A DNA stretch of 38,062 bases from Candidatus Saccharimonadota bacterium (lineage in GTDB: Bacteria > Patescibacteriota > Saccharimonadia > Saccharimonadales > Saccharimonadaceae), in assembly GCA_017447485.1 (NCBI GenBank), contig JAFSNI010000013.1:1-38062 (forward strand), read 5' to 3'. Both the position numbers and the translations under genes were made by a program. Below, piece by piece: positions 1 to 38,062 of the stretch. Position 1 is the stretch's first letter. Every line of letters begins with the position of its first letter. Below the pieces are notes generated by a model that saw only the letters and a list, made by a program, of their open reading frames with translations, had not been told where the DNA came from and did no database searches.

Positions 1-2244
1 CTCGCCGAGATGTTCCCTTACCCTTCCGGTGCCGGCCTCCACGTTGGCCACGTTCGTAACTTTACCATCGTCGACTGTCTCACTCGTTTCTTTATACAAC
101 AGGGCATCAATACTATGCGCCCGTTCGGTTATGATACTTTTGGTCTTCCGGCCGAAAACTATGCCATTAAAACCGGTACTGCCCCGCAGGAAGTCACGAA
201 AATTAATATCGCCAACTTCAGAAAGCAAGCTAAGCGCCTCGGTTACGCCATTGATTGGGACCGCGAAATCAACACTTCCGACCCGGAATATTATAAGTGG
301 ACCCAGTGGTGCTTTTTGCAGCTTTACAAAAAGGGGCTCGCCTACCAAAAAGAGTCTTACCAGTGGTGGTGCCCGGTCGACCAAACCGTCCTCGCGAACG
401 AACAGGTTGAAAACGGTCATTGTTGGCGCTGCGGCCACGAAGTCGAAAAGAAAAAAATGAAGCAATGGTTCTTCAAAATCACCGCTTATGCCGACGAACT
501 TCTTGACGAAATCGACAACCTCGACTGGCCTGACAAGATTAAAACGATGCAAAAAAACTGGATCGGCCGCAGCACGGGTGCTGAAATCGATTTTAAGACC
601 GATTTTGGTAAAATCACTGTCTTCACTACTCGCCCCGACACTATTCTCGGCGCAACCTTCCTCGTTGTCGCCCCTGAATACCCAGAACTCGACTCTTTAA
701 CAACCGACGACACTCGCGAAGCCGTTTTAGCTTATAAAGCCGCCGCACTCAAGAAATCCGAAATCGAACGCCAAGAAAACAAGGAAAAAACCGGCGTCTT
801 CACCGGTTCCTACGCCATCAACCCAGCCACCAAGGAAAAAATCCCAATCTATGTCGCCGATTATGTCCTCGCCGGTTACGGCACCGGTGCCATCATGGCC
901 GTTCCAGCCATGGATGACCGCGACCGCGAATTCGCCGAAAAATTCAAACTCCCAATCGTCGAGACCGAGCTGGTCGATCGCGACCTCTATGGCGCCCCAA
1001 AAACCACCTACAAAATGCGCGACTGGCTAATTTCTCGCCAGCGCTACTGGGGCTGCCCAATTCCTATCGCTTACGACAGCGAAGGCGACCCGCACCCAAT
1101 CCCAGAGGACCAGCTCCCTGTTATCCACCCTGAAATCAAGGATTACCAGCCAGACGACAGCGGTCGTTCACCGCTCGCAAAAGCCAAAGATTGGCTAAAA
1201 GTCGAACTCTACAATGAAAAAACCGGCCAAATGGAAGAAATGACCCGCGAAACCGACACTTTGGACGGCTACGCTTGCTCATCTTGGTATCTCTGGCGCT
1301 ACGCTTCCCCGCATGATAAAGCCGCCGCCTGGGACCCAGAAGCCATCAAATACTGGGAGCCAGTCGATTACTACGTCGGCGCCGACCATGCCGTCGCCCA
1401 CCTCTTATACGTTCGCTTTTGGTGTAAGTTTTTTGCCGACCTCGGCTACTTGCCGTTCCGCGAACCAATCAAGAAGCTGATTTACCACGGTTATATCAAC
1501 GCCCCAGACGGCAAAAAAATGTCCAAATCTAAGGGCAACGTCATCGACCCGCTCGACGTCATCAACGACGGCTACGGCGCCGACACCCTCCGCACCTACG
1601 AAATGTTTATCGGCCCAGTCGAGCTCGACGCCGCTTGGGACCCTCGCTCCGTCGGCGGCGTTTATCGCTTCCTGAACCGCTGCTGGTCGTTGGTGTTTGG
1701 GCGCGGCGGCGATGGGTCTCTTGTGAACATTGCGACCAACGGGGAGCTGCAAGCGAGCGAGCCCCGTAACGACGGGAGCGAGCGAAGCGGTTCACAAGAG
1801 ACTATCGCAACGCGCCATAAAACGATCAAAAAAGTCACAACCGACCTCTACAAGTGCCAATTCAACACCGCCGTCGCCGCCCTGATGGAATACGTCAACG
1901 ACCTCTATAAACGCGGCGCCAGTCACGAAGACCTCGTAATCCTCGCGAAGCTCCTAAAACCTTTCGCCCCACACCTCGCCTCTGAAATGCTGAAAAAACT
2001 AGATGCCGACGACAAATGGCCAACTTGGGACGAAAAATATCTCACCTCTGATACTGTCGAAATTATTGTCCAAGTTAACGGCAAACTCCGTGCCAAACTC
2101 ACCGTAAATACCGATGATCTCGAAGATGAAACAAAAATCCTCAATCTCGCTAAATCCGACGAAAAAATCCAAAAATACATCGAAAATGGTATCAGAAAAT
2201 CCATTTTTGTCAAAAAATCTCACCTCTTAAATCTCGTCGTTTAA
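1..2244 (+). CDS. leuS: Leucyl-tRNA synthetase, 5' end outside window
   Basis: Class I synthetase that charges tRNA-Leu in the cytoplasm. The reading frame is open from base 1, and the ATG at 10 is internal (the MFPYPSG motif follows the missing N-terminal strand), so about 30-40 residues lie off the window. Visible in order: HVGH (HIGH motif), a zinc knuckle with CPVD and CWRC, the CP1 editing domain with TTRPDT and GTGAIMAVPAMDDRD, then MRDWLISRQRYWG, KMSKS near base 1516-1530, and the anticodon-binding and C-terminal domains. In the editing loop the usual His before the conserved Asp is Met. The stretch between the editing domain and MRDWLISRQ is roughly 50-70 residues shorter than in E. 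coli from memory, so the leucine-specific region is reduced. A palindromic in-frame insertion lies at 1709-1808. Identity is certain; editing competence is not shown. Confidence 0.97.
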   Translation, partial: LAEMFPYPSGAGLHVGHVRNFTIVDCLTRFFIQQGINTMRPFGYDTFGLPAENYAIKTGTAPQEVTKINIANFRKQAKRLGYAIDWDREINTSDPEYYKWTQWCFLQLYKKGLAYQKESYQWWCPVDQTVLANEQVENGHCWRCGHEVEKKKMKQWFFKITAYADELLDEIDNLDWPDKIKTMQKNWIGRSTGAEIDFKTDFGKITVFTTRPDTILGATFLVVAPEYPELDSLTTDDTREAVLAYKAAALKKSEIERQENKEKTGVFTGSYAINPATKEKIPIYVADYVLAGYGTGAIMAVPAMDDRDREFAEKFKLPIVETELVDRDLYGAPKTTYKMRDWLISRQRYWGCPIPIAYDSEGDPHPIPEDQLPVIHPEIKDYQPDDSGRSPLAKAKDWLKVELYNEKTGQMEEMTRETDTLDGYACSSWYLWRYASPHDKAAAWDPEAIKYWEPVDYYVGADHAVAHLLYVRFWCKFFADLGYLPFREPIKKLIYHGYINAPDGKKMSKSKGNVIDPLDVINDGYGADTLRTYEMFIGPVELDAAWDPRSVGGVYRFLNRCWSLVFGRGGDGSLVNIATNGELQASEPRNDGSERSGSQETIATRHKTIKKVTTDLYKCQFNTAVAALMEYVNDLYKRGASHEDLVILAKLLKPFAPHLASEMLKKLDADDKWPTWDEKYLTSDTVEIIVQVNGKLRAKLTVNTDDLEDETKILNLAKSDEKIQKYIENGIRKSIFVKKSHLLNLVV
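1709..1808. repeat. In-frame palindromic insertion within leuS
   Basis: A 13-bp perfect inverted repeat, gtctcttgtgaac at 1716-1728 and its complement at 1790-1802, extends outward to gcgat/atcgc (1709-1713 and 1804-1808) across a one-base slip. An inner stem acgggg/ccccgt lies at 1739-1744 and 1762-1767. It encodes a Gly/Ser/Glu/Arg-rich segment just before the conserved HKTIKKVT helix, a position where LeuRS proteins have a variable linker. The element is about 100 bp and keeps the frame. It resembles the idea of Rickettsia palindromic elements (mobile palindromes tolerated inside proteins), but no sequence relation to those is claimed. Confidence 0.6.
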
Positions 2245-2256
2245 GCATAAACAGTA

Positions 2257-2285
2257 TTGACTTTTTTCATTAAGTGTGCTATAAT
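2257..2285 (+). promoter_or_regulatory. Promoter of the 234-aa membrane protein gene
   Basis: TTGACT at 2257-2262 and TATAAT at 2280-2285 are separated by 17 bp, a near-consensus sigma-70 type promoter. A short hairpin (ctact/agtag, about 2293-2306) lies in the leader. A purine-rich ribosome site, aaggggg (2321-2327), stands 8 nt before the ATG at 2336, so this gene has a conventional leader, unlike many others here. Confidence 0.85.
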
Positions 2286-2335
2286 TAAATTATCTACTGA
2301 AAAGTAGCGCAGATTAAAACAAGGGGGTAATATAG

Positions 2336-3040
2336 ATGTTTGATGAGAAAGATGTTCAAGCCTTAAAGGCCAACGGTTTCGACGAAGTAAATGTTAGTGA
2401 GGACGGCCGTCGCATGGTCGCCCGCAAGTTTCCGAAAAAAGAGGGGGAAGAAAAAATGGAACCAAAGATCATCCAAATGGCAGATTATCCGATCGTTAAG
2501 AAACCCGCTGAAAGCAAGCGTTCCAACAGAACATTTGCGACAACAGATTTAGCGGAGCTTCAAGCCGACGAATACACCCGCCAAGCAGAAGCCAAGATTC
2601 GAGAAATCTCGTATCTTGAAGATGACCTGGCCTATTACCAGAAAAAACTGGTAAAGGCCAAAAAGTGGCGTAAGTTCTGGAGAAAAACTGCTCCGGCCCA
2701 AACCACCGCAATCGGACTGATTGGTCTCGTACTCGGGGTAGTCTTGGCGGTCAGCCAGCTGCTCGAGAATCATGGCCCAACCGTGACCATCCTTGGCACC
2801 ATCGGCGCCAGCTTCATCTACTTGGCTTCTGGCCTTTTCTGGATGGGATTCTTCGGTTGGCTTGGCAAAGAACAAGCCGACGAACTCGTCAAAAATTGCA
2901 CCAAAAAAGTGCATCTTTACGGAAATGCCATCGAAGAAATCGAAGCAGAAATCGCCGAGCTTCAAGCCGAGGCAGACGAACTAGCCAAAAAGGCCAGACA
3001 TGAAAAATACAGGGTCTGGAAGCGCAGGGGGATCATCTAA
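2336..3040 (+). CDS. Two-helix membrane protein with coiled coils, unknown function
   Basis: A 234-residue protein that I do not recognise as a named family. The N-terminal ~75 residues are charged and probably cytoplasmic. A coiled-coil-like segment (about 80-115, rich in Glu/Lys with ISYLEDDLAYYQKKLVKAKK) leads into two hydrophobic helices, around 122-143 (IGLIGLVLGVVLAVSQLL) and 150-175 (GTIGASFIYLASGLFWMGFF). A second heptad-like helix at 195-225 (IEEIEAEIAELQAEADEL) follows. Both soluble parts are therefore on the same side, a hairpin anchored in the membrane. It stands alone with its own strong promoter, leader ribosome site and terminator, so it is a one-gene unit between leuS and the converging glycosyltransferase. 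Coding is well supported; function is unknown. Confidence 0.8.
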   Translation: MFDEKDVQALKANGFDEVNVSEDGRRMVARKFPKKEGEEKMEPKIIQMADYPIVKKPAESKRSNRTFATTDLAELQADEYTRQAEAKIREISYLEDDLAYYQKKLVKAKKWRKFWRKTAPAQTTAIGLIGLVLGVVLAVSQLLENHGPTVTILGTIGASFIYLASGLFWMGFFGWLGKEQADELVKNCTKKVHLYGNAIEEIEAEIAELQAEADELAKKARHEKYRVWKRRGII

Positions 3041-3053
3041 TGTCTGATCGAAT

Positions 3054-3080
3054 CACGGACGCCGTTCACGACGTCCGTTT
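3054..3080 (+). terminator. Intrinsic terminator overlapping a convergent gene end
   Basis: The stem acggacg/cgtccgt with a ten-base loop is followed by TTTTT. It ends the 2336-3040 transcript. The stop codon of the minus-strand glycosyltransferase (3066-3068) lies inside the loop of this hairpin, so the two convergent units share this DNA. Confidence 0.75.
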
Positions 3081-4301
3081 TTCATGCGCCGAAATCACCC
3101 GCTTGTAAATATTCTCAAACTTATCCAGCGTCCGTTCAAAATCATGCTCTCGCGCCAGCTCCAAAGATTTCTCACTATAAACTCTCCTCAAGTCCGCGTC
3201 ACTCAAAATCTTCACCATCGCCGTCGCCATTTCAGAAATATCCCCAGGCTGGCACAAAACTCCATTAGAACCATTCACGCAAATCTCGGCCACCGCCCCC
3301 GCTCTAACCGCAATCAGAGGCAACCCAGACGCCGCCGCCTCAATCAAAACAATCCCCTGCGTCTCAATCTCACTCGCCGTCGCAAACACCGTCCCCATCC
3401 TATAAATTTCACCCAGATCCGCGCCCGTCACTCGCCCCAAAAACTTCACATTCTCTAAAATCCCCAAATCCCGAGCCTGTTTCTTCAAATTCACGAGATC
3501 CACTCCGTCCCCCACCACCATCATCAAAGCCTCCGGCACCTGCTCCAACACGTACGAAAACGCCTCTAGCACCGCTCCCACATTTTTTTCCGGATCCACC
3601 CTCCCCACATAAAGCACTATCGGAACATCCGGCGAAACCCCATATTTCTTATACGCTAATGAAGAAGGCCTCCCCGGCCGAAATTCCGACAAATCTACCC
3701 CGTTTGACACCGCCGCCACCGGCACCTTGAAATCCCGCCCATCCAGCAAATTATAAATCGCCTGTTTCGTCGGCATGGTCACAAAATCACTTTTGCTCTG
3801 CCGGTTCGCAAAATAGTTCGCAAGCAACGCATCAATCGGCTTCTTCACTAGTCTCGGTACTTTCAAAGGCTCTGTAATCACCTCTGGTTGGTTATGCTCC
3901 GTCGTCACCACCGGAATACCATGATGTCTTGCGTATGAAACTACCGACAGCCCAATCGGGTCAGAAACTTGCACGTGCACCACATCCGGCTGAAAATCCC
4001 CCAAAATCTTCGCAACCTCTCGCTGCGGAAACACCGATACCCTAAACCCGTGCCGATAAAACAGCCGGAACCTTTTTTCCGCCTTGTGAATTTGATCGGG
4101 ATATACCTTCGCCTCCACCGAACGAAGATAGCAAACTCGCACCCCATCTTCAGCAGCCGTATAATTCCTCCCCGTCTGCGACGGTGTCAAAACCAAAACC
4201 TCATGCCCACGCCGCACCAACCCCAAAGCCAGGTTGCGCGAGAAAACCGCCACCCCGTTTATCATTGGCGCATAAACGGCTGTCGCGATCACGATTTTCA
4301 T
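3066..4301 (-). CDS. GT4-family glycosyltransferase
   Basis: A 411-residue retaining glycosyltransferase of the GT-B fold, likely adding a sugar from a nucleotide donor to a lipid or surface glycan at the inner face of the membrane. The N-terminal Rossmann half starts with IATAVYAPMINGVAVFSRNLA, containing the glycine-bearing loop typical of GT4 enzymes, and includes HVQVSDPIG and TTEHNQPEV. The C-terminal donor-binding half starts at LYVGRVDPEKNV and carries the EX7E signature ETQGIVLIE near residue 320. No signal peptide is seen. Its start overlaps the stop of the upstream ctp gene by one base, so it is the last gene of the ftsE-ftsX-peptidase-ctp block. The acceptor cannot be named; a phosphatidylinositol mannosyl- or diacylglycerol glucosyl-transferase-like role is possible. 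Confidence 0.9.
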   Translation of the reverse strand: MKIVIATAVYAPMINGVAVFSRNLALGLVRRGHEVLVLTPSQTGRNYTAAEDGVRVCYLRSVEAKVYPDQIHKAEKRFRLFYRHGFRVSVFPQREVAKILGDFQPDVVHVQVSDPIGLSVVSYARHHGIPVVTTEHNQPEVITEPLKVPRLVKKPIDALLANYFANRQSKSDFVTMPTKQAIYNLLDGRDFKVPVAAVSNGVDLSEFRPGRPSSLAYKKYGVSPDVPIVLYVGRVDPEKNVGAVLEAFSYVLEQVPEALMMVVGDGVDLVNLKKQARDLGILENVKFLGRVTGADLGEIYRMGTVFATASEIETQGIVLIEAAASGLPLIAVRAGAVAEICVNGSNGVLCQPGDISEMATAMVKILSDADLRRVYSEKSLELAREHDFERTLDKFENIYKRVISAHEKRTS

Positions 4302-5491
4302 TACAACTCCTTCGCTTTGTCCATCTGCGGGTCGCGCATTTTGTTGATATCTTCATACGAGCGCTCCACTTCTATATCCGGCGTAATCCCTTCGCCGTTA
4401 ATCGACCGGTCTAGTGGCGTGTACCAATCCGCCGTCGTCACTTTCAGCGTCGCCCCATCCGACAAATTAAACAAACTTTGCACCACACCCTTACCATAAG
4501 TCTTTTCGCCCACAATCGTCGCCTTATCATAATCCTGCAACGCCCCCGCCACGATTTCCGATGCCGATGCCGTCGTCCCGTTCACCAAAACCACCGTCTT
4601 CATCCCAGACAAAATCGCTTTGCCCGAAGCCGTCGAAGTCGTCACATTTCCATAATGCAAAGATTTTTGCACATACATTTTCTTCCCGTCTAGCCACAAG
4701 GACAACAAATCTTGCGCCGCCGAAACGTAACCCCCACCATTCCCACGCAGATCCAAAATCACTTTGTTAACACCCTTCCCCGCAAACTCTTTCGCCATTT
4801 CTTGCACTTTCTTCCCCGTATTATCATCGAACCGCGTCAAAGTCACGATTGCTGTTGACCCGTCGTATTCCACATATGCCGAAACGTTATTGATCGCCTC
4901 GCGCGTCATCGTAAAATCTAGTTCTTTGCCGTCACGCACCACCGTTAACGCAATCTCTGACCCAGTTTCACCTCGCACCTTCGTAGCCACTTCATCCGAC
5001 GACAGTTGCCAAACCTCTTCCCCGTCCACTTTATAAATAATATCGCCCGCGAGCACTCCCGCTTTTCGCGCCGGATTATCCGGCAAAGTCCGAAGCACCC
5101 TGACATATCCATCGCGAAGCCCCATCTCAACTCCAATGCCACTCCCCACATTGCCATGCAAATCATCATAAAAATCCGCGCTTTTTTCTGCATCCATATA
5201 AACCGTATAAACATCGCCCAGCGCTTCCACCATGCCAGCCTTCGCCCCGTCAATCATCTTCTCAACCGACACTTCTCCGTTATAAGTCGTGCTTAACTTA
5301 TCATAAACTTCATTGAGCTCAGACCAATCCACCGACGCACTAACCTTTCCGCCTAGATACGGCGAAAATCCGCCAAAAATATTGTTCCAATTCGCACCAA
5401 TCAAAACCCCAATTACTGCCATTACGGCACCAATGATAATTGCATTCCCAAGACTAGTTTTTTTCTCTTTCCACTCTACTTTTTTGCTCAT
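4301..5491 (-). CDS. C-terminal processing peptidase (S41, Ctp)
   Basis: A 396-residue membrane-anchored serine protease. It has one N-terminal helix (AIIIGAVMAVIGVLIGA, about 16-32), a Ctp N-terminal helical part, and a PDZ domain around 110-190 (GIGVEMGLRDGYVRVLRTLP, DIIYKVDGEEVW). The catalytic core follows: LRGNGGGY, the nucleophile Ser in TASASEIVAG and the general-base Lys in EKTYGKGVVQ. The family cleaves proteins near their C termini outside the membrane, often peptidoglycan hydrolases or their regulators, which fits its place just after a CHAP peptidase gene. An extended -10, TGcTATAAT, lies six bases before the ATG (5498-5503), suggesting a leaderless transcript from inside the end of the upstream gene. 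Confidence 0.93.
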   Translation of the reverse strand: MSKKVEWKEKKTSLGNAIIIGAVMAVIGVLIGANWNNIFGGFSPYLGGKVSASVDWSELNEVYDKLSTTYNGEVSVEKMIDGAKAGMVEALGDVYTVYMDAEKSADFYDDLHGNVGSGIGVEMGLRDGYVRVLRTLPDNPARKAGVLAGDIIYKVDGEEVWQLSSDEVATKVRGETGSEIALTVVRDGKELDFTMTREAINNVSAYVEYDGSTAIVTLTRFDDNTGKKVQEMAKEFAGKGVNKVILDLRGNGGGYVSAAQDLLSLWLDGKKMYVQKSLHYGNVTTSTASGKAILSGMKTVVLVNGTTASASEIVAGALQDYDKATIVGEKTYGKGVVQSLFNLSDGATLKVTTADWYTPLDRSINGEGITPDIEVERSYEDINKMRDPQMDKAKEL

Positions 5492-5497
5492 TACCTA

Positions 5498-5503
5498 ATT
5501 ATA
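5498..5503 (-). promoter_or_regulatory. Extended -10 for leaderless ctp transcript
   Basis: TATAAT preceded by TGc, six bases before the ctp ATG at 5491. It is placed against the stop codon of the upstream peptidase gene (5513). No convincing -35 is seen. Confidence 0.6.
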
Positions 5504-5512
5504 GCATAAACG

Positions 5513-6700
5513 CTACTTTAAATGAATGAAATTATACTGCCAAAGTTCGCTACTTGAAATACGCCGCGAACCAAAATCACCATATCTTGATACGCCCGAA
5601 TACAAATACGTCGCATAAGCATTATTATACTCCGTTACGTTAATCGAGCCGTCCCCGTTCACGCTTTCCACCCAAAACACGTGTCCATATGGATAGCCAT
5701 CAACCTGCCCAATCGTATCTTCCGCCGGATTATGATCCACTACGTAGCCCAGCGCTCTGGCCATATCATCCCAAGAATACGCATTTCCCCACGCTGCCGC
5801 CACGCCAAACGCCTCATACGCTTTCCAACCTGCGTAACTCACGCACTCGCACACATATCCACCAATTTTATGAAAACCATACGCATCTTCCCAATAAGTC
5901 ACATAGTCATCTTGCCGCCCCGGACAATCATTTTGCCACGGATAAGTATTCACGCCCGTATAAGAACTACCGCGATATAGCTCCGGGTGCGCTTCCTGTT
6001 CCGCTTGCTCTGCCGCCCGTTGCGCGTCTTTAGCCGCTTGTGCCACTGCCGCATAGCCCGCCGCATCATTTTGGTATTTTTCTACTAGCGCTTGCTGTTC
6101 TGCTCGGCTCGCCACCAGTTGTTCTCGCGCCGTTTTTTGCTCCGCCAGTAGCGCCTCAACTCGCTCACGGTCAGCTTCAAGCTGTTCTTTGGTCTCCTTT
6201 ACCTTTTTTGCCGTCGCGCTAATTTGCTGTTTCACCACTTCGCCTCGTGCTTGCTTTTCCGCAAGGTCCGAAATCGAACTCGCCCCCGCCAAAATCGTAA
6301 TTGGCTCCGCGTCCGACTCAAAATGCATATTAACCAAAAGCTCAACTAGCGCATTCTGTTCCGCCTCTAGTTTCAGTTCCGTCGCTTCAATCTCTTTATT
6401 CAGGGCTTCAATTTCCGCTTCTGTTTCTGCAATCTGAAGTTCTTTCGCCGCAATTTCCGCGCTCAACTCATAGACTCGATTTTGATAAAGCGAAGCTGTG
6501 CTCGCCGCCGCCGCCGCGTTTTTATTTGCCTCTTGCTCTTTTGCCACCGCCTCCATACAAGCCGCACTATTCCGACAGGCCTTCGACAAAGCGCTCACGC
6601 TTTGCACCATCCCGACGCTCGCAAAAACCGACACCAAAACCACTAGTGCCATCAAAATCGCACCCACTTTTTTTGTCGTTTTTGTTTTAGGCATAACCAT
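5513..6700 (-). CDS. PcsB-like secreted CHAP peptidoglycan hydrolase with coiled coil
   Basis: A 395-residue exported protein. The signal/anchor segment is about residues 12-38 (VGAILMALVVLVSVFASVGM, then VSA). A long Glu/Ala/Lys-rich coiled coil runs at about 55-235. The C-terminal CHAP domain is at about 245-395, with the probable catalytic Cys in CECVSYAGWKA and His in YGHVFWVE. This layout is that of streptococcal PcsB and of other amidases whose coiled coil docks on FtsX. The gene lies directly downstream of ftsE and ftsX on the same strand, so FtsEX control of septal peptidoglycan splitting is the natural reading. TATAAT at 6707-6712 lies six bases before the first ATG; a second in-frame ATG lies two codons later. 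The substrate bond (amide or peptide) cannot be told from sequence. Confidence 0.9.
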   Translation of the reverse strand: MVMPKTKTTKKVGAILMALVVLVSVFASVGMVQSVSALSKACRNSAACMEAVAKEQEANKNAAAAASTASLYQNRVYELSAEIAAKELQIAETEAEIEALNKEIEATELKLEAEQNALVELLVNMHFESDAEPITILAGASSISDLAEKQARGEVVKQQISATAKKVKETKEQLEADRERVEALLAEQKTAREQLVASRAEQQALVEKYQNDAAGYAAVAQAAKDAQRAAEQAEQEAHPELYRGSSYTGVNTYPWQNDCPGRQDDYVTYWEDAYGFHKIGGYVCECVSYAGWKAYEAFGVAAAWGNAYSWDDMARALGYVVDHNPAEDTIGQVDGYPYGHVFWVESVNGDGSINVTEYNNAYATYLYSGVSRYGDFGSRRISSSELWQYNFIHLK

Positions 6701-6706
6701 ATATAT

Positions 6707-6712
6707 ATTATA
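6707..6712 (-). promoter_or_regulatory. -10 element for the CHAP peptidase gene
   Basis: TATAAT preceded by TGc, six bases before the ATG at 6700. A TTGATT lies 18 bases further upstream on the minus strand. Transcript start would fall at or next to the ATG. Confidence 0.6.
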
Positions 6713-6732
6713 GCATAAGCGTCAAGCTAAAA

Positions 6733-7749
6733 TCAAGTTTTGTGGAGATATTTCGAAATCGCCAACCTTGCCGACACTCGCCCGATCACCACTCCTGCCG
6801 CCACAAATACCAGATATATTAAAATTAGTTGGTTCGACTCAAGCACACTCGTAATCGCGTCCACGTTAATTCCATATTCCGTCAAATTCGGCGCCAGCGC
6901 CATAAAGCCAAAATATGAAGCCGTTGCCGCCACAATACCCGCAATCACCCCACAAATTTCCGCCTCCACCAAAAACGGCCCACGGATAAAGCGTTTATCC
7001 GCACCTACTAGCTTCATCATATAAATTTCTTCGCGCCGCGAGAAAATTGCCATCCGAATCGTCGAGAAAATTATCAGCACCGAAATCACCAAGAATACAA
7101 TCGCAAGTATCATCCCTCCTGTTCGCGCAATCCGTGCCCATGACGTAATCGTCGCGATCTCCACTTGATTTACATCATAAGTCGGCGCCATTTCTTCGTC
7201 CACGTATTCCACAAATAACTCGTTCGTTTCCACCAAATTCTTAATGCTATCTAAATTATCTACATCATAAACTTTCACCCGCATTGTTGCTTGCATCTTC
7301 GAAATCATCAACGCTTTCATTTCATCATCTAGCACGTCCAAAATTTCTTTACTGTCAGCGTTTTCAGCAATAAACTTTTCATATTCTTCTTCTGAAGTTG
7401 AAGTTACCACACTTTTGATATTTTTATCGTTTGAAATAATTTCCGTAAGCTCGCTCAAAGTTTCAGCGGACGTGTTCGGCTTTAAATAAATCGTAATATC
7501 AATTTTATCACGCATCATTTCCGCCGTACTAGTAAGGATCACGCTCGCCACCACCGTCACAAACAAAATAATCAGCGTAATCGCCATCACCACCGTCGCC
7601 GCCGTCGATAGCCAGATATTCCGTGCAAACCCTTTCGTCCCATATTTCAAAATCCGGCCTTCTTCACGCAGAGGATGTTTCGCGCGCGTTTTCTGCATCG
7701 TCTTCAGGCCCTTTTTTGTCGCTTTTTTCAAACCCTTATCTTCGCTCAT
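6733..7749 (-). CDS. ftsX: Cell division protein FtsX
   Basis: A 338-residue integral membrane partner of FtsE. After a basic cytoplasmic N-terminal tail of about 45 residues comes the first helix (VVMAITLIILFVTVVASVIL). An extracytoplasmic domain of roughly 120 residues follows (DKIDITIYLKPNTSAETL onwards), then three helices of the permease domain: GGMILAIVFLVISVLIIF, a middle one around FGFMAL, and LILIYLVFVAAGVVIG. FtsX proteins relay ATP hydrolysis by FtsE to periplasmic peptidoglycan hydrolases. The start overlaps the ftsE stop by four bases, implying translational coupling. The long first loop is the expected docking site for the CHAP protein encoded next. No own promoter is seen. Confidence 0.95.
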   Translation of the reverse strand: MSEDKGLKKATKKGLKTMQKTRAKHPLREEGRILKYGTKGFARNIWLSTAATVVMAITLIILFVTVVASVILTSTAEMMRDKIDITIYLKPNTSAETLSELTEIISNDKNIKSVVTSTSEEEYEKFIAENADSKEILDVLDDEMKALMISKMQATMRVKVYDVDNLDSIKNLVETNELFVEYVDEEMAPTYDVNQVEIATITSWARIARTGGMILAIVFLVISVLIIFSTIRMAIFSRREEIYMMKLVGADKRFIRGPFLVEAEICGVIAGIVAATASYFGFMALAPNLTEYGINVDAITSVLESNQLILIYLVFVAAGVVIGRVSARLAISKYLHKT

Positions 7750-8507
7750 TGTATCACTCTCTTTCTCATTGCGTGCCCCGGCGTTTGAATCACGCGCGGC
7801 GCTTTCTCGACTTTTTTCTCATCCAACTTATAAATTCCACCGTTTTTCTGGTCGTCCACGATTTTTCCATCTTTTAGCGTCACCACGCGTTTTTGTAAAT
7901 TATTCACCACTTCTTCATCATGCGTCGAGACCAAAATCGTCGTACCAAAATCGTTAATTTTCTTCAGTAGCTCAATAATTTCCGCCGTCGTCAGCTTATC
8001 CAAATTCGCCGTCGGCTCATCCGCAATCAAAATCTTCGGTTGCCGCGCCACACTCCGTGCAATCGACACCCGCTGTTGTTGCCCGCCTGAGAGTTGCGAC
8101 GGAAACTTCTTTGCCTGATCAAGCAAATCCACCAATTCCAAAACCTTCGGCACAGTCTTCCGAATTTCGCGCCCGCTCATCCCGGCAATCTCCAGCGCAA
8201 ATGCCACATTTTCATAAACCGTCCGCCGCGGCAACAACTTGAAATCCTGAAACACCACGCCGAGCCGCCGCCGATAACCCGGAATATGCCGCTTCTTCAC
8301 ATAGTCAAGATCAATCCCGCCAATCACAATCTTGCCAGAATCCGGCACTTCCTCTTTCGTAATCATTTTAATCAGCGTCGACTTCCCCGCGCCCGACTTC
8401 CCCACCAAAAACACAAATTCATTCGGCTCAACGTGAAGCGACACCGAATCCAGCGCCGGATTTTTATCACCCGGATAAGTTTTACTCACATTATCGAGGA
8501 GTATCAT
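7746..8507 (-). CDS. ftsE: Cell division ATP-binding protein FtsE
   Basis: A 253-residue ABC ATPase that drives FtsX. Walker A is GKSGAGKST (about 30-38), the Q-loop is VFQDFKLLP, the ABC signature is LSGGQQQRVSIARS, Walker B is ILIADEPTANLD and the switch His is in STHDEEVV. A C-terminal extension of about 35 basic residues follows the usual FtsE core. I chose the ATG at 8507 rather than the upstream in-frame ATG at 8531. The codons between them form the -10 box TATAAT (8514-8519), and the protein from 8507 starts MILLDNVSKTYPG as in other FtsE proteins. It is the first gene of the ftsE-ftsX-CHAP-ctp-GT4 block and lies just after pheT. Confidence 0.96.
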   Translation of the reverse strand: MILLDNVSKTYPGDKNPALDSVSLHVEPNEFVFLVGKSGAGKSTLIKMITKEEVPDSGKIVIGGIDLDYVKKRHIPGYRRRLGVVFQDFKLLPRRTVYENVAFALEIAGMSGREIRKTVPKVLELVDLLDQAKKFPSQLSGGQQQRVSIARSVARQPKILIADEPTANLDKLTTAEIIELLKKINDFGTTILVSTHDEEVVNNLQKRVVTLKDGKIVDDQKNGGIYKLDEKKVEKAPRVIQTPGHAMRKRVIQ

Positions 8508-8513
8508 ACTACG

Positions 8514-8519
8514 ATTATA
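8514..8519 (-). promoter_or_regulatory. Extended -10 for leaderless ftsE transcript
   Basis: TGcTATAAT lies six bases before the ATG at 8507, with an apparent transcript start at the initiation codon. It lies between the pheT stop (8532) and ftsE. Confidence 0.65.
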
Positions 8520-8531
8520 GCATAACCGCAA

Positions 8532-10961
8532 TTATTTTTCTATATGGAACGTAATGTTTTTTGTCTCTACGCCTTCTGGCTGATAAATCCCCACCGGCGT
8601 AATCTTTGCACCCGGATATTTCTTCAAAATCTTCGCCAAAGTCTCCGCATAAGTTTCTTTTGTCGTCACCGTCTCGTCAATTTTCTCTCGCACTTCAAAA
8701 TCACTTTCAATTTTCTTCGTCGTCGCTAGCTCCGAAACCAAATCTAAATCAATTTCAAATCCTGCCAAATACTCCGCCAATTTAAAGTTCCGTCGCACCG
8801 AGTTTTTGAACTCACCCACCACTCCGATACACTGGCCAGAAACCCAAATCTCCGCCGCTCGCTTATCCTCAAACGGTAAATTCATCGGTGCCTTACTTTT
8901 AATCGGCAAAAACTCCGGTTCAATATTAAACTCCGCCAACAATTTCGAAACATAATACTTCGCTTTATAATATGCCGTCCCCACACCTTTTCGCTCTGCC
9001 ACCACAAATCCCATCTGCATTCTCTCAACCGGCACTTGCTCATCATTAAAGCCCAAATCTTTCCGATAAACCTTGTTCATTTCATACAAAGCAAACTTAT
9101 CAAATGGTATTTTCTGATTTACATACGCTTTCTCGAGCAGACTCGGCACAATCGATTGCCGTACATATTGCAGTTCCGGCGAAATCGAATTCACAATCTT
9201 ATACGAATTTTTCTTGTCCAGCCCCGCCTTATCAAGTAATCTTCCGCTCACAAAACTATATGTCAAAACCTCGTTCGCCCCAAATTCTTTCATAGCCTCG
9301 CGCACCGCCAATTTCAACCCAAACATCTTATTTTTCTCGGCCGTCCCGTGTTTTGGTAATGTTGGCTCAATATTATCGTAGCCCAAAAGCCGCCCAACTT
9401 CCTCAATAATATCTTCTTTGATATGAATATCCGTTCGCCATTCCGGCGCCAAAATCTCCAGCTCTCCGCGCTTTCTTTTAATCTCAAATCCAACATTTTC
9501 TAAAGTTTTCGTGATTAAACTTTCGTTATATTCCGTCCCAAGCAGCCCGTTTATCTCATCTGTTGTAATTTTTACCGCCGTAGGAGACGAGCAAAACGAA
9601 AACGAGTTTTCGTTTTCGAGACGACGCCCGGCGGACGACCTCTGGTCGACAACATCAACCACTTTAAATCCGTCAGAAAGCATCTCCGCACACTCCTCCG
9701 CTACCGTCAAAGTTTGGTATGGCGGTTGCCCTTTCGTAAACCGCGTAATTGCTTCCGAGAAGATCCCATGCGCCATTTGCGTCTTCCGCAAATTATAAAG
9801 ACTAAACGTTGCCGACTCCAAAATGATATTCCGTGTATTTTCATCAATCATTGTCGACTCACCACCCATCGCCCCAGCGAGCGCTACCGGCACGTCACCA
9901 GAACAAATCACAATATCATTCTCATTTAGCAAAGCTTCTTTCCCATCAAGCAAGACTAATTTCTCGCCATCTTTTGCGAGGCGCACTTTAATCGTCGGCT
10001 TCGCACTCCCGCCGACCGCAACAAATTTATCATAGTCAAATGCGTGCAGCGGCTGCCCTGTCAGTAACATTAAATAATTCGTTGCGTCTACAATCGGGTC
10101 AATCGGGCGCATCCCCGACTTCGCCAAAATCGTATCCTGCCACGTTAAATACTTTTTCCGTATCTCCCCATGTTTTTCTAGCACAACTGCCGTATACCGC
10201 GAACAAACAGAGTTATCGATAGAAATTTGAAGTAAATTCCGTGAGCCTTGAGCAAGCCCGCGCGAATCCCGAAAAGTCTCCCGAGCCGAGTACCGGACAG
10301 TCCCGGGCGCAGGCCCGGTGAGACTTTGAGAGATTCGCCCGGCGCGCCGCGAACTGCGAACGAAATTTACTTCAAATTTCTCCCCCAGTATCCCAGCCAC
10401 TTCTCGCGCAAACCCAACCAGCCCGAAACAATCTGGCCGATGCGTCAAAGACTTATTTTCAATCTCAAGAATCTTATCTGAAAGTTCAAACACATCCACA
10501 AGCAGTTCTCCCGGCCGTGCCATTTCCGGATCAATCTCCACAATTCCTGAATGGTCATCACCAAAATCCAGCTCATCCGCCCCCGCAAGCATCCCATTAC
10601 TTTCGTATTTTCCAAGCATCTTCCGCTTGCCAATCACAAACGGCGCATCTTCTTGTACCGACGCTGGCACAATCGCCCCCGGTTTAATCCAAACCGCTAG
10701 CATCCCTTCGCGCACATTTGGCGCTCCGCAAACCACCTGCACTAAATCTTTCTCACCACAATCAATTTGACACAATGTTAAATGCGTTTCTGGAATCTTC
10801 TCTGCTATCACCACGCGCACTATATATATATTATTATATTTCGTGGTTTCATCAATCACTCCTTCAACTTCGACCAGCCGCGCACCAATCAACCGAATCA
10901 GCTCCTCATCCGAAACCGGAATCTTAACATATTTTTTAAGCCAATTTAGAGAAATCCTCAT
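8532..10961 (-). CDS. pheT: Phenylalanyl-tRNA synthetase beta subunit
   Basis: An 809-residue beta chain of the heterotetrameric PheRS. Domains in order: the B1 region with the EMAP-like tRNA-binding fold (about 38-150, IYIVRVVIAEKIPETHL), B3/B4 (about 240-420, DATNYLMLLTGQPLHAFDYD) which carries the editing site, B5 (about 440-520, AVKITTDEINGLLG), a catalytic-like core (KEDIIEEVGRLLGYDNI onward), and the C-terminal FDX-ACB fold (about 715-809). It lies one base from the end of the pheS unit and is presumably co-transcribed with it. Two palindromic in-frame insertions, at 10221-10381 and 9584-9650, fall in the linkers before B3/B4 and before B5. The Arg/Ser/Gly-rich residues they encode look unlike the rest of the protein. 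Confidence 0.96.
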   Translation of the reverse strand: MRISLNWLKKYVKIPVSDEELIRLIGARLVEVEGVIDETTKYNNIYIVRVVIAEKIPETHLTLCQIDCGEKDLVQVVCGAPNVREGMLAVWIKPGAIVPASVQEDAPFVIGKRKMLGKYESNGMLAGADELDFGDDHSGIVEIDPEMARPGELLVDVFELSDKILEIENKSLTHRPDCFGLVGFAREVAGILGEKFEVNFVRSSRRAGRISQSLTGPAPGTVRYSARETFRDSRGLAQGSRNLLQISIDNSVCSRYTAVVLEKHGEIRKKYLTWQDTILAKSGMRPIDPIVDATNYLMLLTGQPLHAFDYDKFVAVGGSAKPTIKVRLAKDGEKLVLLDGKEALLNENDIVICSGDVPVALAGAMGGESTMIDENTRNIILESATFSLYNLRKTQMAHGIFSEAITRFTKGQPPYQTLTVAEECAEMLSDGFKVVDVVDQRSSAGRRLENENSFSFCSSPTAVKITTDEINGLLGTEYNESLITKTLENVGFEIKRKRGELEILAPEWRTDIHIKEDIIEEVGRLLGYDNIEPTLPKHGTAEKNKMFGLKLAVREAMKEFGANEVLTYSFVSGRLLDKAGLDKKNSYKIVNSISPELQYVRQSIVPSLLEKAYVNQKIPFDKFALYEMNKVYRKDLGFNDEQVPVERMQMGFVVAERKGVGTAYYKAKYYVSKLLAEFNIEPEFLPIKSKAPMNLPFEDKRAAEIWVSGQCIGVVGEFKNSVRRNFKLAEYLAGFEIDLDLVSELATTKKIESDFEVREKIDETVTTKETYAETLAKILKKYPGAKITPVGIYQPEGVETKNITFHIEK
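9584..9650. repeat. Palindromic in-frame insertion in pheT (B3/4-B5 linker)
   Basis: An 11-bp perfect stem, aaaacgaaaac (9593-9603) and its complement (9606-9616), with a two-base loop is flanked by a direct repeat gagacga (9584-9590 and 9618-9624). A small stem cgacc/ggtcg follows at 9636-9648. On the coding strand it yields an Arg/Asn/Glu/Ser-rich stretch between VVDVVD and AVKITTDE, where other PheT proteins go directly into B5. Boundaries are approximate. Confidence 0.5.
10221..10381. repeat. Long palindromic in-frame insertion in pheT (before B3/B4)
   Basis: An 18-bp perfect inverted repeat, agaaatttgaagtaaatt at 10221-10238 and its complement at 10364-10381, continues inward with one mismatch for four more bases. 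A second, imperfect arm lies further in (cgaatc...aagtctc near 10263-10280 against 10321-10338). The whole 161-bp segment could form one long hairpin. It is translated as a Ser/Arg/Gly-rich linker of about 45-50 residues between EKFEVNF and QISIDNSVCSRY. Confidence 0.65.
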
Positions 10962-10962
10962 A

Positions 10963-11919
10963 TTAAAACTCCTTCAAGAAATTAAGATTGCCCGCTTCAA
11001 AGTGTCTCACGTCCTTTAACCCATATCGAAGCATCACCAACCGGTCAATTCCGCCACCCCAAGCAAACCCATGATATTCCGAAGGGTCAATCCCTGCCAT
11101 CTTCAAAACATTTGGGTGAATCATCCCACAGCCTAGCATCTCCAAAAAGTCACCTTTCTTTCCGCCCAGCGCCTTTGGCTTTTCAATCATAAACTCGAGG
11201 CTTGGCTCCGTAAACGGAAAATAGCCCGGTTGCGTCCGAATGTTTAACTTCTGCTCATAATATTTTTCAAAAAACTCTCGTAAAATCCCGAGCATATCGC
11301 CCATCGTGCAATTTTTGGACACATAAACCCCTTCGCATTGATAGAAAGTGTGCTCGTGCGTTGCATCCACGTCCTCATTCCGATAAACCCGCCCCGGCAC
11401 CACTACCGCAATTTCTTTTCCTTGCGCCAACCGATTTTTATAAGTTTTCAAAACCCGGTGCTGCATCGTTGAAGTATGAGCCGGCGGAATCAGTCCCTCT
11501 TCGGTCCTAAATGTATCATAACCGTCACGAGCCGGATGTTCCGCCGCAAAATTCAAAGAGTCAAACATATGAAACTCATCATCAAGTTGACGCGACTCCA
11601 TAACGTCAAATCCCATTAGTTGGTAAATCGAAATCACACGGTCAAGTTCAGTCATTAACGGGTGTTTTGAGCCATCCAGCACCGAATAAAACTCTGGCAT
11701 TTTTTCGTTCACGCCACATGGCGCCGTAATATCAATCGCTTCCACTTCCGTGTCGAGCGCCGCCTCTTCCGCCACCCGAATCTGATCCAAAATCGCCAGC
11801 TTCTTCGCGTTCAGTTCGCGTCCAAACTCGCCCCGCTTCTCCGCCGGCACTTCGCGAATTTTAGCATACCCAGTATTCAGTTTTTTTAGCTCTTGTTTCA
11901 GCTCTTCCAACTCTGTCAT
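10963..11919 (-). CDS. pheS: Phenylalanyl-tRNA synthetase alpha subunit
   Basis: A 318-residue catalytic alpha chain. The short N-terminal coiled arm (about 1-70) is followed by the class II core. Visible elements are HPLMTELDRVISIYQLMGF, the motif 2 region HTSTMQHRVL with VVPGRVYRNEDVDATHEHTF and QCEGVYV, FPFTEPSLEFMI, and the motif 3 region AWGGGIDRLVMLRYGLKDVR. It is somewhat shorter than the E. coli subunit (327). I chose the ATG at 11919 because residues from there (MTELEELKQELKKL) fit the family and a TATAAT (11927-11932) lies seven bases before it. The first 59 bases overlap the 3' end of the upstream 985-aa gene, which puts this promoter inside that gene's coding sequence. Confidence 0.96.
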   Translation of the reverse strand: MTELEELKQELKKLNTGYAKIREVPAEKRGEFGRELNAKKLAILDQIRVAEEAALDTEVEAIDITAPCGVNEKMPEFYSVLDGSKHPLMTELDRVISIYQLMGFDVMESRQLDDEFHMFDSLNFAAEHPARDGYDTFRTEEGLIPPAHTSTMQHRVLKTYKNRLAQGKEIAVVVPGRVYRNEDVDATHEHTFYQCEGVYVSKNCTMGDMLGILREFFEKYYEQKLNIRTQPGYFPFTEPSLEFMIEKPKALGGKKGDFLEMLGCGMIHPNVLKMAGIDPSEYHGFAWGGGIDRLVMLRYGLKDVRHFEAGNLNFLKEF

Positions 11920-14818
11920 ATATATTATTATACCACCAAATATTATAAAATTTTTCTTCATTTTCGTCCGTAAACAAAACCGCCTCCGAATCATCAATTT
12001 TCATCGCACCACCGCCAAATGCATATCGCTCACTCGGATCATAATTCGCCACATAAACCGAATAATCAATATAGTCAAGCAGCGCTATCACGTCATCCTT
12101 CGTCAATCCTGAATACCGCGCCAAAATCCCTTCATACGAATTGTCCAAAGGATTTTCTTCATAATATTCATCAAGAAACGCCGTCACGGCTGACTTTCCA
12201 TTTTCGCCAAACAGCCCAATCGTTTCCGCCAAAGACTGGTCTTCAATAAACCTTTGGTAGTATTTTCCCATCTCCCAATTCGGCGAAGCCGCCTTATTGA
12301 CCGTATTTCCCGCCACACAAGATTCGCCACTCACATAGCCAGAAAGCGCTAGCGCATTGCTATTCCCCACTACATCGATTACGTCGCCGATTACCGGAAT
12401 CGCTCCAATTGCCGAATTCGTCATTGTATTTACAAAAGAGCTACCAGTCTTTACAGTTCCGAAATCACCAACTTCATTCACAATGTTCCAATCCGTCATC
12501 CCAAACACCGAAGTCCGGTTGTCACAATATAATATATACCTTGCCAAATCCGAACCTTTGTCAATCTTCACGTTCCCGTCCGACGTTTCCTCATCCAAAA
12601 AATTGCTATCACTATAATCCCCATCCCCATTCGGATCGTTCAATTTATTAATTACTGTCAAAGGATCTAGTTCAATCGTTGACATATCCGTAATTGCATA
12701 TGGATTACAATATGCATCACCCACCGCCCCAATCGACCAAAGATACGGACAAGTTTCTTTGAAAGTTTCCTCGTCCGGCAAATCCTCCGCAATATCATAT
12801 GCCGACGCCGACGGGCTCATCGCAATCACCGAAGATGACACTACGCTGCTCACCGACGTCACCGCGCTCATCACCGAACTCGTCGAAGCAAATTTCATTA
12901 CCTGATTCATCAAAGTCCCCATGAATGTATATTTCGATGTTGCATCAAACGGGTCACGATTTTGCCTTTCATATTTTGCGTTGTCTGCAATTACCGCTTG
13001 CTGCGCCACCGCAAATTGCACATATTTTTCGCGGCTGGCTAGCGACCCGCCATTTGCCCGATGCGTGTTCCCCATATACATATTCGCCCCCGAGGTCAAT
13101 GCATTTCCCAAATCTTCCCCGCCAATATTCGTAATCAAATCTCGTGTCAACATCTTTGCCACCGTCGGCGTCACTGCCGCCACTACGCCAGCTACGGCCA
13201 CACCAATCGCCACCGAAAGTGCAACACCGGTCGCTATATTCGCAACTAGCGGACCACAAGCAGTAGCGCTAACCCCAAACGTAAACGCCGCCCCTACCGC
13301 ACCAAGTATACATCCCGCGACCGTTATGGCGTCAATCGTTGCGCTCGTTGCATTAGCGGCTATTTTCGCCACCGCACAAGTCTCAAACATCGCCAAACTC
13401 GTCCCCAAACCGTTAAAGATTTTTTTCATACTGCCAGTAAAGTTGAAACTCTGCACGCTCGGGTCTTTCGGATTAACTGCCCCACCACCATATAGCGCCG
13501 TAATCCCGCTTGCCTCCATCGCTGATTTCTCAGTTGTTACATATTCAGTATTACCATATATATCATCTCCGTTCATTGACACACTCGCAAGTACCGCATT
13601 GGTATTTGTTGTCTTTTCGTTTAATGCATTCGTCAAATCATGTATCGGCGAATCCGTCCCATCGCCCGCTTTCACTTTATCAATCGCCTCAAAATAACTC
13701 GTCACCAAACTTATTACTTGCAAGGCTTCGCTCGCCGTCACCAAAGCACTAATTCCACCTAGCACATTAAATACCGTGCAAGCAATATTCGCACCCTTCT
13801 GCACGCTACCAGAAATGCTACTCAATTTCGTTTTAACATCAGCTTCAGTCTTAAGATTTGCTCGGCTAGTTCTCATGCCGCCAGTCGTGTCGGTATCACC
13901 AGTCAAATATCTACCACCATTGCTAGTGCCATCTGGATTTAATCTACCAGTCTCGACAGTCTCTCGCACAGTCTCAGTCGTCGTAACTTTATTCCCCTTA
14001 TCATCAGTAGTCTCAACCTCAACTTCTTTTTCTTCATCCACGCCAGTTGTCCTATATCCTCCCTCCGTAATCTCATCCGCTCCCTTCGCCATCAATTCCA
14101 GTGCTACCTTTTTCGAATTCCCTTCATTCTCCGCCTCTACTTTTTTCTGAAAATCCTGGAACAAATTCCGCGTAATTTTATTACTTTGCAAAAACTTCAC
14201 CGTAATCGTATCAAACCAGTTCGCAATCGCCCCTCGCCAAGTCATCGACCCTTTATTATAACCATTATAAAAATCTGCATTGGTTTTATACAAAGTGTCA
14301 AAATCTATTGCATCGCTGCCTATCCTGGTCGCCGCGTCAACATCCGCCGTCACAATTTTAATTTGTCCAGTCCCATCATCAAATTTCAAAACCCGCGTTC
14401 CCGTCCCCTCGTAATCGTTATCGTATTCAATCCCTTGCGCCGCCAACTTTTGCGCTTGTGACTTCGTAATTTTAAACGTATCCTCGCTAAAAATCCTACC
14501 TTTGATCGGATCTTTTACGCGCGTTGTATCCATCTGATATCGCATAAAACTACCAGAGCGCACCCTCGTCGAAGTCTGCATTGAATTAAAAGTTTCCCTG
14601 AATTGTTCAATCAAACTAAACGGTTGCATCAATTGCGCGCCGCCCATTAATCCCCCCACCCCAAAAATCAAACCAATGATAAACGCTATCGGCCCTTTTT
14701 TCTTCAAAATCCCTTTAACCCGCCCTTTTTTCTGCTCTCCTCGCCCCGACCCAGTATAAAGACTCGGCGCTTGAGCCTCAAACGCCTCTCGTTCCGAATT
14801 CGCGAGATTTTCATCCAT
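11861..14818 (-). CDS. Large membrane/surface protein of unknown function (985 aa)
   Basis: I do not recognise a named family. The first 40 residues are charged and cytoplasmic. A Gly-rich transmembrane segment follows at about 43-64 (GPIAFIIGLIFGVGGLMGG). A large mixed region contains a Thr/Glu/Val-rich patch (EVEVETTDDKGNKVTTTETV). A long hydrophobic Ala/Val/Gly-rich region around 500-580 (TVAGCILGAVGAAFTFGVS, VALSVAIGVAVAGVVAAV) looks like two or three more helices, and a Ser/Val-rich stretch lies near 650-690. Its C terminus overlaps pheS by 59 bases. Just upstream on the same strand is a 48-aa gene. Ala/Gly-rich helical segments between large soluble parts would suit a secretion-channel or envelope component, but this is a guess. 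The -10 is probably TGcTACAAT at 14828-14836, nine bases before the ATG. Confidence 0.75.
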   Translation of the reverse strand: MDENLANSEREAFEAQAPSLYTGSGRGEQKKGRVKGILKKKGPIAFIIGLIFGVGGLMGGAQLMQPFSLIEQFRETFNSMQTSTRVRSGSFMRYQMDTTRVKDPIKGRIFSEDTFKITKSQAQKLAAQGIEYDNDYEGTGTRVLKFDDGTGQIKIVTADVDAATRIGSDAIDFDTLYKTNADFYNGYNKGSMTWRGAIANWFDTITVKFLQSNKITRNLFQDFQKKVEAENEGNSKKVALELMAKGADEITEGGYRTTGVDEEKEVEVETTDDKGNKVTTTETVRETVETGRLNPDGTSNGGRYLTGDTDTTGGMRTSRANLKTEADVKTKLSSISGSVQKGANIACTVFNVLGGISALVTASEALQVISLVTSYFEAIDKVKAGDGTDSPIHDLTNALNEKTTNTNAVLASVSMNGDDIYGNTEYVTTEKSAMEASGITALYGGGAVNPKDPSVQSFNFTGSMKKIFNGLGTSLAMFETCAVAKIAANATSATIDAITVAGCILGAVGAAFTFGVSATACGPLVANIATGVALSVAIGVAVAGVVAAVTPTVAKMLTRDLITNIGGEDLGNALTSGANMYMGNTHRANGGSLASREKYVQFAVAQQAVIADNAKYERQNRDPFDATSKYTFMGTLMNQVMKFASTSSVMSAVTSVSSVVSSSVIAMSPSASAYDIAEDLPDEETFKETCPYLWSIGAVGDAYCNPYAITDMSTIELDPLTVINKLNDPNGDGDYSDSNFLDEETSDGNVKIDKGSDLARYILYCDNRTSVFGMTDWNIVNEVGDFGTVKTGSSFVNTMTNSAIGAIPVIGDVIDVVGNSNALALSGYVSGESCVAGNTVNKAASPNWEMGKYYQRFIEDQSLAETIGLFGENGKSAVTAFLDEYYEENPLDNSYEGILARYSGLTKDDVIALLDYIDYSVYVANYDPSERYAFGGGAMKIDDSEAVLFTDENEEKFYNIWWYNNIYDRVGRAETRAKKTEYWVC
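11927..11932 (-). promoter_or_regulatory. -10 element for leaderless pheS transcript
   Basis: TATAAT seven bases before the pheS ATG, set in ggTATAATaatatat. It lies inside the coding end of the gene ending at 11861. Confidence 0.6.
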
Positions 14819-14836
14819 ATATATTATATTGTAGCA

Positions 14837-14983
14837 CTAATTCGGAAAAACATAAACGCCAAAGTCTTCATCTTCGTCTTCATCCAGGCCCTTCGTCTTC
14901 TTCGCCCGCACCCGAAGATCCGCCTGAATCCGCGCCGTCAGTTCTTGATTTTTGTCATCTTCACGATTCATCATTATTGCCAT
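14837..14983 (-). CDS. Small acidic protein, 48 aa, unknown
   Basis: A short open frame, too small for most gene callers, read from ATG at 14983 to TAG at 14837-14839. It begins MAIMMNREDDKNQELTARIQ and has a basic middle (VRAKKTK), an acidic run (DEDEDED), and ends FGVYVFPN. Support for coding is a TATAAT seven bases before the ATG (14991-14996), the same spacing as at pheS, exonuclease I and the ATPase gene here, and close packing against the 985-aa gene 18 bases downstream. It has no membrane segment and no recognisable domain. It may be a partner or regulator of the large membrane protein; that is inference from adjacency only. Confidence 0.6.
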   Translation of the reverse strand: MAIMMNREDDKNQELTARIQADLRVRAKKTKGLDEDEDEDFGVYVFPN

Positions 14984-14990
14984 ATTTTTT

Positions 14991-14996
14991 ATTATA
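14991..14996 (-). promoter_or_regulatory. -10 element for the 48-aa gene
   Basis: TATAAT on the minus strand, seven bases before the ATG at 14983. It lies only 16 bp from a plus-strand TATAAT (15013-15018), so the two divergent promoters overlap. Confidence 0.55.
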
Positions 14997-15009
14997 CCAC
15001 CAAAATCTA

Positions 15010-15042
15010 TGTTATAATAAAGCTAATATCAATCAAAGGAGG
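15010..15042 (+). promoter_or_regulatory. Extended -10 and Shine-Dalgarno of the aquaporin-like gene
   Basis: The sequence TGtTATAAT has its hexamer at 15013-15018. A strong ribosome site aaaggagg lies at 15035-15042, five bases before the ATG at 15048. This gene has a normal leader, in contrast with the leaderless minus-strand gene divergent from it. Confidence 0.75.
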
Positions 15043-15047
15043 AATAC

Positions 15048-15974
15048 ATGGCAACAAAGAAGCCAAAGTCGTCCGCGAAGTCAACTGTTAAGACCGCCGC
15101 AAAGACGACAAAACCGAAAACTACTGCCGCGAAGACTGAAGAGAAACCAGTATCCGAGGCTCCTAAAACCGTTGTGAAAGAAACCGACGAGAAAAAATCT
15201 TGTCTCACTGGCTTCTTCAGCAAAAAATATGCTGAGAATGAAAGCATTTTGACAATTTTCAAAAACCACAAGTTCTACGGCGCTCTGCTTGGCGAAGTCA
15301 TCGGCACCGCACTCATTGCGATGCTGTTCTTCTCGCTCTTATTCGTCGGCGTTGCCAATATTGCAACTTTCATTTTTGGCGTCGTTGCAGTAGTCATCGC
15401 AGTTTACGCCTTCTCTGGCGCCTGCCTGAACCCAATCGTCGTCATCGGCATGATGGCTTCTCGCCGTATGTCCGTCATCCGCGGCGTGATGTATATCATC
15501 GCTGAAATCGTTGGCGCTTGGCTCGGCTGGCTCATTCTGAATTCGTTCCACCTCGCCGGTGGCGAAACTGCCAGCGAAATTCAAGCTCTCACCTCAGTCG
15601 GTGAAGGTCAATTCTGGATCTTTGCAATGATTGAGCTATTCGGCGCAGTCGTGATTGCATTCATGTTTGCCCGCGCCCTTAAATACAAGCGCAGCGTCTT
15701 CACCTTCGGTGCAACTGTTGCCGGTGGTCTTGTGCTCGCTTTCTTCTTGGGCTACATTGTTTCTGGCGCATTCTTTGGACTTCAAAACAACTTTGCTTTC
15801 AACCCAGCAATCGCTTTGATGTCTCAAATCTTCCCAACCGCTGGCGAAAACTTTGGTGAAATCATGGGCGGCGTTTGCCAAGCTCTCACCATTTACGTAT
15901 TATTCCCAGCCATTGGTGGCGTCTGCGGATTCTACTTGTCCGACTTCGTCGGAAAATTATCTTCCGAAGAATAA
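15048..15974 (+). CDS. Divergent aquaporin-like (MIP family) channel with basic tail
   Basis: A 308-residue membrane protein. Residues 1-55 form a Lys/Ala/Thr/Pro-rich tail resembling histone H1 C-terminal tails. From about 76 (FYGALLGEVIGTALIAML) six hydrophobic segments follow. The two pore half-helices are recognisable: FSGACLNPIVV with NPI at 128-130 in place of the first NPA, and NNFAFNPAIAL with NPA at 252-254. The Arg that normally follows the second NPA and lines the selectivity filter is absent (Ile instead), so the pore is probably wider or differently selective, for water, glycerol or another small solute. It is a single-gene unit with its own promoter, strong ribosome site and a bidirectional terminator. 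MIP assignment rests on the motif pair and the topology. Confidence 0.8.
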   Translation: MATKKPKSSAKSTVKTAAKTTKPKTTAAKTEEKPVSEAPKTVVKETDEKKSCLTGFFSKKYAENESILTIFKNHKFYGALLGEVIGTALIAMLFFSLLFVGVANIATFIFGVVAVVIAVYAFSGACLNPIVVIGMMASRRMSVIRGVMYIIAEIVGAWLGWLILNSFHLAGGETASEIQALTSVGEGQFWIFAMIELFGAVVIAFMFARALKYKRSVFTFGATVAGGLVLAFFLGYIVSGAFFGLQNNFAFNPAIALMSQIFPTAGENFGEIMGGVCQALTIYVLFPAIGGVCGFYLSDFVGKLSSEE

Positions 15975-16003
15975 AAAATAACCCCTCCGGGGGTTATTTT
16001 TTT
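15974..16003. terminator. Bidirectional intrinsic terminator
   Basis: The stem aataacccc (15977-15985) and ggggttatt (15990-15998) with a tccg loop has A-runs on the left and T-runs on the right. It can therefore stop both the plus-strand channel gene and the minus-strand metG gene, whose stop is at 16002. Confidence 0.9.
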
Positions 16004-17420
16004 ATTTATTCTTCGGGAACAGTGGCTCTTCCGGTGGCACAATCGGATCTTTAAAAATCGTTGCAATCTTTTCGGAAGTTCCTGGCAAGAACGGTGAAAT
16101 CATTTTATTCACAGAAAGTAGTCCCAAAATCAAGCTAGTCATGCAACTTTGCAATTTTTCTGTCTCATTATTTTTCGCCAAGCTCCACGGTTTTTCCTCA
16201 TCAATTTTACTATTCAGCTCTTGCACTTTCTCCCAGGCAAAATCAAACGCCCGCGAAAACTCAAACTTATTCATCAAATCACAATATGCTTCCGGCAGTT
16301 TCAACTCCGGAACTTCGCCCAGCTTAATTTCATTTTTCTGTGCTAAAGTCGCAAGTCTCTGCACTAAATTGCCTAAATCATTCGCTAGTTCATTATTATA
16401 TGCATTCTCAAACTTCTCCCACGTAAAATCCGAATCCGCAAACGTATCAATATGCCGCAGGAAGAAATACCGAAACGCGTCTAGCCCATGACGCTCCAAA
16501 ACTTCAATCGGATCTACCACATTGCCAATCGACTTGCTCATCTTTTGCCCATCCGCCAGCACCATTCCGTGTGAAACCACTCGCTCCGGCAAAGGTAGCC
16601 CTAATCCGAGCAGCATCGCCGGCCAAATAATCGCATGAAATCTTAAAATATCTTTTCCCACAAATTGCGCCGTCGCTGGCCACCACTCGGAAATATCTTT
16701 TTCTGGATAGCCAAGAATCGTAATATAGTTCGAAAGTGCGTCAATCCAAACATACATCACTTGTGAATCATCCCCCGGCACCGGCACACCCCAAGTTAAT
16801 TGTGACGTCGGCCGTGAAATCGACACATCCGGCGAATCCGCAAGCAACTTCAAAACTTCTTTTTTCCTAAATTCCGGCAAAATCAAAAACCGATTCGTTT
16901 CAATCGCTTCTCGAACTTGTTCCTTAAAATCCGAAATCCTAAAATAATAATTTTCTTCTGACAATTTTTCATACGGCTTTTGGTGGTCCGGACAAATCCC
17001 GTGATTTTCTTCACATTCTTTTTCCGTTACAAACCGCTCACACCCCGTGCAATACCAGCCCTCATACTCAGCCTTATAAATATGTGGCTCTAACTTCTTC
17101 CAAATCTCTTGGCAACGTCGCTCATGGTCTGCATCCGTCGTCCGCACAAAATCCGTATATTCCACCCCCAACTTATGAATAAATTCCCGGAACTTCGCCG
17201 CATTCTTATCAACATATTCTTGCGTTGACTCGCCCGATTCCTTCGCTTTCAAGAAAATCTTATTCCCGTGTTCATCCGTCCCCGCCTGGAACCGCACCTC
17301 GTCCCCAAGCATCTTATAATAACGCGCCGCCGTATCCGCCAAACAATAATCCATCGCATGACCAATATGTGGAACTCCGTTAACATATGGTATCGCAGTA
17401 GTAATATATATATTCTTCAT
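16002..17420 (-). CDS. metG: Methionyl-tRNA synthetase
   Basis: A 472-residue class Ia synthetase that charges initiator and elongator tRNA-Met. The start MKNIYITTAIPYVNGVPHIGH carries the HIGH motif. The connective peptide has a zinc site with CTGC and later CPDH. The catalytic domain shows YVWIDALSNY and VGKDILRFHAIIWPA, the KMSKS loop is LADGQKMSKSIGN, and a helical anticodon-binding domain completes the chain. The C-terminal dimerisation (OB-fold) domain found in E. coli is absent, as in many short MetRS forms. It ends at the shared terminator with the channel gene. A -10 is not clear: tattat and related AT-rich boxes lie 9-12 bases before the ATG. Confidence 0.97.
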   Translation of the reverse strand: MKNIYITTAIPYVNGVPHIGHAMDYCLADTAARYYKMLGDEVRFQAGTDEHGNKIFLKAKESGESTQEYVDKNAAKFREFIHKLGVEYTDFVRTTDADHERRCQEIWKKLEPHIYKAEYEGWYCTGCERFVTEKECEENHGICPDHQKPYEKLSEENYYFRISDFKEQVREAIETNRFLILPEFRKKEVLKLLADSPDVSISRPTSQLTWGVPVPGDDSQVMYVWIDALSNYITILGYPEKDISEWWPATAQFVGKDILRFHAIIWPAMLLGLGLPLPERVVSHGMVLADGQKMSKSIGNVVDPIEVLERHGLDAFRYFFLRHIDTFADSDFTWEKFENAYNNELANDLGNLVQRLATLAQKNEIKLGEVPELKLPEAYCDLMNKFEFSRAFDFAWEKVQELNSKIDEEKPWSLAKNNETEKLQSCMTSLILGLLSVNKMISPFLPGTSEKIATIFKDPIVPPEEPLFPKNK

Positions 17421-17465
17421 ATATATATTCTATAATACTCCCCTGATTTTAGCAAACACAAGAAG

Positions 17466-18101
17466 TTATATTATCTGCATCACCAGCACAATCGCGAGTG
17501 CCACTACCACCACACCGGCCAACGCGCAAAGTAAAATCAACGTCTTTTTATCCATCTTCTTTTTTGCTGGTTTCATCGGCGCGCCTTGTGGCATCGGCTG
17601 CTGCTGCATCGCCGGATCATTAAATGACACGTTCGGTACTGGCCCCATTTGTGCCGCTGGAACTGGCTGCCCCGCCGCTTGTTCTGATGGCATCGAAATC
17701 GCACTGCCAATCGAACCCGGCACTGGCCCCGCCGCTTTCATCGGAGCTTTCAATTCTTCTTCAATCGGATCTGGTTCTTTTGGCGGGTTCGGCATCGTAA
17801 TCGGGTCCGTCGCCCCTACCATCGGATTACCAGGTTGAAAAATTGGGCTCACTGGCGTTGGGATTTCAGGCATCGCTGGCGCGGCCGGTTCTTGCATCGC
17901 CGGCGTCGCTGGTTCTTGCATCACTGGCGCGGCCGGTTCCACCGCTGGCACCCCAGTCGGGTTTACTACCGGATTCACTGGCGCAGGCATCTCTGGCATC
18001 GCTGGCGCGGCAGCTGGAGTAACAGGCGCAGCTGGCGTTACCGGTGCTTCCGGCACCGCTGGCGCCGTTGGTATTGTTGGGTTTACACTATTTGGATCCA
18101 T
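17466..18101 (-). CDS. Pro/Ala-rich protein with C-terminal membrane anchor
   Basis: A 211-residue protein of low complexity. Residues 1-175 are built of Pro, Ala, Met, Val and Glu in repeated blocks such as TPAMQEPAAPAM and APVTPAAPVTPAA. The DNA shows matching direct repeats at about 17871-17940. A basic stretch (KPAKKKMDKK) precedes a single C-terminal helix (TLILLCALAGVVVVALAIVLVM). With the Lys cluster just before the helix, a tail-anchored topology with the Pro-rich part in the cytoplasm is the simplest reading, though a reverse topology is possible. It has a leader with aaaggaa nine bases before the ATG. Function is unknown; such tails often serve as flexible spacers or docking arms. 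Confidence 0.75.
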   Translation of the reverse strand: MDPNSVNPTIPTAPAVPEAPVTPAAPVTPAAAPAMPEMPAPVNPVVNPTGVPAVEPAAPVMQEPATPAMQEPAAPAMPEIPTPVSPIFQPGNPMVGATDPITMPNPPKEPDPIEEELKAPMKAAGPVPGSIGSAISMPSEQAAGQPVPAAQMGPVPNVSFNDPAMQQQPMPQGAPMKPAKKKMDKKTLILLCALAGVVVVALAIVLVMQII

Positions 18102-18147
18102 TTTCTATTTCCTTTACTTATATTAATAATATCATAACTTTTTAAAA

Positions 18148-18684
18148 TCATCTACCGTGGCCACCGCCACCACCTCCACCCCCGCCGGAGAAGCCCCCAC
18201 CTCCGCCGCCGGAAAACCCTGACGAAGAAGATCCGCCGCTCGATTGGTAAGTCGAAGAATACGTCACCGTAGTCGCCGCCCGATTTACCGCATTCAAAAC
18301 CGAATACGCCGCCAATTCATTCGTGTACCAATCTGGCGTTTCCACTTCTGCCATTTGATAATATTTACTCAACTCCTTCATCCAGCTTTTCTCCAACCCC
18401 AGCACCGCCGCATATGGCAACAGTTTCTCATATAACTTCACCACGCCCTCTGGCGAAACTTCCGCCCCCGTCGCACTTTGCAAAAACTTCAACCGGTCTT
18501 TTTCCGCCATCTCAATGTAAAGCTTCAGCCCATCCATATATCGCGACGCTTCCAGCCCCTTTTTCGTCCGATAATAAAATTTATTCGTTTTTTCAATCAA
18601 AATCAGTCGTACTATGATAAACGTCACAAATATCCCCATCATCACTGGCATAAAAATATCCGCACCAACCACCACGCCTATCAT
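18148..18684 (-). CDS. C-terminal half of a split DUF2207 membrane protein
   Basis: A 178-residue protein that starts with a hydrophobic helix (FMPVMMGIFVTFIIVRLILI). A conserved-looking cytoplasmic part follows (GLKLYIEMAEKDRLKFL, KLYEKLLPYAAVLGLEKSW), and it ends in a Ser/Gly tail with long glycine runs. This is the C-terminal portion of DUF2207 proteins, which normally form one polypeptide of about 550-650 residues with the part encoded just upstream. The start overlaps the upstream stop by four bases (ATGA), and an agggagg ribosome site sits seven bases before this ATG, so it is translated as a separate coupled chain rather than as sequencing debris. Function of the family is unknown. Confidence 0.8.
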   Translation of the reverse strand: MIGVVVGADIFMPVMMGIFVTFIIVRLILIEKTNKFYYRTKKGLEASRYMDGLKLYIEMAEKDRLKFLQSATGAEVSPEGVVKLYEKLLPYAAVLGLEKSWMKELSKYYQMAEVETPDWYTNELAAYSVLNAVNRAATTVTYSSTYQSSGGSSSSGFSGGGGGGFSGGGGGGGGGHGR

Positions 18685-19925
18685 ATCAAACCTCCCTTAT
18701 ATTTCCCCTCGACCAGTCCTTGCCTTTTTAACTCCGCGTCCACCGCACGTTCATAACTACGCCTTAGCGAAACCAAGCTCGCCGTCGCCGTCCGCGTTTT
18801 AATTTCAATCTCGTCACCATCATTCACGCTCGCACCACCCGCCAAAATCCTGAGCAGATACATTCCCTCATTACTAATCTTACTAGCGTCCAGAACCTTC
18901 ACTGCCCACTTTTTTCGCCCGAACATTGTCTCGCCTTTTTGCACTAAGCTAATCTGCTTTTTCACAATCATGTCGAGCAATACCGCCACTTTCGCGTCAT
19001 GCTTCTTCCCGATATAAATCGCCGCCATCTCTGCCACGCCAGTCTCGGCATTCGGTGTGAACTCCGGTTTTATAAATAAATCTTTATAATATTTCGCCTT
19101 CTCGCGCGTGCTCAAAAATTTCTTAAACGGTTTAATCAAAAGCAAAACACACACAATCAAAAACCCGATCATTATAAAAATTAACGTATAATTTTTTTCT
19201 GGCTCCGGCACCACAAAACTTCCCGCTTTTAGCTCCACATCAAAAGTCAAATTTTCATATCGCGTCAAGTTTTTCGCCACAAATTCTACACCATCGGAAA
19301 TGTCCGAAATCGTGCATCTCTCCGATCCATTCGCTCCATATCTTCCCACATAGCACCAACTCTTTCCAGCATAATTATCCGCCACATCTTCCGCAAAATG
19401 CACCCGCGCCGTCACGCTATTAAACTTCTGCGTCCACCCATTTCCGTTTGTGTCCCAATACAACTCTTGATAATCCGAAAAATCCGTCACCACTTTTTCA
19501 AAATTATATTCAAAAACATAAACTTGTTTTCCTAAAACATAACTTTCATCACCAGTACAAACTTCATAATAATTATCTTCTTGTATAATACTATAAATTG
19601 GCTCCGTTAAACCATTACGTGTTATTTTTATATTTGCTTTTGTCAAACTCGGCAACGTTACATTCGCATTATCTTGATTCGTAAACGGAATCATCCGACA
19701 AATACCTTTATTCTGTTTATAATCCGGAAAGATTGCCGTAAAACTTTCTATCACTTTTAAATGTGACACGCCATCCGCATCACGACTTAAATAATAATCG
19801 CCCGTAAAATCTTCAAAATAAAAATTTTCCGTATCAACCGCAAACACCGTCGCTGGCAAAAGTGCTAGCAGCATCGCGACTAGAACACTACAACTTAATC
19901 TTACTCTGCGCATTTTTAAGAACAT
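18681..19925 (-). CDS. N-terminal half of a split DUF2207 membrane protein
   Basis: A 414-residue protein. The signal peptide is about 1-29 (LSCSVLVAMLLALLPATVFA). The extracytoplasmic DUF2207 domain runs about 30-235, including GICRMIPFTNQDN and YVFEYNFEKVVTDF. A transmembrane helix at about 236-258 (LIFIMIGFLIVCVLLLIKPF) leads to a cytoplasmic region (about 265-414) that contains a winged-helix-like stretch. The gene begins inside the end of the lactate dehydrogenase gene, overlapping 38 bases. An alternative ATG at 19913 gives MRRVRLSC and a more typical signal peptide. The second half of the family's protein is the next gene. Family membership is moderately sure; no enzymatic role is known. 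Confidence 0.82.
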   Translation of the reverse strand: MFLKMRRVRLSCSVLVAMLLALLPATVFAVDTENFYFEDFTGDYYLSRDADGVSHLKVIESFTAIFPDYKQNKGICRMIPFTNQDNANVTLPSLTKANIKITRNGLTEPIYSIIQEDNYYEVCTGDESYVLGKQVYVFEYNFEKVVTDFSDYQELYWDTNGNGWTQKFNSVTARVHFAEDVADNYAGKSWCYVGRYGANGSERCTISDISDGVEFVAKNLTRYENLTFDVELKAGSFVVPEPEKNYTLIFIMIGFLIVCVLLLIKPFKKFLSTREKAKYYKDLFIKPEFTPNAETGVAEMAAIYIGKKHDAKVAVLLDMIVKKQISLVQKGETMFGRKKWAVKVLDASKISNEGMYLLRILAGGASVNDGDEIEIKTRTATASLVSLRRSYERAVDAELKRQGLVEGKYKGGLI

Positions 19926-20802
19926 TGATTGATTTTTGTAACTCCATACCTTCTTTTTCTGAAATCTTTACGTCAAGCCTCCGAATCGCGCCTTCGCGCC
20001 CCACCACCGTCGGCCAACCAAAACAAGTTCCCGAAAAATTATCATATGACGAAACCGGCAACACCCGCATCTCGTCATTCAAGATCGAATTCAAAATTTG
20101 CACCACACAAGTCGCAATGCCATAATACGTCGCGCCCTTCTTTTCAATAATCTGATACGCCTCGCCTCGCGCAAATTCCGAAATCCCTGCTCGTACATCT
20201 GCGTCCAGCAAATCTTCAATTTTTTGTCCGCCCACATCCGCGAGCGACCACAGCGTCACTTCCGAATCACCGTGCTCCCCCACTTGATAGGCGTGTACTG
20301 ATTTCGGGTTAATATTGAGATACGCCGCCGTTCTTTGTCGCAACCTTGCTGAATCCAAAACCGTTCCCGACCCAACCACTTGTTCTGCCGGCAGCCCCGA
20401 AAACTTTAATGTAAAATACGTTAAAACATCCATCGGGTTCGTCACCACGAGAAAAATTCCGTTAAACCCGCTGTCCATAATCTGTTCAACCATCCCCTTC
20501 AGGATGTTCACATTCTTTTTCAATAGTTGCAATCTTGTTTCGCCTGGCCGTTGCGCCGCCCCCGCCGTAATCACCACCACATCACAGTCCTTCGCGTCTT
20601 TATAAGTTCCATTTTTAATTTTCACATAACTCGGCGCCACTGCCAGTGCGTCTTTCAAATCCATCGCCTCACCTTCCGCATCATGCGCCAGAATATCCGT
20701 CAATACCAACTCGTTCACCGCCGTCCGTTGTTGCGTAATCGCAAAAGCAATGCTCGCACCAACATTTCCAGTACCAACAATCATGACTTTGTTATTGTCC
20801 AT
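19888..20802 (-). CDS. ldh: L-lactate dehydrogenase
   Basis: A 304-residue NAD-dependent enzyme that reduces pyruvate to lactate, regenerating NAD in a fermentative cell. The Rossmann fold begins VMIVGTGNVGASIA. The substrate loop AAQRPGETRLQLL has Gln at the position that is Arg in malate dehydrogenases, favouring lactate. Catalytic Asp lies in VLDSARLR and the catalytic His in VGEHGDSEV. I chose the ATG at 20802: an upstream in-frame ATG at 20820 would place the -10 box TATAAT (20809-20814) inside the protein, and MDNNKVMIVG is the natural start. Length is near the usual 310-320. The 3' end overlaps the DUF2207 gene. Confidence 0.93.
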   Translation of the reverse strand: MDNNKVMIVGTGNVGASIAFAITQQRTAVNELVLTDILAHDAEGEAMDLKDALAVAPSYVKIKNGTYKDAKDCDVVVITAGAAQRPGETRLQLLKKNVNILKGMVEQIMDSGFNGIFLVVTNPMDVLTYFTLKFSGLPAEQVVGSGTVLDSARLRQRTAAYLNINPKSVHAYQVGEHGDSEVTLWSLADVGGQKIEDLLDADVRAGISEFARGEAYQIIEKKGATYYGIATCVVQILNSILNDEMRVLPVSSYDNFSGTCFGWPTVVGREGAIRRLDVKISEKEGMELQKSINVLKNAQSKIKL

Positions 20803-20808
20803 ACTATT

Positions 20809-20814
20809 ATTATA
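20809..20814 (-). promoter_or_regulatory. Extended -10 for leaderless ldh transcript
   Basis: The sequence TGTGCTATAAT ends six bases before the ATG at 20802. It carries the TGn extension and lies between exonuclease I and ldh. Confidence 0.65.
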
Positions 20815-20822
20815 GCACAAGC

Positions 20823-22154
20823 TTAATAATCTGACGCGAAAACATTCTCAAAATAAAGCTTTAATTCTTCCGCCACAAACTCATCTTTTTCATAAAGTTT
20901 CTGCAGTTCTTCCAAAAACTTTGGCGCAAGCCTAGAAAGTCGCGCCCGACGGTATTCCTCCCACTTCGAACTTTCCGACTCGCTCAAACTTTCCGGAAAG
21001 TTCCGCCCCTTATAATGCAGCAAAAGTTCCGGCAAGCGTACATCATGAAAATCTGGATGAAAATCCGCGAGCTTCTGACCGTCCGCATTCCTAACCGCCG
21101 CCACCTTGACTCGGTCTGCATCGTTCAAAAACCCGTCATAAAGCGCCGCTTCCGGTTCAATCGCTGGCGGGAACTCCGGCCGATTTTCATACTCACTTCG
21201 CACTTTTTCCGCAAATTCCGGATGCGCTAAAACTTCCTGCAAGTTTTTCTCAACCGTTTCCCGTGTCAAACCAATTTTTTCCCAACCATCAAAATTATCC
21301 AGCACCTCCACCGGCGCCACCGCCGGGCACTTATTAAAACAAAGCTCTTTAATAATTGGAAAAGAATTGTTATTATCAAAATCATATCTTAAATCATAAA
21401 CCAAAACATTTCCATTTCGTCCCGCCGTGAGTGGAAATGCCACAGTGGTTTTATTGAACTCGTTCGCATATCTTCCGCTTGCATACACAAACGGTTTTTT
21501 ATCTTCCAAATTCACTAACTTTTTTACCGCATTTTTATCGCGCATTTTAAACAAAAACTCAAACATTTTCGGCTGCTTTTCGTAAATCATTTTCGCCACT
21601 GCAATCGTCGCATAAACATCCGAAAGTGCATCGTGCGCGTGCTCATGCGAAAGCCCGTTACACTTCGTCAAAAGCTCCAGCCGGTTCGTCGGCTTCCCGT
21701 CCTCCGTCACCGGCCAATTCATTCCTTCCGGCCGCAACGCCCGCACCAGCCGCACCACGTCCAACATGTCCCAACGCGAACGCCCGTCTTTCCACTCCCA
21801 TTCATACGGCTCATAAAAGTTCCGCCACAACGTCGCCCGCATAAATTCATCATCAAACCGCACCGTGTTATAACCCACCGCTACCGTCTCCGGCGTAAAA
21901 ATCTCCTCAGAAACATACCGGCAAAACTCCGCTTCGCTCATACCATCACGCAAAGTATCTTGCGGCGTAATTTTTGTCACACCAATCGCCTGCGGGCTCG
22001 GCAACGCATCTTCGCTCATCTTCACCAAAATATTCACCGGCTCGCCAATCGGCTCTAAACTCATCGTAGTTCGCTGCCCCGCAAACTGCATAATCCGATC
22101 TTCCCGCGGGTTCAACCCTGAAGTCTCAAGATCATAAAAGAAAAACGTTTTCAT
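20823..22154 (-). CDS. sbcB: Exodeoxyribonuclease I (DEDDh 3'-5' exonuclease)
   Basis: A 443-residue nuclease that degrades single-stranded DNA from 3' ends, acting in recombination and mismatch repair. The DEDD motifs are FFYDLETSG (Asp and Glu near 8 and 10), GYNTVRFDDEFM and HEHAHDALSDV, with the His of the DEDDh type. The ExoI-specific SH3-like and helical domains follow (about 200-443), including KKPFVYASGRY. The start at 22154 (MKTFFFYDL) is preferred over 22163, because TATAAT (22162-22167) lies seven bases upstream. It ends two bases before the ldh promoter. Single-strand DNA turnover could touch DGR or natural-transformation biology, but nothing in the sequence links them. Confidence 0.93.
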   Translation of the reverse strand: MKTFFFYDLETSGLNPREDRIMQFAGQRTTMSLEPIGEPVNILVKMSEDALPSPQAIGVTKITPQDTLRDGMSEAEFCRYVSEEIFTPETVAVGYNTVRFDDEFMRATLWRNFYEPYEWEWKDGRSRWDMLDVVRLVRALRPEGMNWPVTEDGKPTNRLELLTKCNGLSHEHAHDALSDVYATIAVAKMIYEKQPKMFEFLFKMRDKNAVKKLVNLEDKKPFVYASGRYANEFNKTTVAFPLTAGRNGNVLVYDLRYDFDNNNSFPIIKELCFNKCPAVAPVEVLDNFDGWEKIGLTRETVEKNLQEVLAHPEFAEKVRSEYENRPEFPPAIEPEAALYDGFLNDADRVKVAAVRNADGQKLADFHPDFHDVRLPELLLHYKGRNFPESLSESESSKWEEYRRARLSRLAPKFLEELQKLYEKDEFVAEELKLYFENVFASDY

Positions 22155-22161
22155 ATCCCCC

Positions 22162-22167
22162 ATTATA
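22162..22167 (-). promoter_or_regulatory. -10 element for leaderless exonuclease I transcript
   Basis: TATAAT set in gtgtgtTATAATgggggat, seven bases before the ATG at 22154. The ggggg in between is too close to serve as a ribosome site for this ATG. Confidence 0.55.
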
Positions 22168-22172
22168 ACACA

Positions 22173-23222
22173 CTATTTCAATACGCACCGCACCGCAAAG
22201 CCGCTTCCTACTGCCGAGCTCGCTGCGCTGTAATTCATACTATACGCTAAATTGTCTGAAGTTGTAATCGTCGAGGCAGAAAGCTCGCTCGAAGTCGGCA
22301 ACCGCCAGCCCGCCGGGCAAATATCTTCGCTCGCCGCCGTTGTGTCTTCCGCTTCGCAAACCGTTCCCGCTGAAACGTTACAGTAATCATATAACCCGCT
22401 CGAAATATTTTCTACCGTATATTCCCCGTAAGAGAAGTTCGAATCCACTGACTCAATTTCAGCGTTATTTGCAATCACTAAATTCTGCGTCATCCAAACC
22501 ACACCGCTGCTTAATTTCGTAATTTGATACGAAGCGTCATTACGGTTATCTTCTAACGTGTAAGTTGCGCCCGCGACCATTGACGAAACTACTGAAGCTT
22601 TATTTGCCGAAGACATCGCGTAAAACTCTTGCATCGTTGTCACCTTATCAATCGAATCCGCTTCCACATTTCCAACCAACGCAAAGTTAATCACATTCTT
22701 ATATTCACCCGAGGCCTGCGTCGAAGCCGCCTTCGCGCCAATCGCAAAGCTCACCGTTGACCCGCCCGCCGCGCTCGTACTCAAAACTTCCGCCGGCGTG
22801 CTGCTTGTATAATATGGCAACCCATAATAAGCATCGACATTATTTTTCGCCCAACCCCAAGTATTATCGCTAAGTGAAGTTAACGCCGTTCCCGCATTTA
22901 CCGCCACGCTCGTAAACGTCGCTTCACCGTTCACTAGACTATTATTTAAATAAGTATCGCCGTCACCCGCCGTCGCTAACAGCTTATATCCATAAGTGTT
23001 GTTCGAACTTACCGTCAAGGTAATGTTCGAGCTCTTTGCCGCGTTCCCTGGCGTTAAATCTTCAATCGAAATTTTTGCATCTGAAAGCGTTAGACCAATC
23101 GTTGGGTTAAAAGAGAAATAAATATCCACTTCTTCTTGCGCCGTCAAAGCACTCGCACCTTGCACTGCTACAATCCCCCCAAGCATTACCCCTATACCAC
23201 ATAATATATGTTTAGCCTTCAT
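22173..23222 (-). CDS. Secreted protein with C-terminal FISUMP (C-lectin-like) domain
   Basis: A 349-residue exported protein. The signal peptide is about 1-26 (ILCGIGVMLGGIVAVQGASA). A beta-rich domain of about 30-190 (LTVSSNNTYGYKLLATAG) resembles repeat modules of Saccharibacterial surface proteins. A FISUMP domain (Fibrobacter succinogenes major paralogous domain, TIGR02145-like) covers about 210-349, with VVWMTQNLVI, EDICPAGWRLPTSSEL and a terminal GSGFAVRCV. DGR target proteins often carry this domain, and the template repeat at 37087-37262 translates to the same ending, GFSVRCV. However, the DNA of this C terminus does not match that template, so this is not its variable target. A weaker -10, TGcTAAACT, lies six bases before the ATG. 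Confidence 0.85.
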   Translation of the reverse strand: MKAKHILCGIGVMLGGIVAVQGASALTAQEEVDIYFSFNPTIGLTLSDAKISIEDLTPGNAAKSSNITLTVSSNNTYGYKLLATAGDGDTYLNNSLVNGEATFTSVAVNAGTALTSLSDNTWGWAKNNVDAYYGLPYYTSSTPAEVLSTSAAGGSTVSFAIGAKAASTQASGEYKNVINFALVGNVEADSIDKVTTMQEFYAMSSANKASVVSSMVAGATYTLEDNRNDASYQITKLSSGVVWMTQNLVIANNAEIESVDSNFSYGEYTVENISSGLYDYCNVSAGTVCEAEDTTAASEDICPAGWRLPTSSELSASTITTSDNLAYSMNYSAASSAVGSGFAVRCVLK

Positions 23223-23269
23223 AAAACTAGTTTAGCATAACTTTTTTCAAAATGCAATAAATAGCAAAA

Positions 23270-23989
23270 CTAATTTCCGTAAACTTCTTCGTAATCTATA
23301 CCATAATAAGCATATTGTAGCTTCAAATAAGCTATGTCAAGCTCCGCCGCCGCCGTCTTTAAAGGGTCCTCATTTGCCACCGCCATCACCAAAAACTTCA
23401 GCGGCTTATCATAGCCTCCACAAATCTCCATCGAACTACCATATGCCAGTTCTCCTGGCACCGTTACTTCGCGCACGCCACCTAACCGCATCCCTATCAC
23501 CCCCACATTCCAGCCTTCAATCATTCCGAGCGACGCATCCAGCGCCTTATCAAAAGCCGTCGGGCTAGAAATATTGTCAAGTGATGAATCAAAAATTGTC
23601 TCATCTGCGCACCAACCAATATAGTACGCCAAATAATCCGTATCGTCTTCCGTCAACTTCCGTCCCGTCCCCGCTAGCAAATCCCTCGTCTGCACTCCAT
23701 TTGCGTTCGCCGCAGTCTCATTATAAGCTTTAACTTCGCTTTTATATGGCAAAAACGTCTTAAAATCGCTCGCGCTCACTTCCTTAAACTTTGCCAGCTT
23801 TTCCGTATATTCTTCCGAATACTGCGCAATTTTTTCTTCGCTCACGCCAGAATCTGCCGTGCTAGAACCCTTACTCCCGTTAATCACAATCGCCGCATAG
23901 CTCGCCAATATTGACCCCACCATCACAACTGCAATCACCGCAATAATAATCCGCTGTTTTAAACTCGTCTTTAATTCTTTTTCTTCCAT
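23270..23989 (-). CDS. Membrane-anchored FKBP-type peptidyl-prolyl isomerase
   Basis: A 239-residue protein. One N-terminal helix (IIIAVIAVVMVGSILASYAAIV, about 13-35) anchors it with the rest outside. A Ser/Glu-rich linker precedes an FKBP fold in the C-terminal half: the first strand region ARDL-like (VQTRDLLAGTGRKL), YYIGWCADETIFDSS, and the signature IEGWNVGVIGMRLGGVREVTVPGELAYG. The fold would assist folding of exported proteins by isomerising prolyl bonds. It has two Cys (WCADE and EICGG) within the FKBP region. It follows the terminator of the rplF-rplO unit and has its own TATAAT at 24012-24017 with a short leader and a ggag ribosome site. Active-site aromatic residues are only partly kept, so activity is uncertain. 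Confidence 0.85.
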   Translation of the reverse strand: MEEKELKTSLKQRIIIAVIAVVMVGSILASYAAIVINGSKGSSTADSGVSEEKIAQYSEEYTEKLAKFKEVSASDFKTFLPYKSEVKAYNETAANANGVQTRDLLAGTGRKLTEDDTDYLAYYIGWCADETIFDSSLDNISSPTAFDKALDASLGMIEGWNVGVIGMRLGGVREVTVPGELAYGSSMEICGGYDKPLKFLVMAVANEDPLKTAAAELDIAYLKLQYAYYGIDYEEVYGN

Positions 23990-24011
23990 AATAACTCCAC
24001 TTAATTATCTA

Positions 24012-24017
24012 ATTATA
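24012..24017 (-). promoter_or_regulatory. -10 element for the FKBP gene
   Basis: TATAAT in gtggTATAATtag, with a leader of about 22 nt and gtggag before the ATG at 23989. It sits just downstream of the rplO terminator. Confidence 0.6.
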
Positions 24018-24021
24018 CCAC

Positions 24022-24049
24022 AAAAATAACCCCTTTCGGGGTTATTTTT
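24022..24049. terminator. Intrinsic terminator after rplO
   Basis: The perfect stem aaaaataacccc/ggggttattttt with a tttc loop is symmetric in A and T runs. It ends the L6-L18-S5-L15 unit on the minus strand. Its sequence is nearly the same as the terminator at 15974-16003. Confidence 0.9.
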
Positions 24050-24062
24050 GCATGGTCCAGCA

Positions 24063-24527
24063 TTAAGCTTTTTTCAAAGTTGGCTTTTGCAAAATTGCAA
24101 CTTTCTTAAACGCCCCGCCCGCTTTCTTAATTGCTTCTACAGCTGATTTCGAAGCAAATTGTGTTTCAAGCTCAATCTTTGCGGTTAGTTCACCGCGCGA
24201 AATCACTTTTACTTTCACAAACGGACTCGAAATTAAATTGTTTTCCGCCAAAACATAATTGTCGACTTTGCCAGAAAGATCGTTCAATCTATCCGTATAA
24301 ACAACTTCTGCTTTCGCATGAAAACTCTTAAAACCTTTGAGCTTCGGCACTGCTTGCATTATTGCGCGTTGGCCGCCCATAAAGCCTGCTGGCATCTTTG
24401 AATGACCAGTCCGAGCTTTTTGACCCTTCGTGCCACGACCTGCAGTTTTACCTTGCCCAGCCGAAATCCCACGACCCTTGCGAGAAGGGCGGGTATTCTT
24501 GTTCACCGTCAAATCACTATATTTCAT
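24063..24527 (-). CDS. rplO: Large ribosomal subunit protein uL15
   Basis: A 154-residue protein of the 50S subunit, binding 23S rRNA late in assembly. The start MKYSDLTVNKNTRPSRKGRG and the Gly/Lys-rich loop SAGQGKTAGRGTKGQKAR are diagnostic, and the C-terminal L15 fold holds VKVISRGEL and KSAVEAIKKAGG. Its start overlaps the rpsE stop by one base. In most bacteria rpmD (uL30) lies between rpsE and rplO and secY follows; here uL30 is missing and a terminator follows directly, so secY and adk are elsewhere. Confidence 0.97.
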   Translation of the reverse strand: MKYSDLTVNKNTRPSRKGRGISAGQGKTAGRGTKGQKARTGHSKMPAGFMGGQRAIMQAVPKLKGFKSFHAKAEVVYTDRLNDLSGKVDNYVLAENNLISSPFVKVKVISRGELTAKIELETQFASKSAVEAIKKAGGAFKKVAILQKPTLKKA

Positions 24528-25141
24528 TATTTCTTCTCCCCTTTATTCCATTCTTTGCGTGGAACCTGTTGTTTCAAACCTTCGATCACCGCATAAGCAA
24601 TGTTGACTTTGTTGGTTGAGCCCAACGATTTCGAAATTAAGTTCTTCACACCCGTCAGACCCATGATTGAACGCACCGTCCCACCGGCGATAATCCCAGT
24701 ACCAGGAGCGGCTGGTTTCAATAACACATCCGCGCCAGTGACTTTCGTACGCGTTTCGTGGCAAATCGTCTCGCCATCAACGTTAAACGTAATCATCGAC
24801 TTCTTGGCTTTACGGCCTGCTTTTGCAACCGCCGTCGTCACATCGTTACCCTTTGCAACACCAATACCGACTCTATTTTTGTGATCCCCAATCGCCACCA
24901 ATGCTTTAAACCGCATCCGGCGACCACCAGCCACCGTCCGCGAAACGCGATCCACCGCAATCGTAATCTCGTCAAATTCCTTTGGCGCAACATCCGCTTT
25001 TACGCGGTCCCGGCGATTCTTGCGATCCATTTTCTTTCCAGCAATATCACGCGTCTGCTTCGTTGCCGCAACCTTGTCCTCCATTTTCAGAGTACCGGAT
25101 TTGTTAATTACTCTTGGGGCTTTTTTCTCAGCTTCTGCCAT
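24527..25141 (-). CDS. rpsE: Small ribosomal subunit protein uS5
   Basis: A 204-residue protein of the 30S subunit, important for decoding accuracy. A Lys-rich N-terminal extension (about 1-55, basic and charged) precedes the double-stranded RNA-binding fold with VDRVSRTVAGGRRMRFKALV, and the C-terminal fold with GTGIIAGGTVRSIMGLTGVKN. The ATG at 25141 (MAEAEKKAPRV) is chosen because an upstream ATG would run into rplR; the rplR stop is two bases away and a ggag ribosome site lies inside its end. Confidence 0.97.
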   Translation of the reverse strand: MAEAEKKAPRVINKSGTLKMEDKVAATKQTRDIAGKKMDRKNRRDRVKADVAPKEFDEITIAVDRVSRTVAGGRRMRFKALVAIGDHKNRVGIGVAKGNDVTTAVAKAGRKAKKSMITFNVDGETICHETRTKVTGADVLLKPAAPGTGIIAGGTVRSIMGLTGVKNLISKSLGSTNKVNIAYAVIEGLKQQVPRKEWNKGEKK

Positions 25142-25142
25142 A

Positions 25143-25472
25143 TTAAAACTCCAATCCTTCCTTGCGAGCAGCATCAGCGAGTGCTTTCATTCTGCCAGCA
25201 TATAATTTAGACCCACGGTCAAAGACGACTTTGGAAACTTTTGCTGCCTTCGCTTTTTTCGCAATTTCGGCACCAATCTTCGCTGCCTTTTCCGTCTTCG
25301 AACCGGTCATTTTAGCTCCTACGGTCGTCGCATAAGCTAAAGTGGTTTTCTTGTCATCGTCAATCACCTGCGCAGTAATGTGCAAGTTCGAAAAATGAAC
25401 CGAAAGACGCGGACGATCGCTCGTGCCATGAATTTTTGCGCGGGTTCTTGCCGCTCTAAATACCTTATTCAT
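25143..25472 (-). CDS. rplR: Large ribosomal subunit protein uL18
   Basis: A 109-residue 5S rRNA-binding protein of the central protuberance. Motifs are RARTRAKIHGTSDRPRLSVHFSN, the 5S contact region, VGAKMTGSKTEKAAKIG, and the C-terminal FDRGSKLYAGRMKALADAAR. The length is a little short because the N-terminal basic arm is reduced. Start and stop touch rplF and rpsE within one or two bases. Confidence 0.96.
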   Translation of the reverse strand: MNKVFRAARTRAKIHGTSDRPRLSVHFSNLHITAQVIDDDKKTTLAYATTVGAKMTGSKTEKAAKIGAEIAKKAKAAKVSKVVFDRGSKLYAGRMKALADAARKEGLEF

Positions 25473-26008
25473 TATTTCTTACCTGCCTTTCCAGCCTTGC
25501 GAATGATAACTTCATCCACATACTTAATACCTTTACCCTTGTATGGTTCAGGTTTCTTCAGCGCACGGATTTCCGCAGCGACCTGACCGACTTTTTGTTT
25601 GTCGATGCCAGACACCGTGATTTCCATTTTGTTAGTAGTCAGCTGGACACCTTCCGGAGCTTTATATTTCACTGGGTGTGAAAAACCAAGCGCCATCTCG
25701 ATTTCTTGTCCACCGCCCGAAAGGCGGAAACCGACACCGTTAATTTCTAGTTTTTTCTCAAAGCCTTTAGTCACACCTTGAACGGCGTTGTTTAAAAGCG
25801 CGCGTTGCAAACCGTGCCAAGCTCGAGATTTTGGCTCGTCATCCTCGCGGGTAACGATCACCTGAGTACCTTCAACCTTTGTTAAGGTTTTCGGCTGAAC
25901 CGGAACGATGAGTTGACCCTTCGGGCCTGCGACAGTAATTTCCTTGTCGCCGACCGTGATTGTCACTCCCGCCGGAATATCGATGGGTTGTTTTCCGATA
26001 CGACTCAT
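25472..26008 (-). CDS. rplF: Large ribosomal subunit protein uL6
   Basis: A 178-residue protein near the factor-binding site of the 50S subunit. Two L6 domains are visible: SRIGKQPIDIPAGVTITVGD with LTKVEGTQVIVTR, and the second with GVGFRLSGGGQEIEMALGFSHPV and the C-terminal EPYKGKGIKY motif. The ATG at 26008 (MSRIGKQ) has aaaggaag just upstream. A -10 box lies 28 bases further on, so this gene starts its own transcript after the two inserted genes, unlike the usual spc operon where it follows rpsH directly. Confidence 0.97.
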   Translation of the reverse strand: MSRIGKQPIDIPAGVTITVGDKEITVAGPKGQLIVPVQPKTLTKVEGTQVIVTREDDEPKSRAWHGLQRALLNNAVQGVTKGFEKKLEINGVGFRLSGGGQEIEMALGFSHPVKYKAPEGVQLTTNKMEITVSGIDKQKVGQVAAEIRALKKPEPYKGKGIKYVDEVIIRKAGKAGKK

Positions 26009-26035
26009 ATCTTCCTTTACTTTAATATCCTGACC

Positions 26036-26041
26036 ATTATA
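26036..26041 (-). promoter_or_regulatory. Extended -10 starting the rplF-rplR-rpsE-rplO unit
   Basis: The sequence TGTGCTATAAT directly follows the upstream gene's terminator. A leader of about 22 nt with aaaggaag precedes the ATG at 26008. This promoter restores expression of the second half of the split spc cluster. Confidence 0.7.
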
Positions 26042-26051
26042 GCACACTTTA

Positions 26052-26089
26052 ACAAAAAAGTAAAGGGATCGCTCCCTTTACTTTCCAAA
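26052..26089 (-). terminator. Intrinsic terminator of the large surface protein gene
   Basis: The 12-bp perfect stem aaagtaaaggga (26057-26068) and its complement (26073-26084) with a tcgc loop is followed on the minus strand by a run of T (26054-26059). It separates the surface-protein unit from the rplF promoter immediately beyond. Confidence 0.9.
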
Positions 26090-26102
26090 TTTTGTCTTTA
26101 TT

Positions 26103-28865
26103 TTAGTCTTTTACGATGCCAGTATCCGGCGCTCGCGGTATTTCTGGCATATCCGTATAAGCAATCAAGTAGGTCGAGAATCTGTCCGAATCAAAGCTTA
26201 CAATCTTGTGTTCAGCGTCAAATTCCACGTCACTCAACTTTTCTGCCTTACCACCGTGATAGCGCACGACCGAATATACTCGCGTATAACCATCTGCTAC
26301 TGCTGCGTCATCCGACACGTCCACACTGACTTTGAGTGATTTATCAAGCTCGGTAATTTTACCGACCGTCTCACCGCCAGCCCGCAGCTCAACGTCAATC
26401 TCGACAAACCTGTGACCAGTCTTACCCGACCCCATTTCGGACTTAAGTTTCGCGACTTCCGCATCACCAAGTTCCGATTCTTTTCTAGTTTCTGGCTCTG
26501 TTAAAACAGCTTCAATCGTCTCGCCGCCAAGGATTGCTTCAGCAAGCCTTTCAGTATCGCTAATCGTAACCTTAGTGCCATCATCAAGCGTCAGCTCCAT
26601 TGTGCCATCTTCATTGATGTCGCCAGCCATCACTTCTTCAATAATGCTGGTCACGTAAGCCTGCATGACTTTTTCGTTGCTCCGCGCAACGCCTTCTTCA
26701 TCATCCACCGCTTCCGCCGCCTCATCTGTCGCTTCAAACTCAAACAACACAATGCCGTAGCCTTCTTCATAACGATTGCCATTCTTGTCTTCAAGAATAA
26801 ATACCGCATATGCATATGGCGACTTTTCTTCACTCGTCACTTCATTGCCTTCATCGTCATACCCATAAGCCATATAGACTGGCATTTTGTTTACAGTGAT
26901 CGTGAAAGTTCCATCTTTATTTATCGAGCCCTCAACCGATTTCTCAGCATTTTCTTCCTCGCTACTATACGAATCTGCCGCCGCAACCGAGAAACCCGCA
27001 ACCTTATAACCACTACCCGTAGTTACCGTAAAGGTCTGACTTGTGCCCACTGCTTGTGCCCGCTTCATTGTAGTTGTAATTTCATACACCCGAATTGGCG
27101 TCGTCTTCACAACCCGACCATCATACACATATTCTAGTGCCGTCTCACCGGCTTTCAAGCCTTCGATCACGGTTTGCGTATATTCTTCATCACCAGATTG
27201 CTCCGTCATTGTCGAAAACTTCGCGATCGTCTCATCCGCAATTCTCGCCGTCACCCCCTCGCTAGCAATGTGCTCAGGATAATAATAGAAAAACCCGTTG
27301 ACACGAATCCCGTAATACTCGCTATCATCATACACCGAGTATGCTTTAACGGTCGTCTTACCTCTTTCTTCGCCGTCATAGAACCAGGTAATTACATTCT
27401 CGCCATAAATCGTTGCTGTTTGATCTTCGTCGTTAATATAAATATTGTCCTCACCACTGAGTTCATACGTAATCCCTTCGCCACTTGCCGTTACGCCAAG
27501 TTCCGCAAAAGTCCGCACGTTACTATCATCACCCCAGTCCGACAAATCGACATAAATAGTTTTGTCCTCAACTTCAAGCGAGCCATGCGCAACCACCTTA
27601 AGCAGAGCCTCTGCAGTATTGCCATTCATGTCCTCTGCGACAATTTTATAGGTCCCTATCGCGCCAACTTTCGCACTGACAGCATTGCCCTCAACCGAGA
27701 TTTCCTCGTTTGTCAGCTCATCGCCATTCGTGTAATATGCGGAATAAACCACATCCGTCCGGTCGCTTGCGCCAATCTTTGTCGGCGTCACCGTCGCATT
27801 TAACGTAATATCATGACCTTCCGCCACAGAATATTCGCTCTGTGGGAACGCAATTGTAAAGTCATCGTCCGCAATCACATAATAGCCATTCCCGCCATCA
27901 TAGCTATTATAGCCTCCCGCTAGATATTCTGCCGGATCAGTCGAAAACACACCGCCAGTAATAGCCAACGACTCAATCGAATCTACCGTGCCGTAACTAT
28001 AGATTGCAGATTCGTGCTCAGAAGTAAACGAACCCGATTCAACGCTCAGCTCAATCCCTCCAGCGTAGCCAGAGTTCTTTTCAATCTGGATTGCTGCACC
28101 CGAAGCGTTAATTCCGTTGTTATAAGTTGCCGGTGGTAAAACTTCTGGCGCCGCAGTACCAGTAACGTCTGCGCCATCAACATTGACAATACCAGATTTA
28201 ATCCCAATACCGGACCCCGAACCGGTAATGGTAGCCTCACCAATATCCCAGCGCGCATATCCCATTGCTGAAACCGCCACGCCGTCCTCGTTACTAGCCG
28301 TAATCGTCGCACCATCATGGATATTCACTAACGGATAGTTGGTCTTATCCTTGATATTACCAAGCATCCAAATACCAGAGTTTTGTCCAGCCAAGGTACC
28401 ATAAATATCAATCTGCATATTATAGGCTGTAGTACCATTATTATATACTACAATCGGGTTCGGGCCTTCCAAAGTCACGCCTTCGCCAATCGTCACCTGA
28501 GTACGATCGGACGAATCAGCGCTCGCAGTACCATAAACCCGGATAATCCCCGTATTTAAAGTATTGGTAGTGGAAATCGACCCTGGACCAGTAATGTTCA
28601 AAGTATGTCCTCCCACCTGGAAAAACTTCGCTGTCGTACTAGATGTAATGCTGTGCCCGTTTAATTCAATTGTCAGGTCACGATCAAGCGTGTATAGCCC
28701 GTCCATGGTCACGTCTTCAAACAACGCACAGACATTCTCAGTGCCAGCCAAGCAACTCTCAAAGTCTGTATCTGCAAAGACACTTCCCGCCGGGACCACC
28801 ACATTCCCGAGTATTAACGCCAACGCAGAAAATCCCGACGCTAGCCGTTTAATATTATTTGTCAT
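26103..28865 (-). CDS. Large secreted surface protein with beta-helix-like region
   Basis: A 920-residue protein. The signal peptide is about 1-32 (LASGFSALALILGNVVVPAG, cut near VFA). The N-terminal third has short repeated strands such as IELNGHSI, HTLNITGPGSI, VNIHDGATI and GVAVSAMG, typical of a right-handed parallel beta-helix, often found in adhesins and glycan-binding proteins. The middle has Ig-like or bacterial surface modules (ITLNATVTPTKIG, TYKIVAEDMNGNTAEA). An acidic C-terminal third ends STYLIAYTDMPEIPRAPDTG and four more residues. The ending looks like a sorting-type motif whose hydrophobic helix and basic tail are missing. The ATG at 28865 is chosen by aaaggagg ten bases upstream. 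It interrupts the ribosomal cluster, and its own promoter and terminator flank it. Confidence 0.85.
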   Translation of the reverse strand: MTNNIKRLASGFSALALILGNVVVPAGSVFADTDFESCLAGTENVCALFEDVTMDGLYTLDRDLTIELNGHSITSSTTAKFFQVGGHTLNITGPGSISTTNTLNTGIIRVYGTASADSSDRTQVTIGEGVTLEGPNPIVVYNNGTTAYNMQIDIYGTLAGQNSGIWMLGNIKDKTNYPLVNIHDGATITASNEDGVAVSAMGYARWDIGEATITGSGSGIGIKSGIVNVDGADVTGTAAPEVLPPATYNNGINASGAAIQIEKNSGYAGGIELSVESGSFTSEHESAIYSYGTVDSIESLAITGGVFSTDPAEYLAGGYNSYDGGNGYYVIADDDFTIAFPQSEYSVAEGHDITLNATVTPTKIGASDRTDVVYSAYYTNGDELTNEEISVEGNAVSAKVGAIGTYKIVAEDMNGNTAEALLKVVAHGSLEVEDKTIYVDLSDWGDDSNVRTFAELGVTASGEGITYELSGEDNIYINDEDQTATIYGENVITWFYDGEERGKTTVKAYSVYDDSEYYGIRVNGFFYYYPEHIASEGVTARIADETIAKFSTMTEQSGDEEYTQTVIEGLKAGETALEYVYDGRVVKTTPIRVYEITTTMKRAQAVGTSQTFTVTTGSGYKVAGFSVAAADSYSSEEENAEKSVEGSINKDGTFTITVNKMPVYMAYGYDDEGNEVTSEEKSPYAYAVFILEDKNGNRYEEGYGIVLFEFEATDEAAEAVDDEEGVARSNEKVMQAYVTSIIEEVMAGDINEDGTMELTLDDGTKVTISDTERLAEAILGGETIEAVLTEPETRKESELGDAEVAKLKSEMGSGKTGHRFVEIDVELRAGGETVGKITELDKSLKVSVDVSDDAAVADGYTRVYSVVRYHGGKAEKLSDVEFDAEHKIVSFDSDRFSTYLIAYTDMPEIPRAPDTGIVKD

Positions 28866-28901
28866 ATGCCTATGACCTCCTTTCACTCCTTATTACCTAC
28901 C

Positions 28902-28930
28902 ATTATAAGCCAGCCAAAACTAAAAATCAA
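28902..28930 (-). promoter_or_regulatory. Promoter of the large surface protein gene
   Basis: TATAAT at 28902-28907 and TTGATT 17 bp upstream on the minus strand. The leader is about 30 nt with a strong Shine-Dalgarno (aaaggagg) before the ATG at 28865. Confidence 0.7.
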
Positions 28931-28942
28931 TCACATTTTAAG

Positions 28943-30061
28943 CTAATTTTCAGTTAATTTTAGAAGGCAATTCTCTTTCGTAATAATCTCAACTCTTTTC
29001 GGATTATACGCATTAACGAACGCATTTGGCAATTTTGCATTAGCCTTATTTAGTTTGATTTCAATCGCCGTCAGCTCCCCGTCTCGCTCCAATATAAAAT
29101 CCACTTCCTGCTGATCTGTATTACGCCAAAAATAAATATTATCAAGCGGACATTTTTTCTTCAGCTCACTAATTACATAGTTTTCAAAAATCGCACCCGC
29201 ATCCGGCCGCGAGTCCATAGGACGAAAATCATTTATAATCGCATTCCGAATTCCCGTGTCATAAAAATAAATCTTTTGCGAAAACCTCAACTCATTCCTT
29301 AAGTTCCGGCTAAAGGACGGCAACCGAAAAATAATAAACGACTGCTCCAGCAGAGAAATATATTTGTCAACCGTCTTCCGGTCGATTCCTACCAACCCTG
29401 CCAGTTCCGTCATACTAACTTGCCCGCCAACCTGCAAAGCCAGCGCTTTCAAAATATTCCGCAGCTTATCGGTTTTAATAATTTCACCGAGCGACAACAC
29501 ATCCTTATATAGACTATCACTTGCAAGTTCTGTCGCTGTAATTCTCGCATTCGGCAAATCTCGCACCACCGCCGGATACGAACCATAAATCAAACGATTG
29601 TCCAAATTCGCTAGCTCATTTTCATAGCCATTCGTCTCCACCAGCTCCCTAGCCGAAGGCGCTGGCAACCAAAAAGTCCACTTTCGTCCCGTCATTGGCT
29701 CATTGATTTTATTTGCAAGGTCAAACGACGAACTCCCTGTCGCCACAAACTGTATTTTATCGCCGTAATTATCATGCAGAATCTTCAGTTTCAGACCAAT
29801 ATTCTCAATTCTCTGTGCCTCATCTATAATTATCGTCTTATAATTGCCAAGTAATGGCAAAAAAGCCTTTGAATCGGCAGTCTGAAAATCCACTTGCGTT
29901 TGCTCATCATCGCCATTCATCCACTTCACATCATCTTCATCATCAAAAATTGTCTTGAGAAGCGTCGTTTTTCCAACTTGACGCGCCCCATAAATCACAA
30001 TGGTTTTCCCTGAACCAATCCTATTTCTAATCTCCTGTTCTAAATCTCGTTTGATAATCAT
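28943..30061 (-). CDS. AAA_14/DUF4143 ATP-binding protein
   Basis: A 372-residue protein of the archaeal-type AAA ATPase family with a DUF4143 C-terminal part. Walker A is GARQVGKT (25-32), Walker B is TIIIDEAQ (76-83), and sensor-like ATGSSSFDLAN follows. A winged-helix-like segment holds MTELAGLVGIDRKTVDKYISLL. The C-terminal part has a PD-(D/E)XK-like core, QQEVDFILERDGELTAIEIK. Families of this type are common, patchy across genomes and often near mobile DNA; the cellular role is not settled. The start at 30061 (MIIKRDLEQE) is chosen since TATAAT (30069-30074) is seven bases before it. The gene sits in the middle of the spc ribosomal cluster, which suggests insertion. Confidence 0.9.
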   Translation of the reverse strand: MIIKRDLEQEIRNRIGSGKTIVIYGARQVGKTTLLKTIFDDEDDVKWMNGDDEQTQVDFQTADSKAFLPLLGNYKTIIIDEAQRIENIGLKLKILHDNYGDKIQFVATGSSSFDLANKINEPMTGRKWTFWLPAPSARELVETNGYENELANLDNRLIYGSYPAVVRDLPNARITATELASDSLYKDVLSLGEIIKTDKLRNILKALALQVGGQVSMTELAGLVGIDRKTVDKYISLLEQSFIIFRLPSFSRNLRNELRFSQKIYFYDTGIRNAIINDFRPMDSRPDAGAIFENYVISELKKKCPLDNIYFWRNTDQQEVDFILERDGELTAIEIKLNKANAKLPNAFVNAYNPKRVEIITKENCLLKLTEN

Positions 30062-30068
30062 AACCTCT

Positions 30069-30097
30069 ATTATATCACACAAAACACCACTTTGCAA
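30069..30097 (-). promoter_or_regulatory. Promoter of the AAA_14 ATPase gene
   Basis: TTGCAA at 30092-30097 and TATAAT at 30069-30074 with 17 bp between. The ATG lies seven bases after the -10, so the transcript is probably leaderless. Two 27-bp repeats lie directly upstream (30106-30164). Confidence 0.75.
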
Positions 30098-30105
30098 CCC
30101 AAATT

Positions 30106-30164
30106 CCCCAAAAACTGCCATTTTTGGGGATTCCATTCCCCGAAAACAGCCATTTTTGGGGATT
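30106..30164. repeat. Two 27-bp direct repeats with inverted ends upstream of the ATPase gene
   Basis: Copies at 30106-30132 and 30138-30164 differ at 2 of 27 positions and start 32 bp apart, about three helical turns. Each opens with cccc plus A-run and closes with T-run plus gggg, giving dyad symmetry. They lie upstream of the -35 of the ATPase gene and downstream of the rpsH terminator. The spacing and symmetry fit binding sites for a dimeric regulator; function is inferred. Confidence 0.6.
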
Positions 30165-30190
30165 TTACCCCATTTTTACCCCAAAAACAC

Positions 30191-30222
30191 CAAAAACTCA
30201 CCCCTGTTAAACAGGGGTGAGC
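30191..30222 (-). terminator. Intrinsic terminator after rpsH
   Basis: The stem ctcacccctgt/acaggggtgag (30197-30207 and 30211-30221) is followed on the minus strand by TTTTT (30192-30196). It ends the long L3-to-S8 unit. A second, AT-rich palindrome (actatatattatatatagt) lies between it and the rpsH stop. Confidence 0.9.
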
Positions 30223-30243
30223 TACTATATATTATATATAGTA

Positions 30244-30645
30244 TTACCAAACGCGCACTAGTATTTCGCCGCCCAGGCGATTTTTCTTCGCCTCGCGCCC
30301 AGTCATCAGCCCCTTAGACGTAGAAATGATTTCCATCCCGCGCCCAGACTTCACGGCTCGTAGCTCATCCGCGCCAGCGTAAACCCGACGTCCCGGTTTA
30401 GAAACCTTTACGATTTCGTTAATCCGCGCCACCTTCCCCGGCTCGTTAATCACCACGTGAAGTAACCCGCGTGGTTCGCCCTCTTCAACCGAGTACGAAG
30501 CCAGGTAGCCATTTCGGGTCAAAACCTCGACCACATTCACTTTAAGTTTCGAAGTAGGAACGAGGATTTCAGTCTTACCAGCCTCAATCGCATTACGAAT
30601 GCGCGTTAAGAGGTCAGCGATTTGATCAGTAGATTGTAATGACAT
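30244..30645 (-). CDS. rpsH: Small ribosomal subunit protein uS8
   Basis: A 133-residue 16S rRNA-binding protein central to 30S assembly. It shows DQIADLLTRIRNAIEAGK at the start, then KVSKPGRRVYAGADELRAV and the C-terminal GMEIISTSKGLMTGREAKK that marks the family. It has its own aaaggag site. In most bacteria it is followed at once by rplF; here a terminator follows, so the operon ends with this gene. In E. coli S8 represses the spc operon by binding its mRNA at rplE; whether that survives here cannot be told. Confidence 0.97.
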   Translation of the reverse strand: MSLQSTDQIADLLTRIRNAIEAGKTEILVPTSKLKVNVVEVLTRNGYLASYSVEEGEPRGLLHVVINEPGKVARINEIVKVSKPGRRVYAGADELRAVKSGRGMEIISTSKGLMTGREAKKNRLGGEILVRVW

Positions 30646-30659
30646 ATTTCTCCTTTCTC

Positions 30660-30929
30660 CTACCAGCTACTCTTAGTTACACCAGGAATCTCACCTTTGG
30701 AAGCTTTTTCCCGGAAGTTAATACGAGAGAGACCAAACCGGCGCATATAACCACGCGGCCGCCCGTCCAGCATATCGCGGTTTTTCAGCCGCGTCACCGA
30801 TGCGTTGCGTGGCAGCTTCTGCAAACCTTCCAGGTCGCCAGCTGCCTTCAGCTCTGCGCGTTTAGCTTTATATTTCTCATACATTTTGCGTCGTTTTTCG
30901 TCGCGAAGAACAGCAGATTTCTTAGCCAT
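30660..30929 (-). CDS. rpsN: Small ribosomal subunit protein uS14
   Basis: An 89-residue protein of the 30S head. The start [20 protein letters not shown] and the end [20 protein letters not shown] with [11 protein letters not shown] are diagnostic. It lacks the CXXC pairs of the zinc form and has the longer zinc-free length. The frame is open further upstream, but the ATG at 30929 is right: rplE ends two bases before and aggga lies in its tail. Confidence 0.96.
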
Positions 30930-30930
30930 C

Positions 30931-31524
30931 TTACTTATCTCCCTTCTCAAACGGCATTCCGAAGAGTTCCAAAAGTTTAGTACTCCCTTCTTTTGAACCA
31001 TTTTTAATAATAAACGTAATTTCAAGGCCATGCAAAACTGCCGCATCTTCGAAAGTAATTTCTGGGAACACAGTTTGTTCCTTGAGGCCTAAATTGTAGT
31101 TACCTTGCTTGTCAAACGCATTTCTTGACACGCCGTGAAAATCGCGCACGTGTGGCAAAGCGATATTAATTAAACGATCGACAAACTCATACATCTTATC
31201 ATTCCGTAAAGTCGTGAGATAGCCAACTGGCGCTCCCATGCCTTTCCGAATCTTAAATGTCGCGATCGACTTCTTCGCCAGTCGCGAAGTCGCCGCCTGA
31301 CCAGTAATTTTCGCGAGTGTCAGTTCCACCGTTTCGGTAAATTTCTTGTCTTCGCGCTTCTTGCCCACGCCCGCCGACACGACGACTTTTTTAAGTTCTG
31401 GAACCTGGTTAATATTCTTCAACCCCAGCTCTTTCATTAGCTTCGCTTTTAGCTCATTATTATACAGAGCTTTTAAGCGTGGTTGTGCTGTTTTAGAAAC
31501 AGCAGCCGTTTTCTTTTCCGCCAT
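30931..31524 (-). CDS. rplE: Large ribosomal subunit protein uL5
   Basis: A 197-residue 5S rRNA and P-site tRNA contact protein. Diagnostic segments are [50 protein letters not shown] and the conserved [18 protein letters not shown]. It is about 15-20 residues longer than usual, because of an Ala/Lys-rich N-terminal start and a C-terminal extension. Its ATG overlaps the rplX stop by one base. Confidence 0.97.
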
Positions 31525-31820
31525 TATTTAGCTCCTTTCTTTGCTTTTTTAGCATCCGCTTTCACGGCAGTTTTCTTCGCTGGTTTCTCGGCCTTCTTAT
31601 ATTCCGCCGCTTTCACCAACTTCAAATTCGACATCTCGACCCCAACATGAATCGTCTTTTTGCCCCCATTCGGGTTTACATAAGACTTCTTCAAATGGCG
31701 TTCAACGATGCCAATCCCCTCTAGCATTGCACGATGATTCTTGGTGTCAATTCGCACAATCTTCGCCTCTTTGCCCTTATTATCGCCAGCGATAATTTTC
31801 ACGGTATCATTAATTTTCAT
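31524..31820 (-). CDS. rplX: Large ribosomal subunit protein uL24
   Basis: A 98-residue assembly-initiating protein at the tunnel exit. The KOW motif is KIIAGDNKGKEAKIVRI, and the KSYVNPNGGKKTIHVGVEMSN loop region follows in shortened form. The C-terminal 25 residues are a Lys/Ala-rich tail that is not part of the core fold, a feature shared with several proteins in this window. One-base overlaps join it to rplN and rplE. Confidence 0.95.
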   Translation of the reverse strand: MKINDTVKIIAGDNKGKEAKIVRIDTKNHRAMLEGIGIVERHLKKSYVNPNGGKKTIHVGVEMSNLKLVKAAEYKKAEKPAKKTAVKADAKKAKKGAK

Positions 31821-32188
31821 TATAGTACCTCCGGCGCAAGGCTAATAATTTTAGTAAATCCTTTATCACGCAGTTCGCGCGGAATCGGCCCGAAGACACG
31901 CGTGCCTTTTGGCGTCTTGTCTTCATTCACGAGCACCGCCGCATTTTCGTCAAAGCGAATCGTCGAACCATCTGGGCGCCGAATTGGCATCACCGTCCGA
32001 ACGATTACCGCTTTTACCACCGCTTTTTTCTTCACATTACCGGTCGGAGTTGCATCCTTAACCGAGCAAGTGACAATATCACCAACCCGCGCATACCTTG
32101 CACGAGTCCCGCCGAGAACCCGAATTACTCCAAGCTCTTTCGCGCCCGAGTTATCCGCCACTTTTAATCTAGTTTCCTGTTGAATCAT
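31820..32188 (-). CDS. rplN: Large ribosomal subunit protein uL14
   Basis: A 122-residue protein with the exact usual length of the family. [18 protein letters not shown] at the start and [20 protein letters not shown] toward the end are diagnostic. It lies at the 50S face that contacts the 30S subunit. The ATG at 32188 is chosen over an upstream in-frame one inside rpsQ because it gives the family's normal N terminus and has ggggagaaat just before it. Confidence 0.98.
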
Positions 32189-32189
32189 A

Positions 32190-32528
32190 TTATTTCTCCC
32201 CCTCCGTTTTGACCGTCTCAACAGCTTCAGCCTTTACAGCCTCTTCGCCCAAGACATCATTAACTTCTTCTTTTAGTTCAACAGTTCCTCGCGACTTCTC
32301 CAAAATCTTCACTAAAGTATAGGCTTTAGTGTGAGACAAAGGTCGGCACGCTGCAATTTCCACCCGATCCCCCTTCTTCGCTTCATTCTTTTCATCGTGC
32401 GCAGTATATTTACGAGTTTTTGTAAACTGCTTGCGATAAAGTGGATGAGTTTCACGAGAAATGATGGAGACGGTAATGGTCTTATCACGCGAATCGGAGG
32501 TCACTGTTCCAATGAGTGTGTGTGCCAT
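32190..32528 (-). CDS. rpsQ: Small ribosomal subunit protein uS17 with acidic tail
   Basis: A 112-residue 16S rRNA-binding protein. The OB-fold core covers the first ~85 residues: [57 protein letters not shown]. The remaining ~27 residues are an acidic Glu/Val/Ala tail ([18 protein letters not shown]) that ordinary S17 lacks. Between this gene and rplP there is a single base, so the usual rpmC (uL29) gene is absent here. The ribosome site (aggag) lies inside the last codons of rplP. Confidence 0.96.
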
Positions 32529-32529
32529 C

Positions 32530-32949
32530 TTAAAACTCCTCTTTCTTTATAATTTTACATTTCACTGGCAACTTGTGTGACGCAAGACGAAGCGCTTCTT
32601 TAGCCTGCTCGTCCGTCACGTCAGCAATTTCAAACATCACCGTTCCAGCTTTCACCTTTGCGACATAGAATTGCGGTTCACCTTTACCAGAACCCATTTT
32701 CACGTCGAGCGGCTTCTTCGTCACCGGAGTGTGTGGGAAAATCCGAATCCAGATTTTACCACCACGCTTAATGTAACGCGTAATCGCCTGACGAGCTGCC
32801 TCGATTTGGCGCGAGTTAATCCGCTCGTTATCAAGCGACATTAGCCCATAATCACCAAACGCAACCGTATTACAGCGCGTTGCCACGCCTTCGTTTTTGC
32901 CTTTGCGGACCTTGCGGTGCGCAGTTTTCTTTGGTAGTAAAATAGCCAT
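32530..32949 (-). CDS. rplP: Large ribosomal subunit protein uL16
   Basis: A 139-residue protein near the A-site tRNA elbow. Key segments are [69 protein letters not shown] and the end LPVKCKII. Lys-Met-Gly-Ser-Gly-Lys-Gly is the peptidyl-transferase-adjacent loop. It is joined to rpsC by a one-base gap. Confidence 0.98.
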
Positions 32950-32950
32950 C

Positions 32951-33577
32951 TTACTTCTCCCCCTTGTAAATCCAAACCTTCACGCCGACGATACCAGCAA
33001 TTGTTGGTGCGTGATGGCAATAAAAGTCGATGTCGGCCCGCAAAGTATGTAGAGGCACCGAACCTTCGATGAACTTCTCACGGCGGCTCATTTCAGCCCC
33101 GTTAAGACGTCCAGAAACTTCGATACGAACACCTTTAGCGCCAGCATTCATCGTGGACTGCAAAGCCATTTTGACTGCCCGGCGGAAGTTCATCCGCTTG
33201 CCGAGCTGGAAACCAATGTTCTCAGCCACTAACTTTGCGTTAAGTTCCGGTTTCTTAACCTCTTCGACGTTGATCCGAATCGGCCCCGAAACAATCTTCT
33301 CAAGTTCTTTCTTGAGTTCATTGATGCCCGCACCTTGTTTTCCGATTACCGCGCCAGCTTTCGCCGTCAAAATCGTAATCGTAGTAAGATTTGCGGAGCG
33401 TTCAATGTTGATTCGCGCAATCGTCGGACGGGTTTTAAACCGGTCTTCGATCAGCTCGCGAATCTTCACATCTTCCACTAGCCAGTGGCGGAAGTCGGCC
33501 TTACGGGTGAACCATTTGGACGACCAGTCCTTGCTGACCTGGAGACGGTAAGAGATGGGATTAACCTTCTGACCCAT
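32951..33577 (-). CDS. rpsC: Small ribosomal subunit protein uS3
   Basis: A 208-residue protein at the mRNA entry tunnel. It begins GQKVNPISYRLQVSKDWSS, carries the KH domain with the GXXG loop in VIGKQGAGINELKKEL, and ends with the C-terminal fold RTLRADIDFYCHHAPTIAGI and VKVWIYKGE. The short length (E. coli has 233) comes from the lack of a C-terminal tail. It is tightly packed between rplV and rplP. Confidence 0.98.
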   Translation of the reverse strand: MGQKVNPISYRLQVSKDWSSKWFTRKADFRHWLVEDVKIRELIEDRFKTRPTIARINIERSANLTTITILTAKAGAVIGKQGAGINELKKELEKIVSGPIRINVEEVKKPELNAKLVAENIGFQLGKRMNFRRAVKMALQSTMNAGAKGVRIEVSGRLNGAEMSRREKFIEGSVPLHTLRADIDFYCHHAPTIAGIVGVKVWIYKGEK

Positions 33578-33578
33578 A

Positions 33579-33950
33579 TTACTTTTTCTCCTTCTTTACT
33601 TTTTCTTCGCCTGCGACCTCGACGAATATATTACTTGAAATTTTCTCAAATGGGAGAGCGCGACCGCGCGAAGCCGGCACATACCGACGCATCCGCGTTC
33701 CGCTCGTCACAAAAATCCGGGAAATTCGAATCGTTTTCGGATCAATCGACTTACCAGAATTATTGAGCAAATTTGCATTAGCCGATTCAATCGCCTTGCG
33801 CACAGCCTTAGCAGCTCGGCGTGGCGTATTCTCGAGAATTACCACCGCGTCCGCTACATAGCGATCGCGCACTAAGCTTGCCACAATATTCGTCTTGCGT
33901 GGCATCGAATCGATACCTTTTTCATATGCATGTGCGAAAACAGTAGCCAT
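33579..33950 (-). CDS. rplV: Large ribosomal subunit protein uL22
   Basis: A 123-residue protein whose long hairpin lines the nascent-peptide tunnel. It shows SMPRKTNIVASLVRDRYVADA, AILENTPRRAAK-like VVILENTPRRAAKAVRKAIES, and the hairpin SGTRMRRYVPASRGRALPFEK. The C-terminal tail is Lys/Glu-rich. A ggaggtaactaatt ribosome site overlaps the rpsS end, giving strong coupling. Confidence 0.96.
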   Translation of the reverse strand: MATVFAHAYEKGIDSMPRKTNIVASLVRDRYVADAVVILENTPRRAAKAVRKAIESANANLLNNSGKSIDPKTIRISRIFVTSGTRMRRYVPASRGRALPFEKISSNIFVEVAGEEKVKKEKK

Positions 33951-33952
33951 AA

Positions 33953-34246
33953 TTAGTTACCTCCCTTCGCAGCAGCCGCCTCAGCAGCTTTCTTGCCACC
34001 GTGGCGCTTAAATTTACGAGTTGGCGCAAATTCACCAAGCTTATGACCAACCATATTTTCCGAGATAAACACCGGGACATGAACCTTGCCGTTATGCACA
34101 GCAATCGTTCGCCCCACCATTTCTGGCGAAATCGTGGACTGGCGCGCCCAAGTTTTAATCACGGTGCGGTCTTCGCTGGAAAGTGCGGCAACTTTTTTCG
34201 CGAGTTTGTAGTCTACGAATAGACCTTTCTTAAGACTCCTACTCAT
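33953..34246 (-). CDS. rpsS: Small ribosomal subunit protein uS19
   Basis: A 97-residue protein of the 30S head near the A site. Diagnostic parts are [41 protein letters not shown], and [21 protein letters not shown]. The C terminus is an Ala/Lys/Gly tail. One-base overlap with rplB at its start. Confidence 0.98.
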
Positions 34247-35079
34247 TATTTCCTCTTTCCTTCGTGGCGACTGCGCACGATCATTTTATTAGTTTTCTTA
34301 TTATGGCGAGTACGGTAACCAAGCGTGAGTTGACCCCATGGAGTTCGCGGCGCTTTGCCAGAACCGTGACGGCCACCGTCACCACCACCGTGTGGGTGAT
34401 CCGTTGCGTTCATCACCACACCACGTACCGTCGGGCGAATACCCTTGCGGCGTCGGCGACCCGCTGCCCCAATTTTCACGTTTTGATGTTGCAGGTTAGA
34501 CACCTGCCCAATTGAAGCTTCGCAAGCCGACAAGACCTTGCGCACTTCACCAGATGGCATCTTCAGCGTGGCATAGCCATCTTCCTTTGCCATTAGTTGC
34601 GCCTGTGCGCCGGCTGCGCGCACCATCTGTGCGCCCCGTCCTGGCGTCAATTCGATTGCATACACAAACGTACCAACCGGAATATTCTCGAGCGCCAAGC
34701 GGTTAGAATTTTCAACTTCTACATCCCCAGTTTTAAAGGTGAGGCCCTTCTCCATCGTTGTGTCAGCGAGTACATAATAATACACGCCGTTTTGATCTTT
34801 CACCCGCGCAATCCGTGCGCTGCGGTTTGGATCATATTCAATTTCCTCAACTGTCAAGGTGAGACCCTTCGGCAAGTTGTAGGTCATAATGCGATAATGA
34901 CGTTTGACGCCACCACCGCGGTGTCGAACCGTAATCCGACCCTGATTGTTCTTGCCCGCCTGTTGCTTCTTGCTAGCAAGCAAAGACTTCATTGGCTTAT
35001 TGGTCGTAATCTGATCATAATCCTCAGTCGTCTTCTGCCTCTGCGCCGGCGTAATCGGGCGATAAGCTTTAATACTCAT
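34246..35079 (-). CDS. rplB: Large ribosomal subunit protein uL2
   Basis: A 277-residue protein needed for subunit joining and peptidyl transfer. Motifs are [31 protein letters not shown], the OB fold [14 protein letters not shown], and the C-terminal [19 protein letters not shown] with the conserved His after Asp-His-Pro. Length is normal. It overlaps rplW and rpsS by one base each. Confidence 0.98.
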
Positions 35080-35426
35080 TACTTACTCTCCTTGCCTGCT
35101 TTCTTGTCAGCCTTTTTGGCTTCCTTTGCGCTGGCTTTAGTTTCCTCTGGCTCTTCGAAAACTTTAATCGAATTACCTTCCTTCAAAGTTACATATGCAA
35201 ACTTTTTATCTTGGCGATGCGTAATGCCAGGATAAGCGTGTTTACCTTTTGAAAACTTCGTCTTTTTTCCATTGCGAATCAAGGTGCGCACATCCACAAC
35301 TTTCACATTGTAGGCTTCTTCCACCATCTTCGCAATTTCCTGCTTTGAAGCTGTCCGCGAAACTGGGAAAACGTAAGTCCGCTTCGCTTGCTCAAGATAA
35401 GTTTTTTCGGTTGCTCTCGGTTCCAT
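35079..35426 (-). CDS. rplW: Large ribosomal subunit protein uL23
   Basis: A 115-residue protein at the tunnel exit, docking trigger factor and SRP in model bacteria. The core shows TEKTYLEQAKRTYVFPV, KQEIAKMVEEAYNVKVVDVR and KFSKGKHAYPGITHRQDKK. The last 25 residues form a Lys/Ala/Glu tail like those of uL24 and uS17 here. Confidence 0.95.
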   Translation of the reverse strand: MEPRATEKTYLEQAKRTYVFPVSRTASKQEIAKMVEEAYNVKVVDVRTLIRNGKKTKFSKGKHAYPGITHRQDKKFAYVTLKEGNSIKVFEEPEETKASAKEAKKADKKAGKESK

Positions 35427-36022
35427 TACTTATCTCCTTTCAACCATTTGACGGTTGCCTTAAGACCTGCTTCCGAGAAAACGATTACGTCCGCGTTCAT
35501 AATGTCAAAGACATTAAGATAAGTCGAACGCACCACTTTCACGTCAGCAAGGTTATTCGTTGAGCGAAGCACTTCCGGAGTCTTTTCCGAAACTGCCGCG
35601 AGGACATACTTGCCTTCAAGCTTCAAATCTTTCAAAATTTTCGCCGCCGTCTTCGTCTTACCATCAACTTTCGTTTCCGCCGGCAAAACCATCACAGCCT
35701 TGTCCGCATTTTTCATCGAAAGTGCTTGACGCACTGCCAGAAGTTTCGACGAGCGCGAAATCTTCTTGGTGAAGTTTTCTTCACCGGTGCGACCAAATGC
35801 CACACCACCGTGCCGCCAAATCGGGTTCCGGGTCGAACCAAAGCGCGCCCGGCCAGTCCCCTTCTGCTTCCATGGTTTCTTGCCACCACCGCGCACTTCA
35901 CCACGCTTCAAAGTTTTTGCGTGCGACGAACGCGAGTTAGCAAGATATGCGTCATAAGCGAGTTTAACGAGTTCGTGGTTCTCAACAGCGAGACCAAAGA
36001 TATCTTTATCTAAAGTAGCCAT
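35426..36022 (-). CDS. rplD: Large ribosomal subunit protein uL4
   Basis: A 198-residue protein with an extended loop into the exit tunnel: KRGEVRGGGKKPWKQKGTGR and RFGSTRNPIWRHGGVAFG are conserved. The globular part includes NADKAVMVLPAETK and LNVFDIMNADVIVFSEAGL. In E. coli L4 is the autogenous repressor of the S10 operon and binds its leader. Here the leader before rplC may fold as a pseudoknot, so a similar loop is possible but untested. Confidence 0.97.
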   Translation of the reverse strand: MATLDKDIFGLAVENHELVKLAYDAYLANSRSSHAKTLKRGEVRGGGKKPWKQKGTGRARFGSTRNPIWRHGGVAFGRTGEENFTKKISRSSKLLAVRQALSMKNADKAVMVLPAETKVDGKTKTAAKILKDLKLEGKYVLAAVSEKTPEVLRSTNNLADVKVVRSTYLNVFDIMNADVIVFSEAGLKATVKWLKGDK

Positions 36023-36023
36023 A

Positions 36024-36644
36024 TTACTCCTCTCCCTCCACGCTTACGATTCCTTTTTTCGGACCAGGCACTGCGCCTTTCAGGCCAATCAAATTGTTCG
36101 CCGCATCAATATACGCCACGACCAAATTCTTCACCGTCACGGTGTCATGACCCATGCGACCTGGCATTCTTTTACCCTTGAAGACTTTCTGTGGATACAT
36201 CGAACCAATCGAACCGACCTTCCGAATGTCACCCTTAAAGCCGTGAGTATTGCGAGATTCTTGGAAGTTCCAGCGCTTCACCGTCCCCGCGAAGCCTTTA
36301 CCCTTCGAAGTACCAGTTACAGCCACCTTGTCTCCCAACTTGAAACTTTCGACCGTGAGGTTATCCCCAAGTTTCATCTCCGCAGGAATCTCAGAAACTC
36401 TGAACTCCTTCAGGACTTTAGGATTTATATTTTCTCCAGCCTTCTTCACGTGGCCAGAAACCGACTTGCTCAGATTCTTACCCTGACCATAACCCACTTG
36501 CACAGCATTATAACCGTCGCTTTCGACAGTCTTTATCTGAGTCACTGTGCACGGGCCAGCTTGAAGGATCGTGACCGGAGTCACAACGCCGTTCTCACCG
36601 ATGATCTGAGTCATACCAATCTTGGTGCCGAGAATGACTTGCAT
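36024..36644 (-). CDS. rplC: Large ribosomal subunit protein uL3
   Basis: A 206-residue early-assembly protein near the peptidyl-transferase centre. MQVILGTKIGMTQIIGENG starts it, then VTGTSKGKGFAGTVKRWNF, ESRNTHGFKGDIRKVGSIG, KGKRMPGRMGHDTVTVKNL. The ATG at 36644 is chosen over an earlier in-frame start because of the canonical N terminus and aaaggaaagg just upstream. It is the first gene of the long unit; rpsJ (uS10), which usually precedes it, is absent. Confidence 0.97.
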   Translation of the reverse strand: MQVILGTKIGMTQIIGENGVVTPVTILQAGPCTVTQIKTVESDGYNAVQVGYGQGKNLSKSVSGHVKKAGENINPKVLKEFRVSEIPAEMKLGDNLTVESFKLGDKVAVTGTSKGKGFAGTVKRWNFQESRNTHGFKGDIRKVGSIGSMYPQKVFKGKRMPGRMGHDTVTVKNLVVAYIDAANNLIGLKGAVPGPKKGIVSVEGEE

Positions 36645-36668
36645 TCTATTCCTTTCCTTTAATTTTAT

Positions 36669-36751
36669 AACACTCTTAAAACTAGACTTCCAGGCCGGTT
36701 TCTCTGGTAGAGTGTTGAGAATCACCCAAAGACCTAACCTCAAATCTAGTT
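36669..36751 (-). promoter_or_regulatory. Structured leader of the rplC operon, possible pseudoknot
   Basis: Reading the transcript 5' to 3', segment A (aactaga, 36751-36745) can pair with A' (tctagtt, 36686-36680). Segment B (aacactct, 36716-36709) can pair with B' (agagtgtt, 36676-36669). The pairs interleave as A-B-A'-B', which is an H-type pseudoknot, or two exclusive folds. A small hairpin (ccag/ctgg) lies in the middle. B' is about 25 nt before the start codon and could control access to the ribosome site. Seen by eye; not energy-tested. Confidence 0.45.
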
Positions 36752-36761
36752 ATTAAAAATC

Positions 36762-36790
36762 ATTATAGCACACTCTGCATCTTTTTGCAA
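36762..36790 (-). promoter_or_regulatory. Promoter of the rplC-rpsH ribosomal operon
   Basis: TTGCAA at 36785-36790, 17 bp, and TATAAT at 36762-36767 preceded by TGTGC. The -35 hexamer is its own reverse complement. The leader is about 110 nt. A plus-strand promoter for the DGR template RNA abuts it. Confidence 0.85.
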
Positions 36791-36794
36791 TACC

Positions 36795-36809
36795 TGATAC
36801 AATTATATT
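36795..36809 (+). promoter_or_regulatory. Candidate promoter of the DGR template RNA
   Basis: An extended -10, TGaTACAAT (36795-36803), is followed by a second AT box, TATATT (36804-36809). It points toward the template repeat, back-to-back with the ribosomal operon promoter. The same TGnTACAAT form occurs before the 985-aa gene at 14818. Confidence 0.5.
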
Positions 36810-37086
36810 GTGGTTATGGCGTTTAATGGCGACCGTAATTGCTCCACTTTAATTCATCGCCATTCGCGCACCTTAACAACCAAACGAGAGAACAAAGAAC
36901 GTACTTTGCCGCAAGGTAGAGTATTCATCGGTTCGGACGCCTACGGTCGTCCGCGCTTTCAAAACTGTTCTTTCCTGTCGGAAATTGCAATGCCATTTAC
37001 GTATTGGCTCCTCGTTGAAAACGTGAAACTGACTGTAGCAAAAACCTATGAGGTTGCTTTCCCTGCCCTATCGTCGCCCCTCTCCG

Positions 37087-37262
37087 GCAACTTCAACGAT
37101 AGCTCAGCCAACAATCAGGGTAGCAACGGCAACTTCTGGTCTTCTACTTACAACAGTGCCACGAATATGTACAACCTGAACGTCAATGCGACGAATGTCA
37201 ATCCGCAGAATAACAACAATCGCAACAACGGGTTCTCGGTGCGCTGCGTGTATGATGGGTCC
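37087..37262 (+). repeat. DGR template repeat (TR)
   Basis: In frame it reads as a FISUMP/C-lectin-like end: GNFNDSSANNQGSNGNFWSS, a stretch of alternating Asn, then NNRNNGFSVRCV. About 19 of 60 residues are Asn, nearly all AAC or AAT. Such codons are typical of DGR templates, because A-directed mutagenesis at their first two bases reaches many amino acids without creating a stop. Scaffold residues (FWSS, GFSVRCV) use A-poor codons, as expected. The A-poor 3' end (37230-37258) would correspond to the initiation region for mutagenic homing. Edges are set by eye; the variable copy lies outside the window. Confidence 0.85.
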
Positions 37263-37285
37263 TAGGCTTCCGGTTTCCGGTTCCT

Positions 37286-37346
37286 GCCCCTCCGTTCTCT
37301 CATCAAGGTTAAAACATATCCATAGTGGCTCAAAAAGGAGAGGGGC
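37286..37346 (+). promoter_or_regulatory. Hairpin downstream of the template repeat
   Basis: The 7-bp stem gcccctc/gaggggc encloses about 47 nt. Just upstream is a tandem ttccggt repeat (37268-37282). It may end the template RNA or help form the priming structure used by DGR reverse transcriptases. No T-run follows, so it is not a standard terminator. Confidence 0.4.
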
Positions 37347-37363
37347 CCATAATGAATGTATCT

Positions 37364-38062
37364 TTAACGTTTCCAGCCGTAACGCTCAAAAATTTTCGCT
37401 TGCGCCTTAAACGCATCCATATGGCACATCATCCCAAGATACGACGTAACCGACTCTAAACTTCCCCGCCCTTTTTCTAGTTCATATGCCGACCGCGAAA
37501 AGTTTCGCATCAGTCTTTTTCCTGGCAACACCGCTCCGTCTCGCACCACCGCGCCGAGAAACGGCACTCCTTGCCACGTGCCAATCACGCGTGTCTTTTT
37601 TGGGTTCATCGCCATCCCATATCCTTGCATAAACGATCCAATCGCTTTAACATCTAGCAAAGCCTGTTCCAGTTCATCTTCCGTCACCACAATATAAAAA
37701 TCATCCACATACCGCCCGTAATGTTTATAACCTAAATCAAACATAATAAACCGGTCTAAAACGTCTAAATAGATGTTCGAGAAAAACTGCGATGTCAAAT
37801 TTCCAATCACCATGCCTTGACCTGGCGGCTGGCAAAACAAACTCTTGTCTTCCGGCAACCCCCGCCAATCGCTATACGAACCTTGAATACTCACCCCCCT
37901 CACCGGATCATCAAAAATCACCTCATGAATCGCGTGTTTTAAAACCTGGTATCTTTTGCCTTTATTCCCAACAAACTGCTGATCTAATCCCCACATCACC
38001 CGCTTATACAAAATATCGCGTTTAATGTGCATGAAATATCCCGAGATATCCATTTTGATCAC
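37364..38062 (-). CDS. DGR-type reverse transcriptase, 5' end outside window
   Basis: At least 233 residues of an RNA-directed DNA polymerase; the N-terminal part (fingers and the early motifs) lies beyond the right edge. Visible: the motif A region KMDISGYF with its catalytic Asp, then GQGMVIGNLTSQFFSNIYLD with IGNLTSQ (37787-37807), the form typical of DGR and related group II-like reverse transcriptases. The active-site YVDD follows at 37700-37711, then GMAMNPKKTRV and VPFLGAVV. The C terminus is a short thumb with a SYLGMM segment and no maturase or endonuclease domain, so it is not a group II intron enzyme. With the template repeat 100 bases away and converging, the DGR assignment is strong. 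No Avd-like accessory gene is visible; it could lie outside the window. Confidence 0.9.
   Translation of the reverse strand: MIKMDISGYFMHIKRDILYKRVMWGLDQQFVGNKGKRYQVLKHAIHEVIFDDPVRGVSIQGSYSDWRGLPEDKSLFCQPPGQGMVIGNLTSQFFSNIYLDVLDRFIMFDLGYKHYGRYVDDFYIVVTEDELEQALLDVKAIGSFMQGYGMAMNPKKTRVIGTWQGVPFLGAVVRDGAVLPGKRLMRNFSRSAYELEKGRGSLESVTSYLGMMCHMDAFKAQAKIFERYGWKR

Follow-up and report, generated by a model that had tools for sequence, protein, structure and literature searches.

Diversity-generating retroelements (DGRs) introduce targeted mutations, changing particular positions of a protein. In the DGR of Bordetella BPP-1 (mtd-avd-TR-brt), the template repeat (TR) and the VR differ specifically at adenines, the VR sits at the 3′ end of a target gene that encodes a lectin-fold protein, the two repeats have a common 3′ tail, and a hairpin is found downstream of the VR in the targets (PMC3240598). 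Antisense templates are a known, rare form (PMC3521204, PMC6642488), the inverted DGRs of group 4 of Schillinger 2012 comprising three gammaproteobacterial cases in which TR, VR and target all lie opposite the reverse transcriptase (RT) gene (PMC3521204). Trans targets of DGRs are also known, and Thiohalocapsa PB-PSB1 has trans-acting or incomplete loci without an RT of their own (PMC10907252); the authors of another study state that their own method does not detect remote targets (PMC8144416). Within the phylum of the locus described here, other Patescibacteria carry canonical DGRs with the same RT family (phrog_1423) and adenine-specific repeats.

The locus lies at the end of a 38,062-nt stretch of DNA, the window, which corresponds to bases 1-38062 of the 113,474-nt contig C8, contig and window coordinates being identical. 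The source genome was assembled as 612 kb in 24 contigs with a completeness of 87%, and the nearest relatives of its RT1 are nearly all from Candidatus Saccharibacteria, many of ruminant-gut origin. The RT1 gene (37364-38521, minus strand, 385 aa) is cut by the window end, with the C-terminal part inside (37364-38062) and the remainder running up to C8:38521. The IGNLTSQ and YVDD motifs reported in a first-pass annotation of the window are present in this minus-strand ORF, and the RT1 start and target gene, which it had placed beyond the window, were both recovered further along contig C8. Upstream of RT1 on the same strand are a two-domain accessory gene of Avd type (38521-39501, 326 aa) and a FISUMP/C-type-lectin target gene (39587-41077, 496 aa); the reading frames of all three are intact. 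TR1 lies on the plus strand, opposite to target, accessory and RT1 and convergent with the RT1 stop, and its alignment to VR1 (C8:39546-39777, minus strand, 1.5 kb past the window end) extends from 37075 to ~37301. The annotation had described an Asn-codon-rich repeat ending in GFSVRCV at 37087-37262, of which the place held and the extent was superseded by the alignment. The gap between the TR1 end and the RT1 stop (37302-37363, plus strand) stands in place of the long BPP-1 spacer, and the region 5′ of TR1 (36795-37074, plus strand) is the expected site of a template promoter. An ORF at 36810-37265 that contains TR1 probably does not represent a gene, as the 93 codons that stay open in frame ahead of the template have no counterpart in other templates, the median opening being 16 codons across 70 TRs. 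As the annotation had it, a ribosomal protein operon adjoins the locus, with the L3 and L4 genes at its head; it was silent on the antisense placement of TR1, the two-domain accessory, and the second and third RTs and TR/VR pairs of the genome.

Compared with BPP-1, the locus is alike in its RT and predicted Avd fold, its adenine-specific TR-to-VR differences, the common 3′ tail, and a VR that ends a target gene for a protein with a predicted lectin fold; after VR1 there is also a candidate counterpart of the BPP-1 hairpin. Unlike in BPP-1, the template is on the opposite strand, 3′ of the RT and without a long template-RT spacer, the accessory has an extra N-terminal domain, and the repeat is ~226 nt as against ~120-150 nt.

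A search for a near-identical second copy differing at template adenines, as the first-pass annotation had foreseen, recovered VR1. TR1 and VR1 are 91% identical over 232 nt with 20 mismatches, 19 of which are at template adenines (hypergeometric p = 3e-12); no mismatch coincides with an A in VR1. The sole non-adenine mismatch (37304) falls at the edge of the match, and outside adenines the repeats are identical over ~225 nt. The repeat starts within the last coding part of the target gene and extends ~40 nt past the stop codon, where the pyrimidine-rich, IMH-like 3′ tail of TR1 (37262-37301, plus strand) is identical in VR1. The coding changes in VR1 fall at template Asn codons (by eye), and VR1 covers the end of the target's Fib_succ_major/FISUMP match in a profile search. 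The target N-terminus resembles a signal peptide (by eye); the protein is probably secreted, and diversification of surface proteins by this element is plausible.

The components, layout and adenine-specific pattern of a DGR are present at the locus, and we put the probability that it is a genuine DGR at about 93%. Its expression, complex formation and biological role we infer as follows. The template RNA would be transcribed from the plus strand across 37075-37301 and, given the strand layout, separately from the minus-strand operon of target, accessory and RT1. RT1 and the Avd-type accessory would copy this template and misread its adenines, and the cDNA would take the place of the VR in the 3′-terminal part of the target gene, with homing guided, by analogy with BPP-1, by the common 3′ tail and the GC-rich hairpin downstream of the VR. 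The product would probably be a secreted protein with a C-terminal FISUMP/C-type-lectin domain variable at Asn codons, which could plausibly make contact with a host cell or some other surface. In bacteria that depend on a host, the targets can be regarded as candidate contact proteins.

A search of the whole genome yielded three TR/VR pairs, with 19/20, 24/24 and 19/20 mismatches at A in cassettes 1, 2 and 3, and three RTs. Cassette 2 (C8:104481-108774) has the layout of cassette 1. The third pair (TR3, C8:72588-72827; VR3, C8:73297-73536; both minus strand) is flanked by its target and a phosphoglycerate kinase gene, and the genes around it include no RT, while RT3 and its accessory gene (C5:6446-8498) have no detectable template in their 15-kb contig. 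RT3 and its accessory may act in trans on TR3/VR3 as a split DGR, a possibility that we rate at somewhat less than even. The four RTs closest to RT3 own templates that rank 2, 3, 4 and 8 among those nearest TR3, but these four templates are mutually related, which makes the ranking weak, and the similarity profile of TR3, considered as a pointer to its RT, was rejected on finding that it correlates with none of the three RTs. RT1 or RT2 could serve TR3 instead, or the locus could have lost an RT of its own. Like the PB-PSB1 loci, this one lacks its own RT; unlike them, it keeps its own template beside the VR, and the genome holds a separate RT and accessory without a template. Together, the template-less RT and the RT-less template would make trans action testable.

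Several other observations concern target-like proteins. First, the window encodes one at 22173-23222 (minus strand) with a partial FISUMP match and the ending GFAVRCVLK, for which no template was found; it is apparently a static paralogue of the targets that undergo diversification. Second, a target paralogue at C17:46248-47573 (plus strand, locus L023) has an end that matches the VR domain profile, with no template in the genome. Third, some genomes of the same genus, 700-1100 kb in size (G505, G550, G514, G522 and G548), each contain between 12 and 30 matches for the target of cassette 3; two of them (G514 and G522) are without a phrog_1423 RT match. The paralogues in G505 and G550 were considered as a large array of remote targets and rejected as such, clean pairs occurring solely beside an RT among the stretches fetched; a further VR in G505 (C4) has 21/28 mismatches at A and is uncertain.

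It is improbable that the DGR of cassette 1 was formerly active and is now frozen, its adenine-specific differences being a fossil. VR1 is unchanged in a near-identical contig (L024, 7 differences in 3615 nt), as such decay would have it, but L024 may simply be the same strain, and for its near-identity and unchanged VR it was rejected as an independent VR allele. The intact frames of RT1, accessory and target also speak against decay, as does the identity of TR1 and VR1 outside adenines, which recent homing predicts. L024 is filed under a Clostridia bin and is probably mis-binned.

RT1 was set apart from retrons and group II introns by profile scores. It matches the PHROG family phrog_1423 at 1.5e-70, a family annotated simply as "reverse transcriptase", and a search of PDB sequences gave a single match at E ≤ 1e-3, the BPP-1 DGR RT (8ub7, E 3e-16), in agreement with the DGR-type RT proposed at first pass. 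That RT1 comes from a retron or a group II intron, with the repeats a product of chance or ordinary duplication, is next to impossible and, as far as sequence can tell, is already refuted by the repeat pattern, which recurs in 68 relatives; RT1 does match general RT profiles weakly, group II intron maturase and retron models included, but these two kinds of model score far beneath their cut-offs.

The genuine DGR that we favor belongs to a lineage with a characteristic architecture. A script seeking repeat pairs with an A bias was applied to 80 RT loci, nearly all from Saccharibacteria, and detected a pair in 68. Of the 1550 mismatches in these pairs, 1452 lay at a template A, a total that is partly built in since the script demands at least 75% of mismatches at A. 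The strand and position of the TR were not built into the script: the TR was antisense to the RT and 3′ of it in 63/68 loci, with a median TR-to-RT gap of 57 nt and a gap within ~105 nt in 59 of the 63. The same layout recurs in six further loci, taken from three genomes of the genus, though four of them (L162-L165) sit on contigs equal in length to contigs of the 80-locus set and probably duplicate loci in it. Elsewhere in the phylum, in contrast, the TR was on the RT strand and 5′ in 35/38 loci, usually ~400 nt away, and an antisense template 3′ of the RT was seen in 1/38 (63/68 vs 1/38, Fisher p 6e-22 with loci counted as independent, which related loci are not). Repeats are 226 nt long in the Saccharibacteria lineage versus a median of 122.5 nt elsewhere in the phylum. 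The convergent TR looks derived in this lineage, since 14 loci from other genera of the same order differ (seven same-strand 5′, five same-strand 3′ and two antisense 5′). Two loci from another genus of the same family (L147 and L148) have a different inverted layout, with the TR antisense and 5′ of the RT.

The VR was upstream in the RT orientation in 52/68 loci, so that, unlike in group 4, most loci have only their TR inverted and this arrangement is the norm across the lineage; TR and RT on different strands are what the two have in common. VR and TR were both on the strand opposite the RT in 11/68 loci. No fewer than 8 changes on the RT tree are required to account for these 11 loci, so the VR orientation appears to flip often; the convergent TR occurs across the whole tree. 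A published scan that reads the RT strand alone would miss such elements by design (PMC3521204). With the long same-strand BPP-1 spacer absent, this flipped, convergent lineage is a natural experiment on the RNA parts required by the RT-Avd complex. We found neither a description of this Saccharibacteria DGR layout nor a MutS-like Avd fusion in the literature searched, a search that had Paul 2017 (the main CPR survey) and the 2018 NAR survey outside it; the novelty of the lineage-wide layout and of the accessory is provisional.

Signals in the RNA and DNA were also sought. Base-pairing between the spacer and the 3′ end of the TR was not supported (mean z 0.18, 43 loci), the spacer consensus of seven close relatives had no predicted pairs, and synonymous sites in the RT 3′ end revealed no constraint of the kind expected from an antisense RNA element. 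An Rfam search returned no match at E ≤ 1, and no sigma-70-like promoter was found on the template strand at 36795-37074. A GC-rich hairpin follows VR1 at 39508-39536. Across 71 pairs, hairpins were stronger after the VR than after the TR (mean z 2.2 vs 0.75, Wilcoxon p 0.005), with a clear hairpin after the VR missing in many relatives, and TR ends were pyrimidine-rich in many relatives (by eye).

An ORF of at least 90 aa occupies the accessory position in 77/80 loci. The AlphaFold2 model of the accessory (pLDDT 91) predicts an Avd four-helix bundle at residues 215-326, superposing on BPP-1 Avd (8ub7) with Z 14.2 and 2.3 Å over 107 residues; sequence profiles did not recognize this Avd domain. 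The bundle is preceded by an N-terminal alpha/beta domain in which K, E, N, S and D residues are invariant across 61 aligned members; by sequence it matches no Pfam or PDB family. A likeness to MutS domain I was noted from the sequence pattern ahead of any structure search. With this domain modelled alone (pLDDT 95.5), VIA placed bacterial and human MutS chains, aligned at domain I, among the top hits with a weak Z of 5.4, which falls under the tool's level for more than a common arrangement, and GFRP was tied at 5.3. Foldseek gave no significant match for the domain, and the mismatch-probing Phe-x-Glu motif of MutS was not seen in it by eye. Pfam MutS_I was not found in the source genome or 19 relatives and was present in 11/14 control genomes. 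Conceivably, in this Saccharibacteria lineage the template RNA came to be transcribed independently and convergently, and Avd acquired a MutS-domain-I-like module that recognizes mismatched or heteroduplex DNA in homing, in hosts where no MutS was found; we regard this combined scenario as speculative and rather unlikely. The HTH_3 profile matched 5/62 accessory proteins, and from a reading of the sequences these are the members at L042, L044, L049, L050 and L052, with an added N-terminal Cro/C1-type helix-turn-helix; these accessory proteins are perhaps self-regulating.
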